From contig JAKULF010000004.1 of NCBI GenBank assembly GCA_022661535.1, positions 3,968,001 through 4,032,000 on the forward strand: a DNA stretch of 64,000 bases. The letters run 5' to 3'. Below are positions 1 to 64,000 of this stretch, piece after piece. The notes under the pieces are model-generated. The model was not told the origin of the DNA, made no database searches, and worked only from the letters and a program-made list of their open reading frames with translations. This DNA comes from Eutypa lata (Eukaryota; Ascomycota; Sordariomycetes; Xylariales; Diatrypaceae). Each line of letters begins with the position of its first letter. The first letter of the stretch is position 1. Both the position numbers and the translations under genes were made by a program.

Positions 1-2
1 AA

Positions 3-655
3 CAGGTCTATAGCTGCGAATACCAAGAGACAGCCGGCGACATCGCAACTTACTGCCTGAACCCAGACCTAGACGGAATTCATTTCTATCCCTCGCCTGA
101 CGACGCTCGCGGCGCGTGCTCGTGTAATTTGGGCAAGCTCTTGACATCCATATTTCAGGTTTCTGCTGAGACGGAATCGTGCGGTGCCAACGGCGAGGAG
201 ATAGTGAGCGGGTTGACGTCGAACGATGAAATCCAAACATTCGGCAAGGCTTGCATTTGCTGTTCTCAAAGTGCTACGCTGTCCGCATAAGTATTGCGAA
301 CTTACCTACTACGTACCTATGATGTAAAAACATAAGCTGGATGGAACGTCTGTCAACTAACGTCGAGTCATAGCCATAGCTTCTACGACGTGTGTCCTGA
401 TACGAATCCCTTGATACTATGATATTCAAAGGAGAAGAACGCGTGGTGACCGTTGTCAGTGCGGACGCGACGCCGCCGCCGACGTCGGCAGGGGAAGCGA
501 ATGAAGACGGAAATGATGATGAGAGCAGTGAGGATGATGCCGATAACAGTAGCGGTCAGGGATCTGAGGATAAACCGGATGCTGCTCCTGTCACGATGCC
601 TAAACCTATGGCCCTCGTCGGATTGGCTTTCTTAGCTGTTGTTATAATGCTTTAA
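3..655 (+). CDS. 3' part of a Cys-rich, probably secreted/GPI-type protein gene (5' end outside window)
   Basis: An open frame runs from base 3 to a stop at 288-290. It encodes about 90 residues with eight cysteines (patterns YC, CSC, CICC), typical of a disulfide-rich extracellular fungal domain, but I do not recognise the family. A second open frame ends at 655. It is acidic and Ser/Asp/Glu-rich and closes with a hydrophobic run (ALVGLAFLAVVIML), as in GPI-anchored proteins. The two frames can be joined in phase by an intron 271-431 (weak GTGCTA donor, AAAG acceptor), giving exons <3..270 and 432..655. The join is inference; the donor is poor. If it is wrong, these are two unrelated fragments. 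Confidence 0.4.
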
Positions 656-1737
656 TTATGTACAAGTAGCCCCGTTCGTGTATATATGGTGAACTCACAT
701 GACAATACATTACACCACATTGGCCCTTTCTCGGGTGGAAAGTCACCCATTGCAAAAATAGGAGATACATCAAATATTTGGTTTACAAATGGGACCCTCA
801 TTTTCGTTCAGTGCTGGCCAATTTAGTCCGGTCATTCATATAACCTAACCCCTTTTCGCCCCTTTTTAGAGGGTTGGGAACAAACAGCGAAATGTGTTCT
901 TTCTGTTTTGGCTAGAATACGAAATGAGAAGTTTAACTCGTGCACCAAATAATTACCATGTAAAACAAGGACCTTCTCGTCGAAGTGGCTGACAACTTAT
1001 TCTAGTTGACAAGGGGTGTAGGGCTTGGAACTAAGGTTTATGAAGCCCTTTTAATATTTCTTTTGTACACTTGTAAAGCGGATTCGACTGTATATATATA
1101 CATTATGGTACGTGTTTTTACCTGACCGTTGATAATATGTGTTGGTGCTATTAAGCATCTTTGCATTCTGGTATCGTCGAATGACCTTCTAGCAGTTGGC
1201 ATATTGGTTATCTTTGCAAATATCTTGCAGCTAACAACACTTGGTCCATTCCCTGTGTGACACTCTATTTATAATCATTCAATTAGTAAAACCAAATAAC
1301 CTTGCTGACTAAATATCATCCTAACTATTATACCTAATTTCAATGATGAGAACCCACGTATTACAGCGGCCCCTACAAAGTACTTTGCTTATAATCTATA
1401 TACTTTGCTGACGTCCATAAGTTAAAGATGCTAACAAGGTATATATATACCTAGGTAAGACAGGAATGTACATACCCTGGACATTGCCCGGAGTACGGAA
1501 GCGTTATAACCCCGAGATGTGCGGCTTACCCTGTCTTGAAGTTCATGATGCATGCGGCATGCCCCACTTCCTTATAAATACAGCAGCTTCGGCCGCCAAG
1601 CTCACCAGAGCCCATTCACGGCCTTGACTTCACTGTACTTTAGGCTTTAATTATTGAAAAGGTCGTAGTTAACTCATCAATTCACGTTCATACGCTTTCT
1701 CCCTCTTCGTTGCAATAGTTCAAGAACTTCGACCGCC
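656..1737. other. Intergenic, A+T-rich, no gene seen
   Basis: About 1.1 kb without an open frame of credible length or composition on either strand. It holds short TA-dinucleotide tracts (near 1090-1105 and 1440-1450). The last 200 bases are the presumed promoter and 5' leader of the downstream Rossmann-fold gene. Confidence 0.6.
1573..1580 (+). promoter_or_regulatory. TATA-box-like element (TATAAATA)
   Basis: A perfect TATAAATA lies about 165 bp upstream of the ATG at 1738. Position and strand fit a core promoter element for that gene. The assignment rests on sequence match and spacing only. Confidence 0.45.
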
Positions 1738-2686
1738 ATGAAACTCATCGTAACAGGCGCGACAGGCTACGTCGGCAAGGAGGTCATCCGGCAGAGCCTG
1801 GGCCGTAAGGAGATCACCTCGGTGATAGCCGTAGCCCGCAAGCCGGTCCCCTTACCCGACGGCCTAAGCAACAGCGCCGATGCCTCCAAGCTACACAGCG
1901 TAGGCATCAAGGACTACGAGCAATACCCGGATGACGTAAAGAAGGAGTTCTCTGGTGCCGGAGCGTGCATATGGTAGGTATTATCCGGCCTTCTCCTTTA
2001 TTTTTTATTTCTTTCCGGTTATTCAATTTGGCTGCGCACGCAAAGGACTGATAATGGCCCCTGTAGGACCGTTGGCATAAGCCCGGCCAAGGCATCGACG
2101 ATGGACTGGGACGAGCTGAAGCGCGTGAGTGAGACCTGCACAATCGCCGGCATGAAGGCCATGTACGAAGCGGGCCCGGCGAACCCCTTCCGCTTCCTGT
2201 ACGTCTGCGGCGAGACTGCCGAGCGCGACCAGACCGCCGCGCGTGATGCGACTAAAAAGCCAGGAATGAGGGAAAAGTACAACATGATGCGGGTCAGTCA
2301 ACACGCTTTTTTTCCCCCTGAATACTACTCTCGGGCTCCATCTATTTTCCTAGCACATATACGATCCCACGCTGCTAAGGAACGAAAAGATAACCATCCA
2401 CTGACGGCGCACCCATATGCAGGGCGAGTGTGAAAACCAAGTTCTGAAGTTTGCGGCTGAGCACGACGGCGTCGAGGTTGCCGCGGCTCGGCCAGCTATG
2501 ATCTACGCCCCGGGGGAATTCTTCAAGATCTACTTCTTGGCTCCAATAGCGAGGATGATCATAGGAGCTCCGGGCATATATACCACCGATTTGGCAAATG
2601 CGATGCTTGATCAGGTCATCAACGGGTTTGAGAAGGACGCTCTGCAGGCCAGAGATTTGGTGAGACTTTCTCAGCCCTCTGCGTAG
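1738..2686 (+). CDS. NAD(P)-binding Rossmann-fold protein (atypical SDR / NAD(P)H-binding family)
   Basis: Exons 1738..1973, 2067..2292 and 2423..2686 give 241 residues. The N-terminus is a beta strand followed by TGATGYVG (residues about 6-13), the glycine-rich dinucleotide motif of extended/atypical short-chain dehydrogenases. The second exon continues the fold and the third carries the ARPAMIYAPG segment common in this family. Intron 1 (93 bp, GTAGGT...CTGTAG) falls inside a Trp codon. Intron 2 (130 bp, GTCAGT...TGCAG) is phase 0. Both joins keep the frame and remove stops. No strict YxxxK pair is visible, so it is better called an NAD(P)H-binding protein than a specific dehydrogenase. The substrate is unknown. 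Confidence 0.8.
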
Positions 2687-3166
2687 GGTTGTATTATATT
2701 AGGAAGTGATGATATGGTCCAGTGGTCGTTTAGAAATATCTATGTAGTTTTATGGGGTTAGTATTTGATATCAGACCAAGAAATTGGGGTCTTGTTGGTG
2801 GTGCGGTAATATTAAACAATGCCACTCATTATCGTTCATTTTTGATGGGATCCGTTTAATAACAATAAGAAAGTATTGAGACAGGACAGGTTTACAGAAT
2901 TTTACCTGCTGGACTTAATTTGGAAATGATACGAGAGGGGATTCTAGATAGACATAGGTTTTCCGATAGAATTAAGACTCCATGGAGGGTCTCCATGCAA
3001 GTGATAATCCTTACTTTGAATCGCCGCCCGAATACCAAGCAGTTCAGCAAAGGGCTATGTTGATTTTATCCTCATGTTTTGAATACAGCGCTGTTTCGCT
3101 CAGAGTTACGTGCCTCGTGTGTTGACCTAATCATCGCTACACCCAAATTTGACCGTTCCCTTGTCC
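2687..3166. other. Intergenic between convergent genes
   Basis: About 480 bp separating the 3' ends of two convergent genes. I see no open frame or RNA-like structure in it. Confidence 0.6.
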
Positions 3167-4285
3167 TTATTCTTGCGTGGGTGCAAACAGCACGGTACTA
3201 CCCGCGCCAGCTTCCTTCGCTGCAGTTTCAATAGCATCATCCCAATCTTCAAGCTTGAAAACCTTCTTGACAATTAGACCAGCCTCAGGTCCCAGACGCA
3301 GGGCCCCAGACTCGATCATCTTGACGAGTTCCTGCGCTTGCTCCCTGGTGTACATGATCGTCCCTCTGACGGTTAAACCTCTCTGCATGACGATGTTGTA
3401 CGGAAAATTGAAATCCGCCAGGCCACCGCTGAAACTAATTCTCCCGCCTACGCGAACTGACAAGATGCCTGCCCTGACGTGAGACGGGCTCTTTACCTTC
3501 AGGGGAGTCAAGTCGTAGAACACGTCAATGGGGCCTAGCTTCGACAACGCCGCAAGGTCGGTCTCTTCACTGCTGCTGATGGTAACTGTGTCCACACGGT
3601 TAGGAGCCAGGGACTTCAGCCCAGCCAAGATAGACGTGTTTCGACCCATGGCTATCACGCGCGCCCCCATAGCCAACGCAACATGCACCGCTGCACCGCC
3701 GAAGTTGCCAGTTGCAGGGGTGATCAGAACTATTTCCCCAGCATTCAGGTTAACGTCTCTTAATCCACCGTAAGGGATGGCGAGCTGGGCGAAGAAGCCA
3801 AGATCCTGCAATGTAACGTCCTGTCGTCGAAGCGCCTCTTCGTTGAAGCGGTGCACATTCTCCAACGGCACCTTCACCAATTCGCCCCAGGTACCGTGGT
3901 GCCAGTGATCATACGCCGAGGTTGTTTGCGGCGCCGCGGCTCCTAACGTCAACATGTAGCTTTTGCCGGGGTCGTCGCGGATCCGTATCCAGGGCTCCGT
4001 CGTCACGAGATCCCCGACGCTCAGACCCGCGGAATCGGGCCCCACGGCGACAACGCGGCCGATGGCGCCGGTGCCCCCTACCACGGGGAACGGAATGCCG
4101 TACTGTCGCGGATTCCCATTTGTGTAGAGCTCGTTCGAATAGCTGGGAATCCAGCAGTAAAGTGGTTTCACGAAAGCGGATCCTGGTTCGAGCTTCGGAG
4201 TGGGAATGTCCGTGACTATGGCGGGATCCGATGCTGATGGAAACAGAAGCCCCTTGTACGTCGCTGGAAGCTGGTGAGAAGACAT
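3167..4285 (-). CDS. Zinc-independent medium-chain (MDR) alcohol/quinone dehydrogenase-like protein
   Basis: An intronless frame of 372 residues with an ATG at 4285. The C-terminal half has the cofactor-binding motif ATGNFGGAAVHVALAMGA (about residues 191-208), as in MDR-superfamily Rossmann domains. The N-terminal half is a GroES-like catalytic domain. The catalytic-zinc GHE motif is replaced by GGTGAIG (about 70-76), and the structural-zinc four-Cys cluster is absent. It should therefore act as a zinc-independent NADPH oxidoreductase. No signal peptide is seen, so it is probably cytosolic. The substrate cannot be told from the sequence. Confidence 0.85.
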   Translation of the reverse strand: MSSHQLPATYKGLLFPSASDPAIVTDIPTPKLEPGSAFVKPLYCWIPSYSNELYTNGNPRQYGIPFPVVGGTGAIGRVVAVGPDSAGLSVGDLVTTEPWIRIRDDPGKSYMLTLGAAAPQTTSAYDHWHHGTWGELVKVPLENVHRFNEEALRRQDVTLQDLGFFAQLAIPYGGLRDVNLNAGEIVLITPATGNFGGAAVHVALAMGARVIAMGRNTSILAGLKSLAPNRVDTVTISSSEETDLAALSKLGPIDVFYDLTPLKVKSPSHVRAGILSVRVGGRISFSGGLADFNFPYNIVMQRGLTVRGTIMYTREQAQELVKMIESGALRLGPEAGLIVKKVFKLEDWDDAIETAAKEAGAGSTVLFAPTQE

Positions 4286-4913
4286 GGCAACCTCTTGAAC
4301 CTATGTAAACCAGTCTTAAAGTGAAGAAGAAAAAATGATAATATGTTGAATCGAGGTGATGATTACAGCGACTGCTATGTGGGAATTGCAACTCAACCTA
4401 TATGTAATACTGACCGGATAACTTAGATAATATCTCCCTTAACGTGGGTATTTCGTTTTGTAATCCAGAGAACATAAAATGGCTAGTGGTGGGCTATGGA
4501 TGCCGTTATGCCCGATAGATATTAAAGTCACCGGATAAATCCGAATACTTGATTAAGTTCTTATTATTATATGTATATATTATATATTAAAGGCTTTTAA
4601 TTAAATCCTTTAATTTAACGTCGTTATAACTTAACGATTTTATTTTTATCGGGTTTTTATAAAGGTTTAAAGATTAAAGATTCTTCGATATATATACATT
4701 TATTTAAATATATATATTTTTTATTTTAAATATTAAAAAGAAAAATTAAAATAAATATAATATTTATATAAATATAAATACGTTAATTAAATTTAATATA
4801 AATAATTATATATATTAAATTATTTTTAAAAAAGTTAAAAAAGAAATATTTTATATTTTATTTTATTAAATATTAATAATTAAAATAATATAAAATAAAA
4901 ATAAAAATAAAAA

Positions 4914-5040
4914 TATTATATTTATAATAAATTAATAAAGTTATAATTTAATTTATTTCGTTTATTTAAATAAAGTTTTTAATTTAAAAAGTAAATATTA
5001 AAATTAAAGCTTTTTAATAATTTTTAATTTATATTTATAT
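4914..5040 (+). repeat. Direct repeat copy A within the A+T block
   Basis: Copy A begins TATTATATTTATAATAAA. It includes a long identical core through TTTCGTTTATTTAAATAAAG and ends TTAAAGCTTTTTAATAAT...TTTATATTTATAT. Copy B, at 6113-6240, matches over about 127 bp with only small differences, in the same orientation and about 1.2 kb away. Such similarity is above chance even in A+T DNA because the rare CG and AGCT sites align. Confidence 0.75.
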
Positions 5041-5759
5041 TTTAATATAATAATAATTCTTTAATAATATATTTAAAACGATAATTATAAATATATTTTA
5101 AAATAAATTATTTATAATTAAAATAATAAAGTTATAATTAAAATAATTATAAAAAACAATTTAATTATAATTAATAAAACGAAATTTTATTATTATAATA
5201 ATATTAAAATAATTATTAATTATTAAAAAAATTAATAATAATAAAAAACGAAATTAAAACGAAAATAATTATATATTTATATTAAAATAATTTTACTTTA
5301 AATAACTTTAAAAAATATTAAATTTTAAAACGATAATAATAATAAACTTATTAAAGTTAACGAATTTAAAATAATAAATATTATTATTAATAATATTAAA
5401 AGTAATTTTTTAATTATTATTATAAATATTAATAAAAAAACGAAAATAAATATAATTTTAAAACAATTATACGAAAATTATAATATTAAATAAAAGTTAA
5501 ATTTATAAGTATAATTATAATATATAAAATAAAATAAAAAATAAAAAATATTAAATTATAATATTAAATTTAAATATTTAATTTAATATATTATTAAAAT
5601 TAAAATATTAATTAATATAAAATAATAATTTACGATATTTATTAATTTAATTAAAAGTATTAACGTTATAATTTAATAATTACGTATTAAAAAAAATTTT
5701 AATAAATATTAAATATAACGATAAATTAAATATATAATAATTTTATATTAAAAAACTTT

Positions 5760-5790
<31 letters not shown>

Positions 5791-6112
5791 TTTATAAAAT
5801 TAAAAATAACGAAAAGTTTAATTAAAATAAAAACAATTAATTATATTATTTTAAATATAATAAATATAATTATTTAAAAAGATTTATTTATAAAAAGAAA
5901 TTAAAATTAAATTAATAATTAATTTATATTAATATATAACTTTAAATATAATTAAAAAAACGTATAAAGAATAAAACGAAATATTTATTAAAAAAATAAA
6001 AGATTAAAAAATATTAACGAAAAAAAAAAGTTTTAAAATAATAAAAAATAAAAATAAAAATAAATATATTATTTTTTTTAAAAATATTAAAAGAAATAAC
6101 TTTTTAAAGCTT

Positions 6113-6240
6113 TATTATATTTATAATAAAGTAATTAAATTATAATTTAATTTATTTCGTTTATTTAAATAAAGTTTTAAATTTAAATAATAATTATAAA
6201 AATTAAAGCTTTTTAATAATATTTAATTTATATTTATAAT
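6113..6240 (+). repeat. Direct repeat copy B within the A+T block
   Basis: Second copy of the repeat at 4914-5040, same orientation. The spacing of about 1.2 kb would suit terminal repeats of a small element or two tandem copies of one repeat. Both copies are too mutated to tell which. Confidence 0.75.
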
Positions 6241-6792
6241 TTATTAATAATAATAATTAAATATTAAAAAATAAAAATATTTTAAAACATTATATATAAT
6301 TTTTAAAATATATAATTATATATATATAATTTAAATTTATTATTAAATTAATATAAACGTTTTTAAATAATAAAATATATTTTATTTTTCGAAAATTATT
6401 TAATATTAATATTTATTTATATATTATAATAAAGTTATTAATTTTTTAAAAAAAATATTAATATTTTTAATATATATTATTATTTTATAATTTAAAAATA
6501 ATGTAAATAATATAAAAAAGTTTATTAATAAAATATTTATTTTAAATTAAATTAAAAAAATATTTATATTATATAATTTATAATTTATTAATAATAAATT
6601 ATTACATTATATTTTTTATTTATAATAAATATTACAATTTATAAAGGGGTTAATTTTCGTGCATTATATAGCTCGTAAATACGAATTCATAAATACGTTG
6701 TACATCTCGTGTAATGACTTGCTAACCTAACCATAATTAATATACATAGATGCATATAACAATAGATGTCATTATTACACGGGACAGTGGCT

Positions 6793-8080
6793 TCATACTA
6801 ACCCATCCTTGGCAGTTTCATCCATTGCCGCGTCAAGTAACTTCTCGCCTCCCAATGAGGGAGACCACGTGTTGGTCCAGCATTCGATTAGAAACGAACC
6901 AAGGAGTGTAGACAAAATCGGAACATGTCCGCAGAGCATGCTGCCTTTTGCCCCTCTGTAGGTCTTGTGGCGTTTCACAATGACTTCAGCATAGAGAACG
7001 GACGGCATATGGCTGTGTAACAAGTGTGAAGCAGCAACCAAAAGGAGCAATAAATCTAGATGATCACAAAGGTTGGATGCGTCGATCACACCATCAACAC
7101 CTATTGTAACGATGCCTGATACATAGACGGGTCCATCCAGGACGGGTGATCAAGATGGTACTGATCTCCGTACCAATTGGCTGTGTTTGCTTTCGTAATG
7201 CACTTACGTTATATTTTATGTGCAATGGATTCAGCATCTCGAATAAAGCAACGTACCCTGATGTCCGCGATGTGCTTTCTGTATGATGCTATTCATTCAC
7301 ACAGCTCTATGCGAGCGATTGCCACAATTCTTCCTAGCTGAGGAAGCCCCTTCAACTTGTTGAATAACGGGTAATTCGGGCAAAGAGGGACGTAGGCTGT
7401 GACAAGATGAAAATCAGGTAAAGGGCCGGTGCCATAGTGGATAGTAACACCATCTTCCATGGTCAGACAGAGAGAATTTGGATGCTTTGCGCTTGCTCTG
7501 ATATTCGCATTTAACTCAGTACTCCTATACTTCCAATAGTGATCATGAAAAATGTCAATATCTCCTAATACCCCAGTTTGAGCTGGAATAGCCGATCGAA
7601 CGCTAGTGAAAGTGAAGGTGATATTGCCAGCCTCCCTACAGGCTGTCGTACTCTTTGCCTTTTTAAGGTTACCTTAAAAGCGATGGTTGAGATGCGATAT
7701 TCCTGCCCTTTTTTGCTTGGTACTATAAATTCCCACATCTTCCTGACATCGGCCAGCCTCGCAGAGTCAGAGAACCTGATCTTGTATCCGTACTTTCTCC
7801 ACTGCTAGGTATCCTTAGTGGTAGAGAGTTCGCATAGCTTCTTGTTCTGCCACGGAAGAAGGTCCAAAGCCTTTTGTCGGCGTACATGTGGTGGTAGATG
7901 CTCCACAGTGAGTTGTCGTGCTAACCATTGTCATCGCCGATGATAAGTGATAGAACTAGCATGTTACCAGCTTGAAGGGGAGATATTAATTCCTTACATC
8001 ACCAGAGTACAGCTCGTCTATGCTAGCCTTCTGAACATCCCAGCAGGTTATGTCATCCTCCAACCTCGTCACACATTTTT
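6793..8080 (-). pseudogene. Decayed DUF4470-type (fungal MYND-finger-associated) gene
   Basis: Read on the minus strand, successive pieces in different frames match the conserved order of fungal DUF4470/MYND-type proteins. They are: ITCWDVQKASI (about 8050); NMLVLSLIIGDDNG and LWSIYHHMYADK (about 7950-7870); YGYKIRFSDSARLADVRKMW (about 7790-7730); SVRSAIP then DHYWKYRSTELNANI (about 7600-7500); IHYGTGPLPDFHLVTAYVPL (about 7450-7390); ADIRVRCFIRDAESIAHKI (about 7265-7210); NWYGDQYHLD; and finally DASNLCDHLDLLLLLVAASH to a stop at 6793. Between pieces there are frameshifts, one in an A-run near 7670. An in-frame TGA sits after ARIELCE where I recall the family having Trp. Family recognition is from memory of conserved blocks. 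The gene looks inactivated. Confidence 0.7.
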
Positions 8081-9102
8081 GTTGTAACAATAACACGATA
8101 TGTGACTGAGTTACATGATTCGGTTAACATATCCATCGCAACTTGTTACCAGGATCACGCGGCTTTCTTAATCTCAAGTAGTATCACACCCTATTGTTAT
8201 GCATGTAGAGTCGGATCATGCCAGCGCACATCAAATTGAAATTTGTACAACGGTAGTAGAAACTTACTCAAGAGCGGCAATGTATGAGTGCGTAAAGGCG
8301 CCGGTAGGATAACAGAACGATGTATCATCATATTTGTACATCTTTGTACATCTTTGAAATGAGTAATGGTAAGCGAATCACAGTCTATAGTGTTCTAGGC
8401 AAATAGAAGCAGTATAGTTATGAAGGGCTCTGTAGCACCAGTGAACGGGATGTCGTAGCACTACCACCGTGAGTTGGCCATCGCCGCCACCCACATCTAG
8501 GCCTTCTCCGTGCATTAATTCCCTTGACATAATTGATGATCCCATAGGCCGGCTTCGTAACCAATAAGGAAATTCAAATTCGGAAGATATAGACGAGCTG
8601 GCCGGTGACTTACCTTTGACACATACCACTTTCAGTTGTTGATCGTAGATATTGTACGAAGAATACCTTCGCAACTCCGTACTTTAACTTCAACAATTAA
8701 CGTGTGTGAGCAGTGTGTGCTACTCGTGATATATTATGTTTTCCTGTAACATGCTCCTGTGGCATAAGACTCAGAGCCATCAAGGGAACCGTGATGAATG
8801 CTGTATTCTATGAACCATACATAGACGTTGTGTTCATCGAAACCTGGCATCACCTCGGAGATAAGTAGAAAGAGGGACATGCTTCAAAGTCGTCGCTGGG
8901 AAAGGCTTGGTCCAAAAAGAAATATATATATATACTAAGTCTACTCCTCTGAACAGCGAGTGGCCAACCCAACCAAGTTCCCCATCATCACAGTGGTATT
9001 TGCAATTTCCCAAGTCAGTTCCCATCATGTCTCATTAGGGTTGCCGCCCACCTTGTTACTAACCTTTTTTCAGCTTACAGCCTTAACCATCAGCACGTAA
9101 TA
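8081..9102. other. Intergenic / gene-relic region
   Basis: No confident gene. A 98-residue minus-strand frame (8378-8674) exists. It could be an upstream remnant of the decayed DUF4470 gene, but I recognise no motif in it. A TCTTTGTACA direct duplication lies near 8335-8355, and a TA microsatellite (8919-8935) lies about 170 bp upstream of the lectin/aerolysin-like gene. Confidence 0.5.
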
Positions 9103-10035
9103 ATGTCTCAATACATTGTCTCGAACATTTTAATTGGTGGGCGCGGAGGCAGTACAAAATTTGATGAGTACAGATTCCAGACCGGCATTATGCTGCAACG
9201 TGTCGGCGTCTGGCACAACTCATCATGCCTCCGAGGGCTGAGGTTTACGTGGACGGACGGCACGTCTCAAATGTACGGCTCCACAGCGGGTCAGTGGAAT
9301 GAAATCATCTTTGCGCCAGGCGAGCTATGCCGCGAGCTGGTACTGTGGGGTAACGGTATAGGTACACGCACTGGCCGCATCAAGATCGTCACGGGAAAGC
9401 AGACGTTTGAATGGGGGAAAAACGTCTCCGGTCAGGATGCCTATCCCATGAATGTCGGAAGTGGGTTGTTAGTCGGTTTCAAGGGAGCCTGCGGAGCAGA
9501 CATTGATCGTCTTTCTCCCTTATTCTTGAAGTTGATGAGCTCCCTCACCTCGAACGTCAAGTATTCGTCTTTTCCTGATGGGGGTATCACCCCAGAGCAG
9601 CTGGACGTGCAGACGTTCGACGCCCGAAACCGGGGCACATACCACTGGGAATTCAGCGGCACAAAGACGCGGGTGGTATCCAACACGTGGAGCCAAAGCT
9701 CAAACTTCGCTTTTGGCATGTCAATGAAAATCAAAGCCGGTATCCCAGAGGTTGCAAGCATTGAAACTGGAGCAGAATGGTCGATGTCTAACACTTCAAC
9801 ACACTCAACCACAGAAACGCAAGAGAGGGAGCTAAAGTGGGCGGTCGATGGTGATCTAAAAAAGGGGCAAGCCATAAAGTGCACTGCACTCTGTCAAGAA
9901 GGAAAGGCCCACCTTTACTACACCTCAAATGTCACCGTGACATTCAAAGATGGGAAACATTTCACCTTCACAGAGAAAGGGAGTCTTGATAGCGTCAGTG
10001 TGTCAGATTGCAAAGTGAAGATTGAGGAGCTATGA
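9103..10035 (+). CDS. Jacalin-like lectin + aerolysin-like pore-forming-type protein
   Basis: An intronless frame of 310 residues from the ATG at 9103. Residues about 1-135 form a jacalin-like beta-prism lectin domain: an early IGGRGG, then a repeated pattern of hydrophobic strands with GLRFTWTDGT and ELVLWGNGIGTRTGRI. Residues about 165-310 resemble the aerolysin/natterin-type module. It is Ser/Thr-rich with alternating strand patterning (VVSNTWSQSSNFAFGMSM; SMSNTSTHSTTETQERE), as in the pre-stem and insertion region. No signal peptide is visible, so any secretion would be non-classical. Proteins with this domain pair occur in fungi and animals as lectin-targeted membrane-active proteins; here the role is inferred only. 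It lies between a decayed DUF4470 gene and a DUF7025-AAA gene. Confidence 0.75.
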   Translation: MSQYIVSNILIGGRGGSTKFDEYRFQTGIMLQRVGVWHNSSCLRGLRFTWTDGTSQMYGSTAGQWNEIIFAPGELCRELVLWGNGIGTRTGRIKIVTGKQTFEWGKNVSGQDAYPMNVGSGLLVGFKGACGADIDRLSPLFLKLMSSLTSNVKYSSFPDGGITPEQLDVQTFDARNRGTYHWEFSGTKTRVVSNTWSQSSNFAFGMSMKIKAGIPEVASIETGAEWSMSNTSTHSTTETQERELKWAVDGDLKKGQAIKCTALCQEGKAHLYYTSNVTVTFKDGKHFTFTEKGSLDSVSVSDCKVKIEEL

Positions 10036-10248
10036 AGACACTGTGCACAAACTTTCAGAGCTTGGTCGATTTGACAGCATACGGCAGAGCAGAGTTGAGC
10101 GAACCAATTTGTATTGCTCTTACACTCGTGTGTGGCAGCGGCGCGGCCGTTGAGAGGGCCTACTATCCCTTTCTACAGTTATGAATAGATGACTGTAATT
10201 TCCCTCATTAATAATTAGATGTGAAGAGTTAGGGTTCATATTGCTGAT

Positions 10249-10405
10249 CTCAGGAAGCTTGATGTATTGTCAGGAACATCTAGGTCAGAAATATCTAGTT
10301 ACATAGGTTGCAAACGCCTGAATGGTGACGTCTGACACCGCATTCCTCTGTTTGACCCTGTTGCCCTGAGCCACTACTTTGCCACCCCATCTATTAATAT
10401 CCGAC
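10249..10405 (+). repeat. Dispersed repeat, copy 1 (copy 2 at 33292-33478)
   Basis: Starts TCTCAGGAAGCTTGATGTAT and ends CTATTAATATCCGAC. The sequence at 33292-33478 has the same blocks in the same order and orientation: CTCAGGGAAGCTTGGTGTAT, a TTTGACC-TG-TG block, a TTTGCCAC block and CTATTAATACCGAC. The copies diverge by substitutions and indels. It may be an old non-autonomous transposon; no terminal repeats were identified. Confidence 0.6.
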
Positions 10406-10697
10406 TTTAGAGAAATAATTAAAACCAATGCCCTTGTTTTTCCCTGAAAAGACATGAATGTAAGAGGCATCAAGAAGGCTGGATATGAATAGGGGTTTTC
10501 ATAGGCCTACTTCGTGTGGGGTAAGTGCATATTTAGAGCTCTCGGCAGTCGTTTCCCCTTAAATTACCAACGCCGATAGGTCCACTATTTCCATACGACC
10601 CCATACGTCAGATTCGGACAAGGAGAGTTATCATTATTCTGTGCGAGATGCAAAAGGAACGGATATTGTCGCGCCTGTGACCGAAGTTAATGATGGG

Positions 10698-13380
10698 ATG
10701 CCACTACCTGGGGAAAGCCTTTACAGAGTACGCCTCACTGAGAAAGATCAGCCCGACCTAGTGTTCTGGGAACCGGAAAAGGCGTTCGAAATTCGTAACT
10801 ACCAAGAACCTGAATCTCACCTTGCCAATGTGGAGTTCTGGGAGCATATCGATGTGGAGACCAAAGAAGCATTTCGTAAGGAGAAATTTTCCCAAGGAAA
10901 AGCACTTCCGGAGCAAGAGACACGAGTTGACGCCCGCAAGCGAGCCCGGGAGGGGAAACCGCCTGTTGGCATTGATAAGTATTGGCACATTCTTAAGCAT
11001 AGGAACGGAATCATCAGCATCAACAATCCCAAGTGCCAGGCAGCACTGAGAGAGGTGTGCAAGTACTATCCCACACAGAGTGTCTTGGGAAGAATTTGGA
11101 TCCATCAACCCTTCAAAATCTTATGGCATTACTACGACGAACTACAAGGGTTTGAGAACACTCTCCAGTCTGGAAAGGGGAAAGAGGTGTTCAGAGATAC
11201 CAAGGCAGCCCGTGATATTATCGAACAGATGTTTGAAATGATGAGAACCAAGAGAGTTTTGTGGGACGGCTTGACGGCAGAACGAAACCGACACCGAAGC
11301 GACCAGCCAGCAACCTGGGAGTACCTTTGGCTATTATCCAGGCCAGGGGATGCCGTCTATGCGATATTTAATGACTACCTAGCACAATTCCGAGTTGTTA
11401 GCACCAACGAAGCTCGTTATTCTAACAAAGAGGGTGAGAGTCACGAGGTACTCCGAGTCACAGTGTGGTTCCTCAAATACCACCACGGCAGGATCAAGCG
11501 ACAGACACGCGATTTCGATATACTGCGATTCCATGGCGAAAAGCCTATTGGGACTCTGAGAGTATACCCGAGCAAGTATCATCCCGAGAACGATGCAGTA
11601 TGCGCGAATTTGACGAAGAATGGTAAGAGGTACTGGGAGATTCTACGCGAGCAATATAAATATATGAAGTATGACGGATTGGCTAGGGAAGACACAACCA
11701 AGAAGGTATAGCACGGCTACTCATCATTCATAGACTCCTTAACCGTATAACTGACGATGAGCCTATTAGTTCAAGGGCTTGTAATTGTGGACCCTAAAGG
11801 ATTCTACACGGCTAACACCCATGCGAAAGTGTCCGCCAAGGGTCTTACCGGCGACTCCAATCTCACAGAATTGGAATTCTCGTACAATAGCTCCTATCGA
11901 AACAATGCGGCTAAGGACTACAAGGGCCGTTTTGAAGACCTGGATGACGTCGATCCGACAAAGGAAGACCAGAAGGACCTTGAGAATGAATACTACCCTC
12001 TCCTCATGAGGCAGATAGTTGGTTTCGCGGTTAACAAGAAAGAATGGCGTACGTATGACCTATAAATATGCGGGCTAATATTTGAATTCCATACTAAATC
12101 ATGAATCAGTCGTTCTCGATATCGAACGCCTGCAAGACATCACCTGGGCAGATGATGCGACGAATATTAAAGAGTGTCTCTTTTTACCCAAAAGTGACCT
12201 CAATTTGATGTTAAGCATACTGCCAAATGCCGAGGACCAAACAGAAGGCCCAGTCAACCTATAGTTGGATGACGTTGAGGGGAATGGGACAGGACATATT
12301 TTCTTGTTGCACGGTATGACCTCTTGCCTCAGCGCAGTTCTTAGCTTAATAGCTTACTCTGAGTACAGGTCCCCCCGGAACTGGTAAAACATACACAGCA
12401 GGTAAATATTGCCAGTGCTCCCTTGCTTTCAATTTACCCGCACTAACCAGCATAGAATGTGTTGCGGACTACCTCGAGAGGCCGCTGATCCATCTGACTG
12501 CAGCGGATATCGGAACAAGCAGCGACAAAATTGAAAGCCTGTTGGTGGAATGGTTCAATCACGCACAGAGATGGTCCGCAGTCATTTTGCTTGACGAGGC
12601 AGATGTATTCTCTGAACGTAGGGATGATGGAGTGACCAAGCGAAACGCATTAGTTTCGGGTGAGTCCTTCAACATTATATATGACTAAGATGTGGCTAAC
12701 GGATAGCAGTTTTCCTTCGCACCATGGAATATTTTTCAGGCATCTTATTCATGGTAGGCCACCTTCATGATACGCCGATCTTTGACATGTTTTACCCTGC
12801 TAACCACGCTTGACTTATTAGACCACGAATCAAGTCGGCAGGATAGATGAGGCTATTGCCTCACGTATACAGATTCCTATCCAATACCGGCTAGATCTCA
12901 AAACCTGCAAAAGTCTTTGGAGCAAGTATATAGAGAGACTAGGGAGAGCTACAGTCTCAGGTCAACGCCGATTCTGGATAAGCGGATCGACACGACGATC
13001 AATTTGGGAAGATGTTGAAAAAGATTATCAAGATAATGACAACAACCCCAAACAACACCCAATCTTCTGGAATGGAAGAGAAATTCGTCACGGTAGGCCC
13101 TTTCCCATTTTCACCTCTGTGATATAGACGTGCGTATGAACCAAAAAGCTAAGCCTTGTAACCGTTAGCTTTGGAGACAGCAAGGGCCTTGGCAGTACAC
13201 GAGTCTAAGTTTAGAGGCCGCAATGTCGATGTAGAAATCGAGTTCGAGCATATAAAACAAGCTAAAAACCGGCGAACAGGATTCTATAACTACCTAGAGC
13301 TGGTTCACCAGATGCCCTTGGCATCGAAAGCCCGGGCGGACGCGCTACGACATGACAATGCTCAACAGGATGAAGAATGA
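10698..13380 (+). CDS. DUF7025-AAA ATPase gene, with an in-frame TAG (possible pseudogene)
   Basis: Proposed exons are 10698..11668, 11762..12048, 12110..12313, 12369..12401, 12456..12659, 12710..12753, 12822..13092 and 13169..13380. The frame is open upstream to 10563 without an ATG, so an upstream exon is possible. Residues about 80-420 match the fungal DUF7025 region (IDKYWHILKHRNG, LWLLSRPGDAVYA). The AAA core follows: Walker A GPPGTGKTYTAE built across two introns, Walker B ILLDEADVF, sensor TTNQVGRIDEAIASRI, and a C-terminal WNGREIRHALETARAL helix region. Introns have good branch points (AACTGAC, CACTAAC, GCTAAC). One flaw remains: a TAG at 12262-12264, between the two domains, in the frame shared by conserved flanks. 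The only intron I find that removes it (12194-12292) would also delete conserved residues just before Walker A. Either the gene is inactivated or this spot is read differently. Confidence 0.75.
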
Positions 13381-16300
13381 ACATCTAGCTCAGCTATTAA
13401 GTGCGGTGACTTGGCAAGGGCTAGGAAGGGAGATCTCGTTGATATTGTAACTTACGAATAAAAAGACGAATGGTTCGCCACGTTACATTGGCATTGTGTG
13501 CACATCTCGTGACCCCATAATTAAAAGAAGCCCTCAGAATTAAGAACCGCCAATATTCACCCATCATTGATTTAGGGCTACATGGTCATGGTAATAAATT
13601 AAAAGGCACCTAACCTAATATCGCCTACTAACGCCGTTTAGAGAAAGGAAAAGCGAACCACAGTTTATACCCGCTGTCAGGTGTCAACATCATATTCTAA
13701 TGCACACTAGCGATGCAACCGTACAAGAAATGTATCGGACGACATACTCTATACCCTCAAGAGAGACTACAGCATAGTCATTGTTCCTTCTAATACCCCC
13801 CTTTTCGAGTGAAAATTGCCGCAGACGTGTCACTAGCCTCTGTTAGAAATTACATGATATAATGAGAGCGCCAAAGCACAATTAACACACCCGCAATACA
13901 TCATAGCCTTACCGCGATATTCATTGAGGCATAAAGTTGACGTGGTCAGCAGAATAAGCTAGATGGACAGGTGCTCAACGACATGGAGACGGTCAACTCG
14001 GTGAAGACTATCTAGAGCATGCAGGACATATAAACATCGAGATCATTAAGAGGTAGGACCATTCTCCAGAGTACATCCAAAGCCAAGTAAGACCGTGGCA
14101 AGCTTGCTATAATTGATTTGGATATTATGTTTTAACGTGTAGCGGTTAACAAATAAACATTGTTATTATTCTGATTATATTGAACGAGCAAGCAATACCA
14201 TTAGATAATAAATAGTTGAAATATGAGTTGCCCTTACATCCGTATAGCTTTATAGGTAAGCTGCAGCGTAAGTATTTCAGAAGTACAAAATTGGTTACAA
14301 CGAATACCCCAGTATTCGTTTCTTCAGTTCCCCGGGTAAGAAAGAAAATGCTCGGTGAAGTCGGAGCCAATCTATTTAGTACTAAGGCTACCAAAGAATA
14401 GTTCTTAAGATATTGGGCTTTGCCTAATCAATTTGATTTTCTGGTGGCTAGCTATCGTTAGGCAGGTAAGCTATTTTATCTGTCATCACTGGACGTCCGC
14501 AGCAATGAGTGCATAGGCATTATGATACGCTGTGGATGGACATTTCTAGCGCCGTACCAGAGACAGTCACTCTGTTGTTGATTTCGTTGTCCATGACAAC
14601 TTGAAGTTCAAAGAGTCATATATCTGCGTTTATATCATAAAGGCCCCAAACAACTGGCAAGATGGCTCAAGCTGTAACTAAGTGTCCACATAATCTAATC
14701 AGTAAGTACTGGGGTCTATGTTCAATTCCCTTTGTGAGCACTTTTCTTACATGATGAATTAAGTATCTGCTCTGGGCTGAAGAAAGCATGATTGATTGGA
14801 TTGATTCTGAACCAAAAAGAAATAATCATGCTTGTTATTAAGAAACAGAAAGAGTTCATTTACTAACATTATACAGATCCTTGGCAAATTCTTTTTTTCT
14901 TTTTTTTTAATACTTCTGTTTGGTATTATGCATCTAGTTTACATTTGATTTCATACAAACCACCAAGCCATCCTCAAATACCTTATTTTTTGCCAATGCC
15001 AGGAATGTGCACGGCTAAACTACAAATGTGTTCTTTTATTTGAAGCTATTATTACACATCGTGCAATATTATGCTTCAAGCCCTTTGAAGATTTCCTTAA
15101 TCTTATACAGCTAAGATGGTTGCTTATCAGGCAAGCCCTTTATACTAATTGGGAACATAAGGCTCAGATGGCAATTATTATCTAGCAGACAAGTCATTGA
15201 TTCCTAATTACATGGAGGCATCCTGAAGTTAACTAAACTATTCAAACAATCACATTGCCTACTCAGTCGTGGAAATCAATGGTTTTTTTTCACTTCCTGA
15301 TTTATATACCCCAGTGTTATAGGCTCATGAGTAAGCTATCAACTGTTGCGTTTAACTCTGAGTTCTTTGATTATTAATATGTCATTTTACCACTTGTATA
15401 AAACCACGGTGCTGTTGGGCTTGGAGGAGGGGCAGGGCAAGTAGGTACTCAAGATCAAGCAAGCAAATGCTGAAGATATACCAACTACTACCATCGCAAC
15501 TTAATGATTAGCTGCAAGCTATGTAGCTACACATCTGAGTAGTCGTGGTCATGTGATACGAATCCAATGCTGAGGTCGACAATACCAAATGAAACAAGTG
15601 TGGTTCACCCATAGCTGAAGCTTAATTGGAGCTGACTAATACTAACCTTAGTTACTTAGAGCTATGTAGGTAAGTACCAGGTATCAGTCACTCAACCTGA
15701 TGTGCTTCCAAAGATCCCAACCCCTGAACGATACATAGATACGCTTGGCGTCACCTTCTCTTTCCGGCTGATTATCCCCGCGGGTGACGTAGAGTTTATC
15801 GCCACGATTATGTATTCCGACGGTGCTCTTCGACCTTCCGACAATATTCACACTAGGGTGCGCACGCCGTTTTAATGTACTATACGTCGTTACCGCTCAT
15901 TATCATTATACCAGTTTTGCCAACTTTGGCGCATAGCGCCGTTTAAAGTTAAAGTTAAGCGTAAGTTTAAGGTTAAGGTTAAGGTCAGGTCCCGGGGGTT
16001 TAAGGGACGGCGAAAGTGCCCTGATTAGTGTATATGATATTATTTAGTCGCAGTTATTCAGTACAAGTTGGTTATAGTTCAGTGGTGGCGTTAGGTAGGT
16101 AGTATTAAGTTATGCATAAATAATTAAAATGCATAGCACCGTCAAATACCCCTGGAGATAGTTTACTTACCGGCAATGTTAGGCGGGTTATCTCGCCCAA
16201 AAACTGGGGACGGGAATTACAGATACGCAGGTGGAGAGCATCCCGGTTTGTCCTGATAACCGGCCTCCCCTCCCCCGTCTCTTGAGTACGACATTAAAAT

Positions 16301-16484
16301 CATCTGTCGCGATGCTACACAACAGCGGGATTCTAACCTCTCACTTTTGGATTCGTGACTTTACTTGACCACGCCTTGAGCCCGCCCCGTCTCCCCGCGC
16401 GCAACTGGAGTTCATAGGAGTTGGTTTCTCACCCTGTGTTATCCTAATACATAATAGTTACCTACATACATAGGTAGTATCAAT
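13381..16484. other. 3.1 kb gene-empty region
   Basis: No convincing gene on either strand. Short frames at 14146-14401 are low-complexity and overlap antisense to each other. The right third (15770-16440) is of ordinary composition with C- and G-rich islands and holds a short GTTAAG-type tandem tract. It may be decayed mobile DNA, but no polyprotein motif is readable. Confidence 0.55.
15950..15987 (+). repeat. Degenerate GGTTAA-type tandem tract
   Basis: Successive GTTAAA, GTTAAG and GGTTAAGGTTAAGG units form about six imperfect hexamers. The unit differs from the fungal telomere repeat TTAGGG and the tract is interstitial, so it is best seen as a small satellite. Confidence 0.6.
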
Positions 16485-18471
16485 ATGAAGTGCATCCTAT
16501 CGTTGGCGGGTCTCGCCGCTCTGGCTTGGGCGCATCCCGACGCCGACCAGCCGGCGCTCATGGCCGACGGAGAGGAAACATTCGGGACCCACCCTTTCGC
16601 TAAATACAAAGTCCTCGCTTTGGACATCGATGCAGCCTCAACCACCAGCGCTATCTCTGCTGCCGCAGCCACGCCGCTGGAATGTTTCCAAGTCGCCGAA
16701 CCCGTGCCCACGCCTCCCAGGTTCGCCCTTAGTGCCGCCGATGGCAGCGCGACTCGAGCTTTGGCTGAGAATGGCGCTGTTACCATTAGTGAACCCGCAT
16801 GCGAGGTCGTCTTGATGGACCACACGTTTGCTAATAGCTACGGGGATCCGTTCATCGGTAGGTCGCGTCTAGCTAGTCTAGAAACAAGAGCCTATAGCTA
16901 ACACCCGTCAAGGCAACTACGTTCCCCCCGATTGTGACTTTGACCACGTAGTCATGAATTTCACGGTGCTCGTGAAGGGCCGACAGTACGATCGGACGGG
17001 GGTGATGTACCTGGGGGACACGGAGGTGTGGCGGACCTCGACGGCGGAGCCGACTCCGTACGGCATCCGCTGGGTCTGGCAGAAGGACATGACGCCCTTC
17101 CTGTCGCTGTGGAGGCAACCGCAGACCATCATCTTCGACCTGGAGAATATCGTCAACGACGTCTACACCGGTCTCCTCAACACGACGCTCACGGCGACCT
17201 TCTTCAAGGCGGCTTCTTCCAGCCAGGCACCAGCGGACCTGATCATCCCCATTTCCGAGCGGACGGGCGCCACGGGGGAGCCCAGCCAATTCACGGTCCC
17301 GGAGCAGGACGCTACGAACACCGTCACCTTGCCGCGGAACGTGAACCGCGCCGTGTTTACCGTGGACGTCAAGGGCCAGGGCAACGAGGAGTTCTGGTGG
17401 AGCAACGTGCCCCAAAGCGCCGTCAACACGTTCGAGGCAGGCTACGGCACGTACCCCGGATACTCGCCCTGGCGGGAGGTGCAGGTCCTGATCGACGGCC
17501 AGCTCGCGGGGGTGTCCTGGCCGTACCCGGTGATATACACCGGGGGCGTGGTCCCGCACCTCCACCGCCCCATCGTCGGCATCGAGGCCTTCGACCTGCG
17601 GGAGCAGGAGATCGACGTCACGCCGTGGCTGCCGCTCCTCTGCGACGGGAACGAGCACACGTTCACGATCCAGATCGTCGGTCTCGACGACGACGGCGCC
17701 ACGAGCGCCACCCTCTCCTCGACGACGGACAGCTCCTGGTACGTGACGGGCAAGGTCTTCCTGTGGCTCGACGAGGACGCGGACTCGATCACGACCGGGA
17801 CCCTGGGGAACGCGTCGGCGAGCAGCGCCCCTCCTCCTCCCAGCATCGCGTTCTCGCAGACCGTGACGCAGAACGCCACGGGCGGCAACGAGACCCTCGA
17901 GTACGACATCACGGTGTCGCGGAGCTTCTCCATGAGCTCGGAGGTCAGGACGCAGCACGGGCAGGGCACGGCGACGTGGTCGCAGACGCTGCACTACACC
18001 AACACGGGCAGCGTCTACGCGCACGGCTACGGGAACCTGAACGCGTTCGCCATCACGGGGTCCGCCGAGGCTAGCGGCCCCGGCCTGTCTTATTCGACTA
18101 GCTACAGGTACCCGCTCTTCTGCAACAGCACGGCGGAGTACGCGCCGGCGGGCAACCTGACGCTCTGGGCGGCGCTGGACCAGGGCCTGGACCTCGAGGT
18201 GCGGGGGAGCGCCGTCTTCCCCACCGGTCTCGAGGCTTTCGTTGCCGGGGCTGGTTTCGCCGGCTCCTCGCTCAGCACCTGGCGCAATAGCTCCGCCGAC
18301 TACTATAGGCCTGCCGATAACAGTTATAGTGTGGGCCTTGGGAAGACCCACCAGGTCTTCTCGTTTGGTGGACTTGCCGGCGAGGGCGATGGTGGTGTTA
18401 CGGAACTCTACTTCCGCGATGTTAGTGCGTATAACGATACCATCGTCGATGATCAAGTAAAGGTAGTTTAA
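16485..18471 (+). CDS. Secreted peptide-N4-(N-acetyl-beta-glucosaminyl)asparagine amidase A (PNGase A type)
   Basis: Exons 16485..16857 and 16913..18471 (55 bp intron, GTAGGT donor, GCTAAC branch point) give 643 residues. The N-terminus is a signal peptide (MKCILSLAGLAALAWA). The family signature spans the splice junction: SYGDPFIG-NYVPPDCDFDHV, then RQYDRTGVMYLGDTEVWRTS, LWRQPQTIIFDLENIV and LNTTLTATFF. Enzymes of this family cleave N-glycans from glycoproteins or glycopeptides at the Asn link in the extracellular space or secretory path. Several NxT/S sequons are present. The second exon is strongly G+C-rich at third positions, giving long spurious antisense frames. The length fits fungal homologues. 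Confidence 0.88.
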
Positions 18472-18769
18472 TATTATCATAAGCTTTTAGGGAAAGATTT
18501 AGAATTATTGAATCTAATGACCTTTCTTTTACAATTTTTTAAACCTGCCCATTCTTTCTTATCTTTAGAATTGCTGTCGATGTAGATTGCGGATGATCGA
18601 CGTGCCTCAAAAGATTATGCTCACCCTATCTGACTCTCTAGCTTAGACTATAGTGGCTGACATCAGTAGCATCCATCCTGAAGTATAGTTTTAAGCTGAC
18701 GCTGAAGTTGAGGCGCGTATTTCAACGACTCCGATTCCACCGCGAGCTTCAGCAAAGTCGAGTCCATAC

Positions 18770-20335
18770 TATCACGCGACGTCAGAACCGCCCCGCCAGC
18801 TATCCAAATTTGGCAACACCTATGACTCCCCGATCAGCGGCCCAATATAGGGGCGTCAGGTCGTGCTTCGTCATGTCCGCCTCAGTGGCTGAGCACCGTG
18901 TAAGCGTCTTGCCGACTCGATATTCCTAAAGATTATTGCCGTACAGATCACGTCTAGACGCTTCCGAGATGCGCCGCAACCTAGGCCGATGGAAGCCTTG
19001 AGTACGGCTGCCAAAGGATGATGGCATGTGGTCTTGTGCGACTGGCTCCTGAGCGAGGACGGCCACCGTTGCCGACGTGTTGTCTGTCTCGTCCTGTTTC
19101 TACGGATTAGCTTCCGATAGATACAGTGGTAGAGGGTGCAGCCTTCGGCAGTGTTATTAATTGCCAAATTCGCACCGTGGTAGGAAAGCAGCAGTCGTGC
19201 GGCGTTGACAACTTCGACTTCCGATTTCATCCCGGGAGTACGGAACTGACCGAGTATCACCAGTCGCCAACTTCGGTAGGCGCGAGCGCACATACGAGGG
19301 GCGTTCCACCGTTATTATCGCTGTAGGTGTTCACATCTAGGCCCCTACCGAGGATGAACTTAACCGTAGCGGATTAGCCGCATAAATGAAGAAGCATCTC
19401 CCCATGATAGTTTCGAGACAATAAGGCGGCCTTTTCGTCGGCGCAGTAGGATAGATAAGTAGAGAAGGAAGATATCCGTGTTGCAATTCCTGGTAGCCCA
19501 GAGAGGCGTCTCCCCCTCTTCGTTCGCGCAGGTAACTGTTGCGCCCTGTCTTAGTAACATCCCGGTTTCTATCTCGTCGAGTGCGGTCTTCGTTAGGTTG
19601 TGGCCATTCGCTAGCATGAGATAGGTGAGTTGGTGTAAGGCGGTCCGTCCCCTTCTATCTATCCCTCGCGTCTAGATCTACTCTTTCCAGAAGAGCCCCC
19701 AGCGCACCTTGATCACGATATCGGGTATGATTAGGTGAAATGGAGACCTGCCTTGTTCGAGTCTGTTTGCTTCGCACCCGGCATCAAGCAGGCGACCCAC
19801 ACTCAGATACTACTTGTCACAGTCGGCCTCGTCGTATCGAACCCCTAACCTCTCCTGTTCGATCAACATGACCTGAAATCCTACGACCATAGGTAATGCC
19901 TTCTCTATTGTTACCTTGCCGTACACTACTTTCCCAAGGAGAAGGTTAATAACGCTAACCGACCATCACCCAGCAGCGCTGAGCAAAGCCATGTCTCTCG
20001 CCTCGAGGCTCTGTTGATGGTATATCCAATCTAGACAAGCGCCAACGATATCAGCATAGTCATGCGCAGCCGCTTTCGAAAGGCATCGCACCAAGCAGCG
20101 ACGGCGCTCATCGAATCTAACCCCATCACCATCCAGAGGTGACTGTATTTCAAGCGTGTCACAGAAAAGCGGCGAGATATATCCCGACGGCCATGAATGG
20201 CCGCCATCGTCATAGATGTTATGTAGATAGGTACACGTCGCTACTACCCCCACCAAGGGGATCGGCACCAGCCTCAAGCAGGATACGCGCTGCGTCGATG
20301 TTGTCGCACCTGACAGCCCTAGGCTGAGTCTGCGT
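18770..20335 (-). pseudogene. Decayed ankyrin-repeat gene
   Basis: Minus-strand fragments in shifting frames carry ankyrin-repeat signatures. They are ARILLEAGADPLGGG (about 20290-20250), GRLLDAGCEANRLEQGRSPF (about 19790-19740), LLRQGATVTCANEEGETPLW (about 19560-19495), VKFILGRGLDVNTYSDNNGG (about 19370-19310), LLLSYHGANLAINNTAEGCT (about 19200-19130) and LTPLYWAADRGVIGVAKF (about 18860-18800). Each has the LLxxGAxxN/TPL spacing of ANK units, but stops and frameshifts break the gene repeatedly. A minus-strand frame at 20339-20662 may be its N-terminal part; I see no domain there. ANK proteins of this kind are abundant and unstable accessory genes in ascomycetes. Confidence 0.75.
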
Positions 20336-20662
20336 TAATCAAGGCGCGTTGACCTGACGCCGCGAGGTAGCGCAGGCGGGGAAGATGACCGTCACGGATG
20401 CAGGCGTGGGGGACCGGGTGAATGCCTCATCGAAGTCCATCGTGTGCTGATCAAGCCTCTTCTGGAAGCGATGGAAAAAGGTACCTACGGGACTCGAGAG
20501 GGGGGAAATGAGGGGGTGTAAGGCCGACAGGCAGCAGCCCATAGACGGAGAGGAGATGCTTACACTGGCCCGGTCCGGGAAGGCCAAAGAGGAAACAGAC
20601 CGCGTCAAGATACCGGAGAGCCGTTCATCCGTGCCAGTGGTTCCAACATAAGATGACGACAC

Positions 20663-22504
20663 TTGCTTAAGTTAATTAACGTAGGTATGAAAACAACCTA
20701 GATCCAATACCTAGGAAGCCGTTTACCTACGCCTCTTTCCGGATAGAACAATAAACAACCAATTTCTTTTCCTCTACTAAAAAAGCAATGGTGGCGCAGC
20801 AATAACTAACAACAGGAACGCCATAAGAACGTTGCGTAGCAGGCACCTATCCTATCCTCTTGCACACGGCGGAGGCATAACACAGCAACCAGAACTTCCG
20901 TATAGCATGCCGTTCCACGTATGGACGTAAGGTACGGTACCATGATGTATCCTAAATACAACTACATACACGTGCGAATACACAATATACATAGGTACCT
21001 AATGTATGCACGTATGCATTTTATTGAGTATTGCGTACATGTAGGTAGTTCGTTTAGGTATGTACCTAGGTAGTTTAGAAGATGACGTGTTGGACAGGAT
21101 GATTGCGCTCGCTGCAAGGAGAGTAAGTCTCCATCAGGACCTGTCATTTAATAGGTAGGTAGGCGCAAACTACAGAATACCATCGACTACATACCTATAC
21201 CACTACGCACTCACAGGAAGGCTTGAAGTTAGATGAACATAGTTATGTATACGAGGCAGCAGCAGTAAGATGGTAAACACTACTACCTACCATGTAAGTA
21301 TCTACCTAGGTATGTATATATGGTATCGCGGCTACCTAGAGCTAGTAGGGCGGCTATGCACGCAGGGGTAAACAGCTCAGTCAGTCAGACAGTCAGTCAG
21401 TCAGTGTGAATTTGTCTTAGTTCGACCCCATTATGCAATTGCAGCCATTTACTAGATAGAAGAGATTAAAACCAGAACTGGGTGAATCCTACTGTCGAAC
21501 ACGATGGCCTGAATGAAGACAGAATTATTAGCATATCCCCATGGATACATACCGACCGTATGGAGATCCCCTGCCGGAGTCGGTAAAGTCTGGAGTAAAT
21601 AGGGGGCGTCATTTACGAGGTTACCAAGCCTTGCCAAGCCGTTCCCCAGATTTGCATGCAACGTCGGACCTCGTATTTTGCATGGCCGGGAACCATGATC
21701 CTAACTTGGCATAGTTTAATCCTCCGTAAGCGAAAAAAGCGGAAGGTCCCTGGATTTTGTTAAAGGTCACGGGATCCTACCTCGTAGCGAAGACATCACA
21801 ATTATACAATCATATAGACAAAGAGTTATGAGGACATATTCATTCATTTTTGTAATCATGTAGCCACCCAGAACTCCGTATAAAAAACACTATCAACATT
21901 CCATTTGCAAGGTTAGCCTATCCCATCGATTTTAGAAGGATTGCGCATCCTTTCCAGACAGTTGCGAGTCGACATTTAACCACGCAAGACAAACCCGCAT
22001 TGGTGAATGTCAGAAATATGCTCCGACCGCTCCTGATGCAGGAAGTGAAGATTGATATCATGCATAAAACCGAACATAGGTACAAGAATTGAAAAAAATG
22101 CATTGAATTTGGTAATGCAAATAAGGGCCAGACTAGGCATTCATGAAAGATGGAAAACTCCAACCAATCATGATTCCCAAGCCAAGGCTGAAAACTCAGC
22201 GGGCGTATCTTGTCATCTAGCCTGGCAACGAAGAGAAACATGCTGATTTCCACGATGGCTGATTGGTCCCTTTCCATCATGCTCATGGTATCCGAGGTAA
22301 GTCGTCATCGTCGAACAAAGGAAAGCGAACACTGCTAGCCACACAACTGGCGTAATGGTGACGACGGAATGATAGCTTGCCATTGCGCAAAAGGGCGTTG
22401 CGTACTAGCAACATACACTGTGGGAACTGGCAGTGGGAGCACGTTGTATCCCCTTAAAAGCCGAAAGGTGGCCAACTAGAGGTTCGGTCGAATTACTGCG
22501 ATAT
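20663..22504. other. Intergenic, rich in TAGGTA/TACCTA words
   Basis: No supported gene. The sequence is crowded with short palindromic words such as TACCTAGGTA, and a CAGT microsatellite lies at 21377-21406. A minus-strand frame at 21918-22286 has no recognisable domain or exon context. Confidence 0.5.
21377..21406 (+). repeat. (CAGT)n microsatellite
   Basis: About seven CAGT/CAGA tetranucleotides in a row, with one interruption. Confidence 0.8.
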
Positions 22505-23520
22505 TTACGTGCCCATCACAGTAGCCTCACCAAGGGGTGCTAGCACATTGTCTCCGTAGGTGTCCAAAATGTTGCCTAAAAATGGGTTAACACAAGTCAG
22601 AATGAAGAGAAGAAGTCGACATACCTGGAGGGCCATAGTTGCAGACCATGTACCATGCATCCATACCATCTACCATCTGGCCCTGGGGGCAATACTGGAC
22701 AGCACATCCGATCTGGGTTGTTCCCTTCCAGATAACCTGGGTGTAATGGCCCCAAGTATCGAAGCCGCTCATGTCAGGGCTCTTCTTGCCATAATACGTA
22801 GACTTGTAGTTGTTGAATTCGCCGTTGTACCACATGTCAGTAGTGGCCATCTTGATAGCACCAGCTTCACCCAAATCCTCAGCACCACTGGATACAGCCC
22901 ACATAGCAATGTTCTGGCCATAACCTGCGTCACCGACATCCCTATATAATAGTTAGTTGATGCCCGAAATATATCGACATATTTACATACATGTCATGCG
23001 CAAAGACGCATTTGCGGGCAGTGATACCGGCATAACCAGCAATCTTAGAGTCCCAGGACACCTCGGGAGAGGAGTGGTTGGCACGGTGTAGGTTGTGGTG
23101 GTATAGCGCACTGCCCTGGAAGTCGTCATCTGAAGGAGCCGAAGGCTGAGGGGCGGCAATCGAACTAGGACTAACGGCGGCCTCTTGAGTCGTCGTCGGC
23201 TCTTGGGTCGTAGGCTCCGGCTCCGGCGACTGGGTGACATAGACTACGGTAGGTGTAGTTGTGGTTGGCTCGGGGGCAGGCTGAGGGACATAGGTTTCCG
23301 TAACAACTACAACCGACTGCGCCGCTGGGGCCTGTTCGGTGGTTTCGGGACGCTGCTTTTGTCCAGCAGCGGGGGTGGGCAGCGGGGTGCTCTCAGCACC
23401 TCCGGTGACGGTAACCGTCTCCATGTACGTCTCTACAGTGGTGACATATTTTCGCTTCTGAAGCGGACCGGCCATAGCCAGAACGGCGCCGGTAGCCGCG
23501 ATCAAGATTGAGCTCTTCAT
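22505..23520 (-). CDS. Secreted CAP-superfamily (SCP/TAPS, PR-1-like) protein
   Basis: Exons on the minus strand 23520..22991, 22941..22625 and 22575..22505 give 305 residues. The introns are 49 and 49 bp (GTATGT donors), both in phase. There is a signal peptide (MKSSILIAATGAVLAMA) followed by a Kex2-type KR site near residues 22-23. A long Pro/Thr/Ser/Val-rich linker (about 25-130) is likely O-glycosylated. The CAP domain has NLHRANHSSPEVSWDSKIAG, ARKCVFAHDM-DVGDAGYGQNIA, GHYTQVIW (241-248, catalytic-like His and CAP signature), IGCAVQYCPQG and VCNYGPPGN. Yeast relatives of the PRY type bind sterols and lipids outside the cell; that role here is inference. The last exon restores the C-terminal LAPLGE-type end. 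Confidence 0.9.
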
Positions 23521-24694
23521 TTTACTAGGTGGATATTAGTGAGAGTCCCGGAGGAATGAAATTATTGAAATATAAATAAATGTAAATGAGGTGTAATAAA
23601 TGAGTGTAATTGCGCTCAACGCTTGAATTTGCTTCTTTGCAATGGAAACTCCCACAAATGCGTGGGTGGGTAGGAAGACGTGATTAAAACAAGAATTGAA
23701 CAATGAGTGCCTCGCAGGTGACACGCGGATCCCAAACCTAGCAATTTCATTGTCTTATTCGTCTAAAGTGGCGGGTGCACGGTCTAGAGCGCCCGAGGTC
23801 AAGGAGTGGTCTTTGCACAAAGACCTCGGTGTGAAGAGCGGCATATCGAAAATTGAGCGAGGTCTTTTGTTTTTCTCGTGAAAGCGATAGGTAGATCGAC
23901 GTGCAGCATAACCCCAGCAACCAACGTCAAGAAAAAAACAGAACATATTGCTACTAAGGAGAACAGCAAACATACCTGTTGACAAATGTCGACACAAGTA
24001 AATGTGTTGAATTGACAGTGTTCAAGTCCAGCTGGAAGCAGTGGAATAAACTTATAAATTGATGACACAGCAACGGCAAATACTACAGTCTGACAGCGAC
24101 ACACTGGAAGTATGGTTGGACAGTGACGAAACTTGTTGAACTGTCAAATCGCGAGGGATAATGAGCGAGTGCTTGCTAGAGCAGATGGTGGGTTCTGTAC
24201 AGAGTCTCGGCCGGGAGTTGGAAAAACGGGCGACTGGCGTCCAGGTGAGGGAATGGTCAAATGAAGAGAAATCAAGGAATGTATTGATCGATCCAGTTGA
24301 TCAGTGGTGTGAAGTAATTGTCGTGAGACAGGGCGTCACGAAACTTTCACTGAAGACTGACACGGGACGAGAGGAGATGGGGCACCACAAGTGAAAGATG
24401 CGGTGGTCGACTTGGATGGATGGGAGTGACTGTGTTGGGGTGGTTTCGTAGATGGTTATAAGGAATGTAAGTACGCCAAAGCGAACGCGAATGAGTGAAA
24501 AGGAATGGTCGGGTGGGAATTGAAGGTCTCACGAACGGGCGTGAATGCGGTAGGCCAAACCTGGGGATGAGAAGGGTGAAGGTGAGGAAAAGAAGGGAAA
24601 GCCGACTGTATGTAGTCGGGCAACAGGAACAGGGTAGAAGAAAAGAATCTCTTAATTAACGCGGAAGGAGGGATTGACAATGCAACCATAAGGT

Positions 24695-24719
24695 ACCCTG
24701 ACAACCCTGACAACCCTGA
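24695..24719 (+). repeat. ACCCTGACA tandem repeat (about 3 units)
   Basis: Three consecutive copies of a nine-base unit ACCCTGACA. Confidence 0.75.
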
Positions 24720-27700
24720 TTGATTGGCTTAATCTATTACCTAAGTAAGTACCCAACAGCGCGCCAAATTAGTTTGTTGGAGAGGAAGAAGTGGGGTAGA
24801 AATGGGCTGAAATGGTGACCTAGCAGGTGTTAGTCTAGGGGACTACGTTTGACTGGGCTGTATTGTACATACTACTAGGTACGTAGTAGGGTGTAGAGAA
24901 TTGTTTCTGCTGCATCATACATACATATGTCTTGAAGATATCCAAACAAACAAATAAACATTCAAGGATGAAAAGAAACATCCAAACGGCTTTGAAACCA
25001 CATACATCATTCGAATTACTAATAAGGTAAAATATATTAATTCTTACATCTAGATCTCTATTTCGATAGAGTATATACATAGTTAATTGTAATTAACTAC
25101 TGGCCTTCTAACTTCCCTTCCCCAGCCATACTTTAGATATTGTATAGAAACGTCATGAAGCCAACGTGGGTTCGTCCCTACGTAGTAATGTTGCGATCTC
25201 CGTTCGACCCCTGCCACGAATCTCTGGTACCTTGCAGCAGTTTCCCTTTCGAGCCAAGATGCAAGGTTGGGAATGTGGTGCTAAAGATCCTGGTCTTTCG
25301 GGACAAATGGCGGGGCAAGAAGCGCTAGAATGACACTCCGGGGCGCGCTGCATGGGTGTCAGGAGGGCGGTGATTCGCTGTAGGGGCTTTTAGCAGCCCC
25401 TCCTGCCCCTTGCTGTGGCTTGCCGCAGATCACCGACTTTTTTAACCTTCCCAAATATGATCAGACGAAGGAATCTCCTTGTACCTGCATCTTCTGAAAC
25501 GAGCTTAATCTTGCCGGTCTCTTCTGCTCCTGTGCGTGGCTGCCAATCGTCCCAGGATTTCTTATAATTACCGACTTCGCTAGCCACCAGCGATCCCGAC
25601 TATCATCACACTTGCATCTACTACTAAACAAGTCTAGGCACCCACTCATTCTTCGTATTGAATATGTAGGTAGATACATAGTAAGCGCCTCAGATTGGCA
25701 GATTGGCTAGCAGAAGAATCTATGGGATCGACGTCATACATAAAAGCGGCGGTTACACTACACTGCGAACTATTTAAGTGAGCAAGTAGATCCCTATGCC
25801 GACCTCAGCGTCTATGAATTAGACTCTGAATAGCGGACATTAAATATGTGAGCTTGGTTCCATAATTTGTAAATGTAAAACGTACTGCTCTTTAACCTGT
25901 ATGTGTATGAAGTGAAATGGTTTTTATTTTAGCGATCTGTCTTTATTTCTTTATTTTGTATGAGCAGAGTGGGAAAGAGGCTTGACGTCCACTTCCTCTA
26001 TTCCTGCGGAATTCCCTGAAAGTCGGTGGTGGTGGTGGAGACCCGGAAATTCGCACCCGGAATACTACCGACACCCGCTGCCCAGACTGGACCCCTGGAT
26101 TGTTTATGTACAAACTTGCATGCATGTAACTATGCAACTTTGTCTTCAATATCCCCATATTATCCCAATGTGACATATCAGCCTTATTGCTCAGAGCATA
26201 TTTTGACGTTTATCTTAGTTATATCTTCGATTAGGTAAAACATCGAAAGCAGAGCGGCTCTAAGTCAGGAATGCTAACTAGGTATGTAGATTCGATGTGA
26301 GTATCTGTGTATGTGCTTAGCATGAATGACCAATTGATGAAGGTGGAGATCCACAAATAAGCGTCAACCTTAAATGAAACATCCAAAGGCTTGGTACTGA
26401 GACAAGTCCTTCTCATCATCCCTTACCTACTGTCACAACGACGACCAACGCCTTGGTGGCTTGCGATCCTCTTAATAATTCCCGCACTCCGGAGAGCAAT
26501 CCTATGTATTCGAATTGTTGCAACGTCTCTATTGTCTGCTCTGCTGTAGAATTGCGTTATATGAACATACATGCATAGCTAACTTTAGTCTCAGGTGGGG
26601 TTTTTCGCTCGGGTGCTGTTTTCTCACAGACCTCCCGCGAGCCACTCCGCGCGTGGACTCCAATAAAATGTGCAGCATTCTTCCCGAAGGATTTCCACTT
26701 GCACCCTGAAAACAGAACATTCAAACATACGTAATTCGCTACTGATTTATCTGCGACTTGATCCTGCCCCGTAAATTAAACGCATACCTACCTAGTGCTA
26801 GCAGATGGGATCGCAACGCAAGCAAAGTCAGGTGTCGGCAGGAAGAGATCCTAACGAAGAATTACTTGCATGGTCTAGAACACCGGAGAATGCCTGGGGT
26901 CTATCCCTGTACAATAACCTTAAAGGAGGTCATCGCCAGTGCAGACCCGGCCGCGGCCTCTGTGTGTGGAACCTCATACGGATTTGATGGTTTGTTTCCG
27001 CTAAGCCGGAGAATTGTACGATGGGCACTGCGCGACTGGATATGGATGAGTTCGGGTCTCACGGATCTTGCGGCCAGTTAAAGGCCTGCCGCGAAGCCTG
27101 CCGCGCATCCAGGCATCTAGAGCTAGTATGTAAGGGTTCCAAACTGTCAGCTTAACAGCAGCACCAGCAGAGCCTCTCCTCCTAGACCAGGTTAGTATGT
27201 GACCTTGTCTTATTGTATCATGACAAAGTTGAATCCAATCAACCCCCAGATCGCGACGCCAACACGAGATGACTGGATTAGCCAGTTGTTTGGTAAACTC
27301 CGATTTTTGTATGGTAGCAATCCCATTGGTTGATAATTGAGACCTCGTTCTCAGCCCCGTCCACTACATTGTCCCTCGTCCTATCTACTCATTTTTCAGA
27401 ACAAGGGTCACGGGACAATATCGCATATGTTCTAGGTATGATTCGAACCTTAACGACATCTGTTGTATTTGCGCTAACCAAGTATTACTACCAGTCTGCC
27501 AGTTAGAAATTCGCAATGAGATAAAAGCAATCGCTCACAGTGTCAAGAGTTGGTGACTTGAACACAACATTAGTGTTACCCCATTCTAGGTATATTACCT
27601 AGGTACATTCAGTCCGTTATACTGCTTTGTCCCGTCGAGTACCACAAACACCCGGCATGATGATCTCCCGTTAGCAGTATCAGCTCTCCGATTGGGTTGG

Positions 27701-29499
27701 TTACACGAACCGTCGTGGTCAGAAACAGGGCTGATTCTTCACCCTTACCTTTTAATCTCCTCTTTATTTTTTTATTTTTCTTTTCTGTCCGAGAGGCATA
27801 TCCCAGTGTTTGCAGGTTCCATGAAGTCTAGATTGCGGACTTTTAATTTTGCCCCCCTCGAAGATAACTATACCGCACGTCATCTTCCATCGGGGCATTG
27901 GAAACTGTCTTACTTCTGAAGGCGGACAAGCAGAATTTGATACAGGATCTTGTGCAATCAAGATTGTGTCTCCCCTCAAAACCGTCGCATATTGCTATGG
28001 TTGTTTCAAGTGTTCGCAGGCAGGCTGTAGGCAGGACGGTCGTGACATTGCATCCATCCTAGCTCCTAAATCCCGAGTCGCCGATTCTACATGCTAAGCT
28101 CATGTGCTAAGGTTTTTGTGTGACCGTTGTGGAAGTCAACGCGGTCTCTCATTCGAGGGGACAGAAGTCTTTGTACGCCGTGGATACTCTTTGGTACCTA
28201 CATGACCTACATGATATGTACCACATGTATGTCGAGCATGAAAAGATCATTTTCCCTCCCATCGGTTCGAGCCCATTCGGCATTACATCAGATTTTCGGC
28301 CGCCCTTACATAAAATACAACAGATATCACCTGACTCGGGGTGCTTAAGCCGATGTATGTGCCAGCCTGTTGGTATTCAAACTACCGACGAGGCACAGGA
28401 GCTGAGGAGTAAGTAACACCTGTACAAACCATGCTATGAGTCTAATACACGTATTTAATTTAAATATATCGTTACACACGTAGTGACATATTATGCGGCG
28501 GTCCACTCGGCGTGTTTCGTCGGACCCATAGCTGATTCTTTATATGATAGATAATACGCTATGAGAAGAGTGTCATTCTTTAACCTGGGATGCCACATAG
28601 TGCACTCCGACATGAACCGCATAGAATCTACGACGTAGACAGAGATATGAGGCGTCCATATTTTGCTTCTGGCCCCCATCGGGCGAGGCGACTGGTTTCA
28701 CAAGGTCCGTTACCAAACGGCATTTGCAAATCTACCGAAGATATGGACGACGGTATCTTAGCGTCAATATATTGCCATCTGTGCTAGGACTTTGCGCAAA
28801 TTGAGCTACAGTTCTGTTAGACAAATCGGTTGAGCGACGAGAACATCAAGTTCCTCATTCTGTTGCACCCGCCTGACCCGACGTTCTTCGTAAGAGGCAT
28901 GACAAGGTTCCCTAACTAAGTATGTAGTATGTCCTACAGCTGACAACGACGCCATACTAGATCTGGCAGGCAGGCAAGTGCCGAAGAGATTGTTGTACAT
29001 AGCTGCTAGAACTTGGTTGCACTAGATGTGAGCTCTGGTTTCTATCAGTAGCTAGCTATTGCCTCATATGTCTCAAATTTTATGTTGGGCTATCTGATGG
29101 TCCTGGAGGCTCATCGCTGAAAGACATCAGAGTAATAACACCTTTTCAAATCAAGGTCGTTGGAAAAGAAAGGGGAAAAAACTACATTGAACTATCTGGT
29201 TTGGTTTGGATAAGCATCCCCGAGTACCTTACGCAATTTCTGAAGTTGTTTATGTGATGTTGCAATAAAGCAGTGAGTATTCGTTTTTGCTTTGAAAAGC
29301 AGCCTATGCCCTCGTTTTTACGTAAAGAGGTACGACTGGAGTGAAACGAAGGGTTATGTGTCGTGTTTTTTTCCTCTGCTGGAAGATGGACCACTATCTA
29401 CCTGTTTTGTATTTTCCTATTCGGGATGATAATGGGCCACAAGTCAGCTTCATTACCAAGGCGGTCAAAGTGTCTACAGCTTATGTACAGACACACAGC

Positions 29500-29785
29500 T
29501 TACAGACCTACGTAGGGCTGGTAGGTCACACCTACAGACCTACAGACCTACAGACCTAGATAGTCAAAGCGTAGGGAAGGTTAGCAACTGCCAGGCCACT
29601 TAAGTTATCAACAGCTTCAAATGCTAGGTCGTCGAAAGGCTTCACCACTTACTGAAGTCTTTAAAGCAAAGTCGTCGAAGCTAGGTGGACAAAGCCTAGG
29701 TTATCTACAGCTCACCACACCTACAGACCTACAACCTACGGACCTACAGCCTACAGACCTTCACCATACCTACAGACCTAGGTGG
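29500..29785 (+). repeat. CTACAGAC-type minisatellite in two blocks
   Basis: Arrays of CCTACAGA at about 29505-29558 and 29715-29785 are separated by about 150 bp of non-repeat sequence. Each block ends beside a GTxxxCAAAGCGTA motif (near 29563 and 29783), suggesting that the flank was duplicated together with the array. Frames through it are artefactual TDLQ repeats. Confidence 0.7.
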
Positions 29786-30915
29786 CCAAAGCGTAACCCG
29801 TATAATCCATTACAGCTGAGGTGCACTACCACAAAGATAAAGGGGTCATATCGTAAAAACAACTTTGGCATTAAGATCCAAGAACTACCTTAAAGAGAAT
29901 GATCTTGCGTTGAGTATTCAACTATTGGGACGCTCCCTAATAGATTCCATATATAATATATGCCGTCTTGATACATAGCTTTATGTCGATGAACGTTCTA
30001 ATAGCATCAGATCAATGATTTTTTGAATTCCTTTGCAACGCCTTATTTTGCCTCATTCTGTTAGCGCATTTCTGGCCAATTATGACAACCATTAATTCAT
30101 TACATTTACTTATACTTTATTTTGTATTCTAATATATGTGAGATGCAGAGCGTACGGAAGTAGGCTAGCTATGCTTGTACCTTTAGTTGCTAATCATTAT
30201 TATTTTCTTACTGATTTCACGAGCAGTTGTGTTATCTACTAAGTGAAAAAGGAAGGGTAAGGGAGTCCGCGAGCGCCCCTTTCCTTAATACCTTGCAATT
30301 GACTGTTCTAGCCCCTTTAGGATGACGACGGCAAGCGCGTTAGCAAGGACTGCGCCTGTGAAGAAGAGTTCGTGGTTTGGATCGGCGCATTCGACAAGGA
30401 AGTGAGGAAGTGACCGAGCTTCGGAGCCGTGAGAAATCGGACTGCTTGAGGAGACGGATGGATTACATGTGGGCCATTTGTAGTGAGCCCGGCGCAATGA
30501 CCACTAGTTATATGTGACCAACTGAACTTGTTGAAGGGCGATATCTCCAAACGGTTGAACGGCTTTGATTTGTTGCTAGGAGTTGTCCAATGCTGGTCAC
30601 TGAGCTGAGTGTAGGCAGTGCTAAATAATTTACGATCAGCTCTAGGTTAGTGAATTATTTGAGCCATTGACATCGACCATAGCGTTCATCATATAAGACA
30701 TAAGAGGTTGATGCGTCTAATCAGTTATATTATCTGTCTATCAATGTTTATTCTACTTCAACACCCAAAAACAACCGGAAATACTTATACAATGCTAACT
30801 CCCGCCCCCCCCTCCCCCCAAAACAAAAAAAGTACTAATATATGAAAGAAACCAAATCCGTCCAATGATATGATCCTAATTCACCAGCCCCTTCATGGTC
30901 GATTCCATCACCCAT

Positions 30916-31974
30916 CTAGTTACCAATGACCAGGAGGTCCCAGTTGTTGGGTTCGACGTAAGGGGCCCTTTGCTCATTGGGCGGCTGGTTCACACCGGGG
31001 TCGTTGGAGCCGCAAGCACCGTCACAGTGGACGAGCTTGTTGATGGGCAGACGGAACTCGAATTCCTTCTGGCCGCGGACACAAACATTGCCATCGCCAG
31101 TTTGCTGCTGGACCTTGTTGGCATCGCCGCACTTGTTGCAGACGCGCTGGGCCTGGCCCCAGATGTGCAGCACGCGGTCCGCGTACCAGACCTGATGGCA
31201 CAAGTTCTCTCTCTCTGTGCCGTCGTTGGTCCAGGTGCAGGTCGCGGCCGAAGAATCTTGTCGGCAGATGTTCGTGAGATGGTGGTCAGTAGTTGCCCAA
31301 TTCTTGCTGAGGCCCCCGCTTGGTGTAAGGTCAAAGCTGTACTTCTCGTCCGGCCCGAAACCAATGCCTAGCTTGGCCGAGAGATCGATGATCTTCACGT
31401 CCCATCCCGCAGTACTGGTTGTGCCGGTGATGCTGCAGCTCTGCGCCAAACTCGTCACTGCGATGCTGCACGAATCCTTGGGACCAGCTGGACAGTTGAC
31501 AGCAGACCCGGTCGGTAGCCAAGAAAAGTACTCGACCGCGGCTTCGACAAGATAGTACTCGGTCCAACAATGGTCTGCATTGTGACCGGTGGTGCAAGCA
31601 TCGTCGTTGGCGCCCTTGTCCTTGGGGATCTTGACGCCGTAATTGACCGGCCACTGGGGCTTCGGCGTGCCTGGCGTGCTGGGGTCGTCTTCGCAGCCCG
31701 GGATTTTGCCTGGGAAGTCTGCAATCGAGGCGCGCTTGGCGAGCTTTAGAATTTCATCAGGAGAATATCCTAGGCCGTCGATGCGGAAATTGGTCGAACT
31801 GGTGGTGCTGTCGCTGAGGAGCTCGATGTTGACAGGCTTCGCATCTTCGGGGTTGCGCCCGTATTGGCCCCAGGGGTCGATGACGCCCTTCCATGGGTCG
31901 GCCGGCTGTTCTGGAGTCGGTACGGCGGCTGCCAGGGAGGCAAGAGCAACAGTGAATGGGACAATGTAACGCAT
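30916..31974 (-). CDS. Secreted Cys-rich protein of unknown function
   Basis: The frame extends upstream to 32070, but the ATG at 31974 begins a clear signal peptide (MRYIVPFTVALASLAAA), so I choose that start (352 residues). The mature part has a proline-rich start (VPTPEQPADPWKG) and a possible propeptide ending KR near residue 84 (LKLAKR). The Cys-rich body has about 16 cysteines in spaced groups (CTTGHNADHCW, VCNKCGDANK), with Gly/Trp-rich strands. No membrane segment or GPI signal is seen. I do not recognise the family; a large Kex2-processed secreted protein or effector is possible. Confidence 0.8.
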   Translation of the reverse strand: MRYIVPFTVALASLAAAVPTPEQPADPWKGVIDPWGQYGRNPEDAKPVNIELLSDSTTSSTNFRIDGLGYSPDEILKLAKRASIADFPGKIPGCEDDPSTPGTPKPQWPVNYGVKIPKDKGANDDACTTGHNADHCWTEYYLVEAAVEYFSWLPTGSAVNCPAGPKDSCSIAVTSLAQSCSITGTTSTAGWDVKIIDLSAKLGIGFGPDEKYSFDLTPSGGLSKNWATTDHHLTNICRQDSSAATCTWTNDGTERENLCHQVWYADRVLHIWGQAQRVCNKCGDANKVQQQTGDGNVCVRGQKEFEFRLPINKLVHCDGACGSNDPGVNQPPNEQRAPYVEPNNWDLLVIGN

Positions 31975-32222
31975 AATTGTTGAGATAGATACTGATCTGG
32001 AGGAGCTCAAGAACTTGAGGACTTGGGGAAGTGAGAAAATGCGGTTCAATACAACCCACCAAGGACACAAGGGAAGAGGATGTAGGAAAATAGAGTATTA
32101 TTGAGAGTGTTTATGAAGCTGTTTAATAATAAGATGAAGATTAGAATTTAAGGCCGGCATGGCGGTCCTTTAAATATTCAAGTTTCGTCTTGACTATGGT
32201 GACTACAGACTATGGCCAATAC

Positions 32223-32447
32223 TCAATGTCCTCTCGTACTGCTCTGTGGCCCCGTATTCCACTCCCTGAAGTAGTGAGGGTAGAGCATGTGTCTGAACAG
32301 GACGTTGTTGGGGACTTCGTAGTGCTTCTCGATGTTGGTGTGGCCCTTCTGCTTCAGCTTCTCCTGCCGGCGCTGCTCGTTACTGCGGATCTCCCGCAGC
32401 TCCTCGTCGGAGAAGTAGTTTTCGGTGAGCCCGACGTAGACAGACAC
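32223..32447 (-). pseudogene. Fragment resembling a steroid 5-alpha-reductase-like (DUF1295 type) protein
   Basis: A 74-residue minus-strand frame has DEELREIRSNEQRRQEKLKQ, KHYEVPNNVLFRHMLYPHYF and then REW. This is the order seen just before the C-terminal membrane helix of fungal 3-oxo-5-alpha-steroid 4-dehydrogenase-like proteins. The rest of the enzyme (N-terminal helices and the terminal segment) is not found nearby, so it looks like a broken or transposed fragment. Recognition is from memory of the motif. Confidence 0.45.
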
Positions 32448-35400
32448 TTACGCCGTATCCATCTTATTCTCAGCCGTCTCTTTCGAACATCAGCAGCCCT
32501 CGCCATTAAGCTTCGACAGAACAAAGAGTTGAATCAAAGTACCTCTGCTCACCGAACAGGCCAAAGTCCGCCAAGCGCGAACGATTATTGGCATACACTG
32601 GGGACGAATGCAATGCCACCCTCCAGGCGCATGATGTTATACAGTATCCCCCCGGTATTATTGTATGAGGGTCTGGTAACTCCCCTAGATCTAGCACCTA
32701 ATATCGTAGGTATACCTATATCTATCTTCATAGAAGATGTTTCAATTCGAAATAGATAGACATAAAGCTTAATTGGTGATAATCGCCCCGTAGTATCGAG
32801 ACCCTCATAATAATACGGGGGCAGGGGGCGACTGTAGAGACCTGTAAATGAGAAATACACTCTCACGGTGAATGCAGTGCCTGTACTGAGTACAATAAGC
32901 CGCCACTTGTGGGCAAAATGACTAGACTCTTAATAATAAGTCGGCAGCTTAGAAGTGGTACGTAAACATCCCCAATCATCTTTCACAAGGCCCTCCCTAT
33001 TGTGTATCCAACCCGAGACACCGCCTCACCTATTCCAGGTAGTTAATGACGTATATTTCTAGTTACGTTGTGTTTACGTCAGTCTACGAAAACGCAAGAA
33101 GTTTTATTATATTTTTGATAATTACATATAGTTCAACACATCCGTCTGGTGGTATACCTATACAATTGGAAAGATCCGTTTATAAGATACGAAAGATTGC
33201 ATAAAAGGCCTGTAAAGACAACTAGGAAATTTTATCAATAACTTTTATATTAAGGCATATAAAGCTGTAAGCAGGTAAGGTCAATTTCAGGACTCAGGGA
33301 AGCTTGGTGTATTGTAGGACATCTATAGTAAAAATCGCTAGCTAGGTATTTGTATGGCATTTCTACTCGAAAGGCCCTTTGGAGCTACATGCAGCCCCTT
33401 TGACCTGGTGGCTGGAAGCAACTGATTTGCCACACTTGCTGTACGCCCAGTTTGCTTACAAAAGCTATTAATACCGACAACAAGATATTGTAAACCGCCG
33501 AAATAAGCTGCTGACAGAAAGTATTTTTTTTGGAGAAAGTACTGTGTAACCCATTATAAAAGCCCCTGCATAGTGTATATAAGATTTACGCCCGTAAGGA
33601 GAAGTCTTACGAGTATAACGCTTACGGGTATGAAGTCACGGCCTGATAGACCAAGATGATTGGCTATCCCGGTTGTGAAATTGAGCGATTTGAGGTCAGC
33701 GGAACAGAAACCTTACATTCAGGGATGAGATATAGAATGTAGCACACGAGAAACCATTAACGGCATCATAGATTTTTCTTTGTTCTAATGCTATCTCGGG
33801 TTACGGATCTGAATCGCGCGAGATTTTAATAGACTGTCAAATCGGAGCATGCGAATAACACGTCTAGTAGTTCACCCCTTTTCTTATGCTTCTAAAAGCG
33901 CATATTGTTCCAAACCCGCCCCTCATATTTTCTTATGCGTCAAGGCCTATAAAAACATCCTAAGGCTTTTCTTGAGCAATTGGGTCTAGGAGGGCGATGT
34001 AATATTTTTCGAGATTAAAGAACAGCGACCAAGGGTGGACATTTTATAGTGCAGTCCCCCCCAGAACTCCATTCTACCCACCACTGGCCCAGCCTCTTCA
34101 GTTAAACCTAATAAAATATCTGACAATATGTAACCACCAGGTCTACAAAACTCGCATACGTATCCTCCCCCAAGCCTCTGCGGAATTCATACGACCAGCG
34201 TAGGCCAACCGCCGTCTGTCTTGACTCAGAACTTTAACTTACGTACTTACCCTAAAGGTTTTACTGCCAATTAATCCGCTGCTCATGTTTCCCTCGCTGT
34301 CTCTACAGAAACTCATATTTACCCTACTGTGTAAATTTTCGTGTTCGTTCTACCTACCTTACGTTGCAGTACTCCCGGTTAACGCGCCAGTCCTAAAGGC
34401 TTAGAAACCACTCCATCCACTCAGGAGGAATCAGCTAGTCGTAATAACATGTCCACTGTCGCTTCCAGTGCTCCTCCAAGGCGGCTGCTCTAATCATTAC
34501 ATTCGAAGACTGGTCAAAAGCTGAAGATATAATCGCAACAACATAGTCCATCATATCCGACCCCCCTTTATTTCAACTTGACGGGTCGTCTTTTTCTTGC
34601 CATCCTGTCGTACTTTCACATCAGGCCCGCTTCAGTAGATTCGCTGGTCCCAGTTGTTATGCCTTGTCCTGGTACCTTGTTCTATACAAAACCACGGCGA
34701 GGTTTTTCTATAAGCTTGGCTTGGGCGGGACTTTAGGTACTCTAACGCTAATCTCTCCTACCCCGGTAAAAACACGACATATTTCTGATCAAGTTGACTC
34801 TGAGACGGTCGATACTTCGGGGCAACGTTCATGGTTGGTGCAAAGATAATTAATATAGTACCGTCTATACAAACCTCACCAGAGCCCTCGCCCCACCAGT
34901 CACAGCTTCGACACCTTCTACTATTCTCCCCAGTCATCTAAATCCAAGATTGCCCTCAACCGTATTACTCCTGCTCTAGGCAGCTAGGTCCTACTGAGCC
35001 ACCATCTCGCAACAGGAAAATATCTACGACAACCAAGGTCTCACGTTAATTTTAAGTTTATTACGAGTTATTTTATCTTAAAACTCAATATATTATAATA
35101 TAAAAAAAGGGCGAAAAATCCCCAAATGAATTTAGGCCGTCGTAGCGCGCACAATAAAATATCCTTGAACCCAACTCATCTTCCCGGCTTCTCTATCTGT
35201 TGCCAACGTATAATTGTGAAGACATTTTACCCCGCACTCTTATATACATGCTACGCTATCTGACATGTAGCAAGCCGGGTCGCTTGTTATCTGGGGTCCC
35301 TGCAGATGCCGCAACGCGGAAAACGTGTAACGACCTATCTGTCTAGACTAACGACATTGTAAGACGGACAATATCAATTCCTGGCTAGTCGGGTGGTTTA

Positions 35401-36865
35401 CTTTCACCCTGCGAAAGCCTCTGCCGGCGCTGCGTACGGAGTCTGGCATTCTCGTAGGAAGAGAGGCAGCCGTAATGCGATATATGATATAACCATACAT
35501 ATGCACAGCCAAGCCGGCTCTAGACAGTCGATATGTGCCGGCTGGGAAGATGGAGTGTTATACGTATATAACATTCATTATATGTTGGATTGTTGGGAAT
35601 CACGGCATGCCTAGAAACTAGATGGATGGATAAACACATACATAAATATCGGAAAACCAAAGTATGTGTAACTAGCTACCTACCTATTTCCTAGGGTTTA
35701 ATGATATAGTAAAGCTCCCTCCCCGTTAATCACCATACTCATCTAATGTACTTGCGAGCCTGTATATATTACTAGAAGCTTGTATCTACCGTCCTGAGGA
35801 GGCAGCAGACAGGAGACTGATTCAGAATACACTCCGCGCGGTGAGCAGCCCCGCTGCAGCGTATCGTCATATACCATACCTTGTACACCTAGAAACGTCG
35901 TGTTTATGGATGAGTAGGTAAGTGGCCTACATATATACATACATATATACATCGTGGCTCTGTAGTCCATGTGTGTAAGGTCTTGTTGGCTTATAGGTTA
36001 GCCACATACACGTGTGCTAGCTAGCGACCTCGAGACTGAAGCTCCCTACTCCGAATGAATAAGTAGTGAGAACTGACCTCACCAAGAGACCAGGCTGTGA
36101 TTCCGTTTCACTTAAGAGTGCTTGGATGGGGGTCTGTTGGTAGCCTTGCTGCATTCATCGTCTTCCCCTCTTTCTGGCCGTCCGTCGTCCGTCGTCCGTA
36201 CATCCCTCTCCCTGTCTGCCTGCTGCAGGAATTATGCCACGCACCTATATAAAAAACAAGTCGGCTGAGATGCCTGCTACACATGTTCGTAGGATCTAGC
36301 AGCAGCGTGTACTTTGCGAAGTTGGCTTCCGTAATCATATGTAGGGCTAGTCGATTTCGACAACTATCATACAACTACCTACACAGCTGGTATAACTACA
36401 TGTTTTACTTATATGATATGCCCTCGCAAGTACTTGCTATACGGGGGGGATGTTGCGACGGCTTTCTTCGGATGGGTTCCTTTGTGCATACATGACAGTG
36501 ATTAGCGTACATAGAGCAGATGTGTCGTCTTCTCACATTGTCGGGAGTACCTAGATATTCAACCATCCATACAATCATTGAAGCCAGCCATCCTCGAACT
36601 ACCGTAGAACGTACCTATCCAATTCGTGCAAGGAACTTGTCGGTTGCCATGAGCGATATTCTCTCTGGTACGATGACATCATAGCACTTGGTTCGAGGAT
36701 GCCATATGGGTTTGGTGTGTAGCTTGTCTTTTAAATTTGGAATTCCCTTGGTATTTACTGCTCTATGTACAGAAACCACCCTTTCCTCGCAGTTAACAAC
36801 ATTGAATCTATTTTTTTCTTTCTGTTCTTTCCTTTCCGTTGGCCTCAACACAAACTGAAAGTACC
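32448..36865. other. 4.4 kb gene-poor region
   Basis: No supported gene. It contains copy 2 of the dispersed repeat, an A+T stretch (35040-35110), and many TACCTA/ACATAT words at 35640-36060. Frames at 34664-34849 and 35393-35614 have no motif. Confidence 0.5.
33292..33478 (+). repeat. Dispersed repeat, copy 2 (copy 1 at 10249-10405)
   Basis: Shares ordered blocks with the copy at 10249-10405 in the same orientation. This copy is about 30 bp longer because of an insertion around 33360-33395. Confidence 0.6.
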
Positions 36866-37667
36866 TCACGACGCCGGTGCATCAGCCTGGGCCTGTGCCG
36901 ACGGGGGGTCAATGGACTTGCCGAAGGGCGGCTGGCCGGGATCTCTTAGGATGGGGTAGTGGGCGTAGATCTGCTTGGTTCGGAGATGGACGGGGGTCTG
37001 GTTCTTAGGAGTGTCGGGGATGGTCTTCTCGAGTTTCTGTAGTGCATTGGTTGGTTGGTTAGCATGTGTAGGAAAGGGCGGATAGGTGCTATCGGGACTC
37101 GACGGATGCTGCTAACCAGGTTGTTAAAGACGCATTTGTTGAGCTTCCACTCGTCCTTGCGGCACTGCCATAGCTGGTGGTTGTTGTTGTCGAGACACTG
37201 CCAGTGCTTCCGGAATTCCTCTAAGCAGTGCTTGTTGAGGTCGTCGACGCTGCGGGTTGATCATGAGCTAAAGTTAGCCTGCGAGTCTCTCTCCCCAAGT
37301 ACCTAGATCAGCTCCTTTCGTCCACGTACACACTAGCGGCGCATCTCGTCACCCGGCGACCCTCTTTCAGACACTCGAACTCGCCCTTGCCGGGATTCTC
37401 GGTCTTGCATTGCATGTAGTCATCGTTGTAGGGCCGGCATCGTGCGCCGATGAAGAACGAGGCGGAGAGGAGGGGCGCGGAAGTAGAACCGACCTCCTTC
37501 ACCTGGGGAATGGACTCCGGGAGAGGGGTGGTGTCGTAGAGGACCTGTTGGTTGAAGCTGTGGTAGCGATAGTAGATTAGCGATAGCCACCTACGAGAAG
37601 AGTCCAATTGAAACCTTAACGGTTTGAAGCAGTAAATAACAACTTACACTGGCTTCCGGGCCGCCAT
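36866..37667 (-). CDS. NADH:ubiquinone oxidoreductase (complex I) NDUFA8-type 20.8 kDa subunit
   Basis: Four minus-strand exons, 37667..37648, 37557..37330, 37249..37117 and 37036..36866, give 183 residues (introns 90, 80 and 80 bp). Four CX9C motifs are exact: CRPYNDDYMQC, CLKEGRRVTRC, CLEEFRKHWQC and CRKDEWKLNKC. Together with FNQQVLYDTTPLPE and NPGKGEFECLKEGRRVTRC they identify the peripheral accessory subunit of mitochondrial complex I that is folded by oxidative CHCH import in the intermembrane space. The first exon is only 20 nt (MAARKP plus two bases), so simple frame callers start it wrongly. The C-terminus is Pro/Ala-rich. Confidence 0.93.
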
Positions 37668-39122
37668 GGTTGAATCTGTGTTATCGAGGTCCTTGTTACG
37701 GATGTCGTTAATTGACGAAGCTTGGGCTTGGGGACTTGATATGGAGCAACTTGAAGGTTGGAAGTTACAAATTGGTGTTGCTGATTGGCTTCAGCCACAA
37801 ATAAAACGCCACATAAGCTGCATAGCCACAGTATACCTAGTCACATGTAGTTAACTGGGGAATTTTAGCGTATCGATTCAATTTGTGCCTCAATGCGTGC
37901 AGCATAAAGTCGTGAGTATTACACCGATCTTCACGAGATTTATCTATAAAGTGTTCCAAGATTGCTTATTAGGGGATCGAGACTTCGAAATATCTTTTTT
38001 CAATGTCACAAGACTGTACCTTCATTTATACCCCGGAAGTAACTACAAAACTACATCATAAGCTATTCTATACTTCCACTGATACATGTCCTATGCTATG
38101 CCAATCGAACTCATGTGAAAATCTATGCTGAGGTTATTTGCCGACCGTGTAGATGAATATATGAATATTCTAGGTATATATATGGCTTCTCGAGAAGGTC
38201 TTGAATAAAGATGTGTCTCTGTCTGTGTAGTAATAGTGCTTCTCATTACTTTCTTTAACTCCCTCTATCACTTCTTGCGCGTGATAATTAGAGCGGAATG
38301 GAGGATATGAGGTAGGAACTACATAGGCTCTCCCGGATTTACGGAAGAGGTGCATACCAACAAATCTAAAAGTCTCGACCCATGGTGGCGTCAACATCTT
38401 GGGCAAGGTTCCACGGAGAGTGGCTGAAGTATGGGAGCTACTCGTTGGTATGGTAAGGAAAGTCAATGAAAACTGTCCATTCAAAAGGTACTCTTTCGGG
38501 ATTCAACAGAGATCCTAAGACCTAGGAGACGAGATGTATACGACCGTGCCTATTACTTATGACGATGCATTAGCGTTTCAAGCGAATGGTTGTTTTTTAG
38601 GCCTTGATTAGGATTAACTGCTAGAAGTTTGTGATGGAATTGGGGGAAAGGAAGATGTGAATAATATTATATGTTGTCGGTTTAAAATGTTTACGTTAAT
38701 AAGGTATGCGATTCGGACTGACAGCATATTGTTTACAACATTCCTTAGAAACCTTTATGAAAGACAGCGGCTTATTTTCATTCGTATCGTTATGTCTTCT
38801 CATGACGTGTTAATGGAACGTAATTCCCTTTCCAAACAAACTTCCCCATTCGTTTTAAAGCAAGGCATATGATTATTTTTATGTCTAACCGTAGTGTAAA
38901 CCTCTATTTCTGTAGCGTTCTATCCATAAAAGGTCTCTATAATTTTAACATCCCAGGATGCTGAAATCCTCGATCCTTGAACTTCATCCACAGGAGCAAT
39001 ATCTGTCCAACTTCTTTCACACCGTCACTCAAATCTTTAACCTGTATAGACACACCCGACCCTATTAACCATACTTAACCCCTTAACGCTTCGGTAAAAG
39101 CAGTGCTCGTTCCCCTTTATCT
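37668..39122. other. Intergenic, no supported gene
   Basis: About 1.45 kb. A 104-residue minus-strand frame (38170-38484) has no recognised motif, no signal peptide and no exon context. I leave it unassigned. Confidence 0.5.
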
Positions 39123-40148
39123 CTATTTTAACGCTTTCTCCAACCAGTCAATCGCCTGTTGGTAGATAGGCTCGCACCTCTCCTCCCTCCTCTTCCTCTT
39201 CTCCGGCTTCTGCGCAAAGTGATGCGTAAAGCCATGAGTGCAGTCCCTCGCCAACGTCCACTTATACGACCCCTCCTCGAAATCCGCCTCTTGGTCCTCC
39301 AACCCACCGAGCCCGGCAAGCTCGTGAATCAGCGTCTGGCTCTCTAGGCGCAGCATGTCCCACTCCGCCGCGATGACGTGAATCCAGGGCGGCAGGTCTT
39401 CCTTCCTAGCGTAGCAGGGGCTCAGCAGCGGATCGCGGCGGTTCTGACCCACGGGCACATAGCCCCAGTCGAACCAGTAGCTCGAGAACTCCAGCGAGTC
39501 CTTCGGGCCGCCCTTGTAGGGGCGCCTGTCCAGCTTTACGTTCTGGGGGTGGCCGAAATCCACAATTGGGTAGAAGACCAGCGCCGCCTTGATGGTGCCC
39601 TTCAAACCGGGCAGTTGGCTCGCACCGAGGGCGAGGTTCCCCCCTGCGCTGAAGCCTCCTATACCGACCCTGGTCTTGTCGATGGGCAAGCTGGTGTCGT
39701 CCAGGACGGCGTTGGCGAGAGCGGCTATGTCGTAGACCCCGGCGGGGAAGGGGTGCAGGGGCGCTTTGGAGTAGTCAAGGGAGACGATCAGCATGCCGGT
39801 GCGCTTCGCCCACATGATGCAAAACTCGTCATCGTGCTGAGGATCGCAGAGCGCAAACCCACCGCCGTGGATATCTAGATACAGCGGCAGCAGGTCCCCG
39901 GACTTGTAGTTTGGTGGGTAGAAGACCCGGGTTTGAAGACCCGGACGACAAGGGTAGCGCTTTATGAGAGTGGGACGTAGAGAAGGTGGTGGTGGGTAGA
40001 TGAGTCTACTGAGTGTGAAAACAATAGACGCTAGGATCTTGAGCGCCCAGAGCCGGATGAAGCAGTTCAGACGGTGAGGAAATGGAAGACGGACTTTGAG
40101 GAGGGGAGGGGCGCCCTCTTGCTCGAGGGCAATTAGAGTCTCGGACAT
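39123..40148 (-). CDS. Alpha/beta hydrolase (HSL / arylacetamide-deacetylase-like esterase)
   Basis: 341 residues from the ATG at 40148. The frame is open upstream to 40448, but that part has no domain-like character, so the internal start is preferred. The hormone-sensitive-lipase-type signature is complete: oxyanion HGGGF (94-98), nucleophile elbow GFSAGG (165-170, Ser167), an acid-containing EWDMLRLES segment and a His in CTHGFTHHF near the C-terminus. A hydrophobic segment at about 29-50 (NCFIRLWALKILASIVFTL) may anchor it in the ER or lipid-body membrane. Substrate unknown; it may hydrolyse small esters or xenobiotics. Confidence 0.87.
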   Translation of the reverse strand: MSETLIALEQEGAPPLLKVRLPFPHRLNCFIRLWALKILASIVFTLSRLIYPPPPSLRPTLIKRYPCRPGLQTRVFYPPNYKSGDLLPLYLDIHGGGFALCDPQHDDEFCIMWAKRTGMLIVSLDYSKAPLHPFPAGVYDIAALANAVLDDTSLPIDKTRVGIGGFSAGGNLALGASQLPGLKGTIKAALVFYPIVDFGHPQNVKLDRRPYKGGPKDSLEFSSYWFDWGYVPVGQNRRDPLLSPCYARKEDLPPWIHVIAAEWDMLRLESQTLIHELAGLGGLEDQEADFEEGSYKWTLARDCTHGFTHHFAQKPEKRKRREERCEPIYQQAIDWLEKALK

Positions 40149-40892
40149 TCCGATATCTTGAATCAATAGACAGTACCTAGGAAGTTGAACAGATTCGAAA
40201 AGAGTGTGGGAAACGTTGTAGAGACAGTAATATGGGTCGGTGAGATGGTAGTAGCAACCAGTTGCCTCTTGAAGAATCCCCAACAACAATTGATATATGG
40301 AAACTCTCTCCACAGCAGTTAATGTTGTTGAGGCCCGACCTCGGCTCGGTCCCAATTCCGCAGTCTGTGTTGTGCTTTGGTATAGAATACTATGATATAA
40401 TGAAAGAGTCGAGGATAGCGCATGAGAATCCCTGTAATTTTCAGGCACATAAATCGGGAATTGTGATGTGCTAAATACATATGTACATGTCGTTGATAGC
40501 TGAAGTCAGCAAGCCACAAGCGAGGGGATCTTTCTTAACCCCACAGTGTGCTGCTTACCTATGTAGTTATGCGGCACAGCTAGGAAGATAAGCGGATATA
40601 TTTGATAAGGTAGTAGAGACACAAAGTGTCTTACCTTTCTGTGAGACAGGGGTTACTTTGTGTCTAGCATACCAGCTAAGTGTTATAAGAGTCTTGATAC
40701 CATAGAAGCTGACCAGAATCTAGAAAGCATGTCGTGATAATATAACATTCATTCAAACCCCCCATCTTTGACCTTATGAAGAATGTAAAACCCCTGATGT
40801 AGTTCTACGTTGGCAAAGAACCCGAGCCTCAGTCGTTCCCTGGTCGTAACTTGCTTTGATCTTGCGAATAGGTAAACACCCAAGTTCCGTTA
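40149..40892. other. Intergenic between a hydrolase 5' side and a regulator 3' end
   Basis: Contains the upstream region of the hydrolase and an imperfect inverted pair, GACACAAAGTGTC and ACTTTGTGTC, around 40617-40662. No gene seen. Confidence 0.5.
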
Positions 40893-42963
40893 CTAACCAA
40901 TAGGGCCCCATTCATCACGCAATCTCTGGACTAAGCCGTCGATGTGCCAGTCCGCCCGCTTAACACGGTCCAGACATGCAAGGATATCATTCTGCTGAGA
41001 AGGGTGCGTCATCCGCCGTGCCGCAACCCAGAACGCTGCTATCATGCACGGATCCCAGCAGCGTGTATGTTCGGGGTCGCTATTCAGCGCAATGCCGCAC
41101 ACGCGTCGCGCATGCCAGAGGGGCGGAAATTGCGCCGCCGCATCAAGCTCTGGCTTTCCGTCCCATTTAGTGAGAGGAGATATCGACTGCGGCTGGTTGT
41201 CGAGCAATAGGAGCATAGCGGTGTGATAAAGGGTGTTCGATGAGATGCCGGCACCGCTGGGGAAAGTCACAGTAGGGAATGTAGCCTCACGGCCCTCCAC
41301 TTCAACTAGCGGTTGGAGTTCCGGAGGCCGATCCGCTTGCCATGTCCATAGCTTGCCCAGGAGTTGCTTCCACCTAGCAACGCGGGATGCGCCGCCTACT
41401 AAGGTTGAAGCCGTAGCGCGAGGTGGCGCTGCATCATTGTCTTGAAGTACCGGAAGGCAAAGGTTCATCACATCATAAAGAAGCCTAAGACAGCGGAGAC
41501 AAGAATCTAGGATTTTCTGAGATTGATCGAAGCTTGCCTCGTAGGTCTTTGACGGACTTGGTATTTGATCTATAAGGTCAGAGATTGTGACTGGGGTAGC
41601 CTGCTTCAAGAGATGATATGCGATTTCTTTGCTTGGTGACGTCTCATTTAGCTCATATACGATGAAAATAATCAAAATACATTGGGGGGGGGGGGGCACC
41701 TACCCAGTCTCGAAAACAAGGCTAGGGAACTGGACCATATTCGTCGTTGGGTCGCATCAACGAGGCGGAATTTGCTATAGTCAAGAGAGGGTTCGCGTCC
41801 GTGGAAGCTGGCCTCCCATGTATCTGGAACAGCCCGGACGAAAAGCAGCGTCCTCACTAGCAGGAAGCTAACCATAACCCGAAGGTCGTAGATTGGGTTC
41901 GACATAGCCTGGAGGTGAAGAGCGGCGACGCCGCGGCGCTCTACCGTCTCTATTGGGCGGCCTGAAAATACCGCCGAGAGCTGGAGGATCCCTTCTAGCA
42001 CGCAAGGGGAAGTCATGGCCTGTCGGACGACAAGATGGCCGAACGTTTGGTTCTGGTCGTAGACGTCTATCTGTGCGGTGAGATGGGCTTAGATTCTAAA
42101 CCATCGGTTATAGATTAGAATTATCGAGAATGGACACTTACCCAAGGGGCGATGTGATGACTGTAGTACTTCAGGAGGCCAATTTCATCATCTGAAAGCG
42201 AACTGCGTCCGGCTAGAGGCCACCTATTGTCCATTTCCCAACTAATTGGAGTCGGGAGTGACTCGGATGATGGGGTCCGATGAACCAAGTCTTTAGTATT
42301 TCTTAACTCATACCTTTCAGTGTTGTGGACACGTTCCCGTTGGGAATGGGAATTTCCGTCGTCCGGCTGGACTTTGTAATTATCTATTAGGGACGTAGGC
42401 CGTGATTCCGATCCTGTTTTGAAACCAGCCCGCTGTTCTTGAGGCTTTCCAATGTCACCCCTAAGTGGCGTAGAGGGAGAATCTGAAGTTTTTCCCTGCA
42501 TAGAAGAGTCATCGTCGATGACGAACTGGAAACCGTGGCATTGTGTGTTAGCATTTCTGGCTGGCAATAGGGTCACAAAGTCGACTAGCAGATTGTCGAC
42601 ATACTTCTAAGACACGATACTCAGGCGTCGTCGGACCTGACGACATTCTCGAAACGACATCATGTGACAATGTCCGGGAGTTCTTATCTCGAAAAGATAT
42701 GTGCGCAACATACTTGCACGCAGCATCGGCATCAGTGCAACGCCGGCACCGCGGTTTTTCTTCATCACCTACGATGTATTTAGTAATTATGCCAGCTATC
42801 TTCTTGACATGGATGTTTTGGGTAACCGCCACTCGACAGTGGACTCACATTTGCGATGTTGTGCACGGCATCGTTCGCAACCGGCTCGGGTACGCTTATG
42901 TCGTTGCTTCGGACCTTGAGGAAGCCTGCCGTCTCTAGCGGCTGTAGCAGATGTCCCTGGCAT
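40893..42963 (-). CDS. Zn2Cys6 fungal-type transcription factor
   Basis: Five minus-strand exons, 42963..42849, 42768..42605, 42525..42142, 42070..41704 and 41626..40893, give 587 residues. The binuclear zinc cluster is split by intron 1 and is C-X2-C-X6-C-X6-C-X2-C-X6-C (Cys29, 32, 39, 46, 49, 56), preceded by a basic KQRHKRTR stretch. The middle region includes SLSDDEIGLLKYYSHHIAPW and SPCVLEGILQLSAVF, usual in fungal-specific transcription factor domains, and the RLxxAYHLLKQATPV region aligns across intron 4. Intron 4 contains a long C-run (G-run on the plus strand, about 41683-41696). The gene is divergent from the MDR gene at 43484 with 520 bp between starts, so it may regulate that neighbour. 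The exon 5 acceptor is the least certain junction. Confidence 0.85.
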
Positions 42964-43355
42964 TATGACTGCCTCTAACTGAAATATATATCGGAGTTAT
43001 ACTAGTCAAGAGAATAAAACCTTTTCATATGGTCATCCTGATTGCGTAAATGTTGTCGCTATGATTATGTTTGAGGTTCTGAAATAGGCATCTAGATCCG
43101 CCTACCCGTGCTGACATAAACTCCCGATTCATAAGCTGATGCGGATCTCATTGCCGCTTTGGGCGAGCGGGTCTAGTTATTAACCGCATCAACATGAATC
43201 ATATCAAACAGTAAAGCCACCATAATAATCGTTGACAAATACGATACCAACTCAGCGTCTCAATATGTCATTAACACCCGCTAGTGCAATTCACATGTTC
43301 GAGGCTGTCCAGTATGGCAGTCTTATCCCACTTGTGAACCAACCTCGGGCACGAA

Positions 43356-43363
43356 TATAAAAG
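43356..43363 (+). promoter_or_regulatory. TATA box (TATAAAAG)
   Basis: A perfect TATAAAAG lies about 120 bp upstream of the MDR gene ATG at 43484, inside the 520 bp shared intergenic region with the divergent Zn2Cys6 regulator. Confidence 0.6.
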
Positions 43364-43483
43364 GCCGGCTAGGCCATATGTGCCCCTATTGCTACAAAAC
43401 CATGTAACTACGAAGTACTATGTATACTAAATCCACCCACCATTCATCCATCTTGTCCAAAACTTTGTTGCATATCATACACA

Positions 43484-44710
43484 ATGACCGATTTAATACC
43501 GAAAACCATGAAGGCATGGATTGCCGTTCGAGCCGGGCAACCCAAGGACATCCTCGAACTGAAGACCAACTGGCCGACTCCACCACCACCCAAGGTTGGG
43601 GAAGTCATGATTAGAGTCTCGTACGCAGCGCTTAACCCCGGCGACATTAAAATGATGGCGGTGAAGATTCCATGCAGAAGAATCACTACTACCCCCGGCA
43701 TGGATTTCGTCGGAGAAGTCGTTCAAGTTGGACCGCCGTCCATCCCCTCCTCCTCCTCCGCACCACCGCCGCCCTCGGACGTGCGAGTCGGCATGATCGT
43801 CGCTGGTACCGTGCCCATCATGAGGAAGGTCTGGGGCGGTGTCGGCGTGCTTGCCGATTACGTGGTGGTTCCCACACATGCGGTTGTTGAGAAGCCCGAG
43901 GAGCTGGAAGAGTGCGTCGCGGCTGGGCTCTTTGGAGTCGTTGGACAGACGAATGTCGTGCTGTTGCGTGCTGCCGACCTGTCCAAGGATGATAGGGTTT
44001 TGGTGAATGGCGCCAGTGGCGGCGTGGGCTCTATTTTGGTTCAGCTGCTTCACGGGATGGGTGTGCACGTCACGGGTATCTGCTCAGCGAAGAATGAGGC
44101 TCTGGTCCGGAGGCTGGGTGCTGAAGAGGTACGTTAATTTTGACAACTTTCCACATATATGTTCTTCCTCCCATCTCCATTTCGGCTGTTATCCTGGCCT
44201 CTCATGCGCTCATAAATTTCATTCTCGTAGGTTGTGGATTACACCGCTCACGAGTCATCTCTCTACGAATACCTCTCTTCCATGTCTACAAAACCTGGAA
44301 GTAGTAGGCCTTTTGATGCGATTATCGACTGCGTAGGGGATGAGACGCTGTATCATCGTTCACCCGGGTATCTCAAACCAGACGGAAGATACATCAGCAT
44401 CGAATCCGGTCCTTTCGGATATTTCAAGCTCAGCAATTGGTGGCCTGTCATGCTTGGAGGAACACCGCGGACGCGTATAGACATATTTAGCAAACCTAGT
44501 GGCTTTTCTGCTAGAGGGGTCCTGAACTTCTTCGAAAAGGGATGGATTAAAGAGGTTCCTGTTGACTCTACATTCGAAATGGGTGATGCTGTGAAGGTAA
44601 AGTTCACTCAAAACTGGGTCTACTTGCTGTTGCTAATCACTTCTGGGTAGGCCTTTGATAAGTTAGCAACGAAAAGAGCAGTCGGAAAGATATTTGTGAA
44701 GGTGAAATAA
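43484..44710 (+). CDS. Zinc-independent quinone oxidoreductase-like MDR protein
   Basis: Exons 43484..44128, 44231..44596 and 44651..44710 give 356 residues (introns 102 and 54 bp, both phase 0). The N-terminal GroES-like domain has YAALNPGDIKMM and PGMDFVGEV. The nucleotide-binding motif is NGASGGVGSILVQL (175-188). FDAIIDCVGDETLY follows, and the short last exon supplies AFDKLATKRAVGKIFVKVK. This is the NADPH:quinone reductase / RTN4IP1-like branch of the MDR superfamily, without zinc ligands. A Pro/Ser-rich insertion (PPSIPSSSSAPPPPS, about 85-99) interrupts the N-terminal domain. Probably cytosolic or mitochondrial redox metabolism; the substrate is unknown. Confidence 0.88.
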
Positions 44711-45646
44711 ATAATGAGGGTGGAGTCCTGATCTGTTTAGTTGATTATCACAGATAGGACACTAGGTATTATACGAGTAGAGAATCTGAGATATAATTGA
44801 AACGGCGTGGTCAATGAAAGCAAAGCACCTGAAATCGAACCCCAATAAAGTTGAAGTAAAGGTTGTTTTGGGACATATTGGCAGTTTCTAGCAACGGTTT
44901 TGCATTGATATTTGAAGGTTAACACACTAGGGAGGGAAAGGGGAAAGGGGTTCAGATGAGATTAAAAGCTGTGCCGGGCCAGTTGTCTCTGTTTAATAAG
45001 CGGCATTAGTCTAGAATCTAACGCCCTCATAACATTTCTCCTCGAAATCCGATTTCTCTGTAGAATTCTTCTCAACTTGCCTCATGACTTCGGTTTTCAT
45101 TAAGGTACAAATGTCATTGAACCGTTGAGAGCCCATGCACTACATAAGGTCGATGTAAACTCTGGCTATCTGATTGGTGGATAACTACTTAAGCTCTCCA
45201 CTTAAGTCCAGCTACCTCATTGGAGGAACACAGACCCACCTAAGCTAGACGTACCCAGGTACCTTGTAGTACGTACTTCGTACTTCGCATTCAATATTTG
45301 TGCTTGCGTGCAGGTGCATCAAGTCGAAACATCAACATTGACATGACATTGAATCACCAACTGCGAAACTTCCCGAATACTAGGGACAACTAATTATATT
45401 TTCCGTACCCTCACTCGTTTGATCGCAGCAAGAAATGAGAACAGAACAATTAATGCTCCAGTTTTTGGCCGCACGACGAACAGACAGAACGTTGTCTTTC
45501 CTGCGTTAAGGTCATCCATCATCCAGCTCGTACTAACTAGATTGCGAAAACTTTCCATTCCACTCTAAGCCACGAGCGTCCTGTCCTCTCGGTTCTGCGT
45601 TCTTGTTCTTTATACTCCGAATATCAGAAAAAACAGATCGGCGCCT
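44711..45646. other. Intergenic, promoter side of the nucleoporin gene
   Basis: No gene seen. A GTACGTACTTCGTACTTCG cluster of short repeats lies near 45270-45288. Confidence 0.5.
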
Positions 45647-46891
45647 ATGTCTACTTCATTATTCGGGAGGCCTGCGGGCAACTCCCTCTTCGGAGCCAGC
45701 ACCACCACGCCAACAGCAACAGCTCCGTTTGGGCAATCTACAGGCGGCAACGCTGCTAATACAAACACTACGAGTCTGTTTGGCCAACCTGCGAACCAGC
45801 AACAACAGCAACAAAACAACCAGCAAACACAGCAACCCAGCCCATTTGGTGGAAGCTTATTCCAGCAACAGCAGCCACAACAGCAATCCAATCCAGCTGG
45901 ATCAAGTATTTTGGGCGCAAGTCAGGCGGCCCAACCTCTACGCGCCAGTTTGATCTGGGAGCCCGGCCGTGAATCTTCTCAGAGTAAGCATGTCTGTCAA
46001 GCTCTTAATTTCAGCATTGCAGAGAACTAACATTGCATTTCCCACCCCCCCACAGACCAGAAGCCCATCACAGATCAGATCGAAGGGATATGGAACAAAT
46101 GGAACCCGCAGACCCCGAACACGGTATTCAAGTACTACTTCTACAACAAAGTCGAGCAAGCACGCGTCCCTTTCTACGGGCCAGCGCCGGGAGAGGATCC
46201 GCGCGAGTGGGAGCAAGCCGTCCACGATAAGCCCGCGCCCGGCTTGATACCCGCCCTCGCGACCGGATTCAAGGCCATCGCCGACCGGCTGCTGACGCAG
46301 AAGGCGACGCTCGCCCAGTTCAACCAGGCCCTGCACCAGATCAACGCGCAGCTCGACCAGATCCTGGCCCAGCACGACCTCCAGACCAGCGTGCGCGCCC
46401 TGAACGCGCGGCGGAAGCACGCCATACTGCGGCAGCGGTGCCTGGTCCTCGCCAGCAAGGTCCAGGTCCTGCGGAACCGCGGGTACTCCCTGGACAAGGA
46501 GGAGGACGAGCTCAAGACGAAGCTGGACACCCTCGATCGCCACATGTCGGACCCGGCCCTCAGCGCGCGGACCGAGGAGCTCTGGAGCCGGTTGATACTG
46601 CTGAGGGGGTATGCCGATACCCTGCGTAGCGAGATTAATAATCGGGGTGCTGAGGGTCAGGAGGGATTGGGCGAGGAGGTCGAAGCGAAAGCCAAGAAGG
46701 TAAGGTCTCATCTAGCGAGAACACCTCTAACACACTCACCCACCTTGACACGAACAAACACTAATGGATTGATTCTTTAGATACTGGAGGACTACGATAA
46801 ACAACTACAGACCCTCAAGACCCAGGTCGAGACGATCAAGAAGGACTACGACGAATGGCAGGTGGACAGAAATCCCGCTTCTACCAAGTGA
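45647..46891 (+). CDS. NUP57: FG nucleoporin NUP57 / NUP54 homologue
   Basis: Exons 45647..45983, 46056..46699 and 46781..46891 give 363 residues (introns 72 and 81 bp). The N-terminal about 100 residues are an FG-repeat region (SLFG, PFG, GSLF) with long Gln/Asn runs, which would line the pore channel. After the first intron comes the conserved NQKPITDQIEGIWNKWNP and FKYYFYNKVE region, then a long predicted coiled coil through the third exon (LDRHMSDPAL, ILEDYDKQLQTLKTQVETI). This is the architecture of the central-channel Nup62 complex subunit Nup57/Nup54. The FG part is short compared with yeast. The second exon is markedly G+C-richer than the first. Confidence 0.88.
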
Positions 46892-47305
46892 GACGTCTGT
46901 TTGACGGGAATATGAGCGCTGGCAATAGCTGGCTGTGATTGATACCAGATAGACGAAAAAATAGATGTCTAATAATGGAATACTGTCCTGAGAAGGGGGG
47001 ATAAGGGCCCGGATCAGTCGCCCTGTACAAGTACTTGGCTGGAGGTGGCCATTGACGTAGGGGGGAAAAAAAGATGTTTGGCGTTTGGAGAATGCTACTA
47101 TTGCTTGACCACAAATCTGCCTTGACGATCTATGTAGTTCTGAACGCCAATACTACTACTGCTATATTATGTGATCCTGATCCCACCATTCTCTCGATCT
47201 TCCCAAGTCTGTTGAAACTTCGACAATGATGTGTGCGCCGGAGTCGGTCGCTTTCCTTGCATGTAGCATTAATCATTTATTCTTTGCGTGATATGGAGAT
47301 GTTTC

Positions 47306-47332
47306 CTCCTGCCTGCCTGCCTGCCTGCCTGT
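47306..47332 (+). repeat. (CCTG)n microsatellite
   Basis: About five CCTG tetranucleotides in the region between the convergent NUP57 and TOM5 3' ends. A CTGTCTAT-type tract follows at about 47561-47583. Confidence 0.7.
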
Positions 47333-47594
47333 CTATGCATAGGGAATATGTACACGGGAGACATTGCTCGCTTAATATACAGTATGCCCGCCCATGGCAT
47401 CAATGCTCGTAACATCGCATCATTGATGATGAGTCGAGCTGAGCTATATGGGTGGGCAGAACCCGTAGCTCTCTCTTTTCCCCTCCCTCATCTATTCCTA
47501 CAAGCCAGCCGACCCGTTTCGTCATTGTCGGCCGTGTTGTGTGAGGTGTGTCGTGTCATAAGTCTGTCTATCTGTCTATCTATCGCTGGTTCGC

Positions 47595-47983
47595 CTAGAA
47601 GAAGCTCGATACCGCACTGACGACAAAAGGGGCTGCGGGGGGCAACTGTGTTAGAACGGACATGTGTATGTGTACACTCATTGTATGATGGAGAGGGAGG
47701 CCTAGTTATGAGTTGGTGGGCAGAACAAGACAAGGCTTGCTTACAGATATAAAGCACGACAGCCGTAGCTGCGAAGTTCTTAATCGTCGTGTTTGCTTCG
47801 GCTTCAAGGACGGCGATCTGCTCCTTGGAGAGCTGGGGTGGTGCGACTGTTTTTTTGCTAGTGTTAGTTACGACAAACAAGCAACATCACATCCCATCAC
47901 ATGCAGGTCTAACTAGGGGGGTAGACGACTCTGCAATCCAATGTAGGTAGGTAGGCAGGTAAGTACTTACATCCTCCAAACAT
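47595..47983 (-). CDS. TOM5: Mitochondrial outer-membrane translocase small subunit TOM5
   Basis: Three minus-strand exons, 47983..47971 (13 nt), 47846..47745 and 47632..47595, give exactly 50 residues. The product begins MFGGFAPPQLSKEQI, continues LEAEANTTIKNF and a hydrophobic helix (AATAVVLYI), and ends SPFVVSAVSSFF. This is the small tail-anchored Tom5 subunit that hands precursors to the Tom40 channel. Introns are 124 and 112 bp with GTAAGT/GTAAGC donors; every junction is in phase and restores the family sequence. The gene is invisible to simple ORF calling because all three exons are tiny. It is convergent with NUP57. Confidence 0.88.
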
Positions 47984-48963
47984 CGTGTCTATGAATCTCG
48001 GAATTTCTTTTTTCTTGGCTGAGGTGGTTTCGATTTCGGGGTTGGAATGCAAGGCGTGTGTGTGTGTATGTTGTTGTGGTACGTATTATGTAGAAACGTC
48101 ACGATATATGCTAAGTAGGTACCTAAACTCTATCATGAAGCACCTCGTCGTCAAATTGTACAATACGAAGTAGAGTAGATTAGAAAGGTTATCAACCTAT
48201 CGCTAGAAATTTTCTGGGATCCACTGAAATTGTTCAAACCTGTTCCAATTACGTATTACCTGACAAACTGCAAGCAACTAGTTAAGGTTCGCATACCGAA
48301 ACCGAGGGGTATCCTGATTGGACCGAGCTCCTCCTGGCAAGAGTCTGCAGCTCTCCTTCGCTACGGGACCTGCGCCCGGGCAGCACCGGCAACGCTTGAA
48401 CTGAACCGGGATAATCCGCCCTCCTACCCACTTCGGTAAGGTTTGGGTAGAATTTAAAAAGACGTTCGTTCGACTTTTGTGCTTTATCGCCCTTATCTTG
48501 AACCGTTTGGCCGATTGACGGACGATTGCACCCGGGGAGTAGGTAGCAAAAAACCACCTTACCCCGGATAACTTATTACCTACATAGTTACTTCTATCTA
48601 CTTGACACACTCACTATATATTCATATGTAGTTTTCTTCACCGTCCTCTTTTTGACTATTTCTTTGTCATTCCTATCTCGAACGATTCTCAGCTTGTTGT
48701 TGAGTTTTGCTTGAGAAGGGCAATTGATTGTGTGTGGGAGTGTAATTCGACACTTACCACGACCTAACAAACAACTCCGGTCCTTTTACGTATGAGTGTG
48801 AGCTGGAGCTACCGAATTGCCCCTCCGCCCCTTGTTTGTCTGTCTGCCACTGCCATATTCGTGGTTGTTGAGGAGAGAACAAGTTTAGATTATTCGTAAA
48901 CTGTTCATACATTAGACTTGGGTATAGATTGACTTGCGAACTATCTTTGGCGGAGGAGAAAAG
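47984..48963. other. Divergent intergenic region between TOM5 and the P-protein gene
   Basis: About 1 kb holding both promoters. Moderately G+C-rich at 48290-48430. I see no third gene and no 5S/tRNA structure. Confidence 0.5.
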
Positions 48964-51900
48964 ATGGCAAGCTCTGCACGAGCAATCCCAAGGCGTCTGG
49001 GCCAATTGGCTGCTCACTCACGGATCTCATCTTCACTTCGTCCCCGAATACAGCTTTCGAAGGCGTGGATATGTCACCAATGCGCATATAGAGTGGCGAC
49101 CACGGGCCGGCGGACCTTCTCAGAAACGTCTACATCCCGCACCTTAGAAGATGTTAACTCGGTGCCGCATTCCGAGGCCTTTGCAGCTTCGTACGCGGAA
49201 CTCGATACCTTTGCCCGGCGTCATATTGGACCCGATGATAAAGACACAGCTGAGATGTTGAAAGCACTCTCGCCACCGGTAGAGAACCTGGATGCTTTCG
49301 TTGCCCAGGTCATTCCACCTGATATCCTCTCTACCAAAAAGATGGCCATCAACAAGAACGACGTGGAATTCACTGAGTCACGCCTATCCAAGGTGGCGGA
49401 TGAAGCTGGACAGCAGAACAAGATAAAAAGGAGCTTCATAGGACAGGGTTATTATGGTACTCATACTCCGGCGGTTATCAAGCGCAACGTCCTCGAGAAT
49501 CCAGCGTGGTACACGAGCTACACACCTTATCAACCAGAGATTAGTCAAGGCCGTCTGGAGTCTCTGGTCAACTTCCAAACCATGGTGACGGATCTCACGG
49601 CGCTACCCATCGCGAATGCTAGTCTGCTCGATGAAGGCACAGCGGGCGCTGAGGCTATGACGTTGTCCATGAATGCTCTGTCTTCTTCCAGGGCTAAGCG
49701 GGAGGGCAAGACATTTGTCGTCTCGAGCTCGCTCCACCGCCAGACCATTACCGTTATGCACGGACGTGCCGAAGGGTTCGGCATCCGCATTCTAGAACTA
49801 GACCTCTCGGATCCCGAATCCCATGCTCAAATCGAGGCCCTAGGTGAGGACCTGGTGGGTGTCATGGTACAATATCCCGACACGTACGGAAACGTTGAGA
49901 ACCACGAGGATCTGGCTACCTTGGTACACAAACAAGGGGCGCTGTTAAGTGTTGCCACTGACTTGTTAGCTCTGACATTGCTCAAGCCCCCTGGATTGTG
50001 GGGCGCCGATATCGCGTTTGGAAGTGCGCAGAGATTTGGAGTACCCATGGGATTCGGAGGACCACACGCTGCCTTCTTCGCCGTGCATGACAAATACAAG
50101 CGCAAAATCCCAGGACGACTAGTTGGTCTCTCCAAGGATCGACTCGGAGGAAACGCCTACCGCTTAGCTTTGCAGACGCGAGAACAGCACATTCGACGCG
50201 AGAAGGCAACTAGCAATGTGTGCACGTCACAGGCCTTGTTGGCCAATATGAGCGCTCTCTATGCCATATACCACGGCCCTGAAGGTCTTAAGGCTATTGC
50301 GGAACGGGTCGTCCGTGGAGCGAGGGTGGTCCAGGCGGCCGCGGAGGAGTATGGATTCCACACGGGAATGAATAAGGAAAGCAGCAATAGCCAGGTCTTG
50401 TTTGACACGGTCATTATTGACTTTGGCAAGCCTGAGATACAAAGTTTGTTCAAAGGACATGCTTATCGGCTCAATTTCGAAGTTCGCAGTATCGATGAGT
50501 CCGTAGTGGGTATTTCCATCGATGAGACAACGACGTTGACCGATCTCAAGAGCATCGCGCACGCGCTCAAAATTGTTCGTGTTAAAGGTGGTGGTGATGA
50601 GACACCGAATGTGGAGGAAGGAAACAAGCTCGTGCACGAGCTCCTTTCCAAAAATTCCGGACCTTTAGCCATCCCCGAGGCCTTTCAACGAACCACTAGC
50701 TTCCTAGACCATCCGATCTTCAATACGCACCATTCGGAGACCGAACTATTGCGCTACATCTATCACCTGCAGTCGAAGGACCTGTCGCTAGTCCACTCGA
50801 TGATACCCCTTGGGTCGTGTACCATGAAGCTGAACGGCACAACCGAGATGTCTCTTATCTCTATGCCTAAGTTCTCTCAAATCCACCCTTACACGATACC
50901 GACCAACGTTACCGGCTACCTCAAAGTCCTGAATAGGTTCAAGAAACAGCTGACATCCGTGACTGGCATGCACGCTGTTTCCTTGCAGCCCAACTCCGGA
51001 GCCCAGGGGGAGTTCGCCGGGCTGCGGGCGATCCGGGACTACCAGAAAGCCAACGGCAAGGGAGACAAGAAGCGCGACATCTGCCTGATCCCGGTGTCGG
51101 CGCACGGGACGAACCCGGCCTCGGCCGCCATGGCGGGGATGCGCGTGGTGCCGGTCAAGTGCGACCTCAAGACGGGCAACCTGGACCTGGAGGACCTGGA
51201 GGCGAAGTGCAAGCAATACGCGGACGAGCTGGGGGCCATCATGGTGACGTACCCGAGCACGTACGGGGTGTTCGAGCCGGAGATCCGGCGCGCGTGCGAG
51301 CTGGTGCACGAGCACGGCGGCCAGGTCTACATGGACGGGGCCAACATGAACGCGCAGATCGGGCTGTGCTCCCCCGGCGACATCGGCGCCGACGTCTGCC
51401 ACCTGAACCTCCACAAGACCTTCTGCATCCCCCACGGCGGCGGCGGCCCCGGCGTCGGTCCCATCTGCGTCAAGGAGCACCTCCAGTCCCACCTGCCCAG
51501 CGACGCGCGCATCCGGGACAATCCCAACAAAGGCGGCCATGCCGTGAGCAGCTCTAACTACGGGAGCGCGAGTATCAATCTGATTAGCTGGGCTTATAAT
51601 ACTTTGATGGGTAAGTTTTCCATATAATAAAATATTACTACATTTTCACCTTTCCTTTCCCTCCCTCTGCGCCACGCCGCGCCGCACCGCGCCGCACCGC
51701 GCCGACATTCACTGACTAACTGACTAACACTACCCAAACAGGCAGCGACGGCCTCACCCACGCGACCAAAATCACCCTCCTCAACGCCAACTACCTCCTC
51801 TCGCGGCTGCGGCCGCACTACCCGATCCTGTACACGAACGCGCACGGGCGGTGCGCGCACGAGTTCATCCTGGACGCGCGGCCGTTCTCGAAGTCGGCCG

Positions 51901-52407
51901 GCGTCGAGGTGATCGACATCGCCAAGCGGCTGCAGGACTACGGCTTCCACTCGCCGACGATGAGCTGGCCCGTGGCGGGCACCCTCATGATCGAGCCGAC
52001 CGAGAGCGAGTCCCGCGAGGAGCTCGACCGCTTCGTCGACGCGCTCATCAGCATCCGGGAAGAGATCCGCGAGGTCGAGGAGGGGACCGTCTCCCGGGAG
52101 AAGAACGTCCTGAAGATGGCGCCCCACCCCATGCGGGATATCGTCGATGGCGATGGTGGCGCTGGGACCTGGGATCGCCCGTATACCCGCGAGAAGGCCG
52201 CGTATCCGCTGCCGTGGTTGAGGGAGAAGAAGTTTTGGCCTAGTGTTGGGAGGGTTGATGATAGTACGTTTTCCCCCCTTTCTTCTTTTTATTTATCTGT
52301 CCATTTTTAAGGGGCAAGACGTGATGCTAACCCGTAAAATAGCGTACGGAGACCTTAACCTCTTCTGCACGTGTCCGCCTGTCGAGGACACCACTGGCAA
52401 TAACTAA
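48964..52407 (+). CDS. GCV2: Glycine dehydrogenase (decarboxylating), P-protein of the glycine cleavage system
   Basis: Exons 48964..51610, 51742..52263 and 52343..52407 give 1077 residues (introns 131 and 79 bp). I start at the ATG at 48964; it opens a basic, Ser/Arg-rich mitochondrial presequence ([20 protein letters not shown]). The P-protein domains follow: [30 protein letters not shown] and [14 protein letters not shown] in the N-terminal half. The PLP-binding lysine is in [16 protein letters not shown] (Lys818) in the C-terminal half. The last exon supplies the conserved [15 protein letters not shown] tail. The enzyme decarboxylates glycine and transfers aminomethyl to H-protein in the matrix. 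Codon use shifts abruptly to G/C-ending codons from about 51000 onward. Confidence 0.96.
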
Positions 52408-54295
52408 ACAGCATTTTCAGCTGCTTTACCTACAAATTCCCAAGGCTTTTGCAATTTGAGTATTTAGGGCTCAGTCTTGAGACCATAGAGTCACCACAAA
52501 CGGGCATTCATTATGCTTTGATTTCAACATCCTGTACGAAGAGAGAGAGATAGAGAAGATAAATGGAGATGGCTACGTGGATGTCATCGAGTACTTTTAT
52601 TTTTATTTTTAACTTATTATCTTTTCAACATAAAGAGAGAGACATACTATACTAGAAGAAAAGACAGGGGGCGGCTAGTGAGCTTGGATCTAATTATCCC
52701 TCACAGGTAGAAGGGATTCCTTCCACCTACATATGTGCCGGCGCATTCATCATGCATACAAACGTAACTACATCATTGCGTTATTTCAACATTTAAAGGG
52801 GGGGGGGGAAGAAAAAAAAGGGAAGATAGAGATTAGGTAGGCGCTGCTAAGATATTACATACGCACGGTCAGTCCCTTAACTGGACTAGACGGGTATGGA
52901 TGGAGGTTGGGGAGTATCGGATTTGATTGCGTACCTACATGTTGTGTTTTGTGTCTTGCGGCTCTTATTGTGTACCCAGCTCGATTTGTCGAATAAAACA
53001 ATCGTCTTGAAGGGGAAAGTATAACTCCCCCCTTTGAGGAGTATTGTTAGATGATAGATGGGCTAAGCATTATTTGGTTGAATGGGATGTGTTTGGTTTT
53101 GAACAATACAATCATATGTATATGAGAACAAACAGCGACGCCAGGTGTATTGTGATGCGTTGTATAGATGCTTGTGTTGTTTAAGCCCCAGTAGTTGGCA
53201 ATTGCTCCTAGTGAGCTAGATACACCTACCTCTAAGGAGACTATACTAGCATCTATCCAGGAGCATCCTATTGCCGCCGTGGATACCCACAAGGGCAATC
53301 CCCTCTACCAGCAGTATGCTTGTGTACATAACCTACCTACTGTGGCGGATACTACGAATGATATGGCCATATTATCACTAGTATGAGATAGTGCCAACGA
53401 TGTGGTTGGCCGTAGTTTTTGCTCTACTAATCTATATGTTATGGTGGTATTTGTGTGCCTAAATGTTTGCACATGGGGTAATGCTTATTCTTCAACTTTG
53501 CCATGGCTTAATAGGTGTCATTATGAGCTTGGTTTGCACATGCCAGGATAAGTTAAGTAGAAACTTTCATCAATATGATGGTAGCCCCAAGAAATCCGCA
53601 CAAACAGTGTATGTATTTAGGAGCTCTGGGGCCACCAGCTCTACACTAGATAGAGTTTCACTCACCACCCCCTTCACATTATCATCGTGGGTCATTTGAT
53701 ATTCTCTAATAGTATTATATATTATAATCTAGATTTTTCATAGTGGGGACTAAGCTTAATATTGTTGATCGATACTCAAAAGCTTGGACATGGCTCGCAA
53801 ACGCATAATAATGCCTATATATGTGAGGGTTCCGACCTTCTCTTTGGGAAAATTTCCTACCTATTTATTTTCCTCCTTCATAATAACCTCTAAATACCTT
53901 CTGGATTCCAAGTTGCAACCATATACACCATATATATCTCACGATCATAAGACTTCTTTACCATTACTATTTACGACATTAAAGAAACCAACACGGATAA
54001 AACGCATCACCACCATATGAAGAATATAAAAATGATCAGCCATAATATTAGCTACCTGAGCTTCGTGAAATTCCATCCGGCCTTCCTACCTACCATAGGG
54101 TGACATCTTATCACCATATATAATCGTTCATATCTCTTAAGCCTTCCTTCACATCTCTCATTACTTTCTACCTAGAACCTATTCTAGGCCATCTACGCCT
54201 TGGCATCGACTTTGAGTGGTCTAAAACTCCGACAGCGCTATACTTAATTACTGCTTCTTATATGCTTCCCAGTCAAGGTTCTCACCCAAGGCAAG
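52408..54295. other. 1.9 kb intergenic with possible coding relics
   Basis: Simple-sequence tracts include GA near 52540, a G-run at about 52799-52808 and A+T stretches. The plus strand at 53195-53390 has a 63-residue frame with ordinary codon composition, but no recognised domain and no partner exon. Confidence 0.45.
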
Positions 54296-56637
54296 ATGCT
54301 TCCTGAAAGATTAGGAAGTCTTCTAGAGAATTATACTCGAGATACAGAGATCATAACGACCTGGCTCGTGTTGACCGCTCGTTCAAATGGGTGCCCGGCA
54401 CAGTTTCTGCAGACCACGGAGAGCAAGCTGCCGGTCAGCAGCTTCCCACGGCTTGCAGAATTCATCTGCCGTAATAGAAGGACCCGATTTGTACCTATCT
54501 CGGTCTTCGACGCTCTAGAAAAGGCTATAGAGCAGCGCTCAAGGTTTTCTGAGAGACTGAGAACCACTACCTATTTCGCTGCCAACCGAAACAGTGATAC
54601 GGCCGAATCTGATCGTCGACATGACCACTTTGTGGAGCAGCTCGGCAGGGTTCAGGCAACGTTAGAGCCTTTCGTCCAGGAGTCTCATGAACCGAGCATA
54701 TATACTAACGAAACTACTGTTAACGATATTGTGAATGTGTTCACGATGCTCGAGGTTGACGACACGGTGCAAAACACTAACCAGGCTAGTAGTTCAAAGT
54801 CCATTGTACCAGGTATGATTGCTCTTTCGTCATCCAAATTATTCTCCTGTTAGATTCACATCCACTGACATGAATAGCCCGATCTTTCTATGATACCTTT
54901 CATGCGTACAAACCAGAAACACCCATAACGATCCATGAGGTCATGTGGCGATTCAAGGCTGTCCTGTCCGATATGCAACAGCTTCAAGAAGCGGTACGAG
55001 CAGCTTGGGAGGCTTATGCTGCTAAAACCTTGGACCTTGCTGCAGCGGCTATGACAGTAAATACTGCAATCAAAGTGGCGAAGAGCATAGAAGATGATCT
55101 TGTATCGTTCGTTGAGGAGTCCAAGGTCTCGAGCAACCCCGAAAACTGTCGGATAGTATCTGATGAGCTCAAACTTGCCCCCGCTGTTGCTAAAAAGCTC
55201 CTGGAACACGACAATCCCTACCTAGAACTATTCTCGATGCTCCACCATGACGTGACACGGAGGCCAGTGTCTGTGACAAATTACTTGGCACAATGGGACA
55301 ATGACCTCTATGATGAGCAGTATGACTCTTTAGACGCCGTCATGATACCAGCTTACACCACGCTGTCCGCCTTCCACTTCCGTTATACCGTGAAAGTGGA
55401 CATGCGAGGGAAAAGTATTAAAGCTGAGGAGGGAGATTTTGGGACATACGAACCGGAAGCGGACCGACAGAGTATGTCGGGAAAAGAAAAGTGGCTACAG
55501 CATAGGGCTCTCGCTATGGAGGCGATAACTGAGATCAGTGTTTTGGCCAACGGGACAGGGGGGTTCATTGCCGTCGACGAGCTTACAAATGGCATCAAGG
55601 AGCTACTCCAAGCTAAGCGTGTTCGGCTCTCGATGGTGTTTGCGCTGCAAACCCTGCTTATCGCACACCGAGTTCTGGGAGCAAAAGCCTACATGCCGTT
55701 TCTAGACTTGAGGACTTGGCTGAAGCGCACACATGGCTCTATAACCGGAGTTAGAAGTTGGCTCAGAGATACGGATGTGAGAAATACGGCTTGGGGTCCC
55801 GAACATACGAGCCAGTTGGACTAGATATTCAACTTTGTTTCTATGTTGTTAGCGGACCCCTTGAAACCCCATAAAATGGCTACAGGTGCTGGTATCCATA
55901 CAAAGGAACAGCAGTTCCTACTGCGACGCCACCCCCTGTTGAATGGCTTCTTCCTCCACTTTGGTAGATGCAACTACCAAGGGCTTTCAGCTGACGCCGA
56001 GAGCATATTTGGCGCCACCTTCTCCGTGCTGCATATATACGCTGCGGTTAAGAAATAGAGCGCAATAGACTGTCATTCGCAGCTGTTGGAAGACGTCATC
56101 CGACTCCAGGGAGCGTCGGCATTTTTCTTGGGCGGAGTCGAATGGCCGCGGTCACAACAAGGCTACCAACACCAGCTGATGTTAGACTGTGGTGGTAGGG
56201 CGACCAGCTTTGCTAGTGATTATAGGGGTGCGAGTGGCGGGCGACCAGTACCCCGGAAGGCATTGAATGAGCTTGGTCCCGTCTCCATGTTTCTCCAAGA
56301 GAAACCCAACAATCACGTATCGAGCTTGACCGCGAGTGATGTCCAGACCGTGATCAACCGGACACGAGCAGAACCAGCGCAAGCCTCCAGCCTTGGGGCA
56401 GTCCTCAAGTCCCTAAGCACTGTGTTGCACTCCGAGACTAGTGCTGTGGAATTTGATTATTTCCATGCACATCTCGAGTGTGTGCGCTTGTTGAAGCGTC
56501 TCGACGACAACATAGCTAGACAGACACCTCGTAGCGCAAGCCCTAGACCTTGGGTTCCAATACGCACTGTGCAGTTCTTTTTCTCTCCAGCTGGGTTTGG
56601 CCGACTTGATGAAGTTGCTAGGATTATTGGGAACTAG
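54296..56637 (+). pseudogene. DUF6604-domain gene interrupted by two in-frame TAG codons
   Basis: Exon 1 is 54296..54812. A 65 bp intron with an ACTGAC branch point follows, and exon 2 begins at 54878. From there one frame runs to 56637 with TAG codons at 55822-55824 and 56056-56058. The start (MLPERLGSLLENYTRDTEII...TWLVLTARSNG) is typical of the fungal N-terminal DUF6604 domain. After the second break the order HIYAAVKK-stop-SAIDCHSQLLEDVIRL keeps the family spacing as I remember it. Each TAG can be explained by a single CAG to TAG (CpA to TpA) change. Alternatively, a 48 bp intron 55777-55824 (GTGAGA donor) would remove the first stop; the only phase-correct fix for the second is a 36-57 bp intron that deletes conserved residues. 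Probably inactivated. Confidence 0.7.
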
Positions 56638-57075
56638 GACGCAAGATGCATGAAACGTATCTTGTGGCTCTCACGACTACTACTTTTGGATATTGAAGAC
56701 ATCTATACTCTCATTATGATGCTGGAATAACATCTATTTTATTGTGTTATTTTATTTTGATATAAAGTATCCATCATCTAAAAACTAGTCAATATTTAAC
56801 GACGGAACTTAAAGCCTCCTATGCAGCCAGGTCGTTCCCAAAATGAGTGACACTATCAGTAGGTGGCGGGTATCTGATGGCGGCTAATAGTGGCAATAAG
56901 GGGTAATTGTGGGAAATTATAAGGGGTGTCCTACGGTGTTAACCTGGGCTCCAGAAGTATATTAATACGTATTTAGGACTCACTACCGAGCCGCTACAGA
57001 TTCTTCTAGACAGTAACCCTGGCCGACACACAACATCCAGGAAATTCTGCTACCTGAGTCACAACCAATCTATAA
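56638..57075. other. Intergenic between convergent genes
   Basis: About 440 bp, A+T-rich near 56730-56770. No gene or RNA-like structure seen. Confidence 0.55.
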
Positions 57076-58419
57076 TTAGACCTGGTTACTAGACTTAACT
57101 ACATCAGGCCTAAGTTCAAGCTCATAGTGGTCTCCTCCGCCCCTTTCGCTCGGCACTGTAGGTCTACTCCTTTCTCCGTGTCCTAGATGCACCTCGCTAT
57201 CAGGCGTTTTGTAAAAACCAGGATTCCTAGATTCTTTCGACTTGCTGTTCCTGGGAAGACTTATGAGTGAGACGAGACTCTCGGTTGGCAAGATATGGGT
57301 GAGGATGGATCGGAGCGTTGGTCCACAGGCAGCAATAATACCGACTTGGACCTCTACGAGATTCCAGATCGAGATGCCCGTAAGGATTGCTTTCTCATAA
57401 TTAGAGGTGCGAAAAGGGGGGGAGGGGGGGGGGGAGGAGGGTTCAAAATGATTTACTAATTGCGTCTTCAGTATAACGACTTAAAGTTGCCATAATGTAA
57501 ATATATGCTTTAGCAATGGACGCGCCGACGGAACTATAGTAGATGAGCTTCTGTAAAATCATGTGGAAATAGTCAGACACATACAGCGCACCAACCATGA
57601 ATGTCAATGTTGTTAGGATCTTTCTATGAGTGCTCATTTGTAGTTTCATGACCACCGGAATCGGAATCATAAGCGTGATGAGGTCGGTGGCGATATCACT
57701 TCCGACCATCGCCCACCCACTCGGAATCGCACTTCCACAATGGTGCAGGTACTCGTCTGGCTCACCAAACAACGCCTTGAGATGAGATCCGCATTCCAAA
57801 AGGCCGGCGAGGACAAACGAGGTCGCCCATATTACAATGATGACCATCCAGACGATTAGGAAGCGACGGAACATAACTTGGGCGAAAAGCTTCCAGTACA
57901 GGAAACAGACGGAGAGTTTGATGAATCCAAGAGTCGCAATGCCTATGAGGAGGTAGCCTAGTTCAATCTTGAACCTAATAGTTAGAAGACCAGAGATACA
58001 AGAGTGGCGCAAGATCGAGGTGATATCTTACATGTTTGGCTTTATTCAACCGCCCTGTAACTGCTGTAGGATCTTCAAGCGTACCCCCAAGAGGATGTCC
58101 TAGGGCCTCAACCGCGACCCCTAGTTTGCGTCAGCATTGCTACCTATTCTAAAACTTCCAAAGCTGTACATGCCAAGATCGGACTCCCATTCGGGTACAT
58201 TATGTGACGATGAAGGATGATCTTACCATAAATCTCCAGAACAGTCAGGCCTGTTCCAAAAATCCAAGCAATGAGAATCAGCCAATCACTTAGTAGAATG
58301 CTCTGTCTTTTCCATCGTCTAGAATAAAATCTCAGACCAACGCCTAGCGTAGTAAGAATTTCCAGAATCACTGAGGCAACGATCAAGCCCGCGGGGTTAT
58401 TATATCGGAGCCCGCCCAT
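57076..58419 (-). CDS. Seven-transmembrane rhodopsin-domain (PTH11-type) membrane protein
   Basis: Four minus-strand exons, 58419..58227, 58120..58032, 57967..57457 and 57389..57076, give 368 residues (introns 106, 64 and 67 bp). Hydrophobic helices alternate with the family's hallmark pieces: RFYSRRWKRQSILLSDWLIL, LGFIKLSVCFLYWKLF, GWAMVGSDIATDLITLMIPI and, after the last intron, WNLVEVQVGIIAACGPTLR. The C-terminal tail is soluble, Ser/Arg-rich and likely cytoplasmic. Relatives include fungal PTH11-like receptors, but many are orphan plasma-membrane proteins. The last intron carries a G-run (C-run on the coding strand, about 57416-57434). Confidence 0.85.
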
Positions 58420-59774
58420 GATGAATGAACGATAATATTGGACGAGATATAAATAGTGATAACTTGGGGGATGATGTCAATACAATAAAGAGATCGTGCT
58501 ACATAGAGTTGGGTAGAATCTATGCTTATATACCAATAAGGTATAACCACTCAGTAGTTCTCAACTACCTTGGCGGAACATTTCGAGGTAATAAAAATAC
58601 TGTTTGGGGCCATGGAAAAGATCAAGTTGCAACTTCAAACTCCCACAATAAACTCATACCCCTTCCCATCAAACTAGGGTAGGCGCCTAATCGAGGTTAT
58701 ACTATATTTGTAGAAGTAGGCATATTAAGATAGCGGATACAACCCTAGAGCCAACTTCATGCCATAGGTGTCTCGAATAACAGGTCGTGACCTATGGCAA
58801 ATGGAAAAACTGTGACGTAACTAATAAAACCCAATAATATTGTCATCAAACCAACACATGCAACAATTCTGGTTGAAGTTGGCTTCCGGCAGGGAGCCTT
58901 GTAGTGGGGCTCTAGAGTAGGTGCTACTCTAGGCAGGCTGAAAGCTCGCTTAGTTAGTAACGGGAAGCCTCACGCAAATAGGAACCGACTATAAGGCTCG
59001 GGGAGAGCTTGCATGCTATCTGCCCTTGCTAGTGTTGGATAACCAACTGTATTACGCACGTCCTAATGTATCATTATTGGGACTATACTACGCATGTTGG
59101 GACACTGTCACATCAAAACATAGAGCTACCCCGCTCTTGCCCCCCTTTTATGGATAGAGTATAATGGGGGCGGCGCCTAACATGCATATTTGATGTGCAA
59201 TGTTGGCTGGCTGGCTTCCTTGCTATAGGCGCTGAGCCACAGGGTCACATTTCCGCTAGGCTGCTGCTTAATAGTCTAATGATAGTCTAAGGGTGTTGCT
59301 ATATTCTGAACCTCATGCTCTGATAGTACAATAAGAACACTTGCAGTTCGTAACGAGAAGTGGAGTCTGTGCCCCCTTTATGCATGGGGGTTATATCAAA
59401 CCAACCTCATTAAAGGCTACGTGGACGGGCGTCATTCCTATTGTGAAAGTGCTCAAGCGATTTGATTTACGATTTTACGTTCCTAACGCCGCAAGCGAAC
59501 GCGGATTGAACATAGAAGGAACATCCCGGTCAGTCACTAGCAGACTGGCACAGGTTGCAATACTCCAATAGTAACTTTAATCTATCGGCGATCATTATCC
59601 TAATTCATGTGAAGTACGAAGTAAGGATAGTGTCACACATCGTGATCTTTTTTTTTTTTTTTTTTGTTTTTTGTAATAAGTCGTGCAATGAGCATTTCTA
59701 GAGCATGTGAATTAGAGAGATCGGAGCATTATCTAAACAAGTAAATATTGAACTAATGACAACTCGCCCCCGTG
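58420..59774. other. Intergenic left flank of the putative RiPP locus
   Basis: No supported gene. Contains short related pieces GCCCCCTTTTATG (near 59140) and GCCCCCTTTATGCATGGGGG (near 59370), and a poly-T run at 59648-59664. A plus-strand frame at 59341-59571 has no motif. Confidence 0.5.
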
Positions 59775-60698
59775 TTACAATGATGGCTTAGGCTCTGTAT
59801 TGTTCTCATACCAGCTCTCTGGGGGTCCAACCAAATCATCTAACCTTGCTGCCCTCCCTTTCATCCATTCATGGAGTGAGCTCCAGTCCACACATGCATG
59901 TGGCTGGGGGACCTTCACAGTTGGCTTAAACCTACTGTGGGGGGTCCATTTGAGAGTATAGACGTTTATATCAGCATTGCACAGAACCTCCTGACGAAGC
60001 GATTCTAAACAGTGGTCGACGTGGAAGTATAATTCTTCCCAGTCTTGTTCTTCATGGTTGTAATAATAGTCAGGATGGATGTACTGTTTGAGACGTTTCT
60101 GGCTTGTATCTTAGTAGCAAACCCAATATAAATGGCTGAAGATATAAGAAAGGTATGTATAGTGTAGCCGGTTTCGAATCAGACTTACCAAGCAATGTAA
60201 CGAATGTGATATTCCTAGTCCACCAGCGTAATCGCCACCCTCGAGTCTTACAGACGTTGCATTATTAGACTGAAAGAGTTCATCTTCAGAGAACCGGATC
60301 AACGTCCCCTCTAGCAAATCATGCCAGGCCTGGTCTAATTCTGGTCGTGGCTCTCCCATAAACTTCGGAGTATCTGGATCAGCTGTGAGATATCTGTTGA
60401 CATACTTCAACGGTGCAGGCGCTGCTTCTATAATTAGTCCTATCTTGTGAATTTTGCAAGTTTACGTACAATATGGCGACATCGCACCAGGTGTGGAAAA
60501 TGGGCATGATACTGTGCTTAGTATGTATACGACCCCTCCAATTAGGAGTAAAATTATTCCCGATGAGGAAATGAGAAGCATGTAGAATCTTCGACGCCAG
60601 ATATGTTCTATCTGTGAAGTCGTTGACTCTATATCTACACTCTCGTCATGTGAACTGACGGGAACATATTGAAGTGTTGCGTCTGCGAAGAGTGTCAT
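59775..60698 (-). CDS. UstYa/DUF3328-family protein (RiPP macrocyclisation-type oxidase)
   Basis: Three minus-strand exons, 60698..60470, 60424..60189 and 60098..59775, give 262 residues (introns 45 and 90 bp). One transmembrane helix near residues 39-61 follows a short basic cytosolic tail. The DUF3328 core has KYVNRYL, AWHDLLEGTLIRFSEDEL and GGLGISHSLHC. Both diagnostic HxxHC motifs are intact: HSLHC (150-154), just before a splice junction, and HVDHC (181-185). UstYa-type proteins act in fungal dikaritin (ustiloxin, phomopsin, asperipin) and cyclochlorotine pathways, oxidising and cyclising peptides in the secretory pathway. It is divergent from a small Kex2-type secreted peptide gene 0.8 kb away. 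Confidence 0.9.
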
Positions 60699-61479
60699 GA
60701 TAGCGGTATAGCTAAAAGATCAAGAGGGCAGTGTGAGTCTTGGAATGTAGGCCAACTTTGAGTAAGATAAGAGGTAGGTAAGCAGAGATAGTGAAGGCTT
60801 CTACTACCGGGGGTGGTGTTGTAGAAGCAATCGAGTGATAATTGCAAGCTCTAAGAAGACTTGATTATACAACTGGGTGGTGTTGATAATGGGCTGGCAT
60901 GTTCGAATTGCAGTTTTCCCCGTTTGAGGTTTTGAATTACAGTCTATTTGTATCACATTAAAATATACATAATTAACTTTTATCCTCATTCGGAGCCACG
61001 CCCGGTCAACGTTGCGCTGTTTGTCGCCATCGTTAACTAACAGCATAATAAGTTCAGGTTACATGGGTATGGAGGCGGTGCCTGGATTTAGAATCAAGAT
61101 AGCGTAGTACCCACCACAATGCTACCATCATTAGGCTAACAGCACAACCGAAATAGTGGTTAGATCTTCATTTGTTCACATGTCTAACATCCACCTGGAT
61201 GGTAGGGCGCTTAGTTGCTAACATGCAAGTGCATATCTTGCCCTGAATTGTGGCACAGATTTTAAGGGGAAACCATGGCGGAGCAGAATCAAGGTGAATG
61301 TTTGCATTCCTATGTACATAGGTGATGTTGGTGCTGGATGTGATAATAACAAGTAAGTTTGCTTCTGCCGTAGATATCAAGAGGCGGCTTCCCACTCACC
61401 ATCACTGGTTTCGATCGATATTGTTCCTTTGTATCACTCATAAACCAAACGCTCGCATCAACGTAGCATAATACACAAA
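60699..61479. other. Divergent promoter region of the UstYa-like and peptide-precursor genes
   Basis: 0.78 kb between the two start codons. Short minus-strand frames (60804-61046, 61168-61395) have no motif. No clear TATA box found. Confidence 0.5.
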
Positions 61480-61739
61480 ATGAAGATCATATCACTTTTT
61501 GCTCTTCTCTGCGCAATGGCTGTGCCAGCAAGCGCTATACCTGTTACGGGTAAGTCAATCTCTAACTCAACTCTTTAACCTTCTACCTCTAACTTGCTAA
61601 AGGGCGAGAAACGACTGAAGTCCATCCATACAAACGAGACGGCTCAACAGAATTCGATACGGACCTCTGTATTTTAAAGAGAACCATGGTTGAGAGAGGC
61701 GACATACTTGGAACAGGAATTGATAACTGTGATATGTAG
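61480..61739 (+). CDS. Short secreted peptide precursor with Kex2 sites (candidate RiPP precursor)
   Basis: Exons 61480..61549 and 61603..61739 give 68 residues. The 53 bp intron has a GTAAGT donor and GCTAAAG acceptor region. The signal peptide is strong (MKIISLFALLCAMAVPASA). Then come a 14-residue leader piece ending at a KR (VHPYKR), a 13-residue acidic segment DGSTEFDTDLCIL, a second KR, and a C-terminal piece with GTGIDNCDM. KR sites are Kex2 cleavage sites. A signal peptide plus KR-bounded acidic cores is the plan of fungal UstA-type (dikaritin) precursors, although those usually carry several near-identical cores and here there is one. The neighbouring UstYa-like gene supports the idea. 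Alternatives are a Kex2-processed effector or a pheromone-like peptide. Confidence 0.65.
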
Positions 61740-62189
61740 ACGGCAGTGGGTGGGTGCCGGTCAATGTTGCAGGAGTTCAATCACACGGCGAAGGGGCAGG
61801 GATAGTGAAGGGAAGTGGGGAAAGGTTGTATTCATTGGGGGCTGAAGTCTTCCGATACTACTATAATATGCAAGTTGGTGAATTTTGTTTTGCACATGCA
61901 TGTGTACTAATTGCGTGTGATTGCCGTAGTGTTCTTGCAATCGTGGTTCTAATTAGAGAATGTTATGCTATACCTGCAATGATATTGATTGACCTCCCAA
62001 CAACCTCACTCCTTAGAACTTCTCATTTTATTCCCAACCAAACCGCTCAAAGCCACAGTTTCGTACATGACGCTTGAGAGACCTTATAACTCCTATACAC
62101 TATACTCGTTACCTTCACCATTTATCCTTCATTATTTTTCCAAAGCCTAGATAAGGCATACAACATATCTACATCGTACTTCTGAGAAG

Positions 62190-64000
62190 ATGATTTCAAC
62201 ATTGGTGCGGACAGCTCTGTTTGGGCTCGGGGTGAGCTACGCTGTCGCTGCGGAGCCGATCGTGAAGCTTGAAAAGACAAAAACGACGTATCGGGGTCTA
62301 GTCGAAAAGTCTGTAGAGCATTTCCAAAATATCAGGTATGCTCACGATACATCTGGTGAACGACGCTTTGCTCCTCCTGAGCTATACATACCAGCAGAAG
62401 GGGACATTGATGCTACAGCGCCTGGCTCAGCATGCCCCCAGTCTAAACCTGGCATGCCGCCATTCTTCGTTGAAACCTCAGACATTAGCGAAGACTGCCT
62501 CAACCTCCGTATTTCGAGACCTGCTGGAACTACTGCGCAGGATAAGCTTCCCGTAGTGGTCTGGCTTCACGGTGGTGGGGTTGTCAAAGGTTCAGCGTAT
62601 GATCCTCATTTCGACCCTGACAACCTCATCACGTTGTCGACATCACTCGGGAAGGGTATCATCTATGTTTCATTGAATTATCGCATCACTATATTCGGTT
62701 TTGCTCGCCTTCCTACATTGAAAGACCAGAAGTCATTGAATATAGGAATGAGAGATCAAAGGGCAGGATTCGAATGGATCAAAGATAATATAGAAGCATT
62801 TGGTGGTGACCCGGAAAGAATAACCGCCTTCGGACTAAGTGCCGGCGGCACATTCATTTCACTCCATCCCCTGGCTTATGGAGGAAAAAGGGGTGTACCG
62901 TTCTCCCAGATCTGGACTATGTCTGGACCGCCTGGCACAGCCCTTAATATCACATCAGAAATCACTGAGACACATACTCTTGCGGTCGCAGAAAATTTGG
63001 GATGTGCATCTGATGATGACAAAGAGGTCTTGAAATGCTTGAGGGGGGTACCGATGGAGGAGTTAACAGAAGCGGCAATGGAGTACTCAAGGGCCAATCA
63101 TCCGCCGGCGGGCCTTTTTACTTTCATCCCATCAGTCGACGATGATTTTATACCAGATAGACATTCGGTATTGTACAAGGCCGGAGATTTTGTCAAGGGT
63201 ATGTCCTTCTCCCCTCTCGCATTTTATGTCCCCTTGTTCTTGTCATAGCTAACTAGTGACCATAGGAATTCCAATGGTCTTCGGCTGGACACAGGATGAT
63301 GGCGCGATGAACGCCGGACCAGCCCCCCTCTTCGAGGATGAAGAAGCAATGAAAATTCCAATCAAGAGCTTTGCGCATGCTCTCACGGACGAGGACTACG
63401 AAAATCTCTTTTCTCTATACTCTCCCCTTGATTTCGCAGATGATGTTAAAAATTACAACGCCCGAAAAGAAGAACCCGATCCTGTTGCCCCTGTACACTA
63501 CTTTCGGGTCTCTCGAATTCTGAGGGACATGATGTTTACTTGTCCCTCCATTGATTTCGGATACGAGATGTCTAGGCAGTCCAAAGCGCTCGACCCGACC
63601 TTTTCTGGTGTTCGCCTCTACGACTTGAATCAGAGCATGTTAACGCCCATGTTTAAAGGTGCCGGGATGCCATATATGGGCGGTAAGCTTTTACGTGTTA
63701 ATTTTCTCCCTTTTGTGACGAGTTGCAGTACTTCAAGCTACTCAAAGGGACATGCTCAAGAAGCAGGGACTATAGGATGACTCCCACGTCTCCATAGAAC
63801 ACCCGCAAAGAAGCAATTGCTGACTTTAGATATTTCAGTGTGCCACGGTAGCGATACAAATTATATATTTAATGGTTTGTTTCCGGAAGGTGAGGTATCG
63901 GAAACAGATCAGACGCTATCTGAATCAATGGCCACATCTTTCATCAATTTCGCCTACACCGGCAGTCCCATCAATACCGATGATGAAGACTTCAAATCCT
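62190..64000 (+). CDS. Secreted type-B carboxylesterase (3' end beyond window)
   Basis: Exons 62190..63198, 63266..63682 and 63839..>64000, with introns of 67 and 156 bp. It has a signal peptide (about residues 1-20). The carboxylesterase-B features are YRGLVEKSVEHFQNIRYA, the SEDCLNLRI motif, oxyanion LHGGG, and nucleophile FGLSAGG with Ser217. In this elbow GES is replaced by GLS, a variation known in some fungal esterases. The third exon resumes with CHGSDTNYIFNG, which carries the catalytic His. Intron 2 is long and contains an extra partly coding-looking piece, so its borders are the weakest call. It is on the same strand as the peptide precursor, 450 bp downstream, and may act on its product. 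Confidence 0.85.

What the first reader, a model, noticed from the sequence alone, without database searches (positions are those of the whole stretch)
59775..64000. Candidate fungal RiPP (dikaritin-like) locus: UstYa-type protein, Kex2-type peptide precursor and carboxylesterase
Three adjacent genes fit the pattern of UstA/UstY biosynthesis: a DUF3328 protein with both HxxHC motifs, a 68-residue precursor with signal peptide and two KR sites, and a secreted esterase. The precursor differs from known ones because it has a single 13-residue core (DGSTEFDTDLCIL) and a second Cys-containing tail rather than repeated cores. The product could be a new cyclic peptide class. The precursor is missed by simple ORF calling because it is split by an intron.
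Basis: partly seen in the sequence, partly recalled or inferred. Interest (0 to 1): 0.88.

Follow-up and report, generated by a model that had tools for sequence, protein, structure and literature searches.

The report
Two-peptide fungal RiPP precursor with UstYa
A fungal gene pair encodes a tiny secreted precursor that holds one nearly unchanging 13-residue peptide and a second cysteine peptide, beside a copper-type oxidase that probably modifies it; it looks like an overlooked, non-repetitive relative of known fungal ribosomal peptide pathways.

Summary
UstYa (59775-60698, -), an intron-split 68-aa precursor (61480-61739, +) and a secreted-type carboxylesterase (62190 on, ending 308 bases past the window) are all there. 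The precursor is not chance: nine database proteins share it, all ten sequences carry an identical DGSTEFDTDLC while signal/pro regions are unrelated (45 pairs: core 93%, signal+pro 12% identity). The 'tail' GDILGTGIDNCDM is conserved too, so this is a two-peptide precursor with two invariant cysteines, not single-core. The UstYa link recurs: in both named species with the precursor (Biscogniauxia mediterranea, Xylaria sp. CBS 124048) a UstYa of the same clade sits on a contig of identical length. In this genome a diverged precursor lies head-to-head with the nearest UstYa paralog (C10), and a second, apparently decayed precursor+esterase pair exists (C7). The precursor fails the repeat criterion for KEPs/classical dikaritins: it works like a dikaritin pathway but is not filed as one. 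Peptide cleavage, UstYa's reaction and the esterase's role are inferred. The nearly frozen core fits a fixed target better than a diversifying toxin. New variant of a known kind.

The parts
59775..60698 (-). UstYa/DUF3328 gene, exons 60698-60470, 60421-60189, 60098-59775, 261 aa, HSLHC and HVDHC
60699..61479 (.). 781-base intergenic region between the divergent UstYa and precursor start codons
61480..61739 (+). precursor gene, exons 61480-61549 and 61603-61739, 68 aa
   Evidence: relatives
61480..61536 (+). predicted signal peptide MKIISLFALLCAMAVPASA
   Evidence: hydropathy only; translation; cleavage point by eye
61550..61602 (+). intron, phase 1, GTAAGT...AAAG
61632..61637 (+). KR before core 1
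61638..61676 (+). core 1 DGSTEFDTDLCIL
61677..61682 (+). KR after core 1
61683..61697 (+). variable linker TMVER
61698..61736 (+). second conserved peptide GDILGTGIDNCDM
62190..64000 (+). type-B carboxylesterase, exons 62190-63198, 63266-63682, 63839 to C5:4032308 (308 bases past the window)

Best explanation
A small RiPP pathway. The precursor enters the secretory pathway by its signal peptide. Kex2-type cleavage after KR/KK releases DGSTEFDTDLC(I/L)(L/V) and the C-terminal peptide, typically (G)D(I/V)xGxGIDNCDx, basic residues being trimmed. The neighbouring membrane-anchored dicopper UstYa oxidase, facing the lumen, modifies one or both peptides, most likely at Cys or Phe of core 1 because neither peptide has Tyr. 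The carboxylesterase acts late and only in some lineages. The near-invariance of core 1 suggests a conserved receptor or target. Shown here: gene structures, family conservation, repeated linkage of precursor with UstYa and of precursor with esterase, intact copper motif. Inferred: secretion, cleavage, modification, function.
For: Nine relatives. Core 1 93%, core 2 63%, linker 42%, signal+pro 12% mean pairwise identity over 45 pairs. Precursor P0004 (F4809DRAFT_636473) and the top UstYa hit P0010 (F4809DRAFT_636470, 68%) of B. mediterranea both lie on a contig of 8,724 bp; precursor P0008 and UstYa P0028 (57%, the only hit listed from that strain) of Xylaria sp. CBS 124048 both lie on one of 468,309 bp. 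Precursor+esterase duplicated at C7. A diverged precursor head-to-head with the nearest UstYa paralog at C10. A structural scan recovered both genes and gave 0 candidates in 117 kb of control. The HxxHC pair forms a binuclear copper site in the homologue CctR (PMC12435403, abstract and passages). The AF2 model of database orthologue P0010 puts both motifs on helices after one long N-terminal helix (mean pLDDT 71).
Against: No expression or mass data. DUF3328 enzymes also serve non-ribosomal and polyketide pathways (PMC12048977 section 22), and a polyketide synthase cluster starts next door. No UstYa match in the 40 kb held around the C7 pair. The window's second cut site reads VER, not dibasic; P0001 and P0009 read AR/TR before core 1. 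The C10 UstYa frame reads VTDHC where the second motif should start with His (by eye). The kexin gene was not located (all empty). Same-contig linkage rests on equal contig lengths and locus tags, not on fetched DNA. P0002 and P0003 are nearly the same sequence. P0001 was part of the profile that scored it. Signal peptides judged by hydropathy only.
Confidence: 0.7

Rival explanations
1. Plain secreted signalling or effector peptides: the precursor is cut by Kex2-type protease and its two cysteines form a disulfide, and UstYa is a neighbour that acts on something else.
For: Two invariant cysteines in 10 of 10 sequences; a nearly frozen core; spacers such as KREEAKR resemble pheromone-type processing sites (recalled, and PMC6339444 passages).
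Against: UstYa linkage in 2 of 2 named species and at a second locus of this genome; Umemura reports that nearly all KEPs annotated as mating factors or pheromones lack DUF3328 neighbours (PMC7329392 abstract).
Confidence: 0.2
2. UstYa and the esterase belong to the polyketide synthase cluster that starts right of the window, and the small gene is a bystander.
For: PKS frames begin within about 0.2 kb of the esterase stop; DUF3328 occurs in polyketide clusters (PMC12048977 section 22).
Against: The C7 precursor+esterase pair has no PKS frame that I recognised by eye in 40 kb; the B. mediterranea UstYa and precursor share an 8.7-kb contig, too short for a PKS of this size as well.
Confidence: 0.06
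3. The precursor is a chance spliced reading frame.
For: Short, split by an intron with an AAG acceptor.
Against: Nine relatives with an identical 11-residue stretch.
Confidence: 0.01

Closest known systems
Dikaritins (ustiloxin, asperipin-2a, phomopsin, victorin)
   Same: Signal peptide, Kex2-type sites, adjacent UstYa/DUF3328 with the HxxHC pair; one UstYa gene as in asperipin-2a (PMC7329392 section 7; PMC12048977 passages)
   Different: No repeated cores, no Tyr in either peptide, two different Cys peptides; no tyrosinase or methyltransferase among the window frames typed
Kex2-processed repeat proteins (KEPs)
   Same: Secreted-type precursor cut at dibasic sites
   Different: The survey definition needs 3 or more tandem repeats of 8 aa or more (PMC7329392 section 13); here there are two dissimilar peptides
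Ascomycete alpha-type pheromone precursors
   Same: Kex2-type cut, short peptides, Glu-Ala-like spacers in several members
   Different: DUF3328 neighbour; no pheromone-like sequence (partly recalled, partly PMC6339444 passages)
DUF3328 clan R2 clusters of lichens
   Same: A single UstY gene and no repeated-core precursor (PMC12048977 passages and section 22)
   Different: There no precursor was identified; here one is

Membership tests
Dikaritin RiPP | DUF3328/UstYa gene with the precursor | tested here: met
Dikaritin RiPP | Both HxxHC motifs in UstYa | tested here: met
   HSLHC and HVDHC; second motif's H, H, C invariant in 39 rows, first motif's in 90% or more
Dikaritin RiPP | ER signal peptide on the precursor | tested here: met
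   By hydropathy and inspection only; no SignalP available
Dikaritin RiPP | Kex2 sites flanking the core | tested here: met
   KR on both sides of core 1; the second peptide's N-side reads VER in the window; cleavage itself not tested
Dikaritin RiPP | Repeated core sequences in the precursor | tested here: not met
   Two dissimilar 13-mers, same residue at 2 of 13 positions (by eye); four other UstYa loci of this genome do hold repeats
Dikaritin RiPP | Tyrosinase, methyltransferase, peptidase or transporter in the cluster | tested here: inconclusive
   Only selected frames were typed; none found among those of the window
Dikaritin RiPP | Side-chain cyclised product | not testable with these tools
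   Needs mass spectrometry
KEP | At least 3 tandem repeats of at least 8 aa between Kex2 sites | tested here: not met
   Sequence against the definition
DUF3328 copper enzyme | N-terminal membrane helix and HxxHC(x)nHxxHC on helices | tested here: met
   Motifs in the window protein; layout from the AF2 model of orthologue P0010, not of the window protein
DUF3328 copper enzyme | Binds two coppers | not testable with these tools
   Known for CctR (PMC12435403 passages)

The most novel reading that the evidence does not exclude
The mature product is a two-chain peptide: the two 13-mers, each with Cys at position 11 in the window protein, are released from one precursor and stay joined through their cysteines (disulfide, or a thioether/oxidised link set by UstYa), forming a conserved fungal signal used across many Sordariomycetes rather than a toxin. 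The C10 copy has lost both cysteines together, as a joined pair would predict (one case). That would be a new architecture for fungal RiPPs.
Probability: 0.2. Interest if true: 0.8.

Novelty: new variant of a known kind. Interest (0 to 1): 0.6.

Why it matters
Published fungal RiPP surveys that I saw look for repeated cores near UstYa; this family has none, is split by an intron, and its two named relatives are annotated only as 'hypothetical protein'. A 2025 lichen survey left UstY clusters without a repeated precursor unexplained and suggested a single-core case (PMC12048977 section 22). The conserved DGSTEFDTDLC stretch gives a direct handle for finding such precursors beside one supported UstYa clade whose named members come from many Sordariomycetes and a few Dothideomycetes (names, classes recalled). 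A nearly frozen core also makes testable whether UstYa peptides can be signals rather than toxins.

Tried and rejected
Rejected: single-core reading (core 2 is conserved). Rejected: classical KEP/dikaritin membership (repeat criterion not met). Led nowhere: kexin gene search (empty; the patterns and the yeast query were recalled, introns may interrupt them, and one search's answer itself says an empty result shows nothing). No UstYa relative in the PDB by sequence (best E 0.094) or by fold of the P0010 model (none at E 0.001 or better). The first structural scan found nothing, not even the known gene, because its acceptor and branch-point rules excluded it; the relaxed rules were set after that and after L021 was known, so it is a consistency check, not an independent test. 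It returned 3 candidates in 165.5 kb of UstYa loci (L013, L017, L021), the window gene, and 0 in 117 kb of control. Literature: of four core strings searched, one search found one paper (on avian leukosis virus, unrelated, for one string). Searches listed no paper that I recognised as describing this family; several lists were capped (one search showed 40 of 213) and most subscription journals are not held. Papers seen: PMC7329392 outline with abstract, sections 7 and 13, passages; PMC12048977 passages and section 22; PMC10512285, PMC12186524, PMC7099791, PMC6339444, PMC9233826, PMC8403587, PMC9632046 passages; PMC12435403 passages including its abstract; the others in listings only.

Full report
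The three genes are present as described. The spliced precursor is MKIISLFALLCAMAVPASAIPVTGRETTEVHPYKRDGSTEFDTDLCILKRTMVERGDILGTGIDNCDM. The UstYa gene needed an intron choice: many splice variants keep the frame open, and I took the one with a consensus-like donor, branch point and CAG acceptor, which fits the PYSPAPxxYVN consensus of an alignment with 38 database relatives. The esterase is complete at 631 aa once the next stretch of the contig is added.

The precursor belongs to a real family. A single-sequence search gave one relative, P0001. The genome itself gave a second copy on C7. A profile of these three gave P0001 again and eight more database proteins (9 of 23 candidates at E 10 or better). 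In all ten sequences (window plus nine; P0002 and P0003 are nearly the same) DGSTEFDTDLC is identical and is followed by [IL][LV]. Over 45 pairs mean identity is 0.93 in core 1, 0.63 in core 2, 0.42 in the linker and 0.12 in signal+pro. Most of the short relatives lack a clear signal peptide, as expected if exon 2 was called without splicing (inference). Between the window and C7 copies, over EFDTDLCILKR, 2 codons are the same, 6 differ silently and 3 change the residue.

Both segments are conserved and each holds one Cys in 10 of 10. KR or KK follows core 1 in ten of ten. KR precedes core 1 in eight (AR in P0001, TR in P0009). The linker varies in length and ends in KR before core 2 in nine of ten; the window has ER there (by eye). 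Two peptides therefore fit better than one core plus a tail, the window's own second site being a weak point.

UstYa linkage. The window UstYa's best database hit, of 76 at E 1e-10 or better among 917 candidates, is B. mediterranea F4809DRAFT_636470 on a contig of 8,724 bp; the precursor of that species is F4809DRAFT_636473 on a contig of the same length. For Xylaria sp. CBS 124048, UstYa GGR50DRAFT_50158 and precursor GGR50DRAFT_50046 are both on a contig of 468,309 bp. That is 2 of 2 named species; the distance within the Xylaria contig is unknown, and the contigs could not be read. In a tree of 44 rows these UstYa proteins fall in one 36-row clade (98/98) with Sordaria, Chaetomium, Podospora, Apiospora, Stachybotrys and Periconia, apart from a cyclochlorotine-type protein and others. 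Several forks inside the clade are open, so orthology is not resolved.

Own genome. UstYa gives 37 exon matches, merged to 33 pieces at 19 loci. Four of the loci fetched hold ordinary repeat precursors (L013, L019, L026, L027). A diverged precursor, MKNILIISLFASLAAAAPLTTDQANGLTPVIRRDGTTEFDPDFGFKGKREWNGDFDPLVGKS, lies at L021 2879-2623 (-), divergent from the UstYa that ranked nearest to the window's (45% over 71 aa). Its short match alone is weak (E 0.15); place, signal exon and a phase-1 intron in the same position support it, and another acceptor gives a 71-aa form. It lacks both cysteines. Its UstYa neighbour seems to lack the first His of the second motif (by eye). The C7 copy sits directly upstream of an esterase 69% identical to the window's; the next match by score is 34% identical, although short stretches elsewhere reach 48%. 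In C7 the precursor frame is broken between the KR site and the Cys, and the esterase frame changes once, so the pair is decayed or misassembled. No UstYa match lies in the 40 kb held around it.

Mechanism. DUF3328 proteins are binuclear copper, oxygen-dependent, membrane-bound enzymes facing the organelle lumen (PMC12435403 passages). With a signal peptide and dibasic sites this places secretion, cleavage and oxidation in one compartment. What is oxidised is unknown: neither peptide has Tyr, so the Tyr ethers of ustiloxin and asperipin are excluded; Cys, Phe or aliphatic C-H sites remain. The esterase's role is open.

Comparison. Surveys define KEPs by three or more repeats (PMC7329392 section 13; PMC6339444 passages) and describe dikaritin precursors by repeated cores (PMC12048977; PMC10512285 passages; PMC9632046 passages). 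This precursor fails that feature. A Hypoxylaceae survey noted that finding fungal RiPP pathways depends on similarity to known precursors (PMC8403587 passages). Hence: works like a dikaritin pathway, not filed as a dikaritin; a new variant of a known kind.

Noticed in passing
L009 about 498-8698 (-) and L010 1-8794, i.e. C5:4032498 onward: Directly right of the esterase: non-reducing PKS frames with SAT, KS, AT, ACP, methyltransferase and reductase-type Pfam domains (product-template and thioester-reductase NCBIfam matches below their cut-offs), FAD oxidase, secretory lipase, trichothecene-type acyltransferase and, by eye, a transporter frame; resembles an azaphilone-type cluster (the azaphilone likeness is recalled).
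   Followed up: partly
window 57443-58476 (-); C7:2285395 (L035); C14:2719503; C5:5583337; L021 8018-8413: Fung_rhodopsin membrane-protein genes lie within 3.5 kb of UstYa at 4 of 19 loci (counted by eye from the capped list), plus L021. If 150 genes were spread evenly 0.49 would be expected, P=0.0016; that null ignores gene-cluster effects.
   Followed up: partly
L013 4975-5646, L019 2268-2717, L026 3090-3440, L027 3046-3405: Four repeat-type Kex2 precursor frames beside UstYa genes in the same genome; the L013 one lies in a cluster with five UstYa pieces.
   Followed up: no
L017 7328 (+): Another candidate small gene with a signal-type exon and phase-1 intron, at a locus with three UstYa pieces.
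   Followed up: no
window 4001-8000: AT-rich stretch (18% and 31% GC in two 2-kb blocks) in a window otherwise mostly 43-59% GC; possibly a mutated repeat.
   Followed up: no
L033 1035-1814 (+): RNase H-like retroelement frame just left of the C7 pair, judged by eye.
   Followed up: no
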